DNA of 64,000 bases from Natronomonas marina (GTDB taxonomy: Archaea > Halobacteriota > Halobacteria > Halobacteriales > Haloarculaceae): positions 1,302,001 through 1,366,000 of the forward strand of contig NZ_CP101154.1 of assembly GCF_024298905.1 (NCBI RefSeq), written 5' to 3'. Positions 1-64,000 of the stretch are shown here, in pieces. A model generated the notes under the pieces. The model saw nothing but the letters and a program-made list of their open reading frames with translations. It was not told the origin of the DNA and searched no databases. Position 1 is the first letter of the stretch; the number at the start of each line of letters is the position of its first letter. The translations under genes and the position numbers were made by a program.

Positions 1-1812
1 GAAGCCCATCCCGAGCGATTCGGCCGTCGCCCGCAGGCCGAGACCGGCGTCGGCCGCCCCCGCCAGCACCTTCCTCGCGGGCGATTCGTGGGCCCGGACC
101 GCGAACTCGAAGCCGTCGATTCCCTCGACGAGACTGTGGCGGTCGACGCCGCGCTCGTCGGCCAGGTCGGCGACGGCGTTCCCGAGCGTCGTCCGCAGCC
201 CCGAGTCGGTCGTCCGGTTGACGAACCGCACCTCGCGGTCGACCAGGTCGGCCACCCCCTCGACTCCCTTCGGATTGCCCTCGGGAACGAGTAGCCCCCA
301 CTCGCGGGACCAGCCGCCGAGTTCGACGGCGCCGTCGGGGTCGGCCTCGCCCGTGAGGACGGCCACGTCGGTGACGCCGTCGCGGAGTCGGCGTGCCCCC
401 TGCCGGCTGCCCACGCCGAGGTAGCGCGGCCGCTCGACGCGGTCGAGCAACCGGGAGAGGGCGGGGTCGTCCTCGCCGGCACCGAAGACGGCGGGCGGCC
501 GGACGTCCGGCGAGAACAGCTGGACCTCGACGCGCTCGTCGGCGTCGAGGTACTCGACGTCGGGCGGGACCGCGACGACGCCGTCGGCCTCGACGAGGCT
601 CGTCGTCGCGCCGCTGCCCTTGTCGACCGGGTAGACGAGCGTCTCGCCGTCGCCGTCCGTGACGAGGCCGACCGGCATGTACCGCAGGCGGCCCTCCTCG
701 TAGCGCTCCCGGACGGCCATCGACCCCTCGACGGTCGCCGTCTGCGGTTCGGGCAGGCCGGCGGCCTCGCGGATGGCCGGTGCGACGAAGGTCCGGAAGA
801 TGGTCAGCGCCGAGACGGGGTAGCCGGGCAGGCCGACGTATGCACTCCCGGCGAGCCGGCCGACCAGCATCGGCTTGCCCGGCTTGACCGCGACGCCGTG
901 CAGCAGGAGTTCGCCGGACTCCTCGACGACGCGGTAGATGACGTCGACGGCCGACGCCGAGGTCGACCCCGAGGACAGCACCAGGTCGCACTCCGCGGCG
1001 GCCTCCCGGAGGACGGACTCCATGGCGTCGTAGTCGTCGCCGGCGTGGGGGTAGAGCCGCGCCTCGCCGCCGGCCTCCTCGACGGCCGTCGCCGTCGTGT
1101 AGCTGTTGACGTCGTATATCTCGCCGGCGTCGCTGTTCAGCGGGTCGCCGGGCCGGACCAGTTCGTCGCCCGTCGAGATGATGCCCACCGTGGGCCTCCC
1201 GCGGACGGGCACCTCGTCGACGCCGAGCGCCGACAGCAGGCCGATTTCCCGCGAAGTGAGCACCGTTCCCGGCCCGAGCGCGCGCTCGCCGGCCGCCACG
1301 TCCGCGCCGGCGAACATCACGCGGTCGCCCGGCGCCAGCGACGTGCGGACGAGGACGTCGTCACCCTCCGCGTCTCGCGGTTCGGACTCGCTCCGCTCGC
1401 CCTCTCCGCGAGACCGTTCGGTGTCGCTCCGCGACACCCTGTCCGTTCGCTCGACCATTACCACCGCGTCGGCGCCGGGCGGCAGGACGGCGCCGGTCGA
1501 TACCTCGGCGCACTCGCCGTCGCCGACCTCGACGTCGGGTTCGACGCCGGCGTGGACCTCGCCGACCAGTTCGAGGCGGGCGGGCTCGGCCTCGTCGGCG
1601 CCGAAGGTGTCGGCCGCCCGGACCGCGTAGCCGTCGACGCTGGCGCGGTCGAAGCCCGGCACGTCCAGTTCCGCGTCGACGCGTTCGGCGAGCACGCGGC
1701 CGCGGGCCTCACGGAGCGGGACCGTCTCGTCGTCCGGCCGCAGCTCCAGCGACGCGATGGCCTCGCGGGCCGCCTCGGGGTCGGCGAGGTCGCGGAACTC
1801 CTTTCTACTCAT
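1..1812 (-). CDS. moeA: MoeA-type molybdopterin molybdotransferase fused to a periplasmic-binding-like domain (partial, runs off left edge)
   Basis: MoeA inserts molybdate into adenylated molybdopterin in the cytoplasm. Visible are 604 codons. The MoeA N-terminal part covers about residues 1-200. The MoCF-binding domain follows, with STGDEL near residue 210, SSGSTSAS near 280 and LPGYPVS near 329. A MoeA C-terminal domain comes next, and from about residue 435 a PBP/LysR-substrate-like domain (DVAVLTGEADPDGAVELGG) is cut by the window edge. The ATG at 1812 overlaps the end of the upstream moeA by 8 bases, so the two are co-transcribed. A Ser/Arg/Glu-rich insert at about residues 124-150 is encoded by two DNA hairpins. 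The fused domain may sense molybdate or tungstate, but that is inference. Confidence 0.9.
   Translation of the reverse strand, partial: MSRKEFRDLADPEAAREAIASLELRPDDETVPLREARGRVLAERVDAELDVPGFDRASVDGYAVRAADTFGADEAEPARLELVGEVHAGVEPDVEVGDGECAEVSTGAVLPPGADAVVMVERTDRVSRSDTERSRGEGERSESEPRDAEGDDVLVRTSLAPGDRVMFAGADVAAGERALGPGTVLTSREIGLLSALGVDEVPVRGRPTVGIISTGDELVRPGDPLNSDAGEIYDVNSYTTATAVEEAGGEARLYPHAGDDYDAMESVLREAAAECDLVLSSGSTSASAVDVIYRVVEESGELLLHGVAVKPGKPMLVGRLAGSAYVGLPGYPVSALTIFRTFVAPAIREAAGLPEPQTATVEGSMAVRERYEEGRLRYMPVGLVTDGDGETLVYPVDKGSGATTSLVEADGVVAVPPDVEYLDADERVEVQLFSPDVRPPAVFGAGEDDPALSRLLDRVERPRYLGVGSRQGARRLRDGVTDVAVLTGEADPDGAVELGGWSREWGLLVPEGNPKGVEGVADLVDREVRFVNRTTDSGLRTTLGNAVADLADERGVDRHSLVEGIDGFEFAVRAHESPARKVLAGAADAGLGLRATAESLGMGF
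1372..1438. repeat. Two adjacent hairpins inside the moeA fusion gene
   Basis: A perfect 9-base inverted repeat (gtctcgcgg at 1372-1380, ccgcgagac at 1406-1414) is followed by a perfect 8-base one (ggtgtcgc at 1420-1427, gcgacacc at 1431-1438). Together they encode a low-complexity Arg/Ser/Glu loop absent from the neighbouring moeA paralogue, which suggests an in-frame palindromic insertion. Confidence 0.7.
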
Positions 1813-3070
1813 GGTACTCCCAGTTCTCGACGGCGACGGTCTCGCCGGCCGGTATCCCCTCCCGCGGTTCGGGGACGACGACCCAGCCGTCCGCCAGGGC
1901 GACGCTGGAGAGGACACCGGCCCCGCTGGCCCGAGTCGGCGTCGCCTCCAGGCCGTCGTCGCTCTCGTCTCGTGGCCCGTTCCCCTCGCCGCTGGACCCG
2001 TTCTGGTCGCCCTGCGAGACGCGCTCCAGTTTCACGCGGGCGAACGTCTTGACGCCGGGTTCGCTACGTATCTTCCGGGTTAGCGTCGCCTCCCTCGTGG
2101 GCAGGGGGTGGGCGGGCATCCGGCCCAGGTGCTTGATCAGCGGCCGGAGGAACTGGACGGCGTTGACGATGGCCGCGACCGGGTAGCCGGGCAGCATGAC
2201 GACGGTCACGCCGTTCACTCGGCCCAGCGCGACAGGGTGGCCGGGCTTCAGCGCGACGCCGTGGACGAACACCTCGCCCAGTTCCTCGACCACCTCCGGG
2301 ATCAGGTCCCGCTCGCCGACCGAGGAGCCGCCGGTGGTGACGACGACGTCGCGGGTGAGGTCCCGCTCGACGGCCGCCCGCAGCGCCTCGAAGTCGTCGG
2401 TGACGATGTTGCGCCGCGTCACGTCGGCGCCCCACCGCTCGGCAAGTCGGGAGACGGTAAAGCGGTTCGTCTCGATTACCTCCCCGGGGGCGGGGTCGGC
2501 CTGGACCAGTTCCTCGCCGGTCGGGACGACGGCCACCTCGGGTTCGGCGACCGCCTCGACGACGTCGACGCCGGTGGCCTTCAGCAGGCCCAGGTCCGAG
2601 GGCCGCAACTGGTCGCCGGGGTCGTAGAGGCGCTGGCCCGCCTCGACGTCCTCGCCGACGGGGGCGACGTTCTCGCCGCCGGCGACGGCGTCGAACACCT
2701 CCAGGTCGTCGTTGACGGTCTCGACGTCTTCGACTTTCACGACGGCGTCGGCACCGGCCGGCAGTTCGCTCCCGGTGTGGACCCGGACTGCGGCGTCGGG
2801 ACCGACCGAGTCGGCGGGCCGCAGCACCGACGGCGAGCGGTCCGAGGCGCCGAAGGTGTCCTCGGCGCGGACCGCCCACCCGTCCATCGCGGCGCGGGCG
2901 TAGTGGGGCACGTCCCGGGCGGCGTCTATCGGGTCGGCCACGACGCGTCCGTCGGCGGCCGACAGTGGAATCCGCTCGGTTCGCTCGATCCGGTCGGTCT
3001 CGAGCAGGCGCTGGCGTGCCGTCGCCACCCGCGTCCGCTCCTTGAAGCCCGACCGACGTACGTCGCTCAT
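1805..3070 (-). CDS. moeA: MoeA molybdopterin molybdotransferase
   Basis: 421 residues, the usual MoeA length. The N-terminal domain II/I region includes RAAMDGWAVRAEDTFGAS. The MoCF domain carries PTGEEL, TGGSSVGERD and LPGYPVA. Domain IV lies after about residue 320 and contains a polar stretch (GDQNGSSGEGNGPRDES) typical of haloarchaeal loops. The gene overlaps the downstream MoeA-PBP fusion by 8 bases, so both products should be made together. Haloarchaea often carry two MoeA copies; one may be specialised for molybdenum and the other for tungsten, which the sequence alone cannot settle. The ATG at 3070 gives the family-typical start. Confidence 0.92.
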   Translation of the reverse strand: MSDVRRSGFKERTRVATARQRLLETDRIERTERIPLSAADGRVVADPIDAARDVPHYARAAMDGWAVRAEDTFGASDRSPSVLRPADSVGPDAAVRVHTGSELPAGADAVVKVEDVETVNDDLEVFDAVAGGENVAPVGEDVEAGQRLYDPGDQLRPSDLGLLKATGVDVVEAVAEPEVAVVPTGEELVQADPAPGEVIETNRFTVSRLAERWGADVTRRNIVTDDFEALRAAVERDLTRDVVVTTGGSSVGERDLIPEVVEELGEVFVHGVALKPGHPVALGRVNGVTVVMLPGYPVAAIVNAVQFLRPLIKHLGRMPAHPLPTREATLTRKIRSEPGVKTFARVKLERVSQGDQNGSSGEGNGPRDESDDGLEATPTRASGAGVLSSVALADGWVVVPEPREGIPAGETVAVENWEYHE

Positions 3071-3101
3071 ATGCCCACTGAGGGTGCCGGCGTCAAAAGG
3101 C

Positions 3102-3371
3102 TCACTCCGGGACGACGAGCACCGAGTCGGGCCGGACGACGAAGGTGGGCGCGATCGATGCGGGAGCCGTCGCGGTACCGCCGTCGGCGTCCACCGTGAC
3201 CTCCCCCGGTGGGGTCGCCGGGACGGTAACCGATTCCTTCGGCGGGAGCGTCACCGAATCCGGCCGCTGTCGGCCGCCGACCATCACCCGGAGCGTAACC
3301 GCCTTCGGGCCGTCGTTGTAGATCATCGCGCCCCGCGCCCCACCTCCCGGCGACCTGCTCGCGCGTGCCAT
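3102..3371 (-). CDS. Small beta-rich hypothetical protein
   Basis: 89 residues from the ATG at 3371. No catalytic motif is seen. The body reads as short beta strands (KAVTLRVMVGG, ESVTVPATPPGEVTVDADGG) and resembles a single Ig-like or carboxypeptidase-regulatory-like fold. There is no signal peptide. It is divergent from the hsp20 gene and 31 bases upstream of moeA in the same direction. An in-frame GTG at 3479 would add 36 residues but would overlap the hsp20 start and its TATA box, so I prefer 3371. Function unknown. Confidence 0.6.
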   Translation of the reverse strand: MARASRSPGGGARGAMIYNDGPKAVTLRVMVGGRQRPDSVTLPPKESVTVPATPPGEVTVDADGGTATAPASIAPTFVVRPDSVLVVPE

Positions 3372-3442
3372 CAGTAAATCTCTGGTGTGTGTTATCAAGT
3401 ATCTATCGACGGTTTCGGTCCCGGAGCCTCCGCCACCGGGGG

Positions 3443-3449
3443 CTTTAAC
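3443..3449 (+). promoter_or_regulatory. TATA-like box of the hsp20 gene
   Basis: ctttaac lies about 28 bases before the ATG at 3474, the spacing expected for a leaderless haloarchaeal transcript, and supports choosing that start. Confidence 0.6.
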
Positions 3450-3473
3450 GCGCCGCCGGCCGTACGTGGTCGT

Positions 3474-3821
3474 ATGCAACTGCGCGAGGCGTTGGGCGAC
3501 CTGCCGGAAACGGTGTTTGCGGACATGCTGGAGAGTGACGATGCCTACCTCCTCGTTCTCGATCTACCGGGCGCCAGCGCCGACACGGTCGACGTGACGG
3601 TCAAGGACGGACGGCTCCGCGTCGAGGCGCGCAGGGAGAAGTCGATCCCGGCGTCGTTCCGCTACGTGACCGAGGAGCGGTCGCTGTTTCTCGACGCCGA
3701 GTTGCCGCTCCCCCCGGACGCGACCGGGGCCGACGCGGAGGGCGATGTCGAGCGGGGCGTCCTCCGGCTTCGATTGCCCAAGTCGGCCGACGACGGCGGT
3801 GAGCGTATTCCGATCTCCTGA
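3474..3821 (+). CDS. hsp20: Hsp20/alpha-crystallin family small heat shock protein
   Basis: 115 residues. After a short N-terminus comes a compact alpha-crystallin domain: DAYLLVLDLPGASADTVDV, then DGRLRVEARRE, and the late strand GDVERGVLRLRLPKS in place of the usual GVLTLTLPK. It should act as an ATP-independent holdase chaperone. The N-terminal arm is short and the C-terminal IXI-type tail is GERIPIS. The start is supported by a TATA-like element 28 bases upstream; a longer GTG/TTG-type reading would run through that promoter. The following kinase gene begins 12 bases after the stop, so they may share a transcript. Confidence 0.9.
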   Translation: MQLREALGDLPETVFADMLESDDAYLLVLDLPGASADTVDVTVKDGRLRVEARREKSIPASFRYVTEERSLFLDAELPLPPDATGADAEGDVERGVLRLRLPKSADDGGERIPIS

Positions 3822-3832
3822 GGTGGACGTGG

Positions 3833-5494
3833 GTGACCCTCCGCTCCTATCGGCGGTTCGTCGTCGTCGCCTACCAGTTCCTGCCGCTACTCCTGGCGTA
3901 CGCCCGTGACCGCAACCGGTTTCTCCTGTTCGGCGCGAGCCGACAGGTGTCGGCCGAAACCCGCCGGAAGCGGGCACGCTCGCTCCTGGACTCGCTCCTG
4001 ACGCTGGGGCCGACGTTCATCAAGCTGGGCCAGCTGCTGTCGACGCGTCCCGACGTGTTGCCCCCCGAGTACGTCGAGGAGTTCGAGTCCCTGCAGGACG
4101 ACGTCCCGCCAGCCGAGTGGGCCGACGCCAGGGAGATACTCGAGGCCGACATCGGCCGCGTTGAGGAGACGTTCGACGACTTCACGACCGAGGCGATAAG
4201 CGGCGCCAGCCTCGGGCAGGTGTACGTCGCCACCTACGAGGGTCGTCGGGTCGCCGTGAAGATCCGCCGCCCCGGCATCGAGCGACTCGTCGAGGCCGAC
4301 CTCCGGGTCATTCGGTGGTCGCTGCCGATCCTGATGCGGTTCGTCGACCGGGCGCGGTCGTTCTCGCTGGAGACGCTGGCCGACGAGTTCGAGAAGACCA
4401 TCCGCGAGGAGATGGACTACGAGCGCGAGCGCCGGATGCTCGAGGAGATCGGAACCAACCTCGCCGACAACGACCGGGTACGGGTCCCGGCGGCGGTGCC
4501 CGAACTCTCCAGTAAGCGCGTCCTGACGATGGAGTACGTCGGCGGGACGAAGATCTCCCAGATCGACGACCTGGACGCGCTGGGTGTCGACCGGACCGCG
4601 CTGGCGACGACGCTGCAGCGCGTCTACCTTCAGATGATCGTCGAGGACGGCGTCTTCCACGCCGACCCCCACCCCGGCAACCTCGCCGTCAAGGACGACG
4701 GCACCGTCGTCTTCTACGACTTCGGGATGTCCGGCCGGGTCGACCCGCTCATCCAGGAGAAGATCGTCGAGTTCTACATGGCCGTCGCCCGCCAGGACAC
4801 CGACGCCATCCTCGACACGCTCATCGAGATGGGGACGCTCAGCCCCGAGGCCGACCGCGAGGTGATGTCGAACGTGATGGAACTGGCCATCGCCGACGCC
4901 CGCGGCGAGAACATCGAACAGTACCGCGTCCAGCAGATCATCCAGCAGGTCGAGGACACCATCTACGAGTTCCCGCTCCGCTTGCCGCCCAACCTCGCGC
5001 TGGTGCTGCGGGTCGCCACCGTCGTCGAGGGCGTCTGCGTGACGCTGGACCCCGACTTCGACTTCATCGCGGTCGCGACCGACTACCTCGGCGAGGAGGG
5101 GTTCATCGAGGATAGCGCCCGCGACTTCGTAGCGGAGCGGGCCACGGAGTTCCAGGAGTTCGGACAGTCGATGGTCCGGGTACCGCCGAAGCTCGAGCGG
5201 ACCCTCGACAGCGTCGACCGCGGCGACGTCACCGTCCAGTTCGAGGTCTCCGACGACGAACGAGCACTGGATCGGCTGGCCAAACGGCTCATCCTCGGCG
5301 GCCTGCTGTCGGCGACGATCATGGCCTCGGCAGTGCTGTACGCCTTCTCGACGCTCGTGGCCGCGCTCGTGCCCGCCGCCGTCGCCGTCCCGGTCGCCGT
5401 CATGCTGTGGCGGTCGTTCCGCCAAAAGAAGGGCCTCCGGGCGACCCCGCAGTTCACCCGCCAGCAGATGCGACAGCGCCGCGGCGACGAGTAG
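3833..5494 (+). CDS. ABC1/AarF/UbiB-family protein kinase-like ATPase
   Basis: 553 residues from a GTG. The family signature KxGQ appears as FIKLGQLLSTRPDVLPPEY near residue 60. Next come the Ala-rich nucleotide loop ISGASLGQVYVATYEGRRVAVKIRRPG (about 120-145), the catalytic HADPHPGN near 276 and DFGMSGR near 295. Two hydrophobic helices at about 485-525 anchor the C-terminus in the membrane. In bacteria and mitochondria UbiB/Coq8 proteins support isoprenoid quinone biosynthesis as ATPases; here menaquinone is a plausible link but is inferred. It follows hsp20 by 12 bases. Confidence 0.92.
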   Translation: MTLRSYRRFVVVAYQFLPLLLAYARDRNRFLLFGASRQVSAETRRKRARSLLDSLLTLGPTFIKLGQLLSTRPDVLPPEYVEEFESLQDDVPPAEWADAREILEADIGRVEETFDDFTTEAISGASLGQVYVATYEGRRVAVKIRRPGIERLVEADLRVIRWSLPILMRFVDRARSFSLETLADEFEKTIREEMDYERERRMLEEIGTNLADNDRVRVPAAVPELSSKRVLTMEYVGGTKISQIDDLDALGVDRTALATTLQRVYLQMIVEDGVFHADPHPGNLAVKDDGTVVFYDFGMSGRVDPLIQEKIVEFYMAVARQDTDAILDTLIEMGTLSPEADREVMSNVMELAIADARGENIEQYRVQQIIQQVEDTIYEFPLRLPPNLALVLRVATVVEGVCVTLDPDFDFIAVATDYLGEEGFIEDSARDFVAERATEFQEFGQSMVRVPPKLERTLDSVDRGDVTVQFEVSDDERALDRLAKRLILGGLLSATIMASAVLYAFSTLVAALVPAAVAVPVAVMLWRSFRQKKGLRATPQFTRQQMRQRRGDE

Positions 5495-5513
5495 CGACCG
5501 TCCGGTCGGAGCT

Positions 5514-7112
5514 CTACTCGACGTTCTCGCCGGTGCGCCAGTAGTCGATGATGTCCCGCAACAGGTCGGTGCCGATATCGCCGGCCCGCCAGTCGTCGAT
5601 GGCCCGGCGGAGCCCGTCGGTGTCGACGACGCCCCCGTCGAGGTAGGGGTCGAGTTCGGTTCCGGCGTCGCCGGCCGGCGAGCTATCGAGGTATGGAACG
5701 CAGTCGACGTTCCCGACGCACTGTCCGGCCGCCGGTCCGCTGGACTGTCCCCACCAGTTGTCGGTCGCGTCCCCGACGGGGCGGTCGGTCGCGCCCTCCT
5801 CGGCGTTGATGCCGCCGTTGACGTTGCCTGTGATGCTGGTGTTGGTGACGGTCCAGAGCCCCTCCGTGTATTCGGCGTTGAGTCCGAACCTGCCGCGGTA
5901 GTCGCCGTTGTTCTCGATGGTGGAGTTCTCGATGCGCCACTGCCCGGTGGTGTACGTGGCTGCGATGCCGCCCAGGCTGTTGTCGCGGACCGTGATTCGC
6001 TCCAGGCGGAACTCGTCGGGCGAGTTCCCCGCCCTGAGCCCCCAGTCGTAGTTCCCGCGCAGGACGGTATCACGGACGACCCAGTTGCTCTCGACGTCGT
6101 GCGCGTTGAGTCCCGACCCGCTGTTGTCCGAGAGCGTCGAGTTGTGGATGGTCCACGCGCCGCTGAAACTGCCCGCCACGTCGATGCCGTAGAAGGAGTT
6201 ACCCGACGCCGTGTGGTTCCCGATCGTCCATGCGCTCTCGCGGCTCAGGATGTAGACGCCCATGCCGAGGCCGTCGAAGTTGTCGTTCGTCGTGGAGTCG
6301 AGAATGCGCCAGTCGCCTTCCGAGAGGCCGACCGTGATACCGACGTCCCGGTTCAGGGAGGCGTTGGCCCCGCGGATGGTCCAGGCGGCGCTCCCGTCGT
6401 AACCGCCCACCTCGATGCCGTCGTCACCGTTGTGGAGCGCCGTAACGTCGGAAATCGTCCACGCGACGGAGGCTGCCGCGATGTCGATGCCGTCCTCGGC
6501 GTTGTGCTGGACCGTGACCTCCCTGATCGTCCAGCCGCCGGTGATAGCCGACTCGTCGTAATCGTCGTAGTGGTATCCGGGTGCGTCCTCGGTGGCCGAC
6601 GTGCCCGAGCCGATACCGTCCCCGTAGCGCTCGATGGTGAACCCCTCGACGACCAGACCCGTCGAGAGCGACGGGTCGACCGCGATACCGACCGACTCAC
6701 CGGCGAACGTCGACCCGTTCAGCGTCGCACCATCCGGCGCGACGAGCGTGACGTTCGTGTCGACGACGACCTGCTCGCGGTAGGTGCCCGGACGGACCTC
6801 GACGGTGTCCCCGTCGGCGCTCGCGTCGAGGGCCGCCTGGATGGTCGTGTAGTCGCCGCCGCCGCTCGCGTCGACGACGTGCGTCGTGGGCGCCGCGGCC
6901 GCCGGGACCGCGCCGATTCCGACCGCCAAGACGGCTGCGACGAGCAGCACCACCACGAACGCGACCGCACGGCGGCCCCGCCGCGACCGCCGACGGCCGA
7001 CCGGTCGCCGACGGGTCGGTCGGGGTCCGGTCGGGGCGCCCCGCTCGACGGGAGCGCGGGAGAGTTCGGCGACTGGCGAGGTGGTTGCTGGCCTGTGAAA
7101 ACGGTCGTTCAT
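5514..7112 (-). CDS. Secreted right-handed parallel beta-helix protein (NosD/pectate-lyase-like fold)
   Basis: 532 residues from the ATG at 7112. A long Arg-rich N-terminus (RRRSRRGRR) precedes a hydrophobic segment at about 50-72, a signal or anchor. The opening GGGDYTTIQAALDASADGDT with PGTYREQVVV is the classic start of a beta-helix domain. About ten coils follow, many carrying Trp-Thr-Ile or Trp-Arg-Ile at the coil start and an N..GI turn. The C-terminal 45 residues, with two copies of a D.DGLRRAIDDWR-like motif, resemble a dockerin or EF-hand pair. It is probably a surface polysaccharide-binding or lyase protein; no catalytic residues could be assigned. A TATA-like ctttaatacc lies near 7188-7196. 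Confidence 0.8.
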   Translation of the reverse strand: MNDRFHRPATTSPVAELSRAPVERGAPTGPRPTRRRPVGRRRSRRGRRAVAFVVVLLVAAVLAVGIGAVPAAAAPTTHVVDASGGGDYTTIQAALDASADGDTVEVRPGTYREQVVVDTNVTLVAPDGATLNGSTFAGESVGIAVDPSLSTGLVVEGFTIERYGDGIGSGTSATEDAPGYHYDDYDESAITGGWTIREVTVQHNAEDGIDIAAASVAWTISDVTALHNGDDGIEVGGYDGSAAWTIRGANASLNRDVGITVGLSEGDWRILDSTTNDNFDGLGMGVYILSRESAWTIGNHTASGNSFYGIDVAGSFSGAWTIHNSTLSDNSGSGLNAHDVESNWVVRDTVLRGNYDWGLRAGNSPDEFRLERITVRDNSLGGIAATYTTGQWRIENSTIENNGDYRGRFGLNAEYTEGLWTVTNTSITGNVNGGINAEEGATDRPVGDATDNWWGQSSGPAAGQCVGNVDCVPYLDSSPAGDAGTELDPYLDGGVVDTDGLRRAIDDWRAGDIGTDLLRDIIDYWRTGENVE

Positions 7113-7396
7113 GGTACCCTCGACGGGAATCGTACTACCCCCGCGGTGGCCGACCCCTCCGATTGCGAGAGAGTTCGGCCGCTGTGGTATTAAAGGCTCG
7201 CTTAGCACCTACGAGCGCATCTCGGGCAGTGAGTGGGCCGAACTGAGCGTTTCGGGGCCGCCCGCCGTGATTCGCTCGCTGCCGGTCGGTCGGCGGCGAC
7301 GGCGAGTGTATCCGCCCGGGGCGGTCGAGTACGATACCGTCGTCGGAATCGGGGCACCACCCAAAAGCGGATACGGCGCGCGCCGGAGGATGAGGT

Positions 7397-7903
7397 ATGC
7401 TCTCGGACATCGACAACGCCCGGAAGCTGATGATGCTCCTCGGGGACGAGGGGTTCACCGAGGCTCTGACCGAGGCCGAGGAACTCGTCGAGGACGCAAA
7501 CGAGACCCTCGACCGCGTCGAGCGCATCGAAGACGAGGCGGCCGAAGCGGTCCGGGAGGCCAACGAGACGCTCCGGGCGGTCGACCGCCGGCTCGACAAG
7601 GTCGATCGGACGATCAACCTGCTGGAGGCGAAGATAGAGGCCGGCTTCAGCCTCGGCTTCTTCGTCTTTGCGGCCAACGCCTACTTCGACGGCGACCCGT
7701 TCTTCGCGGCCGGGCTGGCCCTCATGGGCCTGCTCGGCGCGGGCCAGCTCGCGGTGACTATCGCCAACATCCCGCAGGTCGAGAAGCTCTGGCAGGGGCT
7801 CAACTACCTGCTGGAGCGGCTCGGCGTGCGGCGCCTCGATGAGGAACTCGACGAGCACATCCCCGAGGACCGAGATCCTACGTCCGAAGACGGAGAGCCG
7901 TAG
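7397..7903 (+). CDS. Coiled-coil membrane protein of unknown function
   Basis: 168 residues. About residues 20-80 are a strong heptad-rich acidic coiled coil (ELVEDANETLDRVERIEDEA, then NETLRAVDRRLDKVDRTINL). One long or two short transmembrane segments follow at about 85-125 (FSLGFFVFAANAYF; AAGLALMGLLGAGQLAVTI), and then an acidic cytoplasmic tail. No enzyme motif is visible. It is divergent from the beta-helix protein, with about 280 bases between them, and convergent with the HTH_10 regulator. It could be a scaffold or stress-related membrane protein; I do not recognise the family. Confidence 0.75.
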   Translation: MLSDIDNARKLMMLLGDEGFTEALTEAEELVEDANETLDRVERIEDEAAEAVREANETLRAVDRRLDKVDRTINLLEAKIEAGFSLGFFVFAANAYFDGDPFFAAGLALMGLLGAGQLAVTIANIPQVEKLWQGLNYLLERLGVRRLDEELDEHIPEDRDPTSEDGEP

Positions 7904-7931
7904 GCGCACGCTCGTCCGGCGGCAGTCCCCG

Positions 7932-8576
7932 TCAGCGCCGTTCGGTGTAGTTTCGGACCACCGCCGCCTCCGCCTTCCGGACCAGTTCGCCGGCCGTACT
8001 CGTCGAGCAGTCCAGAACGGCCGCGACGTCCGCGACCGTTCCCTCGCGGGGTATCTCGTAGTAACCGAGCGACACCGCCGCCTCCAGGGCCGCTCGCTGT
8101 CGGTCGGTGAGCGACGACGGCGAGTGCGTCCGCTCGAACTCCCGAACCCGTTCGATGGTGGGTTCGCCGAGGTCGGACAGTTCCCCGTAGAACGCGCTGA
8201 GCGCCGTCGCCTCGCCGACTGCCTCGAACCGTACCTCCCCCGTGTCGAGGAAGACGACCGGCGGCAGGAATATCGCCCGCGACTCCGCGACCAGGTCCAG
8301 CAACGCGGCCGGCAGTTCGTAGTCGCGCTGCCGGAGGAACGCGTAGGTCCCGTCGACGTCCTCGACGAACTCGGTGACGAGCAGCGAGTCGACCGCCTCG
8401 ACCGCCCGTTCCGTCGCCTCCCGCCCGCCGTCACACCACAGTAGCGTCGTCGCGTCCTCGGTCGGACTCCACATCAGAAGCTCCGCCCGCCCGAGCGACG
8501 GCACCTCCGTGAGTCGCCGCTGGATGGGATGGACGAACCGGTCGGGGTAGGTCACGGAGAACTCGGCCCGTTTCAT
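7932..8576 (-). CDS. HTH_10 (bacterioopsin-activator type) transcriptional regulator
   Basis: 214 residues from the ATG at 8576; an in-frame ATG at 8612 would add 12. The N-terminal 150 residues are a predicted small-molecule-sensing domain. The C-terminus holds the HTH_10 signature: SSLTDRQRAALEAAVSLGYY, then EIPREGTVADVAAVLDC and STSTAGELVRKAE. These regulators of the Bat family are specific to haloarchaea and relatives. The target is unknown; the nearest candidates are the alpha/beta hydrolase just upstream on the same strand and the coiled-coil protein. Confidence 0.92.
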   Translation of the reverse strand: MKRAEFSVTYPDRFVHPIQRRLTEVPSLGRAELLMWSPTEDATTLLWCDGGREATERAVEAVDSLLVTEFVEDVDGTYAFLRQRDYELPAALLDLVAESRAIFLPPVVFLDTGEVRFEAVGEATALSAFYGELSDLGEPTIERVREFERTHSPSSLTDRQRAALEAAVSLGYYEIPREGTVADVAAVLDCSTSTAGELVRKAEAAVVRNYTERR

Positions 8577-8695
8577 GCCACGGTCGAGCAAGCGTTCGTC
8601 CGACCGCCACATCAATCGACGGGTTCGCCGGCGCCTCGCCCGGAACGCCGCTGTCGGCGGTTCGTGATCGGAGGACGGTGACCGTCCACGCGGCG

Positions 8696-9583
8696 CTACC
8701 GTACCTGTTCCGCCAGGACGTCGGGGACGCTCCGGAGCAGCGTCCGGAGGTGGTCCGCGTCCTTGAGGACGTGCAGTTCGGCGCCGGGGACCCGCGATTC
8801 GAACTGCCGGACGCCCGAGAGCGGCACGTTCGTGTCGTCGTCCCCGTGCCAGAACCGCACCGGTGCGTCTATCGCCTCGAAATCGATGCCCCAGTCCGTC
8901 GTCGTCTCCCGGAACTCCCGGACAGCACCGCTGCGGTGGCGGGCGAACGCCTCGAGGAAGTCGGCGACGACGACCGCCGCGACGTCGTCGGCTACCGCCC
9001 CGGCACCGTCCGCCGTGTACTGCCCGACGACGAACGAGGGGTCGAGCCGCTCGGCGAGCCACGCCTGTCCGCGGAAGAGACCGCCGAGGACGGACGGCGC
9101 GTCCCTGGCCAGTCCCCCGAGAAGCCGCTGTACAGCGGGCGTCTCCTCGCCCACGTCGGGCGGCGTCGCTCCGGCGACGATATCGACCCGGTCGATGCGG
9201 TCCGGCCGCGTCGCCGCCGTCGCCAGCGCGTAGGGGGCACCGCCGGAGAACGCCACCGCCCCGGCGGTCGCTGCGCCGACGTCGTCCAGCACCGCCTCGA
9301 CGACCGCCCCCGCGTCGGCCACCGAGTGCGCCGGCCAGGGGTCCGAGCGCCCGTATCCGGGGCGGTCGACCGCGAGCAACCGGACCCCCCGCTCGCGGGC
9401 AGTCGTCTCGAACAGCGACGCCAGCCGACGGGACCCCGGCGTTCCGTGGAAGAAGACCACGGGGTCGCCGTCGGCGCGGCCGTACTCCGCGTAGGCGAGC
9501 CGTCGCTCTCCCTCCAGGGCGACGGTTCGGGCGTCGTCCTGTGCCGGTACTCCTCGGGACGGACCTGACGTCCGGGTTGCCAT
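8696..9583 (-). CDS. Alpha/beta hydrolase
   Basis: 295 residues. The oxyanion segment is VVFFHGTPGSRR at about 41-52. The nucleophile elbow is AVAFSGGAPYALA (Ser near 114). The acid is in HGDDDTNVP near 245 and the catalytic His in DADHLRT near 275. The HGTPGSR motif is common in haloarchaeal and actinobacterial hydrolases of uncertain substrate. The N-terminal extension of about 20 residues is polar with no signal, so it is cytoplasmic. It may be co-transcribed with the HTH_10 regulator, about 120 bases downstream. Confidence 0.9.
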   Translation of the reverse strand: MATRTSGPSRGVPAQDDARTVALEGERRLAYAEYGRADGDPVVFFHGTPGSRRLASLFETTARERGVRLLAVDRPGYGRSDPWPAHSVADAGAVVEAVLDDVGAATAGAVAFSGGAPYALATAATRPDRIDRVDIVAGATPPDVGEETPAVQRLLGGLARDAPSVLGGLFRGQAWLAERLDPSFVVGQYTADGAGAVADDVAAVVVADFLEAFARHRSGAVREFRETTTDWGIDFEAIDAPVRFWHGDDDTNVPLSGVRQFESRVPGAELHVLKDADHLRTLLRSVPDVLAEQVR

Positions 9584-9758
9584 CGGTAGACGCTACTCGG
9601 CCGGACAGAGAATAAATATCGACGGATTCATCCGGCAGTTTATAACTTGCCGGGTCGATCGGGCCGCCCGCCCCCGGTCGCCCGAACGAACGCCGGCCGG
9701 ACGCGTCGCGCCGCCCCGGACCGACAGTTCTATGCGCTGTCACGACACGCGGGGTAGT

Positions 9759-11129
9759 ATGGAGCGCCGCCGCCGCATCCAGGTCCTCGCAGCCGTCGTC
9801 CTCCTCTCGGTTTCCCTGCTCGGGGTGCAGGCGCTGACCGCGAGCGAGTCGCGCCCCATCCCCGACGCCGAGGAAGGGGCCGTCTATCCCGGCCACACGC
9901 TCGTGGCCACCCAGTCGTACGACGGGTTTCGAAACGACAACGGTGACGTCCGTCTCGTCTCCCCCAAGGGTGAGACGGTCTGGACGTACGACCCGCCGAA
10001 CGCGTGGGTGTTCGACGCCGAACTCACCGAGAACGGGACGGTGCTGGTCGCCATGGGCGAAAGCGCCCAGGCGCCCGGCGTCGAGTGCCCCGAGAAGTAC
10101 GGCGGGACGCCCGAGGAGGGGACACCCGGGCCCTTCCGCTGTGTCCACAACCGCGTCGTCGAAGTCGACTTCGAGACCAAGGACGTCGTCTGGGAGTACG
10201 CCTGGTACGACGCCTTCCCGACCCACCACGAGGTCCACGACGCCGACCGCCTCCCCAACGGCGAGACGGCCATCGTCGACATGGGCAACGACCGCGCGTT
10301 CACGGTCGACCAGTCGGGCGACATCACCTGGGAGTGGAACGCCACCAACTACATCTCCGAGGGGACGCCGTTCTGGGAGGAACACGTCCCCGGGGACAGC
10401 CAAGACGAGTTCCGCCGACAGGGTCCCGAGTCCGACTGGACCCACATGAACGACATCGATGGCCTGGAGAACGGTAACCTCCTGCTGTCGATCCGCAACT
10501 TCGACGTGCTGCTGGAGGTCGACCCCGACACCGACGAGATAGCGAACGTCGTCGGCGAACCCGGCAACCACACGGTGATGAACGAGCAGCACAACCCGAT
10601 GTACGTCGAGGGCGGGACGGTGCTCATCGCCGACAGTTCCCACGGCGGTCCCACCGGCGCCGACCGCGTCGTCGAGGTCGACGCCGAGACCGACGAGATC
10701 GTCTGGGTCTACGACGGCACCGGCTCCGGCAAGAAGCTCCAGTGGCCCCGCGACGCCGACCGCCTCCCGAACGGCAACACGCTGATAACGGACTCCCGGA
10801 ACAACCGGGTGCTGGAGATCGACGAGAACGGCTCGGTCGTCTGGCGGTACTCCCTGGCCGAACAGGGCGGTATCGTCTACGAGGCCGACCGGGTCTCCCG
10901 TCCCGAGGCCGCGACCTACCTCCCCGAGGAGTACGCCGAGGTCCCCTCCGGCCGGAACCTCGAGGGGCGGTCCAGTGCCAACACCATCGCCGAGGCCCGG
11001 TCGGTCGTCGGCTCGTGGGCCGGACTCGTTTTCCCCTTCTGGGTCGGCGCCTTCGAGATCTTCCTCCTCGTGGTTGGCTCGCTCGGCGTCATCGGGCTCG
11101 GTGTCGAGGGGCTACTCGCCCGTCGGTAG
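9759..11129 (+). CDS. Arylsulfotransferase (ASST)-like membrane-anchored beta-propeller protein
   Basis: 456 residues from the ATG at 9759; an upstream in-frame ATG at 9732 adds nine. The N-terminus has one membrane segment (about 8-28) and the C-terminus another (about 425-450), with the propeller between them presumably outside the cell. ASST-like features are TYDPPNAWVFDAELTENGT, THHEVHDADRLPNG, WTHMNDIDGLENGNLL and NEQHNPMYVEGGTVLIADS. The repeated DADRLPNGNT-type turn marks the blades. PLP-independent arylsulfotransferases move sulfate between phenols, but many archaeal members are untested, so the substrate is unknown. Confidence 0.85.
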   Translation: MERRRRIQVLAAVVLLSVSLLGVQALTASESRPIPDAEEGAVYPGHTLVATQSYDGFRNDNGDVRLVSPKGETVWTYDPPNAWVFDAELTENGTVLVAMGESAQAPGVECPEKYGGTPEEGTPGPFRCVHNRVVEVDFETKDVVWEYAWYDAFPTHHEVHDADRLPNGETAIVDMGNDRAFTVDQSGDITWEWNATNYISEGTPFWEEHVPGDSQDEFRRQGPESDWTHMNDIDGLENGNLLLSIRNFDVLLEVDPDTDEIANVVGEPGNHTVMNEQHNPMYVEGGTVLIADSSHGGPTGADRVVEVDAETDEIVWVYDGTGSGKKLQWPRDADRLPNGNTLITDSRNNRVLEIDENGSVVWRYSLAEQGGIVYEADRVSRPEAATYLPEEYAEVPSGRNLEGRSSANTIAEARSVVGSWAGLVFPFWVGAFEIFLLVVGSLGVIGLGVEGLLARR

Positions 11130-11214
11130 CGGCTCTTCGACGGAGTTCCTCGCTCGCTTCGCTCGCATCCACGCCTGCCGGAGGTGATCGGCACGCCGGC
11201 CTCCCGCGACCGAT

Positions 11215-11772
11215 TCACACCTTGACCCCGACGACGGTCATCCCGAAGCCGTACTCGACGGGGCGGGCGTCGAGCCCGGCGCGGTCGATGCCTTCCTCCA
11301 GTTCCGCGGCGGTCAGGAATTGCGAGTCGAAGCCGACCAGTCGTTCGCTCCGTGCGAGCCACCGCCCCCGGCGCGTCGAGCGGTCGAACTCGCGGACGAC
11401 GAGGACGCCGCCCGGCGCCAGCACCCGGGCGGCCTCCGCGAGCGCCGCCGCCTGGTCCGGGAAGTGATGGAGCGCGTCGACGACGAGCACGGCATCGACC
11501 GACTCGTCCGCCAGGGGAAGCGCTTCCCCGCTGCCCTGCACCGTCTCCAGGCCGCGCGCCCGGGCCCGTTCGAGCATCCCGCGGGCGGGGTCGACCACCG
11601 CGGCACCGACCTCCCGTGCGACCCGGCCGGAACCGCCGCCGACCTCGACGCAGCGCTCGAGTTCGCGGTCGGCACAGGCCAGTCCCTTCCGGAGGGCCGT
11701 CCGGTCGGCCGCCGGCATGAACAGGTCGTAGACCGGCGCGAAGACGTCGAAGGCTGCCACGTCCCATCGCAT
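11215..11772 (-). CDS. Class I SAM-dependent methyltransferase
   Basis: 185 residues. SAM-binding motif I is CVEVGGGSGRVAREV (about 42-56). Motif II with an acidic turn is AAVVDPARGMLERARARG. Motif IV is SVDAVLVVDALHHFPD (about 90-105), and the post-motif is LAPGGVLVVREFDRS. It is close to ubiE/Methyltransf_11 proteins such as those acting on quinones or small metabolites; the acceptor is unknown. The ATG at 11772 begins MRWDVAAFDVFAPVYDLFMP, a usual N-terminus. It is divergent from the GNAT gene, with 51 bases between starts. Confidence 0.9.
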   Translation of the reverse strand: MRWDVAAFDVFAPVYDLFMPAADRTALRKGLACADRELERCVEVGGGSGRVAREVGAAVVDPARGMLERARARGLETVQGSGEALPLADESVDAVLVVDALHHFPDQAAALAEAARVLAPGGVLVVREFDRSTRRGRWLARSERLVGFDSQFLTAAELEEGIDRAGLDARPVEYGFGMTVVGVKV

Positions 11773-11823
11773 ACCCGGAGGCTCGGGCGCCGGGCATAAC
11801 ACCGTTGCCCCCCAACCCGCGGT

Positions 11824-12378
11824 ATGGAGCGTCTCCTCGTCGGGTGGCCACCGGACGGGCCGACCCTCAGATTGGACCACCGGCGGTTCAGCTACGCCGG
11901 CAAGTTCGTCATGTCGAACACGGGGAAGGCGGTCGTCCGCGACGCGAGCGAGACCACCGACGGCGAGTACGACGACGCGGTCCTGGCTGCCGTCGCGTTC
12001 AACGAGGACCGGACCGACCCGGCGACGCTTTGGCTCCGCTACGTGACCGTCCGGGCCGACCGCCGCGGGGAGGGACTCGGTCCGCGGCTCTGTGCGTTCG
12101 TCGTCGACCGAGCGGCCGACCGCGGTTACGAGCGGGTCCGCATCGCGGTCAACAACCCCTTCGCCTACGAGGCGCTGTACCGCGCGGGCTTCGCCTACAC
12201 GGGCGAGGAGACGGGGCTGGCGGAACTCGTCTTGGAGCGGCCGGCCGGCGAGCCCGCGCCCCGGTCGGCCGAGAGCTACCGGCGCGGCCTGGAGTCGTTC
12301 CGTGCGCGGGACCTGTCGGCCGACGAGCGGGCGTTCCTCCGGCGGAAGGCGGGTGCGCGGCCACCGCCGCTGGCGTGA
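11824..12378 (+). CDS. GNAT-family N-acetyltransferase
   Basis: 184 residues. The acetyl-CoA-binding motif A reads [20 protein letters not shown] (about 63-82), and motif B is [22 protein letters not shown] (about 106-127). The C-terminal 45 residues are Arg/Glu-rich and may pack as helices. The substrate is not evident. The stop is 40 bases before the FEN-1 start, so the two may be co-transcribed, although that leader also has room for a FEN-1 promoter. Confidence 0.88.
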
Positions 12379-12418
12379 CCCCGCGGGTTTGAAGCCGTCC
12401 GCGGGCCTACCGCCGCCA

Positions 12419-13405
12419 ATGGGAAACGCGGACCTGCGACAGCTGGCGGTCATCGAGCCCAGGCCCTTCGCGGAATTGAGTGGCTCGGTCGTCGCCGTCG
12501 ACGCCCACAACTGGCTGTACCGCTATCTCACGACGACGGTCCGGTTCACGAACAGCGACGTCTACACCACGGCGTCCGGCGAGGAGGTGGCCAACCTCGT
12601 CGGCGTCGTCCAGGGGCTGCCGAAGTTCTTCGAGAACGACGTCACGCCCGTCTTCGTCTTCGACGGCGGCGTCACGGAACTGAAGGAGGACGAACTCGAC
12701 GAGCGCCGCGAGCAACGGGAGACCTACGAGGAGCAACTGGAGGCGGCCCGCGAACGGGAGGACGCCGAGGCAGCAGAGATAGCGACCCTGGAGTCGCGGA
12801 CCCAGCGGCTCACCGAGACCATTCAGGAGACCACCCGCGAACTGCTCGGGTTGCTCGACGTGCCCTACATCGAGGCGCCCGCCGAGGGCGAGGCGCAGGC
12901 GGCCCACATGGCCCGCCGTGGCGACGCCGACTACGTCGGCACCGAGGACTACGACGCGCTCCTTCTGGGCGCGCCGTACACGCTCCGGCAGTTGACGAGC
13001 AAGGGCGACCCCGAATGCATGGACTTCGAGGCAACCCTGGAGCGTCACGACCTCACCTGGGAGGGACTGGTCGACGCGGCCGTCCTCGTCGGCACCGACT
13101 TCAACGAGGGCATCTCGGGGGTCGGTCCGAAGACCGCCGTCGACCTCGTCCACGAGCACGGCGACCTCTTCGCAGTCCTCGAGGCCCGCGAGGAGACCAT
13201 CCTGCACGCCGACCGCATCCGGGCGATGTTCCTCGACCCGACCGTGACCGACGACTACGAGTTCGACCCCGACGTCGACCCCGACGTCGAGGCGGCGAAA
13301 CGCTACGTCACCGAGGAGTGGGAGATTCCGGCCGGCGAGGTCGAACGCGGCTTCGAGCGCATCGAGGCCTCGGTCGTCCAGACCGGCCTCGACCGGTGGA
13401 CCTGA
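12419..13405 (+). CDS. fen: Flap endonuclease FEN-1
   Basis: 328 residues. FEN-1 removes 5' flaps in Okazaki-fragment maturation and base excision repair. The N domain has [13 protein letters not shown] (Asp near 28) and PVFVFDGG (Asp near 81). The I domain carries [12 protein letters not shown] (Glu pair near 155) and [10 protein letters not shown] (Asp pair near 177), then LVGTDFNEG and the helix-hairpin-helix [12 protein letters not shown] Glu/Arg-rich helical arch lies at about 88-130. The last eight residues QTGLDRWT form a PCNA-interacting PIP box, with Thr in place of the usual final aromatic. The ATG at 12419 matches the family N-terminus. Confidence 0.95.
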
Positions 13406-13454
13406 CCGGCCGGCCCCCGGATTTATTCACCAGGGCGAACAGGGACGACCACCC

Positions 13455-14204
13455 ATGCCGCCACGGGCCAGCGAGTTCGCCGTCTTCTGTGCCCTCCTGG
13501 TCGTCCTCCACGCCGGCGCGGCCGGGGTGCTGTGGGTCGAGGGCGGGTCCGTCTCGACGCCGCCCGCCGAGACGGCTGACCCCTCCGCGGACGCCGAGAC
13601 GCTGCTGTTCGCGGCCGCACACAACGACGCCGTCCTCCCAATGACGAGCGAAATCCGCCTCTACCACCCGGCGAACGACACGACCGTCGCCCGCGTCGGC
13701 GTCGCCGCGGACCCGCGGGCCGGCCGCGCCCGACTCCGGGTGCCGGACGGGTACTCGTCGGCGCCGGTCCCGACCGAGGGGGCCTACGTCACGCCGTGGG
13801 GTCGCTGGAGGCGGGCCGGCGACGACTGGACCTACGACGGCAGCCGGCACGCCCGCTTCGAGTCGACCACGTCCCGGATTTTCTTCCCGACGCCCGGCCT
13901 CGCCGACCGCATCCGAAAGCGGACCAGCGACGACGGGACGGTGACGGTCCGCCTCGACGACGCCCGGACCGCCCCCGGGCCGCTCTCGGTCGCCGGCGAC
14001 AACGCGACGCTGACCTACCGAATCGCCTTCGACGATGGGCGGCCCTACGTGACGAACGCGACCGCGCGACCGGCCACTGCGGACGGTCTCGCGGCGACCG
14101 TCGAGCGGCGCCGCGGCGCCGACGTGCGCCGCCCGGACACGCTCCCGCCGGTGACGGCGCGGGAAATTCGGGACCGGCTCGCCGCGGGAGGCGCCGTCGG
14201 ATGA
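13455..14204 (+). CDS. Membrane-anchored secreted protein of unknown function
   Basis: 249 residues. One N-terminal hydrophobic segment (about 8-28, FAVFCALLVVLHAGAAGVLW) acts as an uncleaved signal anchor. The rest is polar and beta-rich with several NxT/S sequons (NDTT, NATL, NATA), consistent with an exposed, possibly glycosylated domain. No known motif is seen. Its stop overlaps the next gene's ATG (ATGA at 14201), so the pair is translationally coupled. A TATA-like ggatttatt lies just after the FEN-1 stop. Confidence 0.75.
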   Translation: MPPRASEFAVFCALLVVLHAGAAGVLWVEGGSVSTPPAETADPSADAETLLFAAAHNDAVLPMTSEIRLYHPANDTTVARVGVAADPRAGRARLRVPDGYSSAPVPTEGAYVTPWGRWRRAGDDWTYDGSRHARFESTTSRIFFPTPGLADRIRKRTSDDGTVTVRLDDARTAPGPLSVAGDNATLTYRIAFDDGRPYVTNATARPATADGLAATVERRRGADVRRPDTLPPVTAREIRDRLAAGGAVG

Positions 14205-14626
14205 CCGCACCACCTCGCCGCGGGACGGGCCTCCCCTGGGCCGGCCGCGCGGTGGGCTTTCTGGTCGGCGGGACCGTCGGGGCGGTGCTGGTCCGGGGGA
14301 GTCTCTCCCACCTCGGCGGCACGGAGTCGCCACTGCTCCCGTTCCTCCTCGGGACTGCCGTCGCCGTCCCTGCGGTCGGTCTGCCCCTGTGGTGGGTCGC
14401 GCTGGGGCCGTCGCGGCACGGCCCGTGGTGGGGTGGTCTCCTCGCGGCCTGGATTCCCGCCGGTCTCGTGGCCGCCCTCGCGGTGGTGTCGGCGGCGCTC
14501 GGCGACCTGTCCGGACGGGAGGTGCTGGGCGCCACGGCGCTGCTGTACCTCGCTTCGGCGCCGCTGACGGTCGTGCTGGCGGCCGTCGGTGCGCTCCTGG
14601 AGACGTGGCTCCCGCGGTCCGGGTAG
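14201..14626 (+). CDS. Four-helix membrane protein, coupled to the upstream gene
   Basis: 141 residues with four hydrophobic segments: about 15-35, 47-67, 80-105 and 110-132. No charged or catalytic residues inside the helices suggest a transporter. The ATG overlaps the TGA of the preceding secreted-domain protein by four bases, so the two probably form a membrane complex. The family is not recognised; conservation of the pair would be the best clue to function. Confidence 0.75.
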   Translation: MTAPPRRGTGLPWAGRAVGFLVGGTVGAVLVRGSLSHLGGTESPLLPFLLGTAVAVPAVGLPLWWVALGPSRHGPWWGGLLAAWIPAGLVAALAVVSAALGDLSGREVLGATALLYLASAPLTVVLAAVGALLETWLPRSG

Positions 14627-14641
14627 TGACCCGACGGTGAA

Positions 14642-14648
14642 CATATAC
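14642..14648 (+). promoter_or_regulatory. TATA-like box of the small zinc-ribbon gene
   Basis: catatac is centred 27 bases before the ATG at 14672, which supports a leaderless transcript and the reality of this 45-codon gene. Confidence 0.6.
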
Positions 14649-14671
14649 GGTATCGGCTGGTAGATGGTAGC

Positions 14672-14809
14672 ATGCAGCGTATCTCGGACCGCTGTCCGAA
14701 TCCGGAGTGTGAGAACAGTCTGGGCGGGAGCTTCCAGAAGGCCCAGTTCGAGCAACTCGAGGACGGCGTCTGGGAGTGTCGGCAGTGCGGCCACGTTCGG
14801 GAACTGTGA
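14672..14809 (+). CDS. 45-residue zinc-ribbon protein
   Basis: The reading frame begins MQRISDRCPNPECENSLGG and ends VWECRQCGHVREL. Two knuckles, CPNPEC and CRQC, could bind one zinc ion. Its size and layout match the abundant haloarchaeal family of zinc-finger microproteins. It lies alone between a membrane-protein gene and a propeller gene, with its own TATA-like element and no room for a leader. It may bind nucleic acid or a protein partner; the partner is unknown. Confidence 0.8.
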   Translation: MQRISDRCPNPECENSLGGSFQKAQFEQLEDGVWECRQCGHVREL

Positions 14810-14845
14810 CCGTCGCGGCGGCCACATCCGTCGATTCCGGTCCGT

Positions 14846-14853
14846 CAATTAAG
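14846..14853 (+). promoter_or_regulatory. TATA-like box of the propeller gene
   Basis: caattaag lies about 29 bases before the ATG at 14879, consistent with leaderless transcription. Confidence 0.5.
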
Positions 14854-14878
14854 TGGCTGTGGCGCCACCCCGAGGCGT

Positions 14879-16216
14879 ATGGAGTCAACGCGAAGAGGAT
14901 ACCTGTGGTGTGTCGCCGGCGGCACGCTGGCGGCCGCTGTCACCGGACGGGCGGTCGCACAGGGCACGGAGTTCGAGGAGACGTGGCCACGCCACGCATA
15001 CGACAGCGGGTCGACGGGGCACGCACCCGGAAACACCGCACCCAAATCGGACGTCTCAGAACGCTGGCGTGCGTCTGTCGACGGCGGCACCCTCCCGTTC
15101 TTCGCGGTCGACGAGAGTCGAATCTACGGGACACGGCAGGAGGAGATGTACGCCATCGACCGGGCCACCGGCGAAATCGAGTGGCGGTACGACCGGGGGA
15201 AGCCGGAGCGGGTGAGCCTCTACGACGGGACCCTCTACGTCACCGGCGACGGCGGCCGCGCCGAGTCCTACGTGGCCGCGGTCGACACCGAGGACGGCAG
15301 CGAGCGGTGGCACAACGAGTACGTCTACGCCTTCTACGGCGTGCCGACGGCCGCTGATGGGACCGTCTACGCCGCGACCATCTACGCCAACGGTCGGACC
15401 TACGCACTCGACCCGTCGACCGGCGAGGAGCTGTGGGTCTCGGAGGTGGGCGGAGAACTGGGGACCGCCGCGACGGTCGGCACGGACGCGCTGTTTGCCG
15501 GCTCGATGAACGGCGTCGTCTACGCGATCGACCGGGCCTCTGGGGCCGAGCGCTGGCGTGCCGAGGTCGGCGATGAGGTCAGGTCCGACCCGGCAGTCGG
15601 CGACGGGTCGGTCTACGTCGCCTGCAACGACGGCCGCCTCTACGCGTTCGAGGCCGACTCGGGCACCGAGCGGTGGACCTACGAAACCGGAGGGCTCATC
15701 GGCTTTCACACGCCGGCCGTCGCCGATGGAATCGTTTACGTCGGTGACGTAGAGGGGGCGCTACACGCCATCGAGGCCGACTCGGGCACCGAGCGGTGGA
15801 CTGTCGAGACCGACGGCAGGGTCAACGCCCCGGTCGTCGCCGACGGGGTTGTCTTTGCTCCCGGGGACGCGCTCTACGCGCTCGAGGCCGATTCCGGCGA
15901 ACCGCTGTGGCAGTACGGCTTCGAAGGCGACGACAACGTTCAAACGCCCGCGGTCGCCGACGGCGAAGTCTACGTCGATGGGCGTGAGTTGGTCGCCCTC
16001 GAGGGCGATATCGCGCCGCCGACGCCGACGCCGACGGCGACACCCGAGGGACCCCCGACTCGGACCCGGACTGACGACGACGACGCGGGCGGCGACGGGG
16101 ACGCCTCGACCGCGACGGCGACCGAGGCCGAGGGCGGCTCGCTGTCGTTCTTCGCCGCTGCCACGGCGGGGGCGCTGGCGGCGGCGCGCGAGGCAGTACG
16201 ACAGTCCGGTGATTAG
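14879..16216 (+). CDS. Secreted PQQ-binding-like (outer membrane assembly BamB-type) beta-propeller protein
   Basis: 445 residues. The N-terminus has a Tat-like motif (STRRGYLWCVAGG) followed by a hydrophobic stretch and AVAQ cleavage region. Seven or more repeats of the form VYAID..TG...W (for example YAIDRATGEIEWRYD, YALDPSTGEELW, HAIEADSGTERWTVE) define PQQ-like blades. A Thr/Pro linker (TPTPTATPEGPPTRTRT) and a hydrophobic C-terminal segment resemble haloarchaeal surface anchoring. No dehydrogenase catalytic pair could be identified, so this is a propeller scaffold rather than a proven quinoprotein. Its TAG overlaps the convergent thiI stop by two bases. Confidence 0.88.
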   Translation: MESTRRGYLWCVAGGTLAAAVTGRAVAQGTEFEETWPRHAYDSGSTGHAPGNTAPKSDVSERWRASVDGGTLPFFAVDESRIYGTRQEEMYAIDRATGEIEWRYDRGKPERVSLYDGTLYVTGDGGRAESYVAAVDTEDGSERWHNEYVYAFYGVPTAADGTVYAATIYANGRTYALDPSTGEELWVSEVGGELGTAATVGTDALFAGSMNGVVYAIDRASGAERWRAEVGDEVRSDPAVGDGSVYVACNDGRLYAFEADSGTERWTYETGGLIGFHTPAVADGIVYVGDVEGALHAIEADSGTERWTVETDGRVNAPVVADGVVFAPGDALYALEADSGEPLWQYGFEGDDNVQTPAVADGEVYVDGRELVALEGDIAPPTPTPTATPEGPPTRTRTDDDDAGGDGDASTATATEAEGGSLSFFAAATAGALAAAREAVRQSGD

Positions 16217-17355
16217 ACGTCGACCCGCTCGGCTGCCAGACCGTCCTCACGAGCCCGTTCCAGCAGGTTGTCTGGTTCGGCCCGCGAGATGCCCTCCAGC
16301 CGTCCCTCGGTCTCGGGATTGTCCGGCACCAGCCGGTTGCAGCCGGCCTCGATTTCCGCCGTCTCGTGGGTGCCGAGTTCGCGGGCGCGCTCCGTTATCT
16401 CCGGCTTGTCGACGGTCAACAGCGGCCGGTGGACGGGCACGTCGACGGCCGCCGACGTCGCCCGGAGGTTCCGTGCGGTCTGGCTGGATTTCTGGCCGAT
16501 GACCTCGCCGGTGACGACGCCGGCGGCGTCCTCGATTTCGGCGATGGCGGCTGCGACGGCGAAGAAGTACCGCCGGAGCGCGAGCATCCGGCCGCGGTCG
16601 AGGCGCTCGGCGAGTATCGCTACGGTCTCGCCACCCTCGACGACGTAGGGTCGGCAGTCGAAGCCCGGCGCGCGCTCGGCCAGTCGCTCGCAGGCGGCGA
16701 TTGCGCGGGCGCGGTGGTCGACGCCGCCGTAGTCGCCCAGATCGACGTAGACGGGAACGACCGGCGACCCGCGGCGCATGGCCTCGAAGGCCGCGACCGG
16801 CGAGTCGATGCCGCCCGACACCAGCGCGACGAGCGGCGCCTGGCTCCCGACGGGCAGGCCGCCCGGTCCCTCGCGGCGCTCGGCGAAGACGAACGCCCGG
16901 TCCGGGCGGACGTCGGCCTCGAAGGTCACGTCGGGGGATTCGAGGTCGACGGCGGCGTCGACGGCCTCGCCGACCGCCGCACCGCCCTCCCGTTCGAGTT
17001 CGGGGCTGGTGAAGGCGTGGTCGTCGCGGGCGCGAGACGCCCGGACCGCGTAGCTGTCGAAGGACCGCTCGCGGGCCAACTCGACCATCGTCCCGTAGAT
17101 GGCGTCGGTCTCGGCCGGCACCTCGCGGGCGGGGCTGGCGGAGACGACGCCCGGCAACTCGGCGGCGACGCTGACGGCGGCGTCGGGGTCGGTTCCGCGT
17201 GCGAGGAGGCGGCCGTCCAGTCGCTCGACGCTGCCGCCGAGACCGCGGTCGTCCAGTGCCGCCGCGAGGTTCTCGCGGAGCCGTTTCTCCATCCGCGCCC
17301 GGACCGAGCGGCTCTTGGTGCCCACCTCCCCGTACCTGACGACGGCACAGTCCAT
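16213..17355 (-). CDS. thiI: tRNA 4-thiouridine synthetase ThiI
   Basis: 380 residues. An N-terminal ferredoxin-like plus THUMP region (about 1-165) is followed by the PP-loop SGGIDSP near 178, which adenylates U8 of tRNA. A Cys (EIEAGCNRL) lies near 339. There is no C-terminal rhodanese domain, as in archaeal ThiI forms. The start MDCAVVRYGEVGTKS is family-typical. It is divergent from bolA, with 75 bases between starts, and convergent with the propeller gene, whose stop codon it overlaps. Confidence 0.94.
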   Translation of the reverse strand: MDCAVVRYGEVGTKSRSVRARMEKRLRENLAAALDDRGLGGSVERLDGRLLARGTDPDAAVSVAAELPGVVSASPAREVPAETDAIYGTMVELARERSFDSYAVRASRARDDHAFTSPELEREGGAAVGEAVDAAVDLESPDVTFEADVRPDRAFVFAERREGPGGLPVGSQAPLVALVSGGIDSPVAAFEAMRRGSPVVPVYVDLGDYGGVDHRARAIAACERLAERAPGFDCRPYVVEGGETVAILAERLDRGRMLALRRYFFAVAAAIAEIEDAAGVVTGEVIGQKSSQTARNLRATSAAVDVPVHRPLLTVDKPEITERARELGTHETAEIEAGCNRLVPDNPETEGRLEGISRAEPDNLLERAREDGLAAERVDV

Positions 17356-17430
17356 ACCGCCGTCTCGTCGTCGCGCCGGTAAAGCGACTCGGTCGGCGGC
17401 CTTTTGTCGGTACCGCCCCCACCCACGAAC

Positions 17431-17664
17431 ATGACTCCCGAAGAGGTCGAGGCGGAAATCGAAGGCAGAATAGCCGATTGTGAGGCGACCGTCGAACGCG
17501 CCCGCGGCGAGCATGACGACGACCACCTGGCGGCGACGGTCGTCTCGCCGGCCTTCGAGGGCCGCTCGCTCGTCGAACAGCACGACCTGGTCTACGACGC
17601 CCTCGGCGACGCGATGACGACCGAGATTCACGCCCTCGAGTTGACGACCCGGACGCCCGAGTGA
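17431..17664 (+). CDS. bolA: BolA family protein
   Basis: 77 residues. The BolA pattern is clear: MTPEEVEAEIEGRIADCEATV, then an acidic loop, then HLAATVVSPAFEGRSLVEQH and LGDAMTTEIHALELTTRTPE at the end. The family helix DLVYDALGD is intact. BolA proteins pair with monothiol glutaredoxins or bind nucleic acid; the haloarchaeal role is not established. The second ATG (17431) is preferred over the GTG at 17404, which only adds a proline-rich leader. Confidence 0.9.
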   Translation: MTPEEVEAEIEGRIADCEATVERARGEHDDDHLAATVVSPAFEGRSLVEQHDLVYDALGDAMTTEIHALELTTRTPE

Positions 17665-17886
17665 GACCGGCGGCGGTCCCTTCGACCGTCGAGGTCCGAA
17701 GGAACTCGGGGGATGCGGCCGTCTCAGTGAGTCGAGTGGGTCGGGAACGTCCGTCAGCACACCGCTCTATCTTGATACAGCGAGAGAAGCCCGCCGTTCA
17801 CGATGGGCGTGAATCGCGTACGCTCTGGTGAGAAAACGCCGCTTACCACCGAAGCCTTCGTAGCGTGTGGGGCAGTACGACCCGAC

Positions 17887-19623
17887 ATGCGGCGGGCCAA
17901 GATAGTCTGTACGCTCGGGCCGGCGTCCGACGACAGCGAGACGATACGCGAGTTAATCGAGGCGGGGATGTCGGTTGTGCGGCTGAACGCCAGCCACGGC
18001 ACGCCCGACGAGCGGGCGGCCACCGTCGACCGCGTCCGGGCGGTCGGCGAACGGGTCGAGGATCCCGTGGCGACGATGGTCGACATCTCCGGGCCGGAGG
18101 TGCGAACCGCCCCGACCGACGAGCCGCTGGAACTGTCGGCGGGCGAGGACCTCCGTCTCGTCGAGGGCGATGTCGTCGAGGCGGACACCCTCGGGGTCTC
18201 GACCTCGCTTTCGGCCGTCGAGATCGGCGACCGGGTGCTCTTCGACGACGGCCGCATCGAGACGACCGTCCGGTCGGTCGACGGGGAGGGGGTCGTCGTC
18301 CGAGTCGACTCCGGCGGCCGACTCGGCGGCCGGAAGGGCGTCAACGTCCCGGGCGTCGACCTCGGACTCGACCCGGTCACCGACGCCGACCGCGAGGAGC
18401 TCCGAATGGCCGCCGAGAAAGGAGTCGACTTCGTGGCCGCGAGTTTCGTCGGCTCCGACGAGGACGTCTACGCGGTCAACGAGACGCTGGAATCGTTCGG
18501 TGCCGATGTCCCGGTCGTCGCCAAGATCGAGCGCGCCGACGCCGTCGAGAACCTCGATGCCATCGTCGCGGCCGCAGACGGCGTGATGGTCGCCCGGGGC
18601 GACCTGGGCGTCGAGTGCCCTCTCGAACAGGTGCCGCTCATCCAGAAGCGCACCATCCGGAAGGCGACGACCGCCGGCATCCCCGTCATCACGGCCACGG
18701 AGATGCTGGACTCGATGGTCCACGAGCGCCGGCCGACGCGTGCGGAGGCCTCCGACGTCGCCAACGCGGTACTGGACGGCACGGACGCGGTGATGCTCTC
18801 GGCGGAGACGGCCGTCGGCGACCACCCCGTCCGGGTCGTCGAGACGATGGCCCGCATCGTCCGCGATGTCGAGGCCAGCGAGGAGTACGCCGAGTCCCGC
18901 GAGCAGCGCGTCCCGGCGGCCGGCGACACCCGGACGGACGCGCTGGCCCGGTCGGCGCGCTACCTCGCCCGCGACGTCGGCGCGACGGCCGTCGTCGCCG
19001 TCACCGAGTCGGGCTACACCGCCGACAAGGTCGCCAAGTACCGCCCCTCGGTACCGGTGGTCGCCGTCACACCCGAGGAGAGCGTCCGCCGCCGGCTTGC
19101 GCTCAGGTGGGGAATCCAGCCGCGGTGTCTGCCCTTCGTCGACGAGGACGCGGCGGAACTCATAGAGCGCGCCGCGACCGAGAGCGTCGAGGCCGGCGTC
19201 GCGGCGAGCGGCGACACCGTCGTCGTCCTGGCGGGCATGATGACGGACCTCGAGGGACCGGACACCACCAACACGCTCAAGGTCCACCTGGCGGCGGAGG
19301 CACTGGCCATCGGTCGCGGCGTCAGCCCGGGGCGGGCCGCCGGCCCCGTCTTCTTCGCGCCGGACGGCGATCTGTCGGACTGTCCCGACGGCGCCGTCGT
19401 CGTCCTGCCGGAGCCGTTCGACGACGAGTTCGCCGGCGACCTCCAGGCCGTCGGTGCCGTCGTCGCCGCCGACCGCGGCACCACCAGCCTCCCCGCGGTC
19501 GTCGCCCGGGAACTCGGCGTGCCGATGGTCGGCGACGCCGCCCTCGACGTCGCGGCCGGCACCGTCGTCACCGTCGACGGCGACCGCGGCGTCGTCTACG
19601 AGTCCGACATCACGGGCCGCTGA
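17887..19623 (+). CDS. pyk: Pyruvate kinase with C-terminal PEP-utiliser-like domain
   Basis: 578 residues, longer than the usual 470-480. The A domain starts RRAKIVCTLGPASDDSETIR and has VVRLNASHG. The B domain lies within about 70-165. The catalytic Lys is in PVVAKIERADAVENLD near 212, and the Mg/PEP loop is GVMVARGDLGVE. The activation segment includes PTRAEASDVANAVLDGTDA. The extra domain after about 480 resembles the swivelling PEP-utiliser domain (ATP-grasp partner) found in some Bacillus enzymes. The family motif KGPEIR is SGPEVR here: Glu, linked to potassium dependence, is kept but Lys is Ser. Glycolysis, cytoplasm. Confidence 0.95.
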   Translation: MRRAKIVCTLGPASDDSETIRELIEAGMSVVRLNASHGTPDERAATVDRVRAVGERVEDPVATMVDISGPEVRTAPTDEPLELSAGEDLRLVEGDVVEADTLGVSTSLSAVEIGDRVLFDDGRIETTVRSVDGEGVVVRVDSGGRLGGRKGVNVPGVDLGLDPVTDADREELRMAAEKGVDFVAASFVGSDEDVYAVNETLESFGADVPVVAKIERADAVENLDAIVAAADGVMVARGDLGVECPLEQVPLIQKRTIRKATTAGIPVITATEMLDSMVHERRPTRAEASDVANAVLDGTDAVMLSAETAVGDHPVRVVETMARIVRDVEASEEYAESREQRVPAAGDTRTDALARSARYLARDVGATAVVAVTESGYTADKVAKYRPSVPVVAVTPEESVRRRLALRWGIQPRCLPFVDEDAAELIERAATESVEAGVAASGDTVVVLAGMMTDLEGPDTTNTLKVHLAAEALAIGRGVSPGRAAGPVFFAPDGDLSDCPDGAVVVLPEPFDDEFAGDLQAVGAVVAADRGTTSLPAVVARELGVPMVGDAALDVAAGTVVTVDGDRGVVYESDITGR

Positions 19624-19653
19624 CCTCCCGCCTCGGTCTCACGCGAGTCCGAC

Positions 19654-19661
19654 CAGTTAAG
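19654..19661 (+). promoter_or_regulatory. TATA-like box of the glucokinase-like gene
   Basis: cagttaag lies about 29 bases before the ATG at 19687. Confidence 0.5.
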
Positions 19662-19686
19662 TCCGACCGCGCCCGCCACCCGGTCG

Positions 19687-20649
19687 ATGGCCCGCTACGT
19701 CGGCGTCGACCTCGGCGCGACGAACGTCCGTGCGATAGTCGGCGGCGATGACGGGGCCGTCCTCGGGCGGGACCGACGCCCGACGCCGCAGGGACCCGGT
19801 GTCGACGTCACCGAGGCGGTCCTCGGGGCGGTGCGAGCGGCTTGCGGGGCGGCCGGCGTCGACCCGACCGAGGTCGCCGCTGCCGCGGTCGGTAGCTTCG
19901 GCCCGCTGGACCGCTCGGCGGGGACCGTCACCGACCCCGCGAACCTCTCCGACTCCGTCGGGACCGTCCGGTTGATCGACCCCCTCGGGGATCTCCTCGA
20001 CGCCCCGGTCTCGCTCCACAACGACGCCACCGCCGGCGTCGTCGGCGAGCGGTTCCACGCCGCGAACGACCTCGACGACGTGGTGTACCTGACCGTCTCC
20101 TCGGGCATCGGCGCGGGCGTCTGTGTCGACGGACACGTTCTCTCGGGAGTCGACGGCAACGCTGGCGAGGTAGGTCACCTCACGCTGGACCCAGACGGCG
20201 AGATGGCGTGTGGCTGTGGCGGCCGGGGACACTGGGAGGCGTACTGCTCCGGGCGTGGAATCCCCCGTTACGCCCGCCACCTCCATGGCGACGAGGCGAC
20301 CGACCTGCCGCTGTCGGCGCCGGAGTTCTCCGCGGCGGACGTCTTCGCCGCCGCGGGCGAGGACGCCTTCGCCGACCGGGTTATCGAGGCGGTCGCCGAG
20401 TGGAACGCCCTCGGCGTCGCCACCGTCGTCGACGCCTACGCGCCCGCCGTCGTCTCCCTCGGGGGCGCCGTCGCCCTCAAGAACCCCGACCTCGTCGTCG
20501 GGCCGCTGCGGGAACGCGTCCCCGACCTGGTCGTCTCGAACGTCCCCGAGATCCGACTGGCGGCGCTCGGCGAGGACGCCGTCCTGAAGGGTGCTCTGGC
20601 GAGTGCGACGACCGCTGGAACCGGAGACCGGCGGCGACGGGAGCGGTAG
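19687..20649 (+). CDS. glk: ROK-family sugar kinase (glucokinase-like)
   Basis: 320 residues. The ATP-binding DLGATNVR is at 8-15. The sugar-binding region has LHNDATAGVVGERFHAA (about 111-127) and SSGIGAGVCVDGHVLSG. The zinc-binding ROK signature appears as EVGHLTLDPDGEMACGCGG followed by RGHWEAYCSG. In this version the third Cys of CxCGxxGCxE is His. It lies directly behind pyruvate kinase and its own TATA-like element, so both ends of glycolysis are grouped here. Glucose or fructose as substrate is inferred. Confidence 0.9.
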   Translation: MARYVGVDLGATNVRAIVGGDDGAVLGRDRRPTPQGPGVDVTEAVLGAVRAACGAAGVDPTEVAAAAVGSFGPLDRSAGTVTDPANLSDSVGTVRLIDPLGDLLDAPVSLHNDATAGVVGERFHAANDLDDVVYLTVSSGIGAGVCVDGHVLSGVDGNAGEVGHLTLDPDGEMACGCGGRGHWEAYCSGRGIPRYARHLHGDEATDLPLSAPEFSAADVFAAAGEDAFADRVIEAVAEWNALGVATVVDAYAPAVVSLGGAVALKNPDLVVGPLRERVPDLVVSNVPEIRLAALGEDAVLKGALASATTAGTGDRRRRER

Positions 20650-20854
20650 TAGCTACCGATGCGGTTTTTGTTCCAGCGTGGGTACGACACAACTGCAAGG
20701 CCGAGGCTGCAAATTGAACGAATCCACGTTTGAGCGGAGAAATTCTCTTGGAAACATCCCTAGAGGCTCCGTTTCGAGATCTGCTGATAAGAATTTATAT
20801 CGCCGTATATACCCGGTAGAACGTACTTGGACTGCGGAACAGTAACGATCACAA

Positions 20855-21073
20855 ATGAGCGGTTTAAAGGCACTTATTGAGGCGGTTGCGGACGCGAAGG
20901 ACAAAGAGGCAGACCAACTGGAGATTATGCTCGAAGATCACATTCCTACAGGCGCCATCCGAGATTTAAACGAGCACGAGAGTGAGTCATGGAGGCTCCA
21001 GTTCGAACTCCCAAATCACACCGTGAAAATTGAACAGGACGACTCTATCGTCGTAGACGACACCCAGTACTGA
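20855..21073 (+). CDS. HalOD1 output-domain-like small protein
   Basis: 72 residues. The pattern LKALIEAVADAKDKEADQLE, then IPTGAIRDL, then WRLQFELPNHTVKIEQDDS and IVVDD follows the haloarchaeal HalOD1 domain (helix, helix, three-strand end), which elsewhere is the output part of response regulators. No receiver or other domain is attached. The gene and its surroundings are AT-richer than the neighbours. A TATA-like gaatttatat lies at 20791-20800. It might be a stand-alone signalling adaptor. Confidence 0.65.
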   Translation: MSGLKALIEAVADAKDKEADQLEIMLEDHIPTGAIRDLNEHESESWRLQFELPNHTVKIEQDDSIVVDDTQY

Positions 21074-21160
21074 ATGTATACTTGAACTGCATTGAGTGGT
21101 AAAGCAGCCACTTCACCGGTACCCTTTAATGAGCCAAGCGTCCGGGGACGCGATCCGATC

Positions 21161-21874
21161 CTACATACTGTCTTCTTCGATGCCTTCGATCCCGGACTCG
21201 GTGATGCGGAACCGGGCGGTGTCGCCGGCGGCCTTCGACTGGTGTTTCTCGAGGGTCGCCCGGCGGTTGCCGGCCCGGAACCGTTCCAGACGGAGGACGA
21301 CGCCCGACCAGTGGGTCAGGGTGTGCCCGCCGAGGGGCCGGGCCCTCGAGGAGTCGGACTCGGGGTCAGAGTACACCTGATTCGTGATGACGACGGCCAG
21401 ATCGTGGCGGCGAGCGAGCGACAGCAGGTGGGTCACCTGCTTTGCGACCCGGCGCAGCGACTCGCCGCCGTCGTCGTCGCCGACCCGTTCGAGCCGGTAG
21501 AAACCCGTCGCGCTGTCCAGAACGACGAGATCGACCCCCTCGGCGAGGTCGGCGGCGTCCTGGACCGCCTCCCGCTGTTCGGCGAAGTCCAGGGCGTCCG
21601 TGATGATGACCCGGGAGGCGATGTCCTCGACGGTGCCGTCGACGTCGGCGGCCTTCGCCTCGGCGAGTTGCTCGAACCGTTCGACCGACAGCCCCTCGGT
21701 GTCGATGTACAGCGCCGTGCCGCCGCCGGCCGCGACTTCGATGGCGGCCGACAGCGCCAGGTTCGTCTTCCCGGCCGCCGGCGGGCCGTACAGCTGGGTG
21801 ACGGCGCTGCGCTCGAAGCCGCCGCCGAGCAGGTCGTCGACCGTCTCACACCCCGTCGGGATCGGCTCGCTCAC
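21161..21874 (-). CDS. radB: DNA repair and recombination protein RadB
   Basis: 237 residues, a RecA-like core without the RadA N-terminal domain, which defines RadB. Walker A is GPPAAGKTNLALS (about 30-42). The acidic Walker B segment is VDLVVLDSATGFY near 114. L1/L2-region residues include TNQVYSDPES and PLGGHTLTHWSGVVLRLERF. RadB modulates RadA-dependent homologous recombination in archaea. A clear TATA box (gtataaac at 21898-21905) lies 24-31 bases upstream, so it is probably leaderless. It is divergent from an RNase H-fold gene. Confidence 0.94.
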   Translation of the reverse strand: MSEPIPTGCETVDDLLGGGFERSAVTQLYGPPAAGKTNLALSAAIEVAAGGGTALYIDTEGLSVERFEQLAEAKAADVDGTVEDIASRVIITDALDFAEQREAVQDAADLAEGVDLVVLDSATGFYRLERVGDDDGGESLRRVAKQVTHLLSLARRHDLAVVITNQVYSDPESDSSRARPLGGHTLTHWSGVVLRLERFRAGNRRATLEKHQSKAAGDTARFRITESGIEGIEEDSM

Positions 21875-21897
21875 ACCGACGGGTTGGCCGCGTTCTG

Positions 21898-21905
21898 GTA
21901 TAAAC
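21898..21905 (-). promoter_or_regulatory. TATA box of radB
   Basis: gtataaac on the plus strand reads gtttatac towards radB and is 24-31 bases from its start codon. Confidence 0.6.
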
Positions 21906-21960
21906 CCCGGCAGTTCGAGCGGGCGTCAGGCTCAAGCCAGCACGGACCGACCCACGGGTA

Positions 21961-22674
21961 GTGATAGTCGTCGCCACCGACGATTTCGAGGTCTACCACG
22001 GTGTCGTCGCCGAACTCCGCGACCGGGACGTCCGGTTCACCACCGTCGAACCGGGCGCGGAACTGCCCGGGGACGCCCGCGTCGCCGTCGTCGGTCCGGA
22101 GGACGAACACCCCGACGTGCCCACTGTTCGGGCCGACCCCGCCGACCCACGGCGAGCCGTCGAGGAGGCGGTCGCGCTGCTCCGCGGCGAGGACGGCCGC
22201 ACCGTCGTCGGAATCGACCCCGGTGACCGGCCGGGCGTGGCCGTCCTCCACGGCGAGGCCGTCGTGGCAGCCTTCCAGGTGCCGGCCGAGGAGGCCGCCG
22301 ATCTCGTCGCCGAGGAAGTCGACGACGCGGCCGATCCGCTGGTCCGGATCGGCGACGGCGCCCGCCTGCAGGGGGCGAAGATAGTGGACGACCTCGCGGT
22401 CCCCGTCGAGTTGGTCGACGAGACCGGGACCACGCCGCACCTCGGCACCGGCGCCCGGGGGATGGGCGACGTGCTCGCGGCGGTCAACATCGCCCGCATC
22501 GAGGGCGAGCGCATCGAGGAGCGCGACGTCGAGCCCACTGCCGGCGAACTCCAGCGCATCAAGGACCGCTCGCGGGAGCGAAGCGACGACGACCGGAGCA
22601 TCGACGAGGAACTGGCCCGCCGGGTGGCCACGGGCGAGTTGACCATCGCGGAGGCGCTCGAACGGCACCGGTAG
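21961..22674 (+). CDS. RuvC/RNase H-fold protein divergent from radB
   Basis: 237 residues from a GTG. The N-terminal 75 residues form a small alpha/beta domain. The motif RTVVGIDPGDRPGVAVLHGE (about 80-99) is the first strand of the RuvC/YqgF RNase H fold with its catalytic Asp. Other potential acidic residues are GDGARLQGAK and LVDETGTTPHL. A helical tail rich in Arg/Glu ends with LARRVATGELTIAEALERHR. Archaeal members of this type are unstudied; a nuclease role in recombination or repair fits the shared promoter region with radB but is inferred. Confidence 0.75.
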   Translation: MIVVATDDFEVYHGVVAELRDRDVRFTTVEPGAELPGDARVAVVGPEDEHPDVPTVRADPADPRRAVEEAVALLRGEDGRTVVGIDPGDRPGVAVLHGEAVVAAFQVPAEEAADLVAEEVDDAADPLVRIGDGARLQGAKIVDDLAVPVELVDETGTTPHLGTGARGMGDVLAAVNIARIEGERIEERDVEPTAGELQRIKDRSRERSDDDRSIDEELARRVATGELTIAEALERHR

Positions 22675-22699
22675 CGGTCCGGCGGCCCCGACGACGCCG

Positions 22700-23293
22700 T
22701 CACCCGGCGCTCGGGCCGTCGAGGTACGGGGGCGCCGTCAGCCGGATCATGTGCTCGACCACGAACAGCGCGAAAAGCGCCCCGACGCCGGCCAGCAGCG
22801 CACCCTCGACGATCAGCACCCACCCGACGGTCGCGGCCATGGCCTCGACCGCCGCGGTGACGAGATGACGGGGTCGGAGGGGCGGTTCCGTGCCCATGAG
22901 TGCGTTCTCGACGCCGTGCTGCAACACGAGCAGCGTCGCTAGCACGACGAAGGCGGGGCCGATGCCGCGGGCCGACCACAGCCCGCCGGTGACGACGTTT
23001 GCCCACTGGGTCCAGACGACCACCTCCGTCACGGCCAGGCCGACGGCGTACCAGACGTTCCACTCGCCGGTGCCCGCGAGCGCGATGGCGTCCTCGAGGA
23101 ACAGCCCCACGAGCAGGACGGCGCCGCCGCCGACCGCGAGCGTCGTGTAGACGCCCCCGATTCCCTGCTGGGAGCTGATGACGACGATGTAGACGGCGAC
23201 GGCGGCGGCCTCGGCGACCGTCATCGCCACCGCACGGGGCACCGAAAGCGCCATCCCCGGCGGGATGACGCGACTGACGACGCTGCTCGACAT
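22700..23293 (-). CDS. Six-helix membrane protein of unknown function
   Basis: 197 residues with about six hydrophobic segments: near 15-40, 48-68, 78-98, 108-128, 142-166 and 168-185. The loops hold few charges. No transporter signature or metal-binding motif is apparent. The start MSSSVVSRVIPPGMALSVPR gives a short polar N-terminus. The gene is convergent with the RNase H-fold gene, with 25 bases between stops. Conserved haloarchaeal hypothetical is the best call. Confidence 0.7.
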   Translation of the reverse strand: MSSSVVSRVIPPGMALSVPRAVAMTVAEAAAVAVYIVVISSQQGIGGVYTTLAVGGGAVLLVGLFLEDAIALAGTGEWNVWYAVGLAVTEVVVWTQWANVVTGGLWSARGIGPAFVVLATLLVLQHGVENALMGTEPPLRPRHLVTAAVEAMAATVGWVLIVEGALLAGVGALFALFVVEHMIRLTAPPYLDGPSAG

Positions 23294-23769
23294 TCGGGCC
23301 GAAATGGGTTACTCGACGGGATAGTAATCCGGCGCCTATCCGGGGAAACGGGTACCTACCGCACCCGTCGGCCGGGGGGCCGGAACGTGAACGACCCCGT
23401 CAACGCGGCAATCGAACGGAAGTTCGGTGCAGTCACGCCTCTGGCGGAAGCAGTTTCGCGCACTCGTTATCGAAGTACGTCGTTCACGAGCTGGAACGAG
23501 GGCCCGCTATTTCACATGGCGAGGCGATGTCCGTAACTCCGAGAGGAACGGACTGCCGAATACAGAGCCTCAGTTCAGCAAAAACGGGTTGCTTCGTTCT
23601 ATAGTGAGTGAAACGACTTCCCAGCGCGGTTGCTCACTTCCGCCGGGGAGTGATGCCAGGTCGAATTAAGGCTCCCGGCAGCGAAGTTTAAATATTCACG
23701 ATGGCTAGAGGGCGGCACGGGCGCCGGGAGTCATAGTTCGCTATCCTGCTGGTCGTGCCCACTACTACA
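23294..23769. other. 476-bp stretch with no recognisable gene
   Basis: Base composition becomes AT-richer than the flanks. The open frames here (for example 23427-23669) have composition unlike haloarchaeal proteins. A strong TATA-like element gtttaaatatt lies at 23686-23696 and probably serves the small gene at 23770. Nothing else is evident. Confidence 0.6.
23686..23696 (+). promoter_or_regulatory. Strong TATA-like element before the 73-residue gene
   Basis: gtttaaatatt is the clearest TATA element of this islet. Transcription would start near 23716 and leave a leader of about 50 bases before the ATG at 23770. Confidence 0.5.
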
Positions 23770-23991
23770 ATGACTGCATCATCGAACAGTGGATGTTCGG
23801 AGTCCCCATCGGAGGCGTTCGAGCAGACACTCGCTACGCTGTTGAGGGACTCCTTCGCCAGGGGAACGGAGGTTGAAGGCACATGGGAGATTACCTCGCC
23901 ATCGGATCTGGTACCCGACTGGCGGGTCGTCGTCGAGAAAACCACCGGAAGTGTCCCGCCCGACAACGGTGGTGACTTCGTCGACGAATGA
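23770..23991 (+). CDS. Small acidic hypothetical protein
   Basis: 73 residues: a Ser-rich start, then SEAFEQTLATLLRDSFARGT, VEGTWEITSPSDLVPDWRVV and an acidic tail ending GGDFVDE. It looks like a conserved haloarchaeal microprotein with a helix followed by two strands. A GTG at 23755 would add five residues. There are no Cys and no membrane segment. The two genes that follow are a DUF7344-type regulator and a membrane protein, all in the same direction. Confidence 0.6.
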   Translation: MTASSNSGCSESPSEAFEQTLATLLRDSFARGTEVEGTWEITSPSDLVPDWRVVVEKTTGSVPPDNGGDFVDE

Positions 23992-24184
23992 CGCTGGCTG
24001 CCGAGAAGCACTGAGCAACACATCTGTAACTGGCTCAGAGATACTCCAAACGTTGAATTAGCATCGTGACGTCCTAAGATAGGATTAAGCTACACCGTTC
24101 CGTAGAGGCGATCGTACGCCGCTGCAATCGTACTGGATGGAACCAGTCGAACCATCGTGACGAACGGCGGAGTATGAAATCCCT

Positions 24185-24535
24185 ATGCCGACCAAAGCCG
24201 ACGACAGAAAACCCGAAAGCGTCGACACCGAACCAGCTGTGTCGGCGGTGTTCGAGTTACTGTCTCACCATCGCCGCCGAATTTCGATACAGTACCTCGC
24301 CACGCAGACTGGAACTACCTCCGTGAGTGACTTGGCCGACCAGATTGCACTCCTCGAAGGCGAGCATACCCACGAGCACTACGAGCGCATCTGTACGAGC
24401 CTCGTCCACAACCACCTCCCGAAACTGACCGACGCCGGCATCGTCGAGTACGACCAGGAGCGGGAGGTCGTTGATCTACGCGACCGGGCCACGGATGTGC
24501 TTCCGTATCTGGATCTTGCCGCCAGCGCAGACTGA
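24185..24535 (+). CDS. DUF7344-type winged-helix protein
   Basis: 116 residues. The haloarchaeal DUF7344 pattern is plain: AVFELLSHHRRRISIQYLAT, then SVSDLADQIALLEGE, YERICTSLVHNHLPKLTDAG and IVEYDQEREVVDLRD. This is a winged-helix fold that probably binds DNA as a transcription regulator. The gene lies in an AT-richer islet between two accessory genes. The membrane protein at 24839 is a possible target or partner, by proximity only. Confidence 0.85.
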   Translation: MPTKADDRKPESVDTEPAVSAVFELLSHHRRRISIQYLATQTGTTSVSDLADQIALLEGEHTHEHYERICTSLVHNHLPKLTDAGIVEYDQEREVVDLRDRATDVLPYLDLAASAD

Positions 24536-24838
24536 CACCGTACAGGTCTACCCCTCGAATCGTACCTACGGACGGCTACTCGTCACCCGAAGCGAGGGAG
24601 CACCACGTCCAGTTTTCTATCTCGGCGCGTCCGTCGGTTTTCACTCGCGTCTTCGCAGCCCGTCTCCCTCCGAGTATCGGTTTTCCACTACCACAAGTGA
24701 TCACACAGGAGGGAACGGGCCGCGGATATCCGAATCGGGTGAGCTGTCAACCCCCAGACACAGGGCGTATATCAACCAACTGGGAGGGAACGCATATACT
24801 CTCGTCCGCCGAACGAGTGTGTGATATGAGTGGTAACA

Positions 24839-25687
24839 ATGACCAAGCCAAGAACGGTTCTTCGGAGATGGATGGGTACCCCGACTCGTGACGGACGGGT
24901 CCTCCCGATTACCCGGTGGGTCGCGCGTTTCATCATCCCGTTTCTAGCCGCGGCGTCTCTGGTCCTCTACGGACTGCCCGGTCGGACCACCACGTACTTC
25001 GCGTGGACCATCAGGCCCGATATGACACCGCTCATCATGGGCGCAGGCTACGGGGCGGGGGTGTATTTCTTCTATCGGGTTTCTACCGTCGACGACTGGC
25101 ACACGGTCGCCCCGGTCTTCCTCGGGATCGCTACCTTCACATGGTTGATGGCTATCGCCACCGTGCTCCACTGGGAAAACTTCAACCACAGTCACTTCAC
25201 GTTCGGCCTCTGGGTTTTCCTCTACGCAGTCACCCCTCTCCTCATTCCGGCTATCTGGGCACTCAATCGACGGACCGATTCCGGGGAACCGACGGGAGGC
25301 GACCCCCGTCTTCCACGAGCGGTGCGGGTGCTCGGTGGTGGCATCGGAGTTATCGTCACGGTCAGTGCCATCGCCCTGTTCGTCGCCCCGGTGTTCATGA
25401 TCGATGTGTGGCCCTGGACCGTCTCCCCTTTGACGGCCCGGATTTTGGCGGGGTGGTTCGCACTCTTCGGTGTCGTCAACGGCGTCGTCGTCCTCGACCC
25501 ACGCTGGAGCGCCGCCCGAATACTGGTCCAGAGCCAAATACTTGGCTTCACGCTGGTCTTGATCGGCGTCGTCCGTGCCTGGGATAACTTCGACCCGTCG
25601 AACGTACTGACGTGGGGCGTCGTCGGCGGGATGACACTGTATCTGATCGCCATACTCCTCCTGTATCTCGGGATGGTAGCTCGCTGA
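24839..25687 (+). CDS. Polytopic membrane protein (about eight helices), function unknown
   Basis: 282 residues from the ATG at 24839; a GTG at 24830 would add three. About eight hydrophobic segments are spread from residue 25 to 280 (for example FIIPFLAAASLVLYGL, LGIATFTWLMAIATVLHW, GIGVIVTVSAIALFVAPVFM, LTARILAGWFALFGVVNGVV). A conserved-looking HWENFNHSHFTFG loop has three His and could bind metal or haem. A TATA-like gcatatact lies about 40 bases upstream. Codon usage is a little less GC-biased than the flanking core genes. Confidence 0.7.
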   Translation: MTKPRTVLRRWMGTPTRDGRVLPITRWVARFIIPFLAAASLVLYGLPGRTTTYFAWTIRPDMTPLIMGAGYGAGVYFFYRVSTVDDWHTVAPVFLGIATFTWLMAIATVLHWENFNHSHFTFGLWVFLYAVTPLLIPAIWALNRRTDSGEPTGGDPRLPRAVRVLGGGIGVIVTVSAIALFVAPVFMIDVWPWTVSPLTARILAGWFALFGVVNGVVVLDPRWSAARILVQSQILGFTLVLIGVVRAWDNFDPSNVLTWGVVGGMTLYLIAILLLYLGMVAR

Positions 25688-25791
25688 AGTCCCTCACGTA
25701 GAACCGTCTCGTGTCGATGGATACGCACCCCGTATTGGGCACGACCGCCAAAACCACCACCAGCGATGGGTTTCAGCAGGGTCGGTCGCGC

Positions 25792-27186
25792 CTACCGCTC
25801 CCGGTAGGCGGCCTCGGCGCGGGCGATGATTTCCCGGACCGGCGCCCCCGCGTCGTCGGCCACGCGGGCCGCGTCGTCGTACTCGGCGCTGACGTCGTAG
25901 ACCGTCCCGTCGGCGTCGGCCGCGACCTTGACCGTCACCTCGAAACTCTCGCCGCCGACCTCGACGTCGACCGTCTCGAAGCCCCGGTCGGCGATCCAGC
26001 GGTGACCTGCCGCCGCCTCCCGGACGCCGAGCGTCCCGGTCTCCTCGGCCAGTCGTCTCGCGACCCTCTCGGCGTCCTCCGGTTTGACGATCACCTTCAC
26101 GAGGTGGCCGGGCCGGGACTTCTTCATCGTCGTCGGCAGTATCGTGACGTCGAGCGCGCCGACCTCTGTCAGCCGGTCCTGAAGGCCGCCGAGCACCTCC
26201 GGGGCCGCGTCGTCGAGGTTCGTCTCCAGCACGCGGACGTCGTCGCGGACGAGTCCGGCCTCGGTCCGCCCGACGGTCGCCCGGAGCACGTTCGGGTAGT
26301 CCGCGAAGGACTTCGTTCCCGCACCGTAGCCCGACGCCTCGACGTCAATCGGGGGGAGCGAGTCGACGCCCTCCGCGAAGTGCGCCAGTATCGCCGCGCC
26401 GGTCGGCGTCAGCAGTTCCGCCTCCAGCGGGCCGCCTTCCAGTCGCCAGGCTGCGGCCTCGGCGACGTATGTGACCGCGGGCGCCGGCACCGGGTAGGTG
26501 CCGTGGCTCATCGCCACCTCGCCGCCGCCGGCTGCGACGGGCGTCGTCACCACCCGGTCGACGTCGAGGTCCGCGACGAGCAGCGCCGCGCCGACGACGT
26601 CTGCGATGGCGTCGTCGGCGCCGACCTCGTGGAAGGCCGTCTCCTCGAGGGCCGTGCCGTGCACCCGCGCTTCGGCCTCCCCGAGCAACCGGAAGACGGC
26701 CCTCGCGTCGTCCTCGACGCCCGGCGGGAGGTCCATCCCCTCGAGAACCTCGACGACCTCGGCGTAGGTCCGGTGCGGACCGTGTCCTTCGGCGTGGTCG
26801 TGTTCGTGGTGGTGGTGGTCCTCACCGTGGCCCTGACCGTGTTCGTCGCGTTCGTGGTGGTGGTGGTCCTCACCGTGGCCCTGACCGTGTTCGTCGTGTT
26901 CGTGGTGGTGGTGGTCCTCACCGTGGCCCTGACCGTGTTCGTCGTGTTCGTGGTGGTGGTCCTCTCCGTGCTCGTGCTCGTCGGCCGCCTCGCCGTCGTC
27001 GGACAGCAGTACGTCCACGCTCGTCGCGCGGATGCCGTTCTTGGTGACTCGCTCGGTTCGGTACTCGACGTCGAGGGCGTCCTCGACGGGGGCGAGGGCG
27101 TCGCGGTCGGCGCCGGCGGCGAGGAGCGCCCCCAGTATCATGTCGCCGCTTGCGCCGGTTCGACCGTCGAACGCGAGCGTGGTCAT
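25792..27186 (-). CDS. larC: Nickel-pincer cofactor biosynthesis protein LarC with a repeated His-rich loop
   Basis: 464 residues. LarC installs nickel into the pyridinium-based pincer cofactor of lactate racemase and related enzymes, in a CTP-dependent step. The N-terminus [20 protein letters not shown] matches the family. The metal/CTP domain follows ([49 protein letters not shown]). The C-terminal part has [20 protein letters not shown] and [18 protein letters not shown]. Residues about 75-139 are an inserted His/Asp/Glu-rich loop built from 16-residue repeats, likely a nickel store. No larA, larB or larE is in the window. Confidence 0.93.
26803..26960. repeat. 48-bp tandem repeats encoding the LarC His-rich loop
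   Basis: Three units (26803-26850, 26851-26898, 26899-26946) are identical except for one base that changes His to Arg, followed by a partial fourth unit. Each encodes 16 residues with seven or so His plus Asp/Glu and Gly. Near-identity at DNA level indicates recent expansion by slippage or unequal exchange. Confidence 0.9.
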
Positions 27187-27353
27187 ACCTCCGAGTCGGG
27201 GGTCCGGCGCGAAAAAGCGTGCGGTGCGGTTCGGTTGGCGGGTACGGCCGCACCGACGGTTGCCTCCCGGCCGGCCGTTCCGTTCTCGAGGCGTCGTCGG
27301 CGTCGCCACGGCAAAAAACATATCTCCGGGCGGACCCGACTCTGTATATCGAA

Positions 27354-29576
27354 ATGAACGAGGTCCAACTCGAGGTTGCGAAGGCGTATCCCAACGACTC
27401 CGGGCGTGGGATCGCGCGTCTCGACCCCGACACGCTGCTGCACCTGAAACTGTCGCCTGGCGACATCATCGAAATCGAGGGCGCCGACACCACCGCGGCG
27501 AAGGTCTGGCGGGCCGACCGCCAGGACTGGAACACCGACACGGTCCGCATCGACGGGTTCACGCGGCAGAACGCCGACGTGGGCATCGGCGAACGCGTCG
27601 AAATCCGGAAGGCCGAGGCGACGAAGGCCGACAAACTCGTGCTGGCGCCGCCGGAGGAGGCCTCCGTCCAGTTCGGCTCGGACGCCGCCGGCATGGTCAA
27701 ACGGCAGATACTCAAGCGGCCCGTCGTCGAGCGCGACATCGTGCCCGTGATGAGTTCGACCAACCACCCGTTCATGCGGTCGCCGGGGCAGGCCATCCCG
27801 CTCATCGCCGTCGAGACGGACCCCGACGGCGTCTGTCTCATCACCGAGGACACCGAGGTCGAACTCCGCGAGGAACCCATCTCCGGCTTCGAGAAGACCG
27901 GCGGCGGGATCACCTACGAGGACATCGGCGGTCTCGAAAACGAGATCCAGCGCGTCCGGGAGATGGTCGAACTCCCGATGAAGCACCCCCAGATATTCAA
28001 GAAACTCGGCATCGAACCGCCCCAGGGGGTGCTGTTGCACGGTCCGCCCGGCACCGGCAAGACGCTCCTGGCGAAGGCCGTCGCCAACGAGACGTCCGCC
28101 TCGTTCTTCTCGATTGCGGGCCCGGAGATCATCTCGAAGTACTACGGCGAGTCCGAACAGCAACTCCGCGAGATCTTCGAGGACGCGACCGAGGAGTCCC
28201 CCTCTATCATCTTCATCGACGAACTGGACTCCATCGCACCGAAGCGCGAGGACGTCACCGGCGAGGTAGAGCGCCGCGTCGTCGCCCAGTTGCTGACGAT
28301 GATGGACGGCCTCGAATCGCGGGGCCAGGTCATCGTCATCGCGGCGACCAACCGCGTCGACTCGGTCGACCCCGCCCTCCGGCGCCCCGGCCGCTTCGAC
28401 CGCGAGATCGAGATCGGCGTCCCCGACGAGGTGGGCCGCAAGGAGATCCTCCAGATCCACACCCGCGGGATGCCGCTCAGCGACGACGTCACCCTCGACC
28501 GGATGGCCGACGAGACCCACGGCTTCGTCGGCGCCGACATCGAGTCGCTGACCAAGGAGGCCGCGATGAAGGCGCTGCGGCGGTACCTCCCCGAGATCGA
28601 CCTCGACGAGGAGGACATCCCGCCGAGCCTCATCGACCGCATGATAATCAAGCGGAGCGACTTCCGGGGGGCCCTGAACGAGGTCGACCCCTCGGCGATG
28701 CGGGAGGTGCTCGTCGAGTTACCGAAGGTCTCCTGGGACGACGTCGGCGGCCTCAACGAGCCGAAGAACCAGGTCAAGGAGTCCGTCGAGTGGCCGATGA
28801 ACCAGCCCGAGAAGTTCGCCCGGATGGGCATCCAGCCGCCCGCCGGCGTCCTGCTGTACGGCCCGCCCGGCACCGGCAAGACGCTGATGGCCAAGGCCGT
28901 CGCCAACGAGACCAACGCCAACTTCATCTCGGTGCGCGGCCCGCAACTGCTCTCGAAGTGGGTCGGCGAGTCCGAGAAGGCCATCCGCCAGACCTTCCGG
29001 AAGGCCCGCCAGGTCGCGCCGACGGTCATCTTCTTCGACGAACTGGACTCCCTCGCCCCGGGCCGCGGCGGCGAGACCGGCTCGAACGTCTCCGAGCGCG
29101 TCGTCAACCAGCTGCTCACCGAACTCGACGGGCTGGAGGAGATGGACGAGGTGATGGTGATCGGCGCGACGAACCGCCCGGACATGATCGACCCGGCGCT
29201 CATCCGGTCGGGCCGGTTCGACCGGCTGGTGATGATCGGCGAACCCGACGTCGAGGGACGCGAGCGCATCCTCGAGATTCACACCGGGGACACGCCGCTG
29301 TCGCCCGATGTCAGCCTGCGCGAACTGGCCGAGATCACCGACGGCTACGTCGGCTCGGACCTCGAGTCCATCGCCCGCGAGGCCGCAATCGAGGCGCTGC
29401 GAGAGGACGACGACGCCGAGGTGGTCGAGATGCGGCACTTCCGGCAGGCGCTGGACTCCGTCCGGCCGACCATCACCGACGACATCCGCGACTACTACGA
29501 GCAGGTCGAGGACGACTTCCGCGGCGGCGGTGCCGAGGCAAGTCGCCGGCAGGGCGGCCGCATCGGTTTCCAGTAG
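27354..29576 (+). CDS. cdc48: Cdc48/VAT-type AAA+ ATPase
   Basis: 740 residues. A Cdc48 N-terminal double-psi barrel plus second subdomain (about 1-185) is followed by two AAA modules. D1 has GPPGTGKT near 229 and IIFIDELD near 285. D2 has GPPGTGKT near 502 and VIFFDELD near 560. Both carry arginine-finger RRPGRFDRE / RSGRFDRL segments. The protein unfolds substrates as a hexamer and can feed the archaeal proteasome. The start is fixed by [20 protein letters not shown]. An A-rich TATA-like stretch lies at 27312-27324. Divergent from larC. Confidence 0.95.
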
Positions 29577-29610
29577 GCTCCAGCGTTTCCTGCCGGTCGT
29601 TCCGACCGGT

Positions 29611-30135
29611 TCACCGCTCGCCCGAACCGAAGGCCTCCGTGATTCGCTCCCGCGTCGCCGCCTCGGTCCCCGAGTTGTCCACCGCGAGGTGGTCCATCTC
29701 GACGGGTTCGAACCGCTCGCGGAACTGCCTGTGGACCTCGAGGTCGGCGTCGCTGACGCCGTCGCGCTCGGCGATACGGCGCTCGACGACCTGCTCTTCA
29801 CACTCGACGCGGACCAGCCGGAACCCCGCGCCGACGGCCTCGGCGACCTCGCGCGCCTCGATACGCCTGTTTCGGCGCTTGAACGTCCCGTCGAGGACGA
29901 CCGCCTCGCCGTCCGCGAGTCGCTCTCCCGCCCGGGCGAGGAGTTCGTCGTAGACGGCCGCCGTCTCCTCGTCGGTGTAGTCGGGGTCGTCGACCATCTC
30001 CTTGCGGACGACGTCGGTCCGCAGGACGGTGCCGTCCACCCGCTCCGCGATGGTCCTCGAGACGGTCGACTTGCCGGCTCCGGGCAGCCCACAGACCACG
30101 ACGAGGGTCGCGGTCGTCTCCGCTCGATCACCCAT
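29611..30135 (-). CDS. P-loop kinase / AAA-family small-molecule kinase-like protein
   Basis: 174 residues. Walker A is VVVCGLPGAGKSTVSRTIAE (about 11-30). The start of the substrate region, TVLRTDVVRKEMVDD, and GEAVVLDGTFKRRNRRIEA near 82 resemble polynucleotide- or gluconate-kinase-like P-loop proteins. VECEEQVVERRIAERDG is the lid-like region. The substrate is unknown. The ATG at 30135 is preferred over a GTG at 30147. It ends 34 bases after the convergent cdc48 stop. Confidence 0.82.
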   Translation of the reverse strand: MGDRAETTATLVVVCGLPGAGKSTVSRTIAERVDGTVLRTDVVRKEMVDDPDYTDEETAAVYDELLARAGERLADGEAVVLDGTFKRRNRRIEAREVAEAVGAGFRLVRVECEEQVVERRIAERDGVSDADLEVHRQFRERFEPVEMDHLAVDNSGTEAATRERITEAFGSGER

Positions 30136-30261
30136 CCGCGTCACCACCCGGTCGACGGCCGTTCGGGGACATCTACGAGGGTACAGCGCGGTCGGACGGA
30201 TGAACGTTTCCGTCCGCGCGAGGACGCAACCCTTTTTCCACCCGGCCTCCTCGCTGCCCCC

Positions 30262-30384
30262 ATGGACCGGCTCATCGTCGAAGACGAAAAACAGCTGTCG
30301 CCCGTGGTCGTCCTCATGACGCTCGTCCTCCTCGCCGCATTCGCGGCCGGCGTCGCCTACACGGCCGTCGGTCTCGTTCTGTAG
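30262..30384 (+). CDS. 40-residue single-helix membrane microprotein
   Basis: The frame reads MDRLIVEDEKQLSPVV followed by a transmembrane helix (VLMTLVLLAAFAAGVAYTAV) and ends GLVL. An acidic cytoplasmic N-terminus and one helix are all it has. It resembles haloarchaeal short membrane proteins conserved next to cdc48. It may regulate a membrane partner. A pyrimidine-rich run precedes it. I rate it as likely real from its start context, composition and codon pattern. Confidence 0.6.
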   Translation: MDRLIVEDEKQLSPVVVLMTLVLLAAFAAGVAYTAVGLVL

Positions 30385-30405
30385 CCGTCGCGTGACCTCC
30401 AGCAG

Positions 30406-30756
30406 TCACACCTGTCCGGCGATTACGAGGAGGTTCCACGTCGAGACGGCGGCGCCGACGACGGCCAGCGCGGCCGGCACTGCGGCCCGCCCCGGACTCC
30501 GGAGCAGCCGCCAGACGAGATAGAAGCCGACGAAGACGACCAGCTTGACCGCGACCAGGGCGTAGCGACCGTACGTCTCGAGGAAGGGTGCCACGACGGG
30601 GCCGGTTTCGGCGATGCCGCCGGTCGACAGCCCCCACAGCGTCGTGACCGTGTCCCCGACGCCGTACAGCAGGACGGCGAAAATCCACAGCAGGTGCTGG
30701 CGTTCGACGACCGTCTCGACCCCTCCGTTCGTTCCCACTGCGTCGTCTTCGGCCAC
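30406..30756 (-). CDS. Small three- or four-helix membrane protein (DUF5658-like)
   Basis: 116 residues. Helices at about 20-42 (HLLWIFAVLLYGVGDTVTTL), 62-84 and 90-110. The motif GDTVTTLWGL..GGIAETGP resembles the DUF5658 family, in which a D..TT helix precedes an E.NP-like turn. Function is unknown. It follows a 48-residue membrane protein by 15 bases on the same strand, so they are likely an operon. Confidence 0.65.
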   Translation of the reverse strand: MAEDDAVGTNGGVETVVERQHLLWIFAVLLYGVGDTVTTLWGLSTGGIAETGPVVAPFLETYGRYALVAVKLVVFVGFYLVWRLLRSPGRAAVPAALAVVGAAVSTWNLLVIAGQV

Positions 30757-30771
30757 ACACCCGCCAACGTC

Positions 30772-30918
30772 TCAGGGTACAATAACGACGGCGGTCGAGA
30801 GGAGAACCGCCAGGGCCGACGCGAACAACAGGACGAAATCGACTGCCGGAGAGACGTAGGCCGTCGTCTCGGCGTCGGCCGTCTCGCTGTCGACCGGCGT
30901 GGCGTGGTCGGTGGCCAT
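30772..30918 (-). CDS. 48-residue single-helix membrane protein
   Basis: A Thr/Asp/Glu-rich N-terminus (MATDHATPVDSETADAETTA) precedes one hydrophobic helix (VDFVLLFASALAVLLSTAVV). It is 15 bases upstream of the DUF5658-like gene and probably co-transcribed. No motif is seen. It could be a small subunit of a membrane complex with its neighbour; this is inference from gene order only. Confidence 0.55.
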   Translation of the reverse strand: MATDHATPVDSETADAETTAYVSPAVDFVLLFASALAVLLSTAVVIVP

Positions 30919-31060
30919 ACAGACGGTTGTCCGCGTCCTCACCTGTAAGTCCGGGGCGTATCGAGCGGTGAGTCGGGCCGTCCCGCCGCGGGTCGTGACT
31001 GGCCGATCCGGTGACCGCCGGTGGGGTGAGCTACTTACCTCGGGGGTCCGTAGGAGCCCC

Positions 31061-31258
31061 GTGTCCGAGGACCGAGACCTGCGCCGGCCCGACCACGCCA
31101 TCCCGCCGCAGACCGACGCCATCCGCGCCGAACTCCGCTCGGGGCGCCGGGAACTGCTGCACTGTCTGGACTGCGGCCGCCAGCTGGCCGCGCTGCGGCA
31201 CGACGACTCCTGTCTCTTCTGTGGGTCCGGCGCCGTGGCAATCGAGACGTGGCCCTAG
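31061..31258 (+). CDS. Zinc-ribbon protein, 65 residues
   Basis: From a GTG at 31061: a polar helix (DHAIPPQTDAIRAELRSGR), then LLHCLDCGRQLAALRHDDS and CLFCGSGAVAIETWP. CxxC and CxxC knuckles would bind one zinc ion. A TATA-like ctacttacc lies about 28 bases upstream, so the GTG makes a leaderless start. Its TAG shares the palindrome CTAG (31255-31258) with the stop codon of the convergent DUF7521 gene. Related zinc-ribbon microproteins are common in haloarchaea. Confidence 0.75.
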   Translation: MSEDRDLRRPDHAIPPQTDAIRAELRSGRRELLHCLDCGRQLAALRHDDSCLFCGSGAVAIETWP

Positions 31259-31545
31259 CGGTACAGCGAGAGGTAGATCATCACGAAGCCGACGATGAAC
31301 GGCACCGTCTCGGCTATCTGGAGGTAGTACAGCTGCTGGCCGAGGTTCCCGCCGACGGCGACCTGGGTGGTGAGGTTGGTCACCGCGATGCCCATACTGA
31401 CGAAGGCGAAGCCGATGAAGGCGTACTGCAGGCGCTCGCTTTCCCGTTTCGAGTACGCCTGGAAGCTGATGAGCGTCAGCCCGAGCGAGAGTCCGAAGAG
31501 GATGAGCCGCATCAGGATGAGGACCCCCTGCAGGACGTTGACCAT
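31255..31545 (-). CDS. DUF7521-type membrane protein
   Basis: 96 residues with three helices: about 5-28 (LQGVLILMRLILFGLSLGLT), 38-60 (LQYAFIGFAFVSMGIAVTNL) and 72-94. This type of small membrane protein is regularly found beside a winged-helix regulator in haloarchaea, and here the regulator lies 47 bases upstream. The gap contains its own TATA-like element. Function unknown; a membrane-sensing pair is a reasonable guess. Confidence 0.75.
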   Translation of the reverse strand: MVNVLQGVLILMRLILFGLSLGLTLISFQAYSKRESERLQYAFIGFAFVSMGIAVTNLTTQVAVGGNLGQQLYYLQIAETVPFIVGFVMIYLSLYR

Positions 31546-31566
31546 GTGCCGGGAACCCCTGGGGAC

Positions 31567-31575
31567 GTATTAAAA
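31567..31575 (-). promoter_or_regulatory. TATA box of the DUF7521 gene
   Basis: gtattaaaa (reads ttttaatac towards the gene) is 22-30 bases from the start codon at 31545, so this gene can be transcribed independently of the upstream regulator. Confidence 0.6.
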
Positions 31576-31592
31576 GTACGTGGCGGCGACCG

Positions 31593-31943
31593 TCACTCGG
31601 CGCTGAGGTCGTCCCACAGCTGGGTGAACCGGTCCGGGAGGTTCTCCTTGCGGTAGATACGGACGTTGTACTCGTCGTCCTCCAGCCGGATGACCGTGCT
31701 GTCGAACTTGCACTCGTAGATGCTGTAGTGGTTACCGTCCTCGGCGACGGTCGTCCGTTCGGTCACCAGGTCGTGCTCCTCGAGGAGTTCGAGCCGGCGG
31801 TAGATGGTCGGCAACGAGAGGTCACACTCCTCGCTGAGCTCCTTCGCCGAGCGGGGCTCTCGGCTGATCGCGGCCAGCACCGTCCGGGCGTGTCGGTCGC
31901 CGATGGTGTCGAGGATGTCCTCGATGCTCCGGTCTTCGTCCAC
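31593..31943 (-). CDS. ArsR-like winged-helix transcriptional regulator
   Basis: 116 residues. The DNA-binding domain spans about 8-75: DILDTIGDRHARTVLAAISR, then SAKELSEECDLSLPTIYRRL and LLEEHDLVTERTT. The C-terminal strands (HYSIYECKFDSTVIRLEDDE) form a beta extension. It is paired with the DUF7521 gene. A TATA-like ggtacaaaag lies at 31963-31972, 20-29 bases upstream. It probably controls itself and the membrane gene. Confidence 0.88.
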   Translation of the reverse strand: MDEDRSIEDILDTIGDRHARTVLAAISREPRSAKELSEECDLSLPTIYRRLELLEEHDLVTERTTVAEDGNHYSIYECKFDSTVIRLEDDEYNVRIYRKENLPDRFTQLWDDLSAE

Positions 31944-32056
31944 GGGTTGAATGGTGCACCGCGGTACAAAAGGGTTTCCGGCCGTCGGCGGCCGCCGTCA
32001 TTCCCCCATGGCCGGCGATGGCGCGATTCAAGTGGGTGGGGGTGCGAGCCGTGGAC

Positions 32057-32494
32057 ATGTACGACACCGTTCTCCTGCCGACCGACGGCAGCGACGGCGC
32101 CGCGGAGGCCCTCGAACACGCTATCGGCGCCGCCGACGCCTACGGCGCCGCACTGCACGTCGTCTCCGTCGTCGACCACAGGGTCGTCCTCGCGGCCGAT
32201 GCCGACGAGAAGGAGTCCGTCCGCACCGAACTCACCGACGAGGCGACCGAGGCGGTCGAGGAACTGGCCGAGCGGGCGCGTTCGGCCGGCGTCGAGACGA
32301 CGACGGCCACCCCCGAGGGCGTCCCCCACCGCGAGATACTCGCCTACGCCGAGCGGGCCGGCGTCGAGTTGCTCGTGCTCGGGACCCACGGTCGGACCGG
32401 ACGCGAGAAACGACTCAACCTCGGGAGCACGACCGAACGCGTCGTGAAGGCCGCAGACCGGCCGCTGCTCGTCGTCGACATCGGCACCGAGTAG
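32057..32494 (+). CDS. Universal stress protein UspA family
   Basis: 145 residues. The start MYDTVLLPTDGSDGAAEALE is family-typical. The ATP-binding signature is GTHGRTGREKRLNLGSTTER near 118-137. It should bind ATP and dimerise in the cytoplasm. A longer reading from 32018 would only add a non-homologous leader. It is divergent from the winged-helix regulator, with about 110 bases between starts. Confidence 0.93.
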   Translation: MYDTVLLPTDGSDGAAEALEHAIGAADAYGAALHVVSVVDHRVVLAADADEKESVRTELTDEATEAVEELAERARSAGVETTTATPEGVPHREILAYAERAGVELLVLGTHGRTGREKRLNLGSTTERVVKAADRPLLVVDIGTE

Positions 32495-32530
32495 CGGCCA
32501 CTGGCGGGGCGCGTCCCGCGACCGGCGACC

Positions 32531-33241
32531 TCACTCGACGGTGTTCCGAAGCGTGCCGATCCCCTCGTAGCGAATCTCGATTTCGTCGCCGGGTTCGAGC
32601 AGGCCGGGATTCGCGGGGCTACCGAACGAGATGACGTCGCCGGGCGTGAACGTGAACCGTTCCGAAAGGAACGAGATGACCTCCCGCGGCTTGATGAACA
32701 TGTTCTCTGTGTTGTCGTGCTGGCGCCGTTCGCCGTTGATGTGAGTCTCCATCTCCAGTCCGACCGGGTCGACGTCGGTCGCCACGACCGGGCCGAGCGG
32801 ACCCGAGGCGTCGAAGGCCTTCCGCGCGGTACGTCGCTCCTGGTCCAGACAGTCGAGGTCGTTGAGGATGGTGTAGCCGCGCACCACGTCGTCGACCTCC
32901 TCTTCGGTGACGGCCTTGCAGTGGGTGTCGATGACAGCCGCGAGTTCGCCGGCGTAGGTCAGCTCCGAGGAGAACGTCGGGTACGGGATCGGCGTCTCCG
33001 GCGGGTGCAGCGACACCGGCGGCTTGATGAAGAAGTCCGGCTCGTCGGGCACTTCGTAGTCCATCTGGTCGACCTTCTCGCCGAAGTTGCGGCCGACACA
33101 GTAGAACACGGAGGGCTCACAGGGCGGGCGCAGGTCGTACTCCTCCGGCGTGTAGACGCCCTCGTCGGTGCGAACGGTACCGTCGTCCTCGTATTCGCCT
33201 TCGAGGAGGCCATCGGCGGTCTCGATGCGCGCCAGTTTCAT
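32531..33241 (-). CDS. Fumarylacetoacetate hydrolase (FAH) family protein
   Basis: 236 residues. After a 45-residue N-terminal cap comes FYCVGRNFGEKVDQM. The metal-binding residues lie in the early acidic loop and ELTYAGELAAVIDT (E.E type). Later motifs are GYTILNDLDCLDQERRTARKAFD, and SFLSERFTFTPGDVISFGSP with PANPGLLEPGDEIEI. The family includes acylpyruvate hydrolases and 2-hydroxyhepta-2,4-diene-1,7-dioate isomerases in aromatic degradation; no other pathway gene is adjacent, so the substrate is open. Confidence 0.92.
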   Translation of the reverse strand: MKLARIETADGLLEGEYEDDGTVRTDEGVYTPEEYDLRPPCEPSVFYCVGRNFGEKVDQMDYEVPDEPDFFIKPPVSLHPPETPIPYPTFSSELTYAGELAAVIDTHCKAVTEEEVDDVVRGYTILNDLDCLDQERRTARKAFDASGPLGPVVATDVDPVGLEMETHINGERRQHDNTENMFIKPREVISFLSERFTFTPGDVISFGSPANPGLLEPGDEIEIRYEGIGTLRNTVE

Positions 33242-33276
33242 GTCGGGGCCGCCGGCCGCCGCCCCCTTACGTGTTG

Positions 33277-34509
33277 TTATCGGCGTCGTCCGAGCGACTC
33301 GACGGCCTCGACGGCAACGACCGCACCGTCGCCCTCCGTCAGCGGCGCGGCGTCGCCCCGGAGCCGGAACCACCCGCTCGGAACGCCGACCTCGTACTCG
33401 ACGCCGCGAACCGCCCGCCCGGTCGCGTCGGCGACCGCACCGAGGCGCTCGTCTGCCGGCGGGTCGCCGTCGCCCGCGTCCCGGACCGCGACGTCGAACG
33501 TCGATCCCGACAGTCCCAGCAGTCGGTCCGCGGTCGTCTCCAGCAGGTCGGCCGCCCGGTCGCTTGCCCGCACGATTTCCCCCTCGCCGTCGACGACCAG
33601 GACCGGCGACGGCGCGATTCCGAGCAAGCGGTCGGCGAGGCCACGTTCGCGGTGGAACCGCCGTTCGGTTCGCTTGCGCTCGGTGACGTCCTCGGTGTTC
33701 ACGACGAACCCCTCGACGGCAGGGTCGTCGAGTCGGTTGACGCCACTCGATTCGAGGTGGCGCCACTCGCCGTCGGCGTGGCGGAACCGGTACTCGACGG
33801 TCGGCCGGTAGGCGGGATCGGCGAGGCTCCGTCTGAACTCCTCGACGACCCCCTCCCGATCGGCCTCGTGGACGTACGCGAACGCGGACTCCCCCTGCAG
33901 TTCCTCCGGCTTGCGGCCCGTCAGGTTCTCGATGGAGGAACTGAGGAACTCGAAGCGACCGGTCTCGTCGAGCACGACCGTGGCCGCCGGCGAGCGTTCG
34001 ACGAGTGCGCGGAACCGCGCCCGCTCCCGCCGGACGGTGGCCCGTGCTCGCTGGCGGGTCCGCTCGACAGCCTCGGTGTCCCGCCGTGCGTCGACGACGC
34101 TTTCGATGCGGTGTGCGAGGCGGACGAAACGTTCGGGTCCGCCGCGTTTGGCGAGGTAGTCGGTGACGCCCAATGAGATGGCCTCGCTGGCGACGGCCTC
34201 GTCGCCCTTCCCCGTATAGAGGACGAACGGCAGGTCTTCGTCGATTTCCCGCACCCGGCGGAGCAGTTCCAGGCCGTCCACGTCGGGCATGGCGTAGTCG
34301 GCGACGACGCAGTCGACCGCCTCGATGCGGTCGGTGACCACCGACGGCTCCGTCGTCGTCTCGACGGCCAGTCGGTCGCTGGCCTCCTCGAGACCCTCGG
34401 CGGTCAGCTCACACAGCTCCTCGTAGTCGTCGACGTAGATTACGGAGATCGACTCGGCACGCTCGGCGCGCCGTCTCCTCGTTTCGCCCCTCTCACCCGG
34501 CGTTACCAT
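33277..34509 (-). CDS. REC-PAS-PAS signalling protein (first of a tandem pair)
   Basis: 410 residues. A receiver domain (about 20-140) has the phosphoacceptor in CVVADYAMPDVDG and the Lys in YLAKRGGPERF. A linker helix follows, then PAS 1 (about 165-280, ending DVTERKRTERRFHRERG), typical of PAS/PAC repeats, and a second PAS-like domain to the end. There is no histidine kinase or HTH domain, so output is through protein contact. The receiver is almost identical to that of the next gene. A TATA-like ttgtattaaa lies 24-31 bases upstream. Confidence 0.92.
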   Translation of the reverse strand: MVTPGERGETRRRRAERAESISVIYVDDYEELCELTAEGLEEASDRLAVETTTEPSVVTDRIEAVDCVVADYAMPDVDGLELLRRVREIDEDLPFVLYTGKGDEAVASEAISLGVTDYLAKRGGPERFVRLAHRIESVVDARRDTEAVERTRQRARATVRRERARFRALVERSPAATVVLDETGRFEFLSSSIENLTGRKPEELQGESAFAYVHEADREGVVEEFRRSLADPAYRPTVEYRFRHADGEWRHLESSGVNRLDDPAVEGFVVNTEDVTERKRTERRFHRERGLADRLLGIAPSPVLVVDGEGEIVRASDRAADLLETTADRLLGLSGSTFDVAVRDAGDGDPPADERLGAVADATGRAVRGVEYEVGVPSGWFRLRGDAAPLTEGDGAVVAVEAVESLGRRR

Positions 34510-34532
34510 TCGCCGAAAGATGCGGCAAGTTT

Positions 34533-34540
34533 GTATTAAA
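34533..34540 (-). promoter_or_regulatory. TATA box of the downstream REC-PAS-PAS gene
   Basis: gtattaaa on the plus strand reads tttaatac towards the gene and is 24-31 bases from the start codon at 34509, so the two paralogues have separate promoters. Confidence 0.6.
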
Positions 34541-34563
34541 TCCTGTGGCCGTCGTCCCGGTGA

Positions 34564-35781
34564 TTACGACAGCCGTTCGGCGGTTTCGACCGCGACGACG
34601 ACGAACCCCTCGTCGACTTCCGGCAGCGGGGCGGCGCTGACCTCCAGTTCGTAGTCGCCGCTCGGGAGCGACACCTCACATTCGGCGTCGTGGACCGTCC
34701 GGTTGGCGTGGGAGACGACCTCCCAGAGGTTCTCCGCGTCGACGATCTCCTCCCCGCTCGCGTTCCGGAAGGAGACGGACGACTCCGACGGCGCGTGTCC
34801 CTGCAGCGCCGACCGCTCCATTCCGAACACCTCCGCAGCGCGGTCGTTCATCCGGCGGATGTGGCCGTCCTCGTCCATGAGCAAGAGCGGACTCGGCGTG
34901 ACCTCGAACACCCGCTCAGTCAGGTCCCGCTCGCGGCGGAGCCGTTCGTCCGTCCGCTTTCGCTCGGTGAGGTCGCGGGCGTTGATGATGACTCCCTCGA
35001 CGGCCGGATTCTCGAGGTGGTTCGTCCCCCGGACCTCGACGTGGCGCCACCCGCCGCTCTGCTCCCGAAAGCGGACCTCTACCGAGAGGGTGGTCCGGGG
35101 CGACTCGAGTACCCGGGCGAACGCCCGCTCGGCGCGCTCCCGGTCGTCGTCGTTGACGTACTCGAAGGCCACTTCGCCGCGCAGCTCGCGGGGTGTGTAG
35201 CCCGTAATTTCCTCGATGGAGGGGCTGAGGAACTCGAAGCGACCGGTCCCGTCGAGAACGCCCGTCACGGTGGGGGAGTACTCGAGGAGAGCCCGGAGCC
35301 GCGTCCGCTCGCGCTCGATTGCCGTCCGGGCTATCGACCGGGTCTTCTCGGCCTCGTCGGCGGCGCGGCGTGCGTCGACGACGTTCTCGATGCGGTGTGC
35401 GAGTCGGACGAAGCGTTCGGGACCGCCGCGTTTGGTGAGGTAGTCGGTGACGCCCAGCGAGATGGCCTCGCTGGCGACGGCCTCGTCGCCCTTCCCCGTG
35501 TAGAGGATGAACGGCAGGTCTTCGCTGCGGACCCTGACGCGGCGGAGCAGTTCCAGGCCGTCCATCTCGGGCATGGCGTAGTCGGCGACGACGCAGTCGA
35601 CCGCCTCGATGCGGTCGGTGACCGCCGACGGGTCCGTCGTCGTCTCGACGGCCAGTCGGTCGCTGGCCTCCTCGAGACCCTCGGCGGTCAGCTCACACAG
35701 CTCCTCGTAGTCGTCGACGTACACGACCGAAATCTCCTCTCGACGCTGTTCCTTTTCCGGCAGGCCCGACTCCGACGACAT
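34564..35781 (-). CDS. REC-PAS-PAS signalling protein (second of a tandem pair)
   Basis: 405 residues, a paralogue of the downstream gene. Receiver phosphoacceptor CVVADYAMPEMDG, Lys in YLTKRGGPERF; PAS 1 ends DLTERKRTDERLRRERD; PAS 2 has TPSPLLLMDEDGHIRRMNDR. No kinase or DNA-binding domain. The tandem copies diverge in the PAS regions but the receivers share most bases, so they may respond to one kinase with different sensors. A TATA-like cataaat (35807-35813) lies 26-32 bases upstream. Confidence 0.92.
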   Translation of the reverse strand: MSSESGLPEKEQRREEISVVYVDDYEELCELTAEGLEEASDRLAVETTTDPSAVTDRIEAVDCVVADYAMPEMDGLELLRRVRVRSEDLPFILYTGKGDEAVASEAISLGVTDYLTKRGGPERFVRLAHRIENVVDARRAADEAEKTRSIARTAIERERTRLRALLEYSPTVTGVLDGTGRFEFLSPSIEEITGYTPRELRGEVAFEYVNDDDRERAERAFARVLESPRTTLSVEVRFREQSGGWRHVEVRGTNHLENPAVEGVIINARDLTERKRTDERLRRERDLTERVFEVTPSPLLLMDEDGHIRRMNDRAAEVFGMERSALQGHAPSESSVSFRNASGEEIVDAENLWEVVSHANRTVHDAECEVSLPSGDYELEVSAAPLPEVDEGFVVVAVETAERLS

Positions 35782-35806
35782 TTGTGAACATTAGACACGC
35801 CTGAAA

Positions 35807-35813
35807 CATAAAT
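35807..35813 (-). promoter_or_regulatory. TATA box of the upstream REC-PAS-PAS gene
   Basis: cataaat on the plus strand (atttatg towards the gene) is 26-32 bases from the start codon at 35781. Confidence 0.6.
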
Positions 35814-35893
35814 CTCTTTCCGTCGTTCCGTGGCCGAGAAATCCCTGCCGGGGCGTCCGCCGGGTGCTTCGGACGCCGCCGAACACGCGGCAC

Positions 35894-36811
35894 TCACCCG
35901 CCGTCCGTCGGGTAGGCGACAGACACGGCCGCGGGGACGACCGAGAGACGGGCCGATTCCAGCGGGGTGTCGACTGGCGTCCCGTCGACCTCGACCGGGA
36001 CGGCGGCCTCGGACTCGACGGTAACCGTCGTCCCGGTTCGGTAGCTGACGGCGGGATGCTCGAGGAGCCGTCCGGCCCGGGCCGACCGGAGGAGCGCAAG
36101 CGAGTCCCGGAGGTCGGTCGGTTCGACGGCCAGCGCGTGCAGCGTCCCGTCTCCGGGCCGGGACTCCGGGAGCAACTCGAAGTCGCTGCCTCGATAGCGT
36201 CCGCCGCCGACGGCCACGAGCCTGGCCGGACCCTCGAAGAGTGGCTCGTCGTCGACGGCGACCGAGACGTCGACCGGGTCGTCGGCCACGGCAGCACCTG
36301 CAGTCGCCAGCAGGTAGGCGACCGGTCCCGGCAGTCCCCGCAACCGCTCGGCCGTATCGAGCGCGCTGCGGAAGAGCCCCGCCGTGAACCCCAGGACGAA
36401 GTGAGTCTGTGAGACGGGTGGCGTGCTCTCTATCCGCCCGACCTCCAGCGGTCGGGCGTCGATACCGGTCGACAGCCCCCGGGCCAGTTCGCGCCAGTCG
36501 TCGTCACCGTAGAGGTGACGGTACGTGGAGTTACCGCGACCGGCGGGAACCACGAACAGCGGCGTCTCGGATTCCGCCTCGACGAGCGCCGCGGCGACCT
36601 CCCGAAGCGTCCCGTCCCCGCCGACGGCGACGATCAGGTCGGACCGGGCGGCCTGCTCGACTGCTGCGACCGGGACGTGGTCCGGCCCCGTCGTGATCTC
36701 GGCGTCGACCTCGGCGTCGGGGAAACACTCCGCCAGGGTCACGAACAGGGAGGCGGCGTCGCCGCTGCCGGCGTGGGGGTTGACGACCGCGCCGACGCGG
36801 TCCGGCTTCAT
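35894..36811 (-). CDS. Diacylglycerol kinase-like (DAGK/sphingosine kinase fold) lipid kinase
   Basis: 305 residues. The ATP site is GAVVNPHAGSGDAASLFVTL at the start, followed by LIVAVGGDGTLREVAAAL with the conserved GGDGT (about 63-67). VVPAGRGNSTYRHLYG is in the position of the family GTGND motif, but has the variant GRGNS. The C-terminal beta sandwich has PARLVAVGGGRYRGSDFELL. It probably phosphorylates a lipid or lipid precursor. It overlaps the MmgE/PrpD gene by four bases and is the second gene of that operon. Confidence 0.9.
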   Translation of the reverse strand: MKPDRVGAVVNPHAGSGDAASLFVTLAECFPDAEVDAEITTGPDHVPVAAVEQAARSDLIVAVGGDGTLREVAAALVEAESETPLFVVPAGRGNSTYRHLYGDDDWRELARGLSTGIDARPLEVGRIESTPPVSQTHFVLGFTAGLFRSALDTAERLRGLPGPVAYLLATAGAAVADDPVDVSVAVDDEPLFEGPARLVAVGGGRYRGSDFELLPESRPGDGTLHALAVEPTDLRDSLALLRSARAGRLLEHPAVSYRTGTTVTVESEAAVPVEVDGTPVDTPLESARLSVVPAAVSVAYPTDGG

Positions 36812-38394
36812 CTCGCCTCTCCAAGCCCGGTCAGGGCCGCGAGCGAGACGCGTTCGGCGTCGTCGAGCGCCAGCAGTTCGCCGGCGCGATGGCGGGCAGT
36901 CGACTCGCGCAGCCCCGCCGCCACGAGCCCACTCCAGTACTTTTTGCGCGCGACGGCACGGACCTCCGAGAGGGGCTTGCCGGCGAATCCCGAGGGGTGT
37001 TCGACCGTCGCTTCGACGGTCCGCCCCCCGGTCGTGGTCACCTCGACGCGGGCACCCATCCGCTTGTCCGCATCCGAGAGGTCCGTCAGCAACGGTCGCT
37101 TGCGGACGAACCCGGCCAGCGTCGGGAGGTGCTGCAGTGCAGCCAGCGGACCGACCGTCTTTGCGGCGTAGCCGACGACCGGCACGCCGACGCGACGGAG
37201 CATTGCCCCGACCGGCACCTCCGAGTCCAGCGCCGAAGCCGTGAAGTCGGCGTCGTGGTGGAGGAACACCCGGTCGGCCAGTCGCCAGACGTCCTCGTCG
37301 GTCCTCCGTTCGCCGACCTGTCGAGGGGTGTGCTCGCCGTCTATCAGCGCGACCGCGACGTTGAACGGGACGGTAAACGAGAGGGCGGCGACGGGGCTGT
37401 CCGGGCCGTCGACGTACGGCGCCGCGCGCTCGTCGACCTCGGTCGTGAACAGCGAGCCGTAGACGTCGACGCGACCGACGGTCGTCCGGCCGCGGTCCAA
37501 CCGACCCCTGGCCTCGAGGGCGGCCTCTATCGGCGCCGTCACGTAGGCACAGCCCGGGACCGACTTGACCGTCAGGGTGCGGGTGTGCCAGCGCTCGCCG
37601 AACCCGCCCAGGAACTCCCCGAGGGGGTACTCGGAGAACGCCTCGAGGAAGCCGCCCTCCGCTTCGGTGAGGTTCGGCGCCCCCGTGAGACCCGCTCGGG
37701 CGCTGTCGACCGCTGCGAGACCGGTGCCGATCGGTTCGCTCGCGCTCCAGACCTTCGCGTCGGCACCCAGGAACGGCGGCTCCAGCGGCCACGGCGGTTG
37801 CAGCAGTGCTGTCCCCAGCGCGTGAGCCAGCGTTCCGGCTTCGTCGTCCTCGACGACCGCGCGCCCGACGGCGGCCGCGACGGCGTGGACGTAGGCCGTC
37901 TGCTGGCCGCGGAACGGGCCGATGGCGGCCGCCGATGCGAGCCTCGCCGCCACCTCGTTCGCGGCGACGTGGGCGACGAGGACGCGCCGACCGCTTGCGT
38001 CCGTCGCTTCGGCGTACGCCAGCGGAACGAAGACGCTACTGTGGCCCGTGTGACCGCCCAGCACCGTGTCGTCGAAGTCCAGCGCCATCGAGAGGGCGGC
38101 GTTCCCCCTGGCTGCACCCGTCGGTGACAGCGTCTCGCCGTCGACGAGGGTCGCACCGTCGCCGTCGTCGCGCGCCGTGGCGGCTTCGAGGATGCTGCCA
38201 CCGAGCGGATGGTCGAGGGTCCAGACGGCCGCGCCGACGGTGCTGGTCAGCTGGGCCTTCGCCGCCCGTCGGACCGATGGCGGGATGTCGTCGTAGGTCA
38301 GGTCCGTCGCCCACGCGGCGGCCCGGTCCAGGAACGGCCCGACCTCGGGTTCTCCGTCGCCGCCGACGAGCGGCAGGCGGTCGGTGAGACTCAT
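36808..38394 (-). CDS. MmgE/PrpD family protein (2-methylcitrate dehydratase-like)
   Basis: 528 residues. Typical family features: DLTYDDIPPSVRRAAKAQL at the N-terminus, GAARGNAALSMALDFDDTVLG with a HTGHSSVFVPLAYA helix, and GTALLQPPWPLEPPFLGAD. The C-terminal lid follows (VKSVPGCAYVTAPIEAALE). PrpD dehydrates 2-methylcitrate in propionate catabolism and related proteins act on itaconate or aconitate; the substrate here is unknown. The adjacent DAGK-like gene is translationally coupled to it (ATGA overlap), an unusual pairing. A TATA-like gtttatgc lies near 38419-38426. Confidence 0.88.
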   Translation of the reverse strand: MSLTDRLPLVGGDGEPEVGPFLDRAAAWATDLTYDDIPPSVRRAAKAQLTSTVGAAVWTLDHPLGGSILEAATARDDGDGATLVDGETLSPTGAARGNAALSMALDFDDTVLGGHTGHSSVFVPLAYAEATDASGRRVLVAHVAANEVAARLASAAAIGPFRGQQTAYVHAVAAAVGRAVVEDDEAGTLAHALGTALLQPPWPLEPPFLGADAKVWSASEPIGTGLAAVDSARAGLTGAPNLTEAEGGFLEAFSEYPLGEFLGGFGERWHTRTLTVKSVPGCAYVTAPIEAALEARGRLDRGRTTVGRVDVYGSLFTTEVDERAAPYVDGPDSPVAALSFTVPFNVAVALIDGEHTPRQVGERRTDEDVWRLADRVFLHHDADFTASALDSEVPVGAMLRRVGVPVVGYAAKTVGPLAALQHLPTLAGFVRKRPLLTDLSDADKRMGARVEVTTTGGRTVEATVEHPSGFAGKPLSEVRAVARKKYWSGLVAAGLRESTARHRAGELLALDDAERVSLAALTGLGEAR

Positions 38395-38436
38395 CGAGCG
38401 TACCGTCGTCGCCCGTCGGTTTATGCGTTCGGCTCG

Positions 38437-39150
38437 TCAGCCGCCGACTTCTCGGACGAGTTCCGATCGGTCGTTCGACGGGTCGTTGACGGCCGTCGAG
38501 ACCGGATAGGCCCGGAACTCATCGGCGGGCGCCGGGTCCAGCGGGACCTCCCCGCCGTCGAGCCAGGCCGCCTCCTCGCCGGGGTCCAGCACCACCGCCA
38601 TCCGGTGGTGCAGCGGCTCGACGACCGCGTTCGGCTCCGTCGTCAGGACGGTGAACGTCTCGACGGGGTTCGGTTCCTCGTCGGGACCATCCCCGCCGAA
38701 GGTCCCGAGTCCGGTCTGGACGGTGTCCGGCGTCCACCGCTCCCAGAGACCGGCCATGGCGAAGGGGCGGTCGTCCTCGAGGGCGACGCGGTACGGTCGC
38801 TTGCCGTCGCCGGTGTCGGCCCAATCGTAGAAGCCGTCGGCGATCACGAGACACCGTCCCCCGGCCGTCTCGCCGTCCCCGTCGGCGCCCCGGTAGGCCT
38901 GCCGGAACGCCGGCTTGTCCTCAACCGTCTCCGCGCGGGCGTTGATGTGGCGGTCGGTGTCGTCGTCGGCCCACCGGGGAACGAGTCCCCACTCCAGGCG
39001 CTGGATGACGTCGGACTCGTCGCCGGTGACGACGGGTAACTCCTGGCTCGGGGCGGCGTTGTACCGGGGTTCGAACTCGAAGTCGAACCGCGCGTCGAAG
39101 CGTTCTTCGAGTTCCTCCGGGGGCGCAAAGAGCGTGTAGCGGCCGCACAT
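38437..39150 (-). CDS. SRAP (HMCES/YedK) family DNA-protein crosslink protein
   Basis: 237 residues. The catalytic Cys is residue 2 (MCGRYTLF), which requires removal of Met. The other residues of the active site are NAAPSQ near 31-36, HINARAET (Asn/Glu) near 68 and LHHRMAV near 178. The segment DGFYDW near 105 is family-typical. SRAP proteins shield abasic sites in single-stranded DNA by covalent attachment. A TATA box (gatatagg at 39175-39182) lies about 25-32 bases upstream. Confidence 0.94.
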   Translation of the reverse strand: MCGRYTLFAPPEELEERFDARFDFEFEPRYNAAPSQELPVVTGDESDVIQRLEWGLVPRWADDDTDRHINARAETVEDKPAFRQAYRGADGDGETAGGRCLVIADGFYDWADTGDGKRPYRVALEDDRPFAMAGLWERWTPDTVQTGLGTFGGDGPDEEPNPVETFTVLTTEPNAVVEPLHHRMAVVLDPGEEAAWLDGGEVPLDPAPADEFRAYPVSTAVNDPSNDRSELVREVGG

Positions 39151-39174
39151 GAACGGCCCTACGGCTTCGGGTTC

Positions 39175-39182
39175 GATATAGG
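39175..39182 (-). promoter_or_regulatory. TATA box of the SRAP gene
   Basis: gatatagg (cctatatc towards the gene) lies 25-32 bases from the start codon. Confidence 0.55.
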
Positions 39183-39318
39183 TGACGCAGGGTGAGCGAA
39201 CAGGTGGAACGTCTCCGTCCGGCGGCGGCGTCCCACGCTCCGGTCCGGACCTGCCGCCGGTCTCCCGTCAGGTCACGGGGCGTCTGGTCGCGTGCTGGTA
39301 TTTGAATGACCGGCCTGC

Positions 39319-39771
39319 CTACAGCGGGTCCGGTTTGTCCTTCGTCTTCACGACCACCGTGTCGGCGACGATGTCGCCGACCCGCTGTTTGCGGTCGGTG
39401 ACGTAGATGGCCGCCAGACCGACGATGTAGAAGAACGGAAGAGCGTCGACGAGACGGAGGAGCGTCCGTATCGCCGACTCCCGGTAGGAGATGAACTCGC
39501 CGTCGTCGGTGACGACGACGATGTTCATCAGCATCTTCCCGACGGTCTGTCCGTACTCGGCCTCGAGGTAGATGAAGTAAGCGAAGAAGGCGACCGTTCC
39601 GAGGCCGCTCAACAGGAACCCCAGCGATTCCGAGACCAGAAACGCGAAGTTCGTCACGATGCTCAGGACGACGCCGACCCCGATGGCGTCGATGAGAAAG
39701 GCCAGAACGCGCTTGCCGACGACGTCCCGTTCCGTCCCCAGGTCCGGAGTGGGTCGTTCGAGCGTTACCAT
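39319..39771 (-). CDS. RDD-family membrane protein
   Basis: 150 residues. The RDD signature is VVGKRVLAFLIDAIGVGVVL at the N-terminus with Asp in the first helix. Further helices lie at about 38-75 and 110-130, and EAEYGQTVGKMLMNIVVV is the conserved loop. RDD proteins have been linked to sodium/proton antiport in some bacteria, but most are uncharacterised. A TATA box (gtataaat at 39795-39802) lies 24-31 bases upstream. Confidence 0.88.
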   Translation of the reverse strand: MVTLERPTPDLGTERDVVGKRVLAFLIDAIGVGVVLSIVTNFAFLVSESLGFLLSGLGTVAFFAYFIYLEAEYGQTVGKMLMNIVVVTDDGEFISYRESAIRTLLRLVDALPFFYIVGLAAIYVTDRKQRVGDIVADTVVVKTKDKPDPL

Positions 39772-39794
39772 ACCGGTCTCTGCGCCTGGCGGTC

Positions 39795-39802
39795 GTATAA
39801 AT
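39795..39802 (-). promoter_or_regulatory. TATA box of the RDD gene
   Basis: gtataaat on the plus strand lies 24-31 bases upstream of the start codon at 39771. Confidence 0.6.
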
Positions 39803-39886
39803 GTGCGTCAGACTCCTGTGAGACGCTCGTGCGGTCGGGGCACACGTCCGACGAATCGATATGGCTCGGGCGCGAAACCCACGGAC

Positions 39887-40543
39887 ATGGACCACTCCCG
39901 GCGGTCGTTGCTCGCCTGCACGGCGGGGGCGGCGGCCACCGCAGTCGCCGGCTGTCTCGGCGGCGACGACACCCAGTCGTTCGACGCCCACCCCGCGACG
40001 ACGGGCGTCGAGAGCCAGCCGACGCTCGGTTCTCTCGACGCGACGGCGGCCATCGTCGCCTTCGAGGACCCTTCCTGTAGTTCCTGTCGGCGCTTCGAAA
40101 CCGAGACCTTCCCCTCCATCGAGTCCGAACTGGTCGAGCCGGGCGACGCGGCCTTCGTCTACCGCACGCTGGACATCACGTACCCCTGGAGCGAACCCGC
40201 CAGCCAGGTCATGGCCTCGACGTACGACGCCGACACAGACGCCTTCTGGGGGCTGAAGGACTACTACTACGAACGACAGCCGGAGTTCGACTCCGACAAC
40301 GTCTTCGAACTGTCGGAGTCGTACCTCGAGGGGGTGTCGTCGGTCGACGCCGCGTCGGTCGTCGAGGCGGCCCGCGACGGCGAACACGACGCCCTCATTC
40401 AGCGCAACCGAAATGCCGCCGAGGCCGCCGGCGTCGGTTCGACGCCGCAGTTTTTCCTGTTCCGGGACGACGAGTTCCGGACGCAGGTGTCGGGTCCGCA
40501 GGACTTCGAGGTGTTCGCCAGCGCGCTGGGGTTCGAGCCATGA
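39887..40543 (+). CDS. Tat-exported DsbA-like thioredoxin-fold lipoprotein
   Basis: 218 residues. The N-terminus has a Tat motif and lipobox (HSRRSLLACTAGAAATAVAG followed by CLGG), so the mature protein is tethered outside the membrane. The redox motif is CSSC in FEDPSCSSCRRFETETF near 63. A cis-Pro loop is STPQFFLFRDD near 185, and the DsbA-type helical insert lies between. It should catalyse thiol oxidation or isomerisation of exported proteins. It overlaps the next membrane-protein gene by ATGA, and a TATA-like cgatatgg lies at 39857-39864. Confidence 0.9.
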   Translation: MDHSRRSLLACTAGAAATAVAGCLGGDDTQSFDAHPATTGVESQPTLGSLDATAAIVAFEDPSCSSCRRFETETFPSIESELVEPGDAAFVYRTLDITYPWSEPASQVMASTYDADTDAFWGLKDYYYERQPEFDSDNVFELSESYLEGVSSVDAASVVEAARDGEHDALIQRNRNAAEAAGVGSTPQFFLFRDDEFRTQVSGPQDFEVFASALGFEP

Positions 40544-41139
40544 ACGTTCGGTCGCACCTCCCGACGCTGCCGAGTTCGACCGACGACTGGCGGCTGATGG
40601 GCCGGACGGTCAGGCTGGTGCTGTCGGTTCCGGCCTACGCCGTCGTCGCGGTGCTGGCGGCGGCGGTCGGGCTCTCGCTTTTCGTCTTCTCGTTGAACCT
40701 CCCGCTCGTCGAGTTGGCGGTCACCGGCACCCTGCCGACGAGCGCGCGGGTGACGATACTGACGCGGCTCTACCCGTTCGTCGGGTCCGCCTTCAGTCCC
40801 GTCCAGGGGGGACTCCTCGTGGCCGTCGCGGCGCTCTTCGGCGTCGACGTGGCGATGGTGAGTTACCACCTCCGGAAGCACGGCCTCTCGCTGTCGGGCG
40901 GGGGTGGCAGCGCCGTCGGGGCTGTCCTGGGCGCGCTGGGTGCCGGCTGTGCGGCCTGCGGGTCGGCACTCCTGGTCGGTATTCTGTCGCTCTTCGGCGT
41001 CTCGACGTCGGTGCTCTTCCTCCCGCTGGACGGTCTGGAGTTCGCGCTCTTGGCGCTGGTCGCACTCCTGCTGTCCATCCACTGGGTGGCCGACGGGATG
41101 CGCGGCGGGCAGGTGGCAGGCTGTCCGGTCGACCCCTGA
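40540..41139 (+). CDS. Membrane protein with an intramembrane Cys pair, partner of the DsbA-like lipoprotein
   Basis: 199 residues with about five helices. Helix 4 opens with GALGAGCAACGSALLVGILS, a CxxC pair near the membrane face, and a further Cys is in the last residues (VAGCPVDP). There is no VKOR or CcdA/DsbD signature that I recognise. Coupled translation with the thioredoxin-fold lipoprotein suggests that it passes electrons to or from it, as DsbB/CcdA do in bacteria; this role is inference. Confidence 0.75.
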   Translation: MNVRSHLPTLPSSTDDWRLMGRTVRLVLSVPAYAVVAVLAAAVGLSLFVFSLNLPLVELAVTGTLPTSARVTILTRLYPFVGSAFSPVQGGLLVAVAALFGVDVAMVSYHLRKHGLSLSGGGGSAVGAVLGALGAGCAACGSALLVGILSLFGVSTSVLFLPLDGLEFALLALVALLLSIHWVADGMRGGQVAGCPVDP

Positions 41140-41148
41140 CGCCCACGA

Positions 41149-41156
41149 GTTTAAAC
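41149..41156 (+). promoter_or_regulatory. TATA-like box of the 128-residue hypothetical
   Basis: gtttaaac, 23-30 bases before the GTG start at 41179, matches a leaderless promoter. Confidence 0.55.
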
Positions 41157-41178
41157 GATATGGCGCCGTAGCCTTCCC

Positions 41179-41565
41179 GTGGCCGACGAGGAGACGCCCG
41201 CGTTCGCCATCCGGCAGCGGCCGACCCGGCGGTACCCGCGCCGCGGCGGCGTCGAGTACGAGGGCGAGACGGTGTTCGTCCTCGCCCCCGACGCCGATCC
41301 CGACGAGGCAGCGCTCGTGGACCTGCTGGAGTCGGTGCTCGCGGCGGAGGTCTACCGCTACGGCGACTGGTTCGATTTGCCGATGCCGCTGTTCGTCGTC
41401 CACGACGACGACACCGGCGACACGTTCCGCGTGGCCGTCCGCGACGGCGCTATCGAGTTCCACGTCCTTCCGGCGACCGAACCGCCGGGATTGCGTCGTC
41501 TCTACGAGCGACTGTGTGACGCCACCGACTACGGGTGGTCGGTGGGGTACCGGGACGGCGAGTGA
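41179..41565 (+). CDS. Conserved cytoplasmic hypothetical protein
   Basis: 128 residues from a GTG. An alpha/beta layout is visible: YEGETVFVLAPDADPDEAAL, then a helix (LVDLLESVLAAEVYR), YGDWFDLPMPLFVVHDDDTG and a C-terminal helix (RRLYERLCDATDY). No catalytic signature. The start is supported by a TATA-like element. It lies between the redox membrane pair and a DUF4383 gene on the opposite strand, with no clear partner. Confidence 0.7.
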   Translation: MADEETPAFAIRQRPTRRYPRRGGVEYEGETVFVLAPDADPDEAALVDLLESVLAAEVYRYGDWFDLPMPLFVVHDDDTGDTFRVAVRDGAIEFHVLPATEPPGLRRLYERLCDATDYGWSVGYRDGE

Positions 41566-41634
41566 GGCCGGCGCCGTTCCCGGGCGCCGCCGCTCCCGAC
41601 GTAATCGGTCGAAAGAAGGAAGCGAGTCGCCGGT

Positions 41635-42033
41635 CTACTCCAGGCCGAACCCGGCGCCGAGCAGCGCGACGGCGAGCACGAGGTGGAGCACGTTGTCCGC
41701 CATGTTGAGGCCGATCAGCTCCGCGAAGACGCCCATCAGTGCGAAGCCGGCCACGGTGACGACGAGGTAGATGGCACCGAACGCCTTCAGGTAGTCGCCG
41801 GCGAACTTCCCGCCCGCGTAGGCGCCGGCCGCCAGCCCCGCCAGTCCGCTGGCCAGGTGGATGGCGTCGTGGAGGTAGTTCCGGCCGAAGACGATGAGGT
41901 CGCCGTTGGCACCGCCGAGTATCGGCCCGAGAATCCCGACGAGGGCGAAGACGGACCCGAACACGAGCGCGATGGTCTTCTGCTGGCCGCCTGCGGTCTG
42001 TACCTCCGACTGCGTCGTTGTGGCACCTGCCAT
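41635..42033 (-). CDS. DUF4383 membrane protein
   Basis: 132 residues. Four helices at about 20-42, 54-76, 84-103 and 110-130. GRNYLHDAIHLASGLAGLAA is the family motif, with NxxHxxxGLxGL characteristics; NMADNVLHLVLAVALL is the second conserved helix. Function is unknown. A TATA-like ggtaataata lies at 42052-42061, 19-28 bases upstream. Confidence 0.85.
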   Translation of the reverse strand: MAGATTTQSEVQTAGGQQKTIALVFGSVFALVGILGPILGGANGDLIVFGRNYLHDAIHLASGLAGLAAGAYAGGKFAGDYLKAFGAIYLVVTVAGFALMGVFAELIGLNMADNVLHLVLAVALLGAGFGLE

Positions 42034-42141
42034 GTCACCCGCTACCGAAGAGGTAATAATAGCCGTTTACCCAATTTCGTACATATCTTCGCCCAACGGG
42101 GACCCACAACCGACTTATCCGGCGCCCCCCTGGTCGTCCCC

Positions 42142-43392
42142 ATGGCAGTCTCTCGCGTCGTCGAACTGGAGGGTCACATCATCGACTCGGGCATGATGCA
42201 GGCGGCCTTCGGCACCGTCATGGACCACGGCGGCTCCTTCGACGTCGAGGAGTTCGACATCGGCCGCCGGAAGGACCAGGAGTCGTACGCCCGCCTGCTC
42301 GTCACCGCCGACACCGAGGAGGACCTCCAGCGCATCGTCCACGACCTCCACCAGCAGGGCGCCAACCCCGCCGACCCTTCCGACGCCGAACTGCAACCGG
42401 CGCCCGACGACAGGGTCGTCCCGCACGGCTTCTACTCGACGACGAACCACCCGACGCAGGTCCGCCACGACGGCGAGTGGGTCGACGTCGAGAACATCGA
42501 AATGGACTGTGCGGTGGTCCTGGAGGAAACCGGCGACGGCGTTCGTGCGTACACGAAGGTACTCAACGCCATCGAGGAGGGCGACATGGTCGTCACCGGC
42601 GAGTCGGGCATCAGGGTCCAGCCACCGGAACGGCCCCGCGACACCGAGGGCGCATTCGGGTTCATGCAGGGCGGCGTCTCCGCCGAGCGGCCCTCGGAGT
42701 CGACCATCGAGCAGATAGCCGGCGCCATCGAGGAGACGAAACGCGAGGACGGCGAGGTGCTGGTCGTCGCCGGGCCTGCGCTCATCCACTCCGGCGCCCG
42801 CGAGGACCTCGCTCGCCTCGTCGAGAACGGCTACGTCGACTACCTCTCCATCGGCAACGGCTTCGCCGTCCACGACGTCGAACGGGACCTATACGGCACG
42901 TCGCTGGGCGTGAACACGGAGACGCTGGACCACGCCCGCCACGGCCACAAACACCACATCTACGCCATCAGCGAGATAATCCGGGCCGGCGGCATCGAGG
43001 AGGCCGTCGAGGCCGGGCAACTCGACTCCGGCGTGATGTACCAGTGCGTCGCCAACGACGTCCCCTACGTCATCGCCGGCTCCATCCGCGACGACGGCCC
43101 GCTGCCCGGAACCATCACGGACGCCGTCGAGGCACAGAACGCCATCCGCGAGCAGGCCCACGAGGCAGACATGGTGCTGATGCTGTCGACGCTTCTGCAC
43201 TCGGTGGCGGTGGGCAACTGCCTGCCGTCGACGACGCGGGTGGTCTGCGTCGACATCAATCCCGCGACCGTGACGCAACTGCTCGACCGCGGATCGGCAC
43301 AGGCCGTCGGGATGGTCACCGACATCGGGACGTTCGTCCCGATACTCGCCGAGGAACTCCTCGAGGAGGGGGCCCCGGAGTTCGACGACTAG
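42142..43392 (+). CDS. Archaeal ornithine cyclodeaminase (LOR/SDH-like, TIGR00300 type)
   Basis: 416 residues. The start VVELEGHIIDSGMMQAAFGT is the conserved opening of the LOR/SDH region family; then GGVSAERPSESTIEQIAGAI and LVVAGPALIHSGAREDLARL lead into the NAD-binding part (YLSIGNGFAVHDVERDLYGT). HHIYAISEIIRAGGIEEAV and LMLSTLLHSVAVGNCLPS are other conserved segments. Archaeal members convert ornithine to proline. Its TAG shares the palindrome CTAG (43389-43392) with the convergent gene's stop. A TATA-like cttatcc lies about 28 bases upstream. Confidence 0.9.
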   Translation: MAVSRVVELEGHIIDSGMMQAAFGTVMDHGGSFDVEEFDIGRRKDQESYARLLVTADTEEDLQRIVHDLHQQGANPADPSDAELQPAPDDRVVPHGFYSTTNHPTQVRHDGEWVDVENIEMDCAVVLEETGDGVRAYTKVLNAIEEGDMVVTGESGIRVQPPERPRDTEGAFGFMQGGVSAERPSESTIEQIAGAIEETKREDGEVLVVAGPALIHSGAREDLARLVENGYVDYLSIGNGFAVHDVERDLYGTSLGVNTETLDHARHGHKHHIYAISEIIRAGGIEEAVEAGQLDSGVMYQCVANDVPYVIAGSIRDDGPLPGTITDAVEAQNAIREQAHEADMVLMLSTLLHSVAVGNCLPSTTRVVCVDINPATVTQLLDRGSAQAVGMVTDIGTFVPILAEELLEEGAPEFDD

Positions 43393-43658
43393 GCGCCGGG
43401 GACGCCCTCGCGGTACGTCGAGACGGCTTGCTTGGCGTCCAGTAACTGGCTCGCCGTCTCCTCGTCGGCGTCCTCGGCGACCTCCTCCAGCGTCCGGGTG
43501 ATCCGGGCCAGCGCCCCGTGATCGAGGGTGCGGCCGGCGTCGAGGGCCCGTTCGACCTTCCCGACGAGGGTGTCGAGCCGTTCTTCGGCTTCCCCGTCGA
43601 CCATGTCGCGGGCGGTACGGAGCTCCGCCAGTGCGGTTTCGAGTTCGTCTGCGCTCAT
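43389..43658 (-). CDS. Small helical acidic protein (DUF7553-like)
   Basis: 89 residues, all predicted helix: [20 protein letters not shown], then [19 protein letters not shown] and [18 protein letters not shown], ending in a variable tail. It resembles a small conserved haloarchaeal helical family. Its start overlaps the upstream Usp gene by four bases (ATGA), so the two are translationally coupled. It could be a Usp-interacting protein. Confidence 0.7.
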
Positions 43659-44044
43659 GTGTCTAGGGGGATGGCGACGACGGGTATATCTGCCGACAGT
43701 AGCACCGTCTGCGCCGTGGAGCCGAACACTATCTTCCCGGTCCGGCTCCGCTGGCGGATGCCGATGACGATCTCGTCGACGGCGTGCTCGGCGGCGAACT
43801 TCTTGACGTCGGTCCCGGGATCGTTCCCGCGGACGAGCTGGTGGCCCTCGGCGTTCGGCAGGTTCTCGGTGAGTTCCGCCATCGCCGTCTCGCCAGCCGC
43901 GGTGTCCCTCTCCGTCGTGGCGTCGCCGCCCTTCAGCGAGTTGATGACGTAGACGGTGTCGCCGTCCTCCACTCGCCCGCTCAGGTACCGTCTGAGCCGG
44001 TTGCTCGTCCGTTCGCTGTCGGTCGCTGCCAGATACGTCGTCAT
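43655..44044 (-). CDS. Universal stress protein-like protein
   Basis: 129 residues. Start [20 protein letters not shown] is a diverged Usp N-terminus. The C-terminus [20 protein letters not shown] with [12 protein letters not shown] keeps the Usp ATP-loop layout, and HAVDEIVIG is the preceding strand. It is shorter than the classic family because one helix-strand unit is reduced. It is coupled to the helical gene downstream. A TATA-like aacttaaaa lies at 44068-44076. Confidence 0.88.
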
Positions 44045-44067
44045 GTGCGGAGAGTCGCCCACCCACC

Positions 44068-44076
44068 AACTTAAAA
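44068..44076 (-). promoter_or_regulatory. TATA box of the Usp/DUF7553-like operon
   Basis: aacttaaaa (ttttaagtt towards the gene) lies 24-32 bases from the start at 44044. Confidence 0.6.
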
Positions 44077-44195
44077 CTGCGCGCCGAGCGGCTCCGGCCC
44101 CGAACCGGTCCCACGAGCGCCGGTGCCCCACGAACGACCCGGAACCGGGGCTCTCATTACCGATGCAGCGCAAGTCGGCGTACGCTCAGTTTCCT

Positions 44196-45524
44196 ATGAC
44201 AGCACACGGAAGTCCCTACGCGCCACACACCGACGCCGAGCGGGAGGCGATGCTCTCGGCGGTCGGCGCGGACAGCGAGGAGGCGCTCTTCGACATCCCC
44301 GACGGCGTGCGCTTCGACGGCGAGTTCGGCATCGACGCCCACAGCGAGCGGGCGGTCCGGACGCTCGTCGACCGGACGCTCTCGGCCAACCGCGACCTCG
44401 CGGAGTTCCTCGGCCGCGGCCACTACGACCACTACGTCCCCTCGATGGTCGATCACCTCGCGGACCGCTCGGAGTTCCTGACGAGCTACACCCAGTACCA
44501 GCCGGAGGTCGCCCAGGGCTTTCTGCAGGCGCTCTTCGAGTACCAGTCGATGCTGGTCGAGTTGACCGGTCTCGGCGTCGCCAACTGCTCGATGTACGAC
44601 GCCGCGTCGGCGCTGGGGGAGGCGGCGACGCTCGCGGCGCGGGTCCGTGAGACCTCCGGCAGCCGGGTCCTCGTTCCCGAGCGGCTCCAGTCGGGGCGCC
44701 GCCGGACGCTGGAGAACTACGTCGCCGGCCACGACCTCGCCGTCGAATCCTACCCGATGGACGACGGCAACGTCGACCTCGACGCGCTCGCATCGGCGGT
44801 CGACGACGAGACGCTCGTCGTCTACGCCGAGAACCCGACGGTTCGGGGTACCGTCGAGGAGAACGCCGGCGCGGTCGGCGACCTGGCCGACGCACACGAC
44901 GCGCTGTTCGTCCTCGGGTCGGACCCGGTCGCGCTCGCGGTGCTGGAGGAACCCGCGAGCGTCGGCGCCGACGTCGTCGTCGGCGACGCCGCATCGCTCG
45001 GCGTTCCCGCCGCCTACGGGACGGGAATCGGCCTGTTCGCCTGCCGCGATGAGTTCCTCCGGCAGGTTCCCGGTCGACTGGTCGGTACCGGTGAGGACGC
45101 GACCGGCCGCCGGGCCTACACGCTGACGCTGCAGACCCGCGAACAGCACATCCGACGCGAGCGGGCGACCTCGAACATCTGTACGAACCAGGCGTGGGTC
45201 GCTCTGCGGGTGGCGATGCACGCCGCCTGGCTCGGTCCCGACGGTCTCGTCGACCTCGCGAACGACTGCGTCACGCGCGCCCGGGACCTCGCCGCACGCG
45301 TCGACGAAATCGCGGGCGTTCGAGCGCCGGTCCACGACCGCCACCACTTCCGGGAGTTCGTCGCACGGACCGACCAGCCGGCGGCGGCGGTCGCCGACGA
45401 CCTCCGGGGCGACGGGTACGCCGTCCACGTCGTCGGCGAACACGAGATACAGGTCTGTGTGACCGAGACGAACGACGCCGACATCGACGATTTCGTCGCC
45501 GCGCTCCGGGAGGCCGCACGATGA
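44196..45524 (+). CDS. gcvPA: Glycine dehydrogenase (decarboxylating) subunit 1, GcvPA
   Basis: 442 residues. The N-terminus [20 protein letters not shown] is family-typical. [20 protein letters not shown] and [20 protein letters not shown] are conserved, and the C-terminal domain has [20 protein letters not shown]. It is the non-catalytic partner of the two-subunit P-protein of the glycine cleavage system. The ATG at 44196 fits the family length better than the upstream ATG at 44164. The downstream gcvPB overlaps it by four bases. gcvT and gcvH are not in the window. Confidence 0.94.
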
Positions 45525-46951
45525 GCGACGAACCGCTCGGCTACGACCAGGCGCGGTGGACCGACGACGAGCGGACCTACGAGCCGCTGCTCTCGGAGAA
45601 GTCCACCGAATCGGTCGATGTCGATTCGCCGCTGCCCGACGACCTCACCCGCGATAGCCTCGAACTACCGGCGCTCTCGGAGCCGGAACTCGCCCGCCAC
45701 TACACCCGACTCTCGGAGATGAACTACGGCGTCGAGTCCGGTCCCTTCCCGCTGGGCTCCTGTACGATGAAGTACAACCCCAAGTTCACCGAGGACGTCG
45801 CGGTTCACCCGAAGGGACTAGTCCACCCCGACCGGCCGGCCGAGAGCGTCCAGGGGACCCTGAAACTCCAGTACGAACTCCAGGACTACCTCGGCCGCAT
45901 CGGCGGGATGGACGCGGTCACACTGCAGCCACCCGCCGGCGCCGCCGGCGAGTTCGCTGGCATCCTCGTCGCGCGGGCCTACCACCGGGCCAACGACGAC
46001 GAGCGCAGCGAGGTCATCGTCCCCGATTCGGCCCACGGGACGAACTTCGCGTCGGCGGCGATGGCGGGCTACGACGTCGTGACGCTCCCGAGCGGCGAGG
46101 ACGGACGGGTCGACCTCGAGGCGCTGGAGGCGGCCCTCTCCGAGGAGACGGCGGCGCTGATGCTCACCAACCCCAACACGCTGGGACTGTTCGAGCGGCA
46201 GATTCGGGAGATAGCCGACATGGTCCACGACGTCGGCGGCCTGCTGTACTACGACGGTGCGAACCTCAACGCCCTGCTGGGGCGGGCCCGCCCCGGCGAC
46301 ATGGGCTTCGACGTCATGCACTACAACGTCCACAAGACGTTCGCGACGCCGCACGGGGGCGGCGGCCCCGGCGCCGGCCCCGTCGGTGTCACCGAGGAAC
46401 TGGCCGAGTTCCTCCCCGACCCGCACGTCCGGAAGTCGGACGGGAGGTACGAGCGGTACGCGCCCGAGAACTCCATCGGCAAGGTCCACGGCTACGCCGG
46501 CAACTGGCTCGTGCTGGTGAAGGCCTACGCCTACATCGCCCGCCTCGGCGACGAGGGGCTGGCCGACGCCAGCGCCAAGGCCGTCCTGAACGCCAACTAC
46601 CTGGCCGAGCAGGTGGAGTACGAGGTGCCGTTCGGCCCGTTCCACCACGAGTTCGTCGCGTCGGCCGGCGAGCAGGACGCCGCCGACGCGGCGAAGCGGA
46701 TGCTTGACTACGGCGTCCACCCGCCGACGACGAAGTGGCCCGAAATCGTCGACGAGGCGCTGATGACCGAACCCACCGAGGTCGAAAGCAAGCGCACCCT
46801 CGACCAGCTCGCGGCGGCGTTCAACGCCGCCCGGGCCGACGAGGAGGCGACGCTCGAGGCCGCTCCCGAGCGGACCGCCGCCGGCCGCATCGACCAGGTC
46901 GCCGCCGCGCGGAACCCGCGGCTCTCCTGGCAGGCACTCGACGAGGAGTGA
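45521..46951 (+). CDS. gcvPB: Glycine dehydrogenase (decarboxylating) subunit 2, GcvPB
   Basis: 476 residues. The catalytic subunit binds PLP through Lys in [20 protein letters not shown] near residue 272. Other landmarks are [13 protein letters not shown] near 83 and [13 protein letters not shown] near 170. Together with GcvPA it decarboxylates glycine and loads the lipoyl H-protein. Its ATG overlaps the gcvPA stop (ATGA), so subunits are made in a fixed ratio. Cytoplasmic, one-carbon metabolism. Confidence 0.95.
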
Positions 46952-46984
46952 CGGCCGGGTCGCGGGCGACCGTCCGCCACCGTG

Positions 46985-47956
46985 TTACTCCGGCGCCAGC
47001 GCGTCGATGGTCTCGAGTGCCATGTCGGTCGCCGTTTTCGGGACCGTGACGATGGGCAACTCGGCGATGCCGTCCTGTAGCTTCGCCAGTCGCGCGCTCG
47101 CCTCGTCGGGGGTGCCGGCGACCCCGAGGTCGGCGACCATCTCGTCGGTGACCGCCGCCCGGGCGTCGTCGCGGTCGCCGGACTGCCACAGGCTCGCAAT
47201 CGTCTCGGCTTCCTCCGGGAACCGACGGGCGACGGCGTTTCGGTAGCCCTCGCCGCTGCCGACGTAGTGGGCGACGTGGCCCCGGATGGCGTTTCGGGCC
47301 GCCTCGCTGTCCCCGCTGACGGCGGCGGGCACGTACGGCGCGACGGTAATCTCCCCGGGGTCTCGGTCGGCTTCGGTCGCCGTCTCCCGTATCGTCTCGA
47401 AGGCCGGCGCCAGTTCAGAGAAGGGCAGCATGTGGGGTATCCACCCGTCGGCGACGCGACCGACGACCCGGCGGTTCGCCGGCCCGAGCGCGGCGTGGTA
47501 GACCGGCACGTCCGCACCCAGCCCGTCGAAGTCCGACACCTCGAACAGCTGGCCGTCGTAGCTGACCGGCTCCTCGTCGTCGGCGAGGTAGGCTTTGACG
47601 AGTTCGATGGTCTCGTGGGCGCGCCGAACCGGCCGGTCGTACTCCCGGCCGTGGAGGTCCGAAATCACCTTCGGCGTGCTGACGCCGGTGCCGAGACACG
47701 CCCGACCGTCCGAGTAGCGGTCGACGGTCGCCGCGGCCATCGCGATGTTCGCCGGCGACCGCGAGAAGACGTTCGTGATGGCGGTCCCCAGCGTGACCGA
47801 TTCGGTCTCCCGGGCGACGAGTCCGAGCTGGACGAACGCATCGCTGCCCCACAGTTCCGGCAGCCATACCGACCCGTAGCCGAGGCGCTCGGCGGTCGTC
47901 GCGATTCCCAGCGGGTCCATCACGTCCGCCGGCGGCAGGAGTAATCCCGGTTTCAT
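46985..47956 (-). CDS. LLM-class F420/flavin-dependent oxidoreductase
   Basis: 323 residues. A TIM-barrel luciferase-like fold: TTAERLGYGSVWLPELWGSD, TLGTAITNVFSRSPANIAMA (LGT..TNV..R.P is the cofactor-site signature), RACLGTGVSTPKVISDLHG and VYHAALGPANRRVVGRVADG. Relatives include methylenetetrahydromethanopterin reductase and other F420-dependent enzymes. The substrate is unknown. It is convergent with gcvPB, with about 33 bases between stops. A TATA-like element is not clear. Confidence 0.9.
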   Translation of the reverse strand: MKPGLLLPPADVMDPLGIATTAERLGYGSVWLPELWGSDAFVQLGLVARETESVTLGTAITNVFSRSPANIAMAAATVDRYSDGRACLGTGVSTPKVISDLHGREYDRPVRRAHETIELVKAYLADDEEPVSYDGQLFEVSDFDGLGADVPVYHAALGPANRRVVGRVADGWIPHMLPFSELAPAFETIRETATEADRDPGEITVAPYVPAAVSGDSEAARNAIRGHVAHYVGSGEGYRNAVARRFPEEAETIASLWQSGDRDDARAAVTDEMVADLGVAGTPDEASARLAKLQDGIAELPIVTVPKTATDMALETIDALAPE

Positions 47957-48467
47957 GCGACCGACGACGCGACGGTTCCTGAAAAACGTTGTCGGGACGC
48001 GGGAAACGCCGGGAGCCACAGCCGACGCACGGCGGGACCACCGCCGATTTGCTATTGCAACATACGGTTTACAGGTTCGCCCCTCGTCACGCTGATCCGT
48101 CGGAAATAGTTAAAAATCTGCTATTTCTACCCGTCCGTCGGTGGGTGGACGAGCCCGGAAGGCGTCGAAGCCGCCCGCCCGGATGGCGAGACGGTACCGA
48201 GCGGAACGGCCGGGGCGGGAACCGAGGACAGGGGGCCGCCGACACGCCGAAAAGTGAGACCAGCGCGTCGAGGCGTTCTTCGGGCTACACCAGAACGGCG
48301 ACCGGGGCGTCTCACCGAACGACGTACAGAGCACGACGACCGGATTGAACTCCGAATGTCCGAGGAGACGACCCGGACCGGAAACAACAGCGACGGTCGA
48401 GGCGTCGGGAACCGTGCGGTCGGGAGGATGGCCTTCGGTGTGGAACGACGTACACGAACGGGGGGCG
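47957..48467. other. 511-bp stretch with no recognisable gene; contains a hairpin over an AT-rich core
   Basis: Reading frames here have atypical composition and no family features. A perfect 7-base inverted repeat (gaaatag at 48103-48109, ctatttc at 48121-48127) flanks gttaaaaatct-like sequence, which could be a promoter with an operator or a terminator. A shorter ttgctattgcaa repeat lies near 48049. Nothing else was seen. Confidence 0.5.
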
Positions 48468-48641
48468 CTACGCGGAGGCGGCCGCCGAGGTGTCGATGCC
48501 GTCGACGGTGACGAACCCGTAGTCGCACTCCGGGCAGTGCCACTTCTTCTTCGTTCCGAGCTGGATCTTCATGCTGGCGGCCCGGTAGAACTCCCGCGAT
48601 TCGTCGCAGACGGGGCAGTCCCGCTGGAGTGACATGCTCAT
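48468..48641 (-). CDS. 57-residue zinc-ribbon protein (DUF7838-like)
   Basis: The frame starts MSMSLQRDCPVCDESREFYR and continues through GTKKKWHCPECDYGFVTVDG to a Ser/Ala tail. CPVC and CPEC knuckles flank a short beta region in the conserved haloarchaeal pattern of a two-CxxC zinc beta-ribbon. The ATG at 48635 is an alternative start, two codons shorter. It lies at the boundary between core genes and the mobile islet. Function unknown. Confidence 0.78.
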   Translation of the reverse strand: MSMSLQRDCPVCDESREFYRAASMKIQLGTKKKWHCPECDYGFVTVDGIDTSAAASA

Positions 48642-48957
48642 GTTCGGGCGTTGTGCCGCGGTGGTGTTGTAGTTTACTGGTTGCCGGCGTGCGTCCGTCG
48701 GCGACGGGTTCCTGGGGTGTTCGCGGGACGATACATCGTATGCCGCTATACAGAACTGTGCCGCCGGTGTTGCACAGATTCGGAGGATGGGCTATTTCTA
48801 GACCACCGTCTACTCGTGGTTTTTCTCGGCGGGCAAGGGAGGATATCGAACTGTTATGGCCGTGACTATCGGATAGAGGTGCAAAATTGCGTGAATTCTA
48901 GCGTTACTGGATAGTGTCGTCACTTTCGAGCAGCGAACTCAGCGGGGGTTCAGCTGG
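48642..48957. other. 316-bp stretch between the zinc-ribbon gene and the split transposase
   Basis: Composition becomes AT-richer here. No gene is supported. One terminus of the IS4-type element probably lies in this stretch, but no inverted repeat matching the region above 51482 could be identified by eye. Confidence 0.5.
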
Positions 48958-50185
48958 TCAGTCGGGCGGAATCAACGCCGAGACGACGATTTCGACACAT
49001 TCGCCCGCGGTCAACACGGGTACGTAGTCCATCTCTCCATCGACGCCTGCTTTCAGCAGGAAGTCGGTGAGTCGCCAGATGTTGTAGAGGAGGACGGCGA
49101 ACACGAAGTAGAACAGCCGGACACGGTAGTCCTTTGAGGACCTTTTCGCCAGGAAATCACCCTTGATGCTCTTGTACTCGTTCTCGATCTGCCAGCGGCG
49201 ACTATACCGTCGGCAGAATGTCTCGGCGTCATCTGGCTCAACTCGGAGATTCGTCGCGAACACCGTCGTTCCTTCGCCGCTGGTCGACGGGACGTACAGA
49301 AACCGCATCGGGTGTGACCCCGCCTCGACGTGGACGGAGGCCGACTCAACAGCCACCTCTTGATCATCCTCTTCCATCTGCTCAATCACCTTACGTTCAG
49401 TACTGGTGATGCGTTTCGGAATAAGGTAGTTCACATCGAGATTCGAGAGGGTCTGAAACACGCGCATGGACTCGAACTCGCGGTCGCAGAGGACTGTCTC
49501 AATGGGGACGTGTTCTTTCGCGCGTCGAACGAGTCGCCGCACAGTACGATGAATCTGATTCGGTGGGTTCTCGTCCCACGCCGAGCTCTCTCGCACCGGC
49601 TCAACTGCGAGTACGAGCGGGATGTTCCGCCCGATGATCGAGAGGGTCGCAAACTTGAACGCTCGTCCCTCGCTGTCTTTTGTGCCGCTCACCATCGGCA
49701 TGTCCGCAACATCCCCGTAGTAGGGACCCGTCGTGATGTCGATGGCGGCAGTAACAGGCCACCGGAAGGACGCTTCGGAGGCGATGACCCAGAGCAAGCG
49801 ATCCGTCGTCTCATTGAATCCATCCACGAGTTCCTCGGGAGCGAACTGTTTGACAGCACGGAGGTGGGTATCGCCATGCGGGCCGTAGTCCTCGCCACGC
49901 CGATACTGGAACCGTGCAGCACCTTGTGCGGTGCCGCACCTAACCATCCCCATGAAGGTCTGCAACTCGAAGAACCGCGTGTCCGCGTAGGACGCGTTCG
50001 CGGCCCGGTCAGAGTCGAAGTGGCCGAAGGCGTGATCACGGGCGAGTCGCGTCGTTTGGACAATCTCATCCTGCGAGAACGATTCATCCTTCGCTGAGTC
50101 CTCCTCTACTGGAGGCTCGTCAACGATCTCTGCTTTGGGTTGAACCTCAGGCGCAGGGATGTCGAGATTGTGGACTTCTTTGACG
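48958..50185 (-). pseudogene. 3' part of an IS4-type transposase gene, interrupted by an IS5-type element
   Basis: This is the C-terminal portion of a DDE transposase on the minus strand. Acidic catalytic residues are in VTAAIDITTGPYYG and VLCDREFESMRVF. The third is in YSRRWQIENEYKSIK, which fits the IS4 YREK signature (Y-2-R-3-E-6-K). Reading into the upstream sequence gives EHVKEVHNLDIPAPEVQPK, which joins the truncated first part at 51118-51481 when the inserted element and one copy of the target duplication are removed. The rejoined frame is exactly 528 codons. The gene is inactive as it stands. Confidence 0.9.
50178..50185. repeat. Left target-site duplication of the IS5-type element
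   Basis: ctttgacg directly precedes the left inverted repeat and is repeated exactly after the right one (51118-51125). Eight-base duplications are usual for haloarchaeal IS5-group elements such as ISH1. Confidence 0.92.
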
Positions 50186-50201
50186 TGCTCTATTGAAAAT
50201 G
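50186..50201. repeat. Left terminal inverted repeat of the IS5-type element
   Basis: tgctctattgaaaatg; perfect 16-base match to the right end in inverted orientation. Confidence 0.92.
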
Positions 50202-50260
50202 GAAGACGGCGACGTGATTACTCCGTAACGGTTTGAGGAAATGAGGTCGAGACGGCGATT

Positions 50261-51085
50261 ATGGGCGTCGCGTTGCTCGACCTCGTTGAGACAGCACTAC
50301 GTGTGGCTAAACAAGCGTTGGGGAATCGAGCGGGCAAGCCCGACTCCGGCGGGCTTGCCCGCGAGGCGCATATCGTCGCTCACTGTATTCGCAAGGAAGA
50401 GGGACACAGCTACGCCGAACTCGTAGACCGGCTGAGTCTCATGCCGGCGGTCTGCGACCGCCTCGGCATTCACCCGGACGCGCCGCCTGATCCAACCACG
50501 TTCTACCACTCCTTCGACCGGTATGCGATGCACGTCTGGCGGGCGTTGCTGCGCATTTCCGCGCAGCAACACCCGCAGTCTGGTCACGTCGCACTGGACA
50601 GCACGTTCTTTGAACGAGAACAAGCCTCACAGTACTACCTCCAGCGACAGGGACGAAGCGTCAAGACGATCAAAGCGACGACGCTAACCGATACAGAAGC
50701 GTTGGCGGTGCTGGATGTGCACTGCTGTATCGAGCGGGAACACGATACAAGGGCTGGCCCGCGGGTCGTCCGCCGGAACGCGGACGACCTGCGGGCCGTC
50801 GCCGCCGATAACGGCTTCCAAGACTGGCACACTGAGTACGAGATCGCCGCACATGATATCGAGTACCTCGTTCACTACCGCGGTTCAACAGCGAAGGCAA
50901 CTGTGAATAACGCGCTCATCCGAGCGAAGGGCTACACGCAGCGATGGATGGCAGAAACGTCCTACTCGACAGTCAAGCGAACGCAGGACTCCGCCCTGCG
51001 TTCGCGGTTCTGGTACCGCCAGTTCCGTGAAATCGTTCTCCTGTTCGCGCTCAACAACCTCAAGAAGCTCGCCAAAACGCTATGA
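50261..51085 (+). CDS. IS5-family transposase
   Basis: 274 residues from the ATG at 50261. The DDE residues are probably in HVALDSTFFERE (first Asp), VAADNGFQDWH (second Asp) and RWMAETSYSTVKRTQDS (Glu), with a typical RFWYRQFREIVLLFALNNLK end. It cuts and pastes the element that carries it. The frame fills most of the 932-bp element and is not interrupted. The Gly/Lys/Pro segment near residue 22-30 is slightly unusual but in frame. Confidence 0.9.
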   Translation: MGVALLDLVETALRVAKQALGNRAGKPDSGGLAREAHIVAHCIRKEEGHSYAELVDRLSLMPAVCDRLGIHPDAPPDPTTFYHSFDRYAMHVWRALLRISAQQHPQSGHVALDSTFFEREQASQYYLQRQGRSVKTIKATTLTDTEALAVLDVHCCIEREHDTRAGPRVVRRNADDLRAVAADNGFQDWHTEYEIAAHDIEYLVHYRGSTAKATVNNALIRAKGYTQRWMAETSYSTVKRTQDSALRSRFWYRQFREIVLLFALNNLKKLAKTL

Positions 51086-51101
51086 TCCCGCTCCCGTACC
51101 G

Positions 51102-51117
51102 CATTTTCAATAGAGCA
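51102..51117. repeat. Right terminal inverted repeat of the IS5-type element
   Basis: cattttcaatagagca, the perfect inverted match of the left end. Confidence 0.92.
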
Positions 51118-51125
51118 CTTTGACG
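51118..51125. repeat. Right target-site duplication of the IS5-type element
   Basis: ctttgacg, identical to the copy at 50178-50185. Confidence 0.92.
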
Positions 51126-51481
51126 ACGAAGTGAGCCGCGGTCTGCACGTATTCTTGGACAGCGTCGTCGAATCGATTCCGCCACGCTCGGGAAAACGCC
51201 GATTCATCAGGGACACGGTTGAATCCCAAGACTGTCGCGACTTCGGGTTGTCGTGTGAGTCGTCGCGTGAAAGCGGCGTATGAATCCCCCGTAATCTCCA
51301 TGAAGATGAACGAAAGGACCATTGCGCGAAAGGAGAACGGGGCAGGATGCCACGCTGGATACCTATCTTCGACTGAATCAATCGAGTGATCGATATTCTC
51401 GAACGCGGTGGCGAGGTCGGTCTCATGGAGATCGTTCCGGATGACGATCCCAAGCTGGTACGCTTCGCACAGATAGCGCAT
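51118..51481 (-). pseudogene. 5' part of the IS4-type transposase gene, interrupted by the IS5-type element
   Basis: From the ATG at 51481 the first about 121 residues of the transposase (RNDLHETDLATAFENIDHSI, then SFIFMEITGDSYAAFTRRLT and RVPDESAFSRAWRNRFDDA) lead into HFVVK at the insertion point. Beyond it the frame runs only a few codons (VLY) into the IS5-type end before a stop. It matches the N-terminal helical domain of IS4-type transposases and, with the part at 48958-50185, makes one continuous 527-residue protein. Confidence 0.88.
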
Positions 51482-51754
51482 ACGAGGAATCTCTTTAGAA
51501 CGAGATTCGTCAGAATCACTTATACAATACTTGTGACAGAGATATCAAAGTCAATGCTTCGAGCGCTTGGCGAAGGCATACGGGTAGTCTGTGACTGAGC
51601 ATTTCGGCTCTGTTGAAATCCTATTGTCTCGATAACGTTCCCCGCTGGATCAAGAAAGCTGCAACACAGCAAATTCCACGCACTATTGAGATTAAACACA
51701 GTCGAATTAACGGACAATCTCAATGCAGCCTAGTGGTTTACCAGCGCTTAACGC

Positions 51755-51982
51755 TTATTCTTTCTGACTTCCCCTACTGAGAAGTTCCTTGGCTGATCGA
51801 CCTGTAAGCACCATTAATACTCCAAACGCACCCATCACTATGGCAAGGACAGGGCCGATGATTGATAGAATGCCAGATTCAGCGAGTTCACTAAAATTCC
51901 AGACGAAATATACGGTATATGCTATCAAGATTGGGATGAGAACGTATGCTGCGATTTTTTTGTGTGTCGTGTATCGCTGCAT
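51755..51982 (-). CDS. Two-helix membrane microprotein beside the cysteine-rich precursor gene
   Basis: 75 residues. Two hydrophobic segments, AAYVLIPILIAYTVYFVWNF (about 11-30) and a second at about 38-60 (ILSIIGPVLAIVMGAFGVLM), followed by a basic tail. Codon use is AT-richer than that of core genes. It lies 82 bases downstream of the ten-cysteine precursor gene on the same strand, with its own TATA-like aatatatc (52028-52035). Small membrane proteins beside bacteriocin genes often give self-immunity or assist export; that role is only inferred here. Confidence 0.65.
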   Translation of the reverse strand: MQRYTTHKKIAAYVLIPILIAYTVYFVWNFSELAESGILSIIGPVLAIVMGAFGVLMVLTGRSAKELLSRGSQKE

Positions 51983-52064
51983 TGTTGTTATGATAATTGA
52001 GTACCTACGAGAGCAAAGCCGTTATGGAATATATCACGCCGGTTTATCTGTACTCGAGGTTTAT

Positions 52065-52892
52065 TTAATACACTGGTTCCCAAGTGCCGTCACAGCAATC
52101 ATCTACGAAATTATACCCTTGAAGAACGATACCTGCTATACAAGGGATACAAGTTAATCTCGAAGGTTCTACATAGCAGGCGTAGCATGTGATTCCGGCT
52201 GAGCCCCCTACATTTGCTACACAGTCCCAATTCACGCTGCCGCTGCAATAGAACGCGCTCGGGGCAGTTGGGCAATAGGGAGGACAGTTATATGATTGCT
52301 GGATTGTGAGATCCCCCCGAGTCGACTCCATCTCCAGGTCTGAGTCAGTCAGTATACGAGTGGTAATTCCATTATTTTCTATTCTATAGATATTTAGTTC
52401 ATATTCTCCCGATTCTCGGATTAAATACCCTCTTGCGGCAGATCGAATACTTGACCACAAGAGACGAACCTCTAAAACATCTTCATCAGTGATTTTGAAC
52501 GGAAGTACCACCGTTTCGTACGCATCTGTACTATCTAAGTTGATCTGTGTAACATTCGCCTTTTTGTAGTTTGGGGAATAGCCCTTCTCTTTGAAATGGT
52601 CTATGAGTGCCTTTGCCTCTTGAGTTGAACGCATTCGAGAGACCACTTTCTTTGCTTCATCTCTCCCTAACTCCTTGACTTTTGGAGTCTCCTCTTTTCC
52701 TGCCACGACACCTGTTGGCAGAAGGCTCGCCATCCCGATCGTAGCAAGGAAACTCCGCCTCCTAACAGAAGACCCTCCAGATTCACGTTCACCAGAGAGT
52801 GCTTCCCACATCTCAGCACACCCATCTCCATCATCTACTTGCTTGCTCAGTTCGTCTTGGTAACGTTCGACCTCGTGGTTATCGTCTGGCAT
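52065..52892 (-). CDS. Tat-exported precursor with a ten-cysteine C-terminal domain (halocin C8-like architecture)
   Basis: 275 residues. An acidic N-terminus precedes the Tat motif SSVRRRSFLATIGMASLLPT (about 45-65). The middle domain (about 75-190, ELGRDEAKKVVSRMRSTQEA ... VVLPFKITDEDVLEVRLLW) is soluble. The last 75 residues hold ten Cys, with the pairs CPPYC, CYAC, CIPC and CC, and short Gly/Ala-rich hydrophobic stretches. The halocin C8 precursor has the same plan (Tat signal, middle domain retained as the immunity protein, cleaved Cys-rich toxin) and a similar length. I do not see residue-level similarity strong enough to be certain. The ATG at 52892 is preferred over a GTG at 52907. 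Confidence 0.7.
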   Translation of the reverse strand: MPDDNHEVERYQDELSKQVDDGDGCAEMWEALSGERESGGSSVRRRSFLATIGMASLLPTGVVAGKEETPKVKELGRDEAKKVVSRMRSTQEAKALIDHFKEKGYSPNYKKANVTQINLDSTDAYETVVLPFKITDEDVLEVRLLWSSIRSAARGYLIRESGEYELNIYRIENNGITTRILTDSDLEMESTRGDLTIQQSYNCPPYCPTAPSAFYCSGSVNWDCVANVGGSAGITCYACYVEPSRLTCIPCIAGIVLQGYNFVDDCCDGTWEPVY

Positions 52893-52922
52893 GTAGATAC
52901 ACCACACCTGGCATACACTCGG

Positions 52923-52933
52923 CTATTGTATTC
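52923..52933 (-). promoter_or_regulatory. Candidate TATA region of the ten-cysteine precursor gene
   Basis: ctattgtattc (gaatacaatag towards the gene) lies 31-41 bases before the start codon at 52892 and would allow a leader of up to about ten bases. Confidence 0.4.
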
Positions 52934-52944
52934 ATCTCACCGAC

Positions 52945-52958
52945 TAATGAATTCATTA
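52945..52958. promoter_or_regulatory. 14-bp perfect palindrome between the precursor gene and the divergent regulator; candidate operator
   Basis: taatgaattcatta is self-complementary over all 14 bases. It lies just upstream of the precursor TATA region and in the 239-bp intergenic space shared with the divergent helix-turn-helix gene, as expected for a dimeric regulator's site. Confidence 0.6.
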
Positions 52959-53100
52959 TGGGACAGGGACCCCCTCCACATCGGTTGCGATCCCACTCCA
53001 GTCCATAACCCCTCCTCTCACGAGTTGATCCCAACCCCCACGATGTGAGTTTTTCCCGGGTAGAGAGACGTTGGTTAAATTGTTAAATAGATGCGAGAAG

Positions 53101-53106
53101 TTTAAG
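53101..53106 (+). promoter_or_regulatory. TATA-like box of the FilR1-like regulator gene
   Basis: tttaag lies 26-31 bases before the GTG at 53132. Two gttaaat repeats (53074-53080, 53082-53088) sit just upstream. Confidence 0.5.
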
Positions 53107-53131
53107 GCCATTCCGTCTGTTACCTCCTCCC

Positions 53132-53914
53132 GTGCCCCTCCCACCCGATGACTGCCTTGATTCCGTTCTCGTCAAGCGTCACTCGTACCTCCGCGTTCTC
53201 ATCGATCAACCAAGCCCGAAGTGTAATCTTGAAGATGAGCTGGGTGGGTCACGGTCAACACTTGACCGCGCACTCCGTGAACTCGCCGATGCTGACCTCG
53301 CGACGTACGAAAACGGGGTGTGGAAACCTACACCCCTCGGACGATACAGCTACCGGACACGAAAAGCGTATCTCGAACGCTTGGAGAATCTTACTGACGC
53401 GGCACCACTGCTCAACGAACTCTCTTCCGGGAGTCCAGTCGACTGTACATTCGTTATCGGAGCTGATGTCCACGAGAGCGACCCATCGATGCCGGATGCA
53501 GTCATGCAAACACTGCTCGACAGTGTCGAAGGCGGGCACGATGTTACCGTTGCGACACCGGTTGTCGTAACTGGCTTTGCCGAAGACTTCTACGAGTGCG
53601 TGAGTCGTGGTGAGAACTACTCGCTCGAACTGCTCATCCCACCAGAGGTGTTCGAGCGTACCCGTGCCGCGTTTCCAATACTCACGGATGAACTGCTGGA
53701 TGACGAGAACGTGAGTCTGCATACTGCGTCGATCCCGTTCAGTTTCGGGCTCTGGATCGTCGATTCAGCCGAAGCAGGTATCATCGTCTTCACGGATCAA
53801 GGCGTGCGTGGAATCCTCATGAATGACACCACAGATGCACTTGACTGGGCGACAGACCAGTATGAACGCGCGAAACAGGACGCTGATCTAGTCTTCCTCC
53901 GAGGCCGCGTCTAA
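53132..53914 (+). CDS. Winged-helix regulator with FilR1-like sensor domain
   Basis: 260 residues from a GTG. The winged helix covers about 15-75: RHSYLRVLIDQPSPKCNLED, then SRSTLDRALRELADADLATY and GVWKPTPLGRYSY. The remainder (about 90-255) matches the FilR1/DUF1724-type sensor in layout: SVEGGHDVTVATPVVVTGFA, LELLIPPEVFERTRAAFP, FSFGLWIVDSAEAGIIVFTD. It is transcribed divergently from the ten-cysteine precursor, so it is the likely controller of that locus. Base composition is intermediate between the islet and the core. Confidence 0.85.
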   Translation: MPLPPDDCLDSVLVKRHSYLRVLIDQPSPKCNLEDELGGSRSTLDRALRELADADLATYENGVWKPTPLGRYSYRTRKAYLERLENLTDAAPLLNELSSGSPVDCTFVIGADVHESDPSMPDAVMQTLLDSVEGGHDVTVATPVVVTGFAEDFYECVSRGENYSLELLIPPEVFERTRAAFPILTDELLDDENVSLHTASIPFSFGLWIVDSAEAGIIVFTDQGVRGILMNDTTDALDWATDQYERAKQDADLVFLRGRV

Positions 53915-54125
53915 ATAAGCGGGAAATCAGTTGCCAATCCTCGATTCAGGCTCAACTCTTCTGAATAGAAGGCACGCATCGAATCCATCCTCCGAAGTTG
54001 TGGTGTTGAAACTGGTACGCATGTCGTCGGACGTTCGCGCTTCGGCCTACTGTTCGATCGTCGTCGGCCGTCGTCCCGTTCTTCCGGCCGGGAATCCGAC
54101 GCGACGCGGCGCCGACTCGGGTAGT

Positions 54126-54524
54126 TTACTCCCAGGTGAGTCGTCCGAGGAGGTAGCCGACCCCGGCCGCGAGTACCAACGCCGCGAGGCGCCACCCGCG
54201 CGAGAACCGGATGAACCGGGTCGTCTCGGGCGTCACCTCGAGGACACCGACGGGGGTGGCCCGGGCGCCGCCTCCGCCGCCTCCGCCGCTCCCGGTCTCT
54301 CCCTCGTCGGCGGCGCCGCTGCCGAACCCGCCGCCGAAACCGTAGACGATCCGGGCGACCGGGACGACCGTCTTGCCGTCGACCTCGATGGGGTCGCCGT
54401 ACACGCGGTCGGCGTGTGCGCTGTGCTGGAGTTCTTCGATCGTGTTCCGGGCGAGTTCGGCCGCATTCCGTCGAGTCTCGGCACCGGTCTCGTGTGCGTC
54501 CGTCGTGGTGTCGGTGTCGGTCAT
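54126..54524 (-). CDS. GerW/YtfJ-family sporulation-like protein
   Basis: 132 residues. The family core appears as a charged helix, DRVYGDPIEVDGKTVVPVAR, then VARIVYGFGGGFGSGAADEG with a poly-Gly stretch and the strand ATPVGVLEVTP. A C-terminal membrane helix follows at about 112-128. YtfJ/GerW-like proteins occur in non-sporulating archaea with unknown role. It lies on the same strand as the two bactofilin-like membrane genes upstream, about 50 bases from the nearest. Confidence 0.8.
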   Translation of the reverse strand: MTDTDTTTDAHETGAETRRNAAELARNTIEELQHSAHADRVYGDPIEVDGKTVVPVARIVYGFGGGFGSGAADEGETGSGGGGGGGARATPVGVLEVTPETTRFIRFSRGWRLAALVLAAGVGYLLGRLTWE

Positions 54525-54575
54525 CGTTCGTGGTGACGTCAGTTCGGGTGATATCGTGTCGAATCAATACGGCGG

Positions 54576-55670
54576 TCAGGCTGCGGTGGTATCGGAGTCG
54601 GTATCCGTGGCCGGAGCGCCCTCCTCGGCCGTCCGGCGACTGCGACGACGCCGCTCGTTCAGGGCGAGCGCGAGCGCGCCGAACCCAAGCAGGAACACGA
54701 GCAGTTCGGGAATCCAGCCGACCCAGGGAACCCGGACGGCGACGCCGACGACCAGAAACCCGACGAGCAGCGCGACCCAGCGGTTCTCGACGGTCGTGTA
54801 GGAGGTCAGCCAGGTGCCGACGGCGATGCGGCCGTAGACCGCCCCGACCCAGACGAGTACGGCGAACAGCACCGACCCGACGAGAGTCAGGGGGATTCCA
54901 ACGATCGTCAGCGCGACCAACACCAGCAGGATCGGGACGGCGACCACCAGCCCGAGACCGAGCGCGCCCGCCTGGACCGGCGTCTCGATGGCGCTGTCGG
55001 CGACCCGCCGCGAGAACCCCGGGAACGCCGCGAGCAGTATCGCGCCCAGTGCGAGGTTCACGAGGAAGCCGTAGACGCCGAAGACCCACTCCGAAACACC
55101 CGGATCGACCGGCTCGAAGACGCCCGGACCGCCCAGCGACGAGTCGCGCTCGACGGTGCCGGCGACGGCACTCCGTGGTCCTTCGAGCCGACCGTCGTAG
55201 GTGAGGTCGCCTCCGACGCTCGCAGTCGGGCCGAGTACTATCCGTTCCGCACCGACGGTGACGTCGCCGTCGACTGTCCCGTCGATGCGGAGGGTGCCGG
55301 CGCCGGCATCGAGATTACCGCCGACGGTGGCGGTCTCGGCGACAGTGACATCGCCGGCGGCTCCGCTCACGTCGCCGTCGACGGCGCCCGCGATCCGGAT
55401 ACTCCCGGCGGCACTGGCGACGTCGCCGGTCACGCGGCCGGTTTCGGCGACCGTGACGTCGCCGGCGAACGCCGAGAGGTCGCCCTCGACCGTCCCGCGG
55501 ACGACGACCGACCCCGCGAACGTCTCGAGACCGTCGACGGTTTCGCCCTCGGCGACGACCACGGAGCCGCCGGTGCGCGTCTCCGCGGCCGCCAGTCCGG
55601 GCATCGCCGCCAGGACCACGAGCAGGGTTACGAGGAGCACGAGACTCCCCTGGAGGAACCTGTCTCTCAT
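54576..55670 (-). CDS. Bactofilin/polymer-forming-domain membrane protein 1
   Basis: 364 residues. A signal or anchor helix (about 7-28) is followed by a beta-helical polymer-forming domain (about 35-165) with six or more repeats such as TVEGDLSAFAGDVTVAETGR, VDGDVSGAAGDVTV and TVDGDVTVGAERIV. Five to six transmembrane helices occupy about 200-335 and a charged tail ends the protein. The G-x-x-x-G-D turn of each rung is clear. Bactofilin-type domains polymerise; here the domain should face outside. The start ATG is at 55670. Confidence 0.85.
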   Translation of the reverse strand: MRDRFLQGSLVLLVTLLVVLAAMPGLAAAETRTGGSVVVAEGETVDGLETFAGSVVVRGTVEGDLSAFAGDVTVAETGRVTGDVASAAGSIRIAGAVDGDVSGAAGDVTVAETATVGGNLDAGAGTLRIDGTVDGDVTVGAERIVLGPTASVGGDLTYDGRLEGPRSAVAGTVERDSSLGGPGVFEPVDPGVSEWVFGVYGFLVNLALGAILLAAFPGFSRRVADSAIETPVQAGALGLGLVVAVPILLVLVALTIVGIPLTLVGSVLFAVLVWVGAVYGRIAVGTWLTSYTTVENRWVALLVGFLVVGVAVRVPWVGWIPELLVFLLGFGALALALNERRRRSRRTAEEGAPATDTDSDTTAA

Positions 55671-55777
55671 ATCCGACAGAACGTCTCTGGCAGGGATAAC
55701 GCCGCACGGCGCTTCTCACCCGCTGGGAATCACCGACCGGCCGGTGAGGGCGGACTCCGGCGGACCGATGGGCACCG

Positions 55778-56653
55778 TCAGGGGTCTCCGGGTCCGGGAA
55801 TCGTCACCGGCTCGAACCGCCGAAGTCCGAAGTACGTGTTCACGGTCGCACCGAACCCGACGGCTATCAGTCCCAACTGGACGGCGGCACCGACGTAGGG
55901 AATCGCCCCGAGAATCTCGACGGCGACCAGGAAGACACCGATCCCCGCGACCGTTGCGACCTCGGGGCGGTCGACCGGCAGCCGGGTACCCAGCAGATAA
56001 CCGAAGACGACCTGTCCGTAGAGGACGACCAGTGCCTCGGCGAGGAGACCGAGGACGCTGAGCGGGATCAGGACGATGGTGAACGCCATGTAGACGAACA
56101 GGACGAGCGACGTGGCGGCCGCCAGCGCCCCGACGACGCCGCTGACCAGCGCGTAGTCGGTGACGGCGGCGCCGACGGTTTCCAGCAGTTCCGGTCGCCG
56201 GCCCGCGATCCACCAGCCGGCCCCCCCGACCACGAGGAACTGTACCAGGGACCCACCGAGTCGGCGGGCGGGCGAGGGTTCCGGGACCGGCTCGAACGCC
56301 GACACGTCGCCGACCGTCGCGCCCTCGGCGACCGAGGCGTTGCCGGCGATCCGCTGTACCGTGCCGGTAACCGTCGCCCCGTCGGCTATCGTGAGGTTCC
56401 CCGCGAGGATAGTCACGTCGCCGTCCAGTTCCCCTTCGATCCGTGCGGTCCCGCCGATGACGTAGAGGTCGCCCGCGGTCGTCGCCTCGGCGGGAACGCT
56501 GGCCGTGCCGCCGGCGACGACGTGGACGTCTTCGAGTTCCCCGAGACTGTGATCGCCCTGGAACGTCACCGACATCCGGTCGACGTCGCCGCCGCCGACC
56601 GAGACGAGGAGCAACACGATGATCAAAAGCGGGATGGCTTCCGTCGGGCTCAC
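55778..56653 (-). CDS. Bactofilin/polymer-forming-domain membrane protein 2
   Basis: 291 residues from a GTG at 56653. A first helix (about 7-22, IPLLIIVLLLVSVG) leads to a short beta-helical domain (about 40-115: TAGDLYVIGGTARIEGELDG, DVTILAGNLTIADGA, TVQRIAGNASVAEGA). Four to five transmembrane helices follow. The plan is the same as that of the next gene downstream, which looks like a paralogue. Its GTG overlaps the stop of the transporter-like gene by four bases (GTGA). Confidence 0.82.
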   Translation of the reverse strand: MSPTEAIPLLIIVLLLVSVGGGDVDRMSVTFQGDHSLGELEDVHVVAGGTASVPAEATTAGDLYVIGGTARIEGELDGDVTILAGNLTIADGATVTGTVQRIAGNASVAEGATVGDVSAFEPVPEPSPARRLGGSLVQFLVVGGAGWWIAGRRPELLETVGAAVTDYALVSGVVGALAAATSLVLFVYMAFTIVLIPLSVLGLLAEALVVLYGQVVFGYLLGTRLPVDRPEVATVAGIGVFLVAVEILGAIPYVGAAVQLGLIAVGFGATVNTYFGLRRFEPVTIPGPGDP

Positions 56654-57951
56654 GCGGCGGCTCCCTCCCGTCGCAGTCGGGCCATCCGGCGGACGTAGAG
56701 ACCGACGCCGAGACCGAACAGCAACAGCAGCGAGAGCGCCTGGACGACGTTCAGATGCGACAGCAGCGTCAGTTCGGTCGCCTGGAAGTACAGCGCCAGT
56801 GCGGTGCTGGAGAACGTCGCGAGCCACCCGGCGACGCCGACGCCGACGGCCGCGTGGGTCCCGATGGTCTCCGGCGTCGAGAGGTCGGGCCAGAGGGCGA
56901 AGTTGAGCGTCGTGTAGAAGCTCACGGCCACCGCGTACGTGATGGGGTTGAGCGGCGAGGACGGTCCCTGCACGAGCGCCGGGAACGCGGCCGCGATACG
57001 CAGGTCCGACGTGTAGAGGACGTGCGTCAGGGCGAACAGCACGAAGGTCCACAGGAAGATCCGGTTCAGCGGGTAGTTGACGTAGATCACGCCGGCCGCG
57101 ACAGCGCCGACGACGTGGGCGACGGCGATGGCGAGTCGCGTCGACAGCGCCGGTGACTGCCAGGAACTGAGCAGCAGCGCCGGCGTGTCGATGATGCGCA
57201 GGAAGCCGAGGCTGTCGACGAAGAACACGCCGAACATCAGGACGACCGGGACGGCGAATGCGAGACTCCGGGTTCGAACGGGGTCCGGATGGCAGAACCG
57301 GCCGGTGCCGAACGCCCGCCGCTGGGCGTCGAGTTCCGAGAGGGCGGTCTCGACGCGGTCGACGCGGCCGGCGGACAGCACCGCGAGGACGGCGAGTCCC
57401 GGCACCATCGCAACGATCATCACCCGACTGAACACGCCGACGGACCACGACAGCGGAATCGCGTTCGCGGCGAAGTACGCGACGGCCGTAATCGCAGCGG
57501 CGACGTAGCCGCGGTCCGGCGCCGGCACGAGTTCGACCGCCAGCGAGAAGGAGACGGGAAAGCCGACGCCGAGACCGACCGACGAGGCGACGATCCACGC
57601 GCCGAAGGCCGCCGGCGTCCGAACGTGGGGCGCGACGACGGTCAGGGCGAACTGGACGCAGACGACGCCCAACAGCAGGCGGAGTTTCGTGCGGAGGTCC
57701 CTGCTCCACCCGCGGCGGTCCATCGTCACGCCCGTAGCGACGGCGACCACGAGCGTACACAGCGCGAGCGCGGCCATCCACCCCGAGACGGCCGTCTCCG
57801 ACAGGCCGACCAGTCGCGTCCCCAGGTCGATGAGCCCCAGCTGGACGAACGTGAGGTTGTAGTAGTAGCCGGCGACCATCAGCGCGACGAAGAGCAGGTA
57901 GCCGGACGCCGTCGTCCACCGGCCCTCGCGGAGATACGTGAGAAGATGCAT
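56650..57951 (-). CDS. MFS-like twelve-helix membrane protein
   Basis: 433 residues with about twelve hydrophobic segments in two sets of six, separated by a charged cytoplasmic loop near 205-235 (RVETALSELDAQRRAFGTGR). This is the layout of the major facilitator superfamily. Segment 1 has ASGYLLFVALMVAGYYYNL. The motif-A-like loop is TGVTMDRRGWSRDLRTK. The substrate is unknown. It is translationally coupled to the following bactofilin-like gene. Confidence 0.8.
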   Translation of the reverse strand: MHLLTYLREGRWTTASGYLLFVALMVAGYYYNLTFVQLGLIDLGTRLVGLSETAVSGWMAALALCTLVVAVATGVTMDRRGWSRDLRTKLRLLLGVVCVQFALTVVAPHVRTPAAFGAWIVASSVGLGVGFPVSFSLAVELVPAPDRGYVAAAITAVAYFAANAIPLSWSVGVFSRVMIVAMVPGLAVLAVLSAGRVDRVETALSELDAQRRAFGTGRFCHPDPVRTRSLAFAVPVVLMFGVFFVDSLGFLRIIDTPALLLSSWQSPALSTRLAIAVAHVVGAVAAGVIYVNYPLNRIFLWTFVLFALTHVLYTSDLRIAAAFPALVQGPSSPLNPITYAVAVSFYTTLNFALWPDLSTPETIGTHAAVGVGVAGWLATFSSTALALYFQATELTLLSHLNVVQALSLLLLFGLGVGLYVRRMARLRREGAAA

Positions 57952-58080
57952 CGCTTTCGTTCCCGTTCGTGGGTCACGCCGGACGACAATAAAACGGCGA
58001 CCCGGCTCCCACGTTCCGGGGTCGTCCAGCGCCCCCGTTCCCGGGACACCCCTTTGTCCTGCCGGCGACTACGGGGAGGT

Positions 58081-58938
58081 ATGGGCAGATGGAGCCGGGC
58101 GCAGTCGATGGCAGCGCTGGCGGCCGCCGGAACCGTGACGGCCGCCGCCGTCGGCGTCCGCCGGCGCCGGGTGTCGAAGCGAATCGACGCCTACCGGTCC
58201 CGCCTTCGGGCGAGCCGTCGCACCGTCGACGCCGAACCGTACGACTCGGCCGACGTCGCCGACCTGCCGCCGCCGCCGGTCCGACGGTACTTCGAGACCG
58301 TCCTGTCGGCGGGCCAGCCGCACGTCGAGACGGTCCGGCTCCAACAGGAGGGCACCTTCCGACTCGGCGGCGCCGACGCTGCCTGGCACCCCTTCACCGC
58401 GACGCAGACCTACACCGTCTCGCCGCCCGGCTACGTCTGGGACGCCGAGGTCGAACTCCGCTCGCACGTCCCCGTGCGGGTCGTGGATGCCTACCTCGAC
58501 GGCAAGGGACTGCTCCGTGCGAACGTCCTGGGTGCCCTCCCGGTCGCAAGTGCGGGTCCCGACCCCCGGACGAACGAGGCGGAACTCCAGCGGTACCTCT
58601 CGGAGGCGCCGTGGTTCCCAACGGCGCTGCTTCCCGCCGGTGGCGCCGCCTGGGAGGGCATCGACGACCGGACCGCCCGGGCGAGCATCGAGGACGGCGA
58701 CGTGACCGCCTCGGCTACCTTCCACGTCGACGAGGAGGGGTACGTCAGGCGTCTCACCGCCGACCGGTACCGCCAGGACACGGACGGGGTCGCCCCCTGG
58801 GTCGGCCGCTACGCCGCCTACGCCGAGCGCGACGGGCTGGTGATCCCCACCGAGGCCGAGGTGGGCTGGGAGACGGCCGACGGCGAGGTTCCGTACTGGC
58901 GCGGCAGGATAACTGACGTCGAGTACGGGTTCGCCTGA
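58081..58938 (+). CDS. DUF6544/DUF6920-type protein
   Basis: 285 residues. After a short basic N-terminus and a hydrophobic stretch (SMAALAAAGTVTAAAVGVRR) come DLPPPPVRRYFETVL with HVETVRLQQEGTFRLGG, then WHPFTATQTYTVSPPGYVWD and the large conserved region RVVDAYLDGKGLLRANVLGA, AELQRYLSEAPWFPTALLP and PTEAEVGWETADGEVPYWRG. Family function is unknown. It is divergent from the twelve-helix gene, with 130 bases between starts. Confidence 0.82.
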   Translation: MGRWSRAQSMAALAAAGTVTAAAVGVRRRRVSKRIDAYRSRLRASRRTVDAEPYDSADVADLPPPPVRRYFETVLSAGQPHVETVRLQQEGTFRLGGADAAWHPFTATQTYTVSPPGYVWDAEVELRSHVPVRVVDAYLDGKGLLRANVLGALPVASAGPDPRTNEAELQRYLSEAPWFPTALLPAGGAAWEGIDDRTARASIEDGDVTASATFHVDEEGYVRRLTADRYRQDTDGVAPWVGRYAAYAERDGLVIPTEAEVGWETADGEVPYWRGRITDVEYGFA

Positions 58939-58993
58939 CGGTAGTCGCGGTTGTGATGGTGCGCCGGAGCGAGCGGGTCCCGACCCCGGGGCC

Positions 58994-59650
58994 TCAGCCC
59001 GCGATTGCCGCGATTGCGAGCGCCTCACGGTAGTTAGCCACCGCCAACAGCAGGTAGCCGCCGACGAGCAGCGCCCACTCGCTGCGCTTCAGCGACCAGT
59101 CCCGCGGCGACCGCACCCGTTCGAACTCCTCGCGCCAGCGCGGCCCGGCACGCTGGTGCCAGAGCATGACACCGCGGGTGGCGACGACGACGGCGACCAT
59201 CGCCGTTATCTCGAGGGGCCCGCTCCGCTCGACCAGAACGGCGAGCGACGGGACGACGCGCGCGCCGGTGCCGACGGCCAGCGACCCCGTTCCCCACACC
59301 GCGCCGTATCCCGGCGCCTGGACGGCCAGCATCACGTATCCGAGCGGCGTGTTCACCGACCGGAGCGTGTTCGCGCCGATGGCGACGATGGAGACACCCA
59401 CGTTCCAGGCGAAAAGCGTGAGGAACTCCCGGGGAACGCTGCCCACGTACTCCATGGAAGCCACCGGATTGCCGCCACGCAGTACGCCCCGGGGGAGCAG
59501 GAGGTAGCTGCCGACCCACGCGACCGTGAACAGCGTCGCGACGACGACCCAAATTGAGACGAACCGGACGAGGACGGCGTCGTGATTGACGTATCTGCCG
59601 ATGCGCCCGGGGATACCGGACGCTGCGTGACTGTCCGTGTCGGTGGTCAT
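58994..59650 (-). CDS. Membrane protein of SpoIIM-like type
   Basis: 218 residues with about five helices. FLTLFAWNVGVSIVAIGANT, LGYVMLAVQAPGYGAVWGTG and VPSLAVLVERSGPLEITAMV resemble the SpoIIM family, in which an N..R....FG.. segment and a P.G..E..A region are characteristic. A cytoplasmic loop near 170-190 is charged (RWREEFERVRSPRDWS). Function unknown in archaea; confidence in the family name is moderate. Confidence 0.6.
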   Translation of the reverse strand: MTTDTDSHAASGIPGRIGRYVNHDAVLVRFVSIWVVVATLFTVAWVGSYLLLPRGVLRGGNPVASMEYVGSVPREFLTLFAWNVGVSIVAIGANTLRSVNTPLGYVMLAVQAPGYGAVWGTGSLAVGTGARVVPSLAVLVERSGPLEITAMVAVVVATRGVMLWHQRAGPRWREEFERVRSPRDWSLKRSEWALLVGGYLLLAVANYREALAIAAIAG

Positions 59651-59780
59651 GGACGGGACTTCGGATGCCGGCGGAAAAGGTATTGTCTCGCTTCCGGCGC
59701 GCGACGGCCGTTCGACGGAGGGGGCTCCGAGCCAGATGGAACGGTGTAACGTAGATTAACGCCCGGGTCCAACGAACGGT

Positions 59781-60227
59781 ATGGACCGCCGATCCGTACT
59801 CGCCGGCGTCGGGACGACGCTCGCGGTCGGGACCGCCGGCTGTTTCGGGCCGTTCGACGCCGGGGAAACGCCGACCCGCCGATACCGTCTGGAACTGACC
59901 GTCCAGAACGACCACGACCGGCCCTACGACGTCCGGGCGGTCATGACCGACGCCGACGAGCGCACCGTCTTCGAGCAGTCGTTCACGCTCCGGCCGGGCG
60001 AGGGACGGGGGTTCGGCGACGAGTTCCCGGCGGGCGAGTACACGCTCGCGGTGACACTGTCCGACCGGAGCCAGTCCCGGAGCTACTGGAACACGGACCT
60101 GTGTGACGTCCACCGGGTGCGAACGACGGTCGCGGCCGACGGGCGCGTCTCCCACGCCGTCGCCTGTCTCGACGAGGACGCCGACCCCGGACCGCTGGCG
60201 GACGGGGAAGCGACGGGTTCGGAGTAG
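59781..60227 (+). CDS. Tat-type lipoprotein of unknown function
   Basis: 148 residues. The N-terminus MDRRSVLAGVGTTLAVGTAG followed by Cys is a Tat signal with a lipobox, so the mature protein is lipid-anchored outside. The body is a beta-sandwich-like domain (RYRLELTVQNDHDRPYDVRA; TVFEQSFTLRPGEGR; YTLAVTLSDRSQSRS) with two Cys at about 111 and 134 that may form a disulfide. A TATA-like agattaacg lies 20-28 bases upstream. Confidence 0.78.
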   Translation: MDRRSVLAGVGTTLAVGTAGCFGPFDAGETPTRRYRLELTVQNDHDRPYDVRAVMTDADERTVFEQSFTLRPGEGRGFGDEFPAGEYTLAVTLSDRSQSRSYWNTDLCDVHRVRTTVAADGRVSHAVACLDEDADPGPLADGEATGSE

Positions 60228-60366
60228 ACGCCGGGAACGGTGCGTCGCCCCGACGCCGGCGTCGGCCGTTCGACCCTCGACAGCCGACGCGGTGGCCGCA
60301 CTTGAAGGGACCGTTTGTTCGGACCGCAACGCACAAGGGCGGGCTTCACATTTGTTATGCCGTCTC

Positions 60367-61515
60367 ATGAGTACGCCAGTTATCGTCGACGCCGTTCGGA
60401 CGCCGTTCGGCAAGCGTGACGGTTCGTTCAGCGACACGCACCCGCAGGACCTCGCCGCGGAACCGCTGGAGGCGCTCCGCGAACGGAACGACTTCGATCC
60501 CGAGACCATCGAGGACGTCATCTACGGCTGTGTCACCCCGGTCGACGAGCAGGGGCTCAACATCGGCCGGCTCGCCCCGATGGTGGCCGGCTGGGGCGAC
60601 GGCGTCCCGGGCGTCCAGCTCAACCGGATGTGCGGCTCCGGCCAGCAGGCCGTCAACTTCGCCGCCGGACAGATCGCGGCCGGCCACCACGACGTCATCA
60701 TCGCCGGCGGCGTCGAGCACATGACCCGCGTCCCGATGGGGTCGGACGGCAACAGCGTCACCGACACCTACTTCGAGCACTTCGACGAGCTGACGACCCA
60801 GGGCGAGGGCGCAGAGCGCATCGCCGAGGAGTACGGCTTCTCCCGTGAGTACCTCGACGAACTCGCCGCCGAGTCACAGTCGCGGTGGGGCGAGGCCGCC
60901 GAGGCCGGCAAGTACGACGACCAGGTCGTCCCCGTCGAGACCGAACTCGACGACGACGCCGTCGTCGTCGAGGAGGACGAACACCCCCGTCCCGGAACGA
61001 CCGTCGAGAAGCTCTCGCAGCTACCGCCGTCGTTCCGGAGTCCGGAGAACGGCTTCCACCACGCCGGCAACTCCTCGGGCATCGTCGACGGCTCCGGCGG
61101 ACTGCTCGTCGCAAGCGAGGAGGCCGCCGAGGAACACGGCTGGGAGCCGATGGCCCGCATCGTCGACACCCACGTCGTCGGCGTCGACCCCGTGACGATG
61201 CTGAAGGGTCCCATCCCGGCAACGAACGAGATTCTCGAGCAGAACGACATGACGGTCGACGACATCGACCGCTTCGAGGTCAACGAGGCGTTCGCGGCGG
61301 TCGTCGCCGCCTGGCTCGAGGAGACCGGCGCCGACTGGGAGAAGACCAACGTCTGGGGCGGCGCCATCGCCCACGGCCACCCGCTCGGCGCGACCGGGTC
61401 GGCGCTGGTCGGCAAGCTCCCCTACCAGCTCGAGGAGTGCGACGGCCGGTACGGCATCAGCACGATGTGCATCGGCTTCGGCCAGGGCATCGCAACCATC
61501 GTCGAGCGGCTGTAA
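60367..61515 (+). CDS. Thiolase family acetyl-CoA acyltransferase
   Basis: 382 residues. The nucleophilic Cys is in MCGSGQQAVNFAAGQI near 89. The other motifs are NEAFAAV near 315, GGAIAHGHPLGATGSAL near 331-347 and CIGFGQGIATI near 368. It condenses or cleaves acyl-CoA; haloarchaeal thiolases act in beta-oxidation and, with partner subunits, in acetoacetyl-CoA formation. The ATG at 60367 gives the standard N-terminus STPVIVDAVRTPFGK. Confidence 0.94.
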   Translation: MSTPVIVDAVRTPFGKRDGSFSDTHPQDLAAEPLEALRERNDFDPETIEDVIYGCVTPVDEQGLNIGRLAPMVAGWGDGVPGVQLNRMCGSGQQAVNFAAGQIAAGHHDVIIAGGVEHMTRVPMGSDGNSVTDTYFEHFDELTTQGEGAERIAEEYGFSREYLDELAAESQSRWGEAAEAGKYDDQVVPVETELDDDAVVVEEDEHPRPGTTVEKLSQLPPSFRSPENGFHHAGNSSGIVDGSGGLLVASEEAAEEHGWEPMARIVDTHVVGVDPVTMLKGPIPATNEILEQNDMTVDDIDRFEVNEAFAAVVAAWLEETGADWEKTNVWGGAIAHGHPLGATGSALVGKLPYQLEECDGRYGISTMCIGFGQGIATIVERL

Positions 61516-61608
61516 CGGCTCTCGACCGCTTTTTCGCGCCGTCCGTCCGCCGGTCGGCCGCCGCTGCCGCGAGCGACGGGGCCTCCGGGCCGTCCCGCAA
61601 CCGCGGCC

Positions 61609-61616
61609 GCTTAAGC
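61609..61616 (+). promoter_or_regulatory. TATA-like box of birA
   Basis: gcttaagc lies 24-31 bases before the ATG at 61640. Confidence 0.5.
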
Positions 61617-61639
61617 CGCTGGCCGCGAAACCGCTCGGT

Positions 61640-62572
61640 ATGCAGGAGACACGAAAGCGAGTGCTCGACGCGCTGGCCGAGGGACCGGTCGGTGGCCCGG
61701 CCATCGCCGAGGAACTCGACGTGTCCAGGGCGGCCGTCTGGAAGCACGTCGAGGCGCTGCGGGAGGCGGGCTTCGAGATAGAGAGCCGCGAGGACGGCTA
61801 CGTCCTGGTGGGGACCCCGGAGTTCGGCGGCGCGGCCGTCGAGTTCGGCCTGGCGGCGCCCTTCGACGTCGAGTACCACGAGGAGATCGGCAGTACGAAC
61901 GACCGCGCCCGCGAACTGGCCGGAGCGGGCGCCGAGGACGTCGTCGTGCTGGCCGACGAGCAGACCGGCGCGAAGGGCCGCCTCGACCGCGCGTGGGCCT
62001 CGCCGTCGGGCGGCGTCTGGCTCAGCATCGTCTGTCGGCCCGACCTCCCGCCCGCACAGGTGCCGATATACACGCTCGCGGCCGCCGTCGCCACGACCGA
62101 AGCCGTCCGCGAGGTCGGCGTCGACGCCGGAATCAAGTGGCCCAACGACGTCCTGGTCGCCGACGACGACGGCGAGCGGAAACTCGCCGGCATCCTCACC
62201 GAGATGGAGGGCGAGGCCGACCGCGTCTCGTGGGTGGTCGTCGGCATCGGTCTCAACGCCAACGTCGACGGCGAGGCGGTGCCCGACACCGCGACGACGA
62301 TACGCGAGCAGGTCGGCGACGTCGACCGGGCGGCGCTGACCCGTCGCCTGCTGGAGCGGTTCGACGAGTTGCGCGCCGACACCGAGGCGGTGCTGCCGGC
62401 CTGGCGGGACCTCTCCTCGACGCTCGGGCGGCGCGTCCGCGTCGAGACGCCCGGCGGTGACGTCGTCGGGACGGCCGTCGACGTGGAGTTTCCCGGAAGC
62501 CTGGTCGTCGAGACGGACGAGGGAGAGAAACGCGTGTCAGCGGGCGACTGCGAGCACCTGCGGCCGGTCTGA
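61640..62572 (+). CDS. birA: Bifunctional biotin-protein ligase / repressor BirA
   Basis: 310 residues. An N-terminal winged helix (about 1-60: RKRVLDALAEGPVGGPAIAE, VSRAAVWKHVEALREAGF) is followed by the biotin-ligase domain with GSTNDRARELAGAG near 82, GRLDRAWASPSGGVWLS near 112 and GIKWPNDVL near 165. The C-terminal SH3-like domain starts about 265. It biotinylates carboxylase carriers such as acyl-CoA carboxylase and may repress biotin genes. It ends exactly one base before the convergent usp stop. Confidence 0.94.
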   Translation: MQETRKRVLDALAEGPVGGPAIAEELDVSRAAVWKHVEALREAGFEIESREDGYVLVGTPEFGGAAVEFGLAAPFDVEYHEEIGSTNDRARELAGAGAEDVVVLADEQTGAKGRLDRAWASPSGGVWLSIVCRPDLPPAQVPIYTLAAAVATTEAVREVGVDAGIKWPNDVLVADDDGERKLAGILTEMEGEADRVSWVVVGIGLNANVDGEAVPDTATTIREQVGDVDRAALTRRLLERFDELRADTEAVLPAWRDLSSTLGRRVRVETPGGDVVGTAVDVEFPGSLVVETDEGEKRVSAGDCEHLRPV

Positions 62573-63076
62573 TTACTCCAGCGCCTCCGAAATCGAGGGG
62601 TCGGCGGTGGTGGGCTGTTCGTCGGAGGGTGCCTCCCGCGAGCGGCCGTCCTCGCCGACGCGGACGGTCAGGACGGGCACCTCCGAGGCGCGGACGACGC
62701 GCTCGGCGACGCTGCCGAGGATGAGGCGGTTGAGCCCGCCCCGCCCGTGGGTGCCCATGACGACGAGGTCGCAGTCGTTCTCGCGGGCATAGTCGACGAT
62801 TTCGCGGCTGGGGGGCCCCTCCGTTATCGAGGTGACGACCCCGTCGACGACCGCCCGGTCCTCGGCGGCCGCCAGCGCCGTCTCGCCCTCCTCGCGGAGC
62901 ATCGACGTGACGCTCTCCCAGGACGTCTCCATCGGCAGGTTGGCGAAACTGGCCGTGTTGACGACGTAGAGGAAGTGCAACTCGGCTCCGTGGGCCCGCG
63001 CGAGGTCCGACGCGTGGTCGATCACCCGGGTCATGCCCGCCGAACCGTCCGTCGGAACGAGGATTCGCTTGTACAT
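62573..63076 (-). CDS. Universal stress protein UspA family
   Basis: 167 residues. N-terminus MYKRILVPTDGSAGMTRVID; ATP motif GTHGRGGLNRLILGSVAER near 110-128; tail GEDGRSREAPSDEQPTTADP is acidic and disordered. The tail beyond about 145 is unusual for Usp proteins and could bind a partner. The stop directly abuts that of birA. The ATG at 63076 is preferred over 63085, which would add three residues. Confidence 0.92.
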   Translation of the reverse strand: MYKRILVPTDGSAGMTRVIDHASDLARAHGAELHFLYVVNTASFANLPMETSWESVTSMLREEGETALAAAEDRAVVDGVVTSITEGPPSREIVDYARENDCDLVVMGTHGRGGLNRLILGSVAERVVRASEVPVLTVRVGEDGRSREAPSDEQPTTADPSISEALE

Positions 63077-63140
63077 TGTCACCACGTCACAGAAAACGTT
63101 GCCGGTACTCCTACAAACCCCTTTCGACGGTTCACGGCGG

Positions 63141-64000
63141 TTACGGCAGCAGGACCCGTTTTACGTCGTCGACGCCGGCCCGTCGAACGACGGCCCGGAC
63201 TGGGTCCCGGACGCCGGCCAGGTTGTCGGAGTCGCCGTCCAGCACGACCAGTCGGGCCGGCCGTCCGGGTTCGACGACGCCGCAGTCCAGCCCCGCTATC
63301 TCGGCGCCGGCCGCCGTCGCCATCCGGAGCACCTCGGGGGCCTCGACGTCGAACAGTTTCGCCGCGAACTCCATCTCGCGGAACATCGAGGGACTGTTGA
63401 GGAAGACGTTGTCCGTCCCCAGCGCGACCGTCGTCCGCTCCGCGAGCGCCTCGACGGGCGGCAGGCCGACGCCGGTGACGAGGTTCGACCGCGGGCAGAC
63501 GACGACCGGCGTGTCGCTGTCGGCGACCCGGTCGAGGTGCATCGACTCGGCGTGGACCATGTGGACGAGAAACGCCGGGTCCAGATCCAGCGCCGGGTCG
63601 ATGTCGTCGGGACCGACCTCCCCGGCGTGGATGGCGAACGGCTTGCCGGCCTCCCGCGCGGCGACGCGTTCGGCCGTGAAGTCGTCGTCGTGGGCGCCGC
63701 TGGCGCCGAACCCGTCGGCAACCTCGAGGACGTCGACCGTCTCCCGACCGAAGACGACGGGTTCGACGTCCAGCCCCGCGGCGGCGTCGTCCAGCGCCTC
63801 GACGCCCTCGACGCCGCCCTCGCGGAACTCGAGGAAGGCGGCGGTCCCGGCCGACTCCATGAACGACAAAGAGCGGGCCATCGCTTCGACCTTCTCCTCG
63901 CGGCTGGTCTCCCGGAGCAGGCGGTGCTTCAGGCCGTCGGGGGGCCCGACCAGTTCCTCCAGCGTGAGACCGCGACCCGCCTCCTTGGCGATGGAGTCGC
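63141..64000 (-). CDS. Amidohydrolase family protein (partial, runs off right edge)
   Basis: About 286 residues are visible, from an N-terminal truncation at the window edge to a TAA at 63141. Metal-dependent TIM-barrel residues: FAIHAGEVGPDDIDPAL (His), VHMVHAESMHLDR (His), CPRSNLVTGVGLPPVEAL and LGTDNVFLNSPSMFREME (Asp). The C-terminal tail VVEPGRPARLVVLDGDSDN is the usual beta sandwich. Relatives include cytosine deaminase, SAH deaminase and atrazine chlorohydrolase types; the substrate is unknown. The first part, SIAKEAGRGLTLEELVGPPD, is cut at the edge. Confidence 0.9.
   Translation of the reverse strand, partial: DSIAKEAGRGLTLEELVGPPDGLKHRLLRETSREEKVEAMARSLSFMESAGTAAFLEFREGGVEGVEALDDAAAGLDVEPVVFGRETVDVLEVADGFGASGAHDDDFTAERVAAREAGKPFAIHAGEVGPDDIDPALDLDPAFLVHMVHAESMHLDRVADSDTPVVVCPRSNLVTGVGLPPVEALAERTTVALGTDNVFLNSPSMFREMEFAAKLFDVEAPEVLRMATAAGAEIAGLDCGVVEPGRPARLVVLDGDSDNLAGVRDPVRAVVRRAGVDDVKRVLLP

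What the first reader, a model, noticed from the sequence alone, without database searches (positions are those of the whole stretch)
26803..26960. Recently expanded 48-bp tandem repeats encode the metal-binding loop of LarC
Three nearly identical 48-bp units plus a partial one encode [16 protein letters not shown]-type repeats inside a nickel-handling enzyme. DNA-level identity implies very recent expansion, so copy number may vary between strains and tune metal buffering. His-rich segments occur in some LarC/HypB/UreE proteins, but long perfect tandem units are unusual. No lactate racemase gene is nearby.
Basis: partly seen in the sequence, partly recalled or inferred. Interest (0 to 1): 0.6.

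Follow-up and report, generated by a model that had tools for sequence, protein, structure and literature searches.

The report
Recently duplicated histidine-rich loop in LarC
A salt-loving archaeon's nickel-cofactor enzyme carries a floppy, histidine-rich loop that grew by recent tandem copying of a 48-base stretch; such loops, and such copying, recur in relatives, so this is a striking case of an ordinary thing.

Summary
Tandem Repeats Finder gives a 48-bp x 3.4-copy array at 26797-26960 (98% matches), in frame in larC (25792-27186, minus strand). The three full copies differ by one base (His to Arg) and by no silent change; identity by codon bias alone has P about 0.0009. "Recent" is supported: the closest relatives lack the unit. 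"Unusual" is weak. Of 111 LarC proteins of the same family, 108 have a loop with at least 5 His at this site, and 18 carry arrays with period at least 24 bp and at least 90% match. The window's array ranks second. Units differ between lineages, so expansion has recurred. One pair with 97% identical cores differs by repeat copies (loops of 89 and 54 residues), so copy number changes quickly in this family; strains of the window's species could not be compared. AlphaFold2 gives the loop no structure (residues 65-130, pLDDT under 50). larA, larB and larE homologues exist elsewhere in the genome. Likely role: a flexible Ni(II)-collecting segment on the nickel insertase. Binding is known only indirectly, from co-purification of H. 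volcanii LarC on Ni-NTA. Tuning by copy number is untested; His count does not track LarA presence.

The parts
25792..27186 (-). larC, nickel-pincer cofactor biosynthesis protein (464 aa; conserved start [16 protein letters not shown] at 27186)
   Evidence: Pfam PF01969 423 bits; NCBIfam LarC1 187 bits and LarC2 121 bits; start aligned with relatives
26776..27003 (-). His-rich insert, residues 62-137 (76 aa: 28 His, 26 Asp+Glu, 13 Gly)
   Evidence: alignment of LarC homologues; composition; residues 65-130 pLDDT under 50
26797..26960 (-). 48-bp tandem array, 3.4 copies, 98% matches
26893..26940 (-). full unit, first in reading direction
26845..26892 (-). full unit, middle; CAC to CGC, His to Arg
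26797..26844 (-). full unit, last in reading direction
26941..26970 (-). older partial unit, CACGGAGAGGACCACCACCACGAACACGAC, one His codon shorter
   Evidence: sequence
27354..29576 (+). divergent neighbour: CDC48/VCP-type AAA ATPase, found next to or near larC in many haloarchaea
   Evidence: ORF (family name judged from its sequence, not from a family search); same neighbour in many relatives

Best explanation
The array lies in the His/Asp/Glu/Gly-rich, disordered insert near the N-terminus of LarC1 (between residues 61 and 138) in a haloarchaeal LarC, the enzyme that inserts nickel into the pincer-nucleotide cofactor. The insert has stretched recently by slippage or unequal recombination of an in-frame 48-bp unit, and similar stretching has happened separately, with other units, in many haloarchaeal LarC genes. 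Shown: position, frame, recency, recurrence, and (by prediction) disorder. Inferred: the slippage mechanism; that the imidazoles bind several Ni(II) ions and hold them near the CTP-dependent active site, as His-rich stretches do in UreE and HypB. The exact copy number is probably near-neutral.
For: Array in larC. Three copies silent-identical, P about 9e-4 from codon bias alone, sharing uncommon choices such as GGT (8%) and GAA (20%). Closest relatives (81, 78 and 77% core identity) have loops of 46-53 aa sharing at most 4 residues in a row with the unit. Same-site His-rich loop in 108 of 111 family LarCs; 18 of 111 with arrays of period >=24 bp and >=90% match, units unalike. Close pairs with changed loops: L121/L125 (97% core; 89 vs 54 aa) and L077/L139 (98%; 57 vs 44 aa). 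Loop unstructured in the model. Haloferax volcanii LarC (HVO_2381) is described as a native His-rich protein and was deleted to stop its co-purification on Ni-NTA (PMC12853182). larA, larB and larE present in the genome.
Against: No metal-binding measurement for this loop was found. Two members of the same genus have 12-residue loops with 0 and 3 His (L016, L015), and a solved full-length LarC aligns across this site with no insert (12bi), so the loop is not needed for the fold and perhaps not for activity. His count does not track a strong LarA match (Mann-Whitney P = 0.17).
Confidence: 0.75

Rival explanations
1. The loop is low-complexity filler: an acidic, His-rich linker that grows and shrinks by slippage in GC-rich DNA and is tolerated because it is disordered, with no role in metal supply.
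For: Length and sequence turn over fast; near-absent in two members of the same genus; loops differ greatly in length at 75-80% core identity, median difference 15 aa.
Against: His-richness is kept while the sequence turns over (108 of 111 with at least 5 His, median 14), and His-rich loops occur at the same site in two bacterial LarCs (L047, L048); plain drift would not be expected to keep His.
Confidence: 0.15
2. The loop serves as a general divalent-metal store or sink (Zn, Cu, Co, Ni), apart from cofactor synthesis.
For: His-rich stretches bind several metals (general knowledge); H. volcanii LarC is retained by Ni-NTA; His count does not track a strong LarA match.
Against: It is part of a dedicated nickel insertase, and the genome holds larA, larB and larE.
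Confidence: 0.08
3. The near-identical copies are an assembly artefact (duplicated or collapsed repeat).
For: Short tandem repeats can be misassembled; the array (164 bp) is about as long as one short read.
Against: The genome is in 2 contigs and 99.98% complete; one copy carries its own substitution; similar arrays occur in many independent assemblies.
Confidence: 0.02

Closest known systems
Haloferax volcanii LarC (HVO_2381)
   Same: Haloarchaeal LarC described as His-rich; removed from a strain because it co-purifies on Ni-NTA (PMC12853182)
   Different: Its loop sequence was not compared here; no repeat array is mentioned in the passages read
LarC loop of G022 (L082), a related genus of the same family
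   Same: Same site, same kind of in-frame tandem array, more His (42)
   Different: Different unit (45 bp x 5.6, HAEDHHHADHSHDHS type), so a separate expansion
Solved LarC proteins (LarC2 domain, PDB 6bwo; full-length LarC, PDB 12bi)
   Same: Same family by sequence; LarC2 fold matched by the model
   Different: 12bi aligns across the site with no insert
His-rich segments of UreE and HypB
   Same: His-rich, flexible nickel-binding stretch on a nickel chaperone (general knowledge)
   Different: Unrelated proteins; there the stretch is near an end of the chain, here it is internal (general knowledge)

Membership tests
LarC (nickel-pincer cofactor nickel insertase) | Match to curated LarC models above cut-off | tested here: met
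   PF01969 423 bits (cut-off 22.1); TIGR00299 187 (90); NF052512 121 (50)
LarC (nickel-pincer cofactor nickel insertase) | LarC1 plus LarC2 domains in one chain with the LarC2 fold | tested here: met
   Both models matched; predicted structure matches LarC2 structures 6bwo, 6bwq and MK0293
LarC (nickel-pincer cofactor nickel insertase) | Pathway partners LarA, LarB and LarE in the genome | tested here: met
   LarA C1:1850098, LarB C1:3366754, LarE C1:3816592, all over their cut-offs; the LarA homologue aligns with malate racemase Mar2 and LarA
LarC (nickel-pincer cofactor nickel insertase) | CTP-dependent nickel insertion activity | not testable with these tools
   needs an enzyme assay
His-rich nickel-binding loop | Binds several Ni(II) ions | not testable with these tools
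   Only indirect: H. volcanii LarC co-purifies on Ni-NTA (PMC12853182)
Recent tandem expansion | Copies alike at silent sites beyond codon bias | tested here: met
   P about 9e-4 for three copies
Recent tandem expansion | Copy number differs between strains of the species | not testable with these tools
   One genome per species is held; between close species elsewhere in the family copy number does differ

The most novel reading that the evidence does not exclude
The LarC loop is a genetically adjustable nickel buffer: recurrent tandem expansion and contraction of His-rich units across haloarchaea is selected by nickel supply and sets how much nickel each LarC holds.
Probability: 0.12. Interest if true: 0.55.

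Novelty: new member of a known kind. Interest (0 to 1): 0.27.

Why it matters
His-rich metal-binding stretches are usually treated as fixed parts of nickel chaperones. Haloarchaeal LarC offers a natural series, from 12 residues with no His to 101 residues with 42 His, with recent copy-number change in close pairs, that would let the value of such a stretch be measured directly. Without that experiment, the array itself is an ordinary, if clean, case of repeat expansion in a disordered loop.

Tried and rejected
Strain-level copy number: the genome collections hold one genome per species, and the nearest LarC is 78% identical over the whole protein, so this could not be done. Tested whether His count follows presence of a strong LarA match: no (22 vs 16 genomes, medians 16.5 and 18, P = 0.17). 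Considered codon bias as the sole cause of the DNA identity: rejected. Considered a start codon at 27321: rejected, because homologues share the start at 27186. The 548-aa plus-strand ORF over larC (25711-27357) was set aside as antisense to a conserved gene and not tested further. Searching the array DNA across the family hits many places outside larC as well (other His-rich, low-complexity DNA), so weak hits there were not used. Eight family LarCs whose loop end did not fit the simple boundary rule were left out of the counts. Literature on LarC His-rich loops was thin in the held library, and the main LarC biochemistry paper tried was not held.

Full report
Observation. The window lies in a 3.99-Mb, two-contig genome (G000), haloarchaeal to judge by the organisms of the nearest loci. 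Tandem Repeats Finder reports one strong array, 26797-26960, period 48, 3.4 copies, 98% matches, score 321; the next best array in the window scores 74. The array is in frame on the minus strand in an ORF that matches Pfam Ni_insertion over nearly its whole length (423 bits) and NCBIfam LarC1 and LarC2. The start shared with homologues is the ATG at 27186, giving 464 aa.

What the units look like. In reading direction the loop is [76 protein letters not shown] (28 His, 26 Asp/Glu in 76 residues). The three full copies differ by one base, CAC to CGC (His to Arg), and have no silent difference. An older partial copy ([10 protein letters not shown], one His shorter) stands in front.

Is it recent? 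Codon bias here makes DNA identity cheap (CAC is 97% of His and GAC 95% of Asp codons outside the loop in seven window genes), so this had to be tested. Drawing codons independently, two copies would be silent-identical with P = 0.015 and three with P = 0.0009; the copies also share uncommon choices (GGT 8%, GAA 20%). True copying is therefore supported, although continued homogenisation would look the same. The nearest relatives (81, 78, 77% core identity) have loops of 46-53 residues that share at most 4 residues in a row with the unit.

Is it unusual? LarC was found in 132 of 146 genomes of the family. In 111 LarCs with a clean loop boundary, the loop has a median of 55 residues and 14 His; 108 have at least 5 His. 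Eighteen carry arrays with period >=24 bp and >=90% match. The window's array ranks second by score. First is G022 in another genus, 45 bp x 5.6, 97%, with 42 His in the loop. The units are unlike each other (for example SHDHDH, HDHAHDHEESG, DQSDGGHSQDRSH), so expansion has recurred. At the short end, two members of the window's own genus have 12-residue loops with 0 (L016) and 3 (L015) His. His-rich loops also sit at the same site in two bacterial LarCs (L047, L048).

Does copy number change? Strains of this species are not available. In the same family, L121 and L125 share 97% of core residues (96% of DNA over the last 300 codons) yet have loops of 89 and 54 residues, the difference being extra repeat copies; L077 and L139 (98%) have 57 and 44. 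Length change on a short timescale is thus shown for this loop in relatives and inferred for the window's species.

Structure and function. AlphaFold2 with 24 sequences gives a mostly confident fold (256 of 464 residues at pLDDT 90 or more) except residues 65-130, all below 50 and without regular secondary structure. Among solved structures the model matches the LarC2 domain (6bwo, 6bwq) and MK0293. The full-length LarC 12bi aligns up to and again from this site with no insert. LarC inserts nickel into P2TMN in a CTP-dependent way (PMC11796402). H. volcanii LarC (HVO_2381) is called a native histidine-rich protein and was deleted to stop its co-purification on Ni-NTA (PMC12853182). The best reading is a flexible Ni(II)-holding segment on the nickel insertase. 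The binding is inferred from composition and from that observation; the effect on cofactor synthesis is untested. His count does not differ between genomes with a strong LarA match and those without (22 vs 16, P = 0.17), which gives no support to tuning.

Genome context. larA, larB and larE homologues are at C1:1850098, 3366754 and 3816592, each far from larC at C1:1327795. Among solved structures the LarA homologue is closest to malate racemase Mar2, then LarA, so its substrate may not be lactate. larC sits back to back with a CDC48/VCP-type AAA ATPase gene, and that gene is next to or near larC in many relatives.

Verdict. A real, clean, recent in-frame tandem expansion in a loop where such expansions are common in haloarchaea. 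The known kind is the His-rich metal-binding stretch of nickel chaperones; this is a well-developed member. The most useful part is the natural series of loop lengths, which makes the buffer hypothesis testable.

Noticed in passing
L049:189-330 (own genome, next to larA): The rtcB-like gene just upstream of the larA homologue begins, in the open frame, with an intein-like C-terminal end (HNFLANGIVVSN followed by C), suggesting an intein in RtcB.
   Followed up: no
L121 and L125: Two species with 97% identical LarC cores differ by repeat copies in the loop (89 vs 54 residues): a natural pair for testing the effect of loop length.
   Followed up: partly
G012 and G016 (same genus; no loci): Genomes with a strong LarA match but no LarC match; G012 is only 76% complete, G016 97%. 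A LarA without LarC would be odd.
   Followed up: no
G005 (L013) and G019 (L016), same genus: Genomes at least 94% complete with LarC but no LarA match; the Lar_N search also finds nothing in the H. volcanii control. The user of the cofactor there is unknown.
   Followed up: no
window 27354-29576 +: CDC48/VCP-type AAA ATPase gene back to back with larC, kept next to or near larC in many haloarchaeal genera.
   Followed up: partly
window 25711-27357 +: A 548-aa open frame antisense to larC, in which the array reads as hydrophobic [11 protein letters not shown] repeats; probably a by-product of GC-rich codon use.
   Followed up: no

Follow-up and report, generated by a model that had tools for sequence, protein, structure and literature searches.

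A conserved haloarchaeal gene pair encoding a DsbA-like lipoprotein and a cysteine-pair membrane protein, its candidate redox partner

The DNA considered here, called the window in what follows, is a stretch of 64,000 nucleotides from the genome of the haloarchaeon Natronomonas marina (contig NZ_CP101154.1, positions 1,302,001 to 1,366,000). Two overlapping genes of its forward strand, named A and B, encode a CxxC lipoprotein and a small membrane protein with conserved cysteines, and show the following features (conservation refers to alignments of 42 rows for each protein):

39887..40543, + strand: gene A, 218 residues, a predicted Tat-type CxxC lipoprotein of BdbD/DsbA fold (PF13462, AlphaFold2 model and profile)
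39899..39904, + strand: twin arginine of A (R5-R6), at least 90% conserved
39953..39955, + strand: lipobox cysteine of A (C23), at least 90% conserved
40076..40087, + strand: active-site CxxC of A (C64-SS-C67), C64 invariant and C67 at least 90% conserved
40442..40447, + strand: Thr-Pro of A (T186-P187), before the last strands, at least 90% conserved
40540..40543, + strand: ATGA overlap of the stop of A with the start of B, the same four-nucleotide overlap being found in 16 of the 42 related loci
40540..41139, + strand: gene B, a membrane protein of 199 residues with four predicted transmembrane helices and three conserved cysteines
40948..40959, + strand: CxxC of B (C137-AA-C140, within GCAACG), in the predicted third transmembrane helix, invariant
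41122..41124, + strand: C-terminal cysteine of B (C195), at least 90% conserved, predicted on the cytosolic side in the fourth transmembrane helix

A first-pass annotation of this DNA had described A as a Tat-exported CxxC lipoprotein of the thioredoxin fold that overlaps B by ATGA, and had pointed to the GCAACG pair and a terminal cysteine in B; all of these are found again here. It had also mentioned a ten-cysteine precursor elsewhere in the window, which our ORF scan did not recover: four ORFs of the window combine at least seven cysteines with haloarchaeal codon bias and none is an obvious exported ten-cysteine precursor, in a scan whose codon-bias filter may overlook genes of unusual composition. 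Directly after B, an ORF of 128 residues and of unknown family (41179-41565, + strand) has a homologue on only four of the 42 related loci (L002, L006, L009 and L016) and was therefore placed outside the conserved pair.

In Pfam, A matches Thioredoxin_4 (PF13462) with an E-value of 4.1e-20 and 73 bits, above the cut-off of 23.2. The AlphaFold2 model of A (pLDDT 91.9) has BdbD (3eu4, E 6.9e-12) as its top PDB match, followed by other DsbA proteins and ScsC, and profile comparison gives BdbD of Bacillus subtilis as the best solved relative (7.7e-28), again with a resemblance to ScsC. By analogy, T186-P187 may occupy the position of the cis-proline of the thioredoxin fold. With a Thioredoxin_4/DsbA domain, a CxxC and a Thr/Val-Pro all present, A is by sequence and predicted fold a BdbD-type DsbA. 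The nearest NCBIfam model, NF041057 (Rcas_1661 family thioredoxin-like (seleno)lipoprotein), matches A at 8.4e-15 and 55 bits and the A protein of a bacterial MAG more strongly (126 bits), all four A proteins checked scoring below its cut-off of 190 bits. The window's genome contains a second match to a DsbA domain (PF01323, 4.6e-32), in an open frame of 575 codons at about 3.45 Mb (L101:2144-3868, + strand, on G000:C1).

Gene B has no match in Pfam or NCBIfam, and none of its 42 relatives has a convincing family match. Hydropathy, charge bias and the AlphaFold2 model give four transmembrane helices and an N-terminal amphipathic helix, instead of the five helices counted in the first-pass annotation, and both ends of the protein are predicted inside from hydropathy and charge. 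In the window's subfamily of B (sub1, or B1), the mean number of K+R is 6.1 at the N-terminus, 1.4 in loop 2 and 1.6 at the C-terminus versus 0.02 in loop 3, with 1.5 over the 34 residues of loop 1; in a second subfamily (sub2, or B2, see below) the corresponding values are 4.7, 2.7 and 2.6 versus 0.0 in loop 3. The CxxC, earlier placed at a helix end, is predicted in mid-membrane within the third helix, where the model is poor, and the last cysteine where the fourth ends on the cytosolic side. No conserved cysteine pair was found in the predicted outer loops of B, and no quinone site was identified in the protein. The model is moderate overall (mean pLDDT 76.5, pTM 0.70) and weak at about residues 111-160, the CxxC included. 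With this model, weak at the CxxC, Foldseek returned no solved-structure match at E<=0.001, and the best VIA Z was 5.9, within the noise for helical models; the B profile gave a single match among solved structures (E 0.12).

Searching one-genome-per-species contigs with six B peptides as queries (GAGCAACG among them), we collected 42 loci, nearly all labelled haloarchaeal, with a few from MAGs of uncultured archaea and one on a contig labelled bacterium (L042). A homologue of A was present on the same stretch in all 42, just upstream on the same strand in 40 and divergent in two (L024 and L033). The 42-row alignment of B leaves out L040 for its broken B frame, as well as an additional, incomplete B on L026; that of A excludes L004, L007 and L013, where A is broken or badly started. 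Among the damaged copies of A, that of L004 is split, that of L013 is without the CxxC part and that of L036 has lost the second cysteine, an intact B adjoining an A without CxxC in L036. Residues C137, C140, P31, Y33, N53, P162 and several glycines are invariant in B, and the cysteines of both proteins are conserved well above chance, a conservation that is partly built into this set because the queries were B peptides.

A profile scan of 242 haloarchaeal genomes, less biased than the peptide search, detected sub1 B in 60 genomes at more than 100 bits. Of the 61 matches over this threshold, 60, from 59 genomes, were fetched as independent loci, the window's own locus being left out. Conservation of the cysteine pair and the company of the lipoprotein were the two points on which the first-pass annotation had staked its reading beforehand. 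The motif GCAxCG was present in all 60 loci, followed in each by a downstream cysteine (53 residues on in 57, 45 or 52 in the others). The opposite of a membrane gene living mostly apart from the lipoprotein was also found, with A immediately upstream in 57 of the 60 (no A at L162, L163 and L166). All 57 adjacent A proteins keep the CxxC, the two residues between the cysteines being PT in 24, PR in nine and many others in the rest. When sub1-type A was counted at 195 bits or more over the 242 genomes, A was found in 60 and B in 60, both together in 58, A only in two (G018 and G023), B only in two and neither in 180. The data support A and B as a pair that is conserved and inherited together. 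An intact B without A occurs at L162 (G165, with no A on the locus) and L163, and the G165 copy is full-length on reading. The idea that B decays whenever A is lost was dropped: only the B copies of L166 and of L204, a sub2 locus, are damaged, and that of G165 is full-length.

Sampling 392 genomes of the phylum for B gave 30 haloarchaeal genomes with a match and two weak matches elsewhere, and a scan of viral contigs gave 14 pattern matches, none of which was confirmed. On the bacterium-labelled MAG contig, a clear A-B pair (L042:4264-5549), with a B that is 31% identical, could be a real transfer or mis-binning. In a genome of the same phylum outside the haloarchaea (L099:3096-3365 and 4323-4853, both - strand), a B-like protein (SACPIC..., with a terminal cysteine) is encoded some 1 kb away from a small ORF judged thioredoxin-like by eye (CYLC, TTPT).

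Twenty loci with weaker matches were also fetched, of which one encodes a CCGP protein (see below) and 19 form the second subfamily, with the signature GCAxCGAGVLG...LPFDGNLLR...GDPRTC. A profile of the 19 exceeded 100 bits in 56 of the 242 genomes, and the sub1 and sub2 profiles align with 98.6% probability along the greater part of their length; seven genomes carry both subfamilies. At 58 sub2 loci, A is a same-strand upstream neighbour in 32, a divergent gene no more than 600 bases off in 19 and an opposite-strand gene at a distance of about 2.1 kb in four; three loci have no A. The A proteins beside sub1 (58) and beside sub2 (56) fall into two clades with none of the 114 misplaced, and the residues between the active-site cysteines are nearly fixed as PF in those of sub2 (51/55). 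GCAxCG is kept in 57 of the 58 sub2 loci, with a cysteine 43 residues downstream of the motif in 57/57. The exception, L204 (G130:C91), is a damaged sub2 B with no A nearby and both motif cysteines changed (GRASRG). Within 5 kb of the 58 loci we noted a thioredoxin-like gene in 19, a gene of a GCPxCN membrane family in 18 and a DUF302-like gene in 15, these names being taken from annotated relatives and by eye; on annotated plasmids, multicopper oxidase, copper-binding and trxA genes are found near sub2. Sub1 loci have no recurrent thioredoxin or metal neighbour within 5 kb, where only local synteny is apparent.

Comparison with known membrane partners bears out the first-pass statement that B does not look like DsbB, VKOR or CcdA. 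No match to PF02600 (DsbB) was obtained at E<=1 for the 42 B members, and none to PF07884 (VKOR) or PF02683 (CcdA/DsbD) for the 42 sub1 or 19 sub2 members. Using hhalign, B scored 0.4% against haloarchaeal DsbB, with eight of 40 shuffles equally good, and 0.2% against haloarchaeal CcdA, with 23-25 of 40 shuffles equally good. With no Pfam match and with DsbB and CcdA profiles at shuffle level, we rejected the view that B is a diverged member of the DsbB, VKOR or CcdA families. Direct membership of the MerT family was rejected as well: PF02411 (MerT) has no Pfam match in B or its 42 relatives, and a score of 48% against a mixed MerT/CCGP alignment fell to chance level when sub1 and sub2 were compared with bacterial MerT alone. 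The GCPxCN family reached 83.7% with sub2 and 49.6% with sub1 (0/40 shuffles as good) and 58.4% with bacterial MerT (0/30), and a haloarchaeal CCGP family reached 91.2% with sub1 (0/30), in alignments that are shallow, with 2 to 11 sequences on one side. The links of sub2 to GCPxCN, of sub1 to CCGP and of GCPxCN to MerT score above shuffled and reversed controls, and the CCGP protein matches PF02411 at 5.7e-4, under the cut-off. These sequence comparisons place B in a loose group of small cysteine-pair membrane proteins, with MerT connected to the group indirectly, via intermediates only.

Members of the GCPxCN family (L100:5096-5686, - strand; L211:6013-6507; L219, L220 and L221) have a cysteine pair in a helix and often a terminal CxxC. 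In haloarchaea their genes, annotated as hypothetical, adjoin sub2 B, and plasmids of Rhodococcus and Streptomyces carry them within copper-type islands; the family occurs on actinobacterial and other plasmids, and two of three bacterial plasmids have heavy-metal P-type ATPase and DUF305 genes near it. The CCGP family (L066:3982-4581, + strand; L218:4938-5555) has the four-helix plan of B with a CCGP motif, and its gene on L218 adjoins a DUF3179 gene.

DsbB, VKOR and DsbD_TM (CcdA/DsbD) all go unmatched in the window's genome (99.98% complete); they occur respectively in 103, 40 and 55 (39 above the curated cut-off) of the 242 genomes. In the co-occurrence statistics, where kinship was handled by a genus count only, sub1 and DsbB are found together in 34 of 60 genomes, above expectation (odds ratio 2.1, p 0.016; not significant at genus level, odds ratio 2.6, p 0.09). 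DsbB accompanies sub2 in 10 of 56, below expectation (odds ratio 0.22, p 1.3e-5; not significant at genus level, p 0.10). VKOR is present in one of the 60 genomes with sub1 versus 39 of the other 182 (odds ratio 0.06, p 9e-5), an avoidance also seen at genus level (3/27 versus 21/46 genera, p 0.004). Fourteen of the 60 sub1 genomes have neither DsbB, VKOR, DsbD_TM nor sub2. Over the whole set, 49 of the 242 genomes lack all of B1, B2, DsbB, VKOR and DsbD_TM, so that an oxidase of such kinds is not obligatory. With DsbB present in 34 of the 60 B1 genomes, the proposal that B1 is a simple DsbB replacement is unsupported. Open frames of about 450-540 codons, with room for a second, fused domain, hold many of the haloarchaeal VKOR matches.

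We consider it probable that B is the redox partner of A, in one direction or the other. The pairing itself (57 of 60 adjacent, both present in 58 genomes) argues for this, as do two B subfamilies with matching A clades, although seven genomes carry both, and we count on the same side L204, where no A is nearby and both motif cysteines are lost. The orphan copies (B in G165, A in G018 and G023) and L036 argue against it. Our main reading, to which we give a probability of roughly 0.4, is that A and B form a two-component thiol-redox module in the envelope of haloarchaea, in which B is the dedicated membrane partner, its likeliest task being to re-oxidise A. A would be secreted by its Tat-type signal, anchored as a lipoprotein and act on thiols through its CxxC. 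The CxxC in the third helix of B may undergo direct disulfide exchange with A, an exchange that the remaining cysteine, where the fourth helix meets the cytosol, could resolve or relay. B would then presumably re-oxidise A, with electrons passing to the membrane or the cytosol, the role played elsewhere by DsbB/BdbC or VKOR being filled by an unrelated protein.

The oxidising direction is slightly favoured, by the BdbD kinship of A, the bdbDC-like operon and the lack of any other partner in 14 genomes, and the avoidance of VKOR by sub1 was counted for an oxidising module. DsbB and VKOR have a cysteine pair in an outer loop; unlike them, B has none, which argues against an oxidising module, and the DsbB present in 34 of the 60 B1 genomes argues against a plain DsbB substitute. 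Of the oxidation module proposed in the first-pass annotation, the conserved, co-inherited pair stands; its oxidising direction is clouded by this co-occurrence with DsbB, by the predicted cytosolic position of the terminal cysteine and by the thioredoxin-like genes near sub2. The same three observations fit a flow of electrons the other way, from cytosolic thioredoxin through the C-terminal cysteine and membrane CxxC of B to A, which would then reduce or isomerise envelope disulfides, B being an unrelated counterpart of DsbD/CcdA/ScsB. Such a reductive conduit gains from the positive charge of the N-terminus, loop 2 and the C-terminus with almost none in loop 3, from the thioredoxin-like gene at 19 of 58 sub2 loci and the annotated trxA on plasmids, and from the likeness of A to ScsC, since ScsB, DsbD and CcdA hold ScsC-like proteins reduced according to an excerpt of PMC5403849. 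We nevertheless hold it to be unlikely, if to be taken seriously, as A is nearest to BdbD, whose name and family are those of an oxidase, sub1 loci have no recurrent thioredoxin neighbour and profile similarity to haloarchaeal CcdA is absent.

A metal-thiolate relay, with B as a MerT-like importer or exporter of thiophilic metals (Cu, Hg) and A as a metal-binding or thiol-reducing partner outside, draws on the profile chain from sub2 to GCPxCN (83.7%), from sub1 to CCGP (91.2%) and from GCPxCN to MerT (58.4%), all above controls, on the sub-threshold match of the CCGP protein to MerT and on the copper genes near sub2 and GCPxCN genes on plasmids. It seems improbable for the pair as a whole: sub1 has no recurrent metal neighbour, the direct comparison of either subfamily with bacterial MerT is at chance, and A has a full thioredoxin-type active site, not a metal-binding HMA domain. 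It is chiefly for sub2 and GCPxCN that the MerT chain and the copper islands keep a metal-handling role in play. That A and B are neighbours by inheritance only, serving separate processes from one operon, would agree with the few orphan copies (B at L162/G165 and L163, A in G018 and G023); it is very improbable in view of their co-presence (58/60 both ways), of the conservation of the cysteines themselves and of a pair kept in two independently arranged subfamilies, upstream or divergent.

No description of the A-B pair in haloarchaea was found in the literature (open-access PMC text), and in all seven plasmid records that match B by tblastn only a 'hypothetical protein' is annotated under the match. 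The new element is that the probable membrane partner of a DsbA-like protein falls outside the partner families known so far. The redox state of DsbA-like proteins has to be set by a partner in the membrane; in the genome of the window and in 13 further haloarchaeal genomes, none of the known partners was detected, B being the sole candidate found. B can be put to the test as a possible new type of membrane thiol relay, and the presence of the pair in tractable genera such as Haloarcula opens envelope thiol chemistry to simple experiment. The profile links suggest that several 'hypothetical' cysteine-pair membrane proteins of metal and redox islands are one superfamily. More tentatively, and on balance doubtfully, B might represent a third class of membrane enzyme re-oxidising DsbA-like proteins, derived from the thiol-relay stock of MerT. 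If so, mercury transport, the copper-island family and disulfide exchange would be variants of one design, a cysteine pair inside a helix plus a cytosolic cysteine.

Set beside known systems, the pair resembles BdbD-BdbC (DsbA-DsbB) in its arrangement, A having the BdbD fold and active-site plan and being followed in one operon by the membrane gene. DsbB has two cysteine pairs, one of them in the second outer loop. B differs in having no PF02600 match, three conserved cysteines rather than two pairs, none of them in predicted outer loops, and a similarity to the DsbB profile at shuffle level. An excerpt of PMC8945050 presents bdbD-bdbC of B. subtilis as an operon of a DsbA with its DsbB. With CcdA, DsbD and ScsB the system shares a small membrane protein, intramembrane cysteines and an adjacent extracytoplasmic partner of the thioredoxin fold. 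CcdA has one cysteine in each of two helices, whereas B has a CxxC in a single helix plus a terminal cysteine, and no PF02683 match. MerT (PF02411), linked to B through the GCPxCN and haloarchaeal CCGP families, has like B a cysteine pair in a helix, one more helix and then a further cysteine, which in MerT is cytosolic. B differs by two extra N-terminal helices and by the lack of direct profile support, and the partner of MerT is the HMA-type MerP, whereas that of B is the thioredoxin-fold A.
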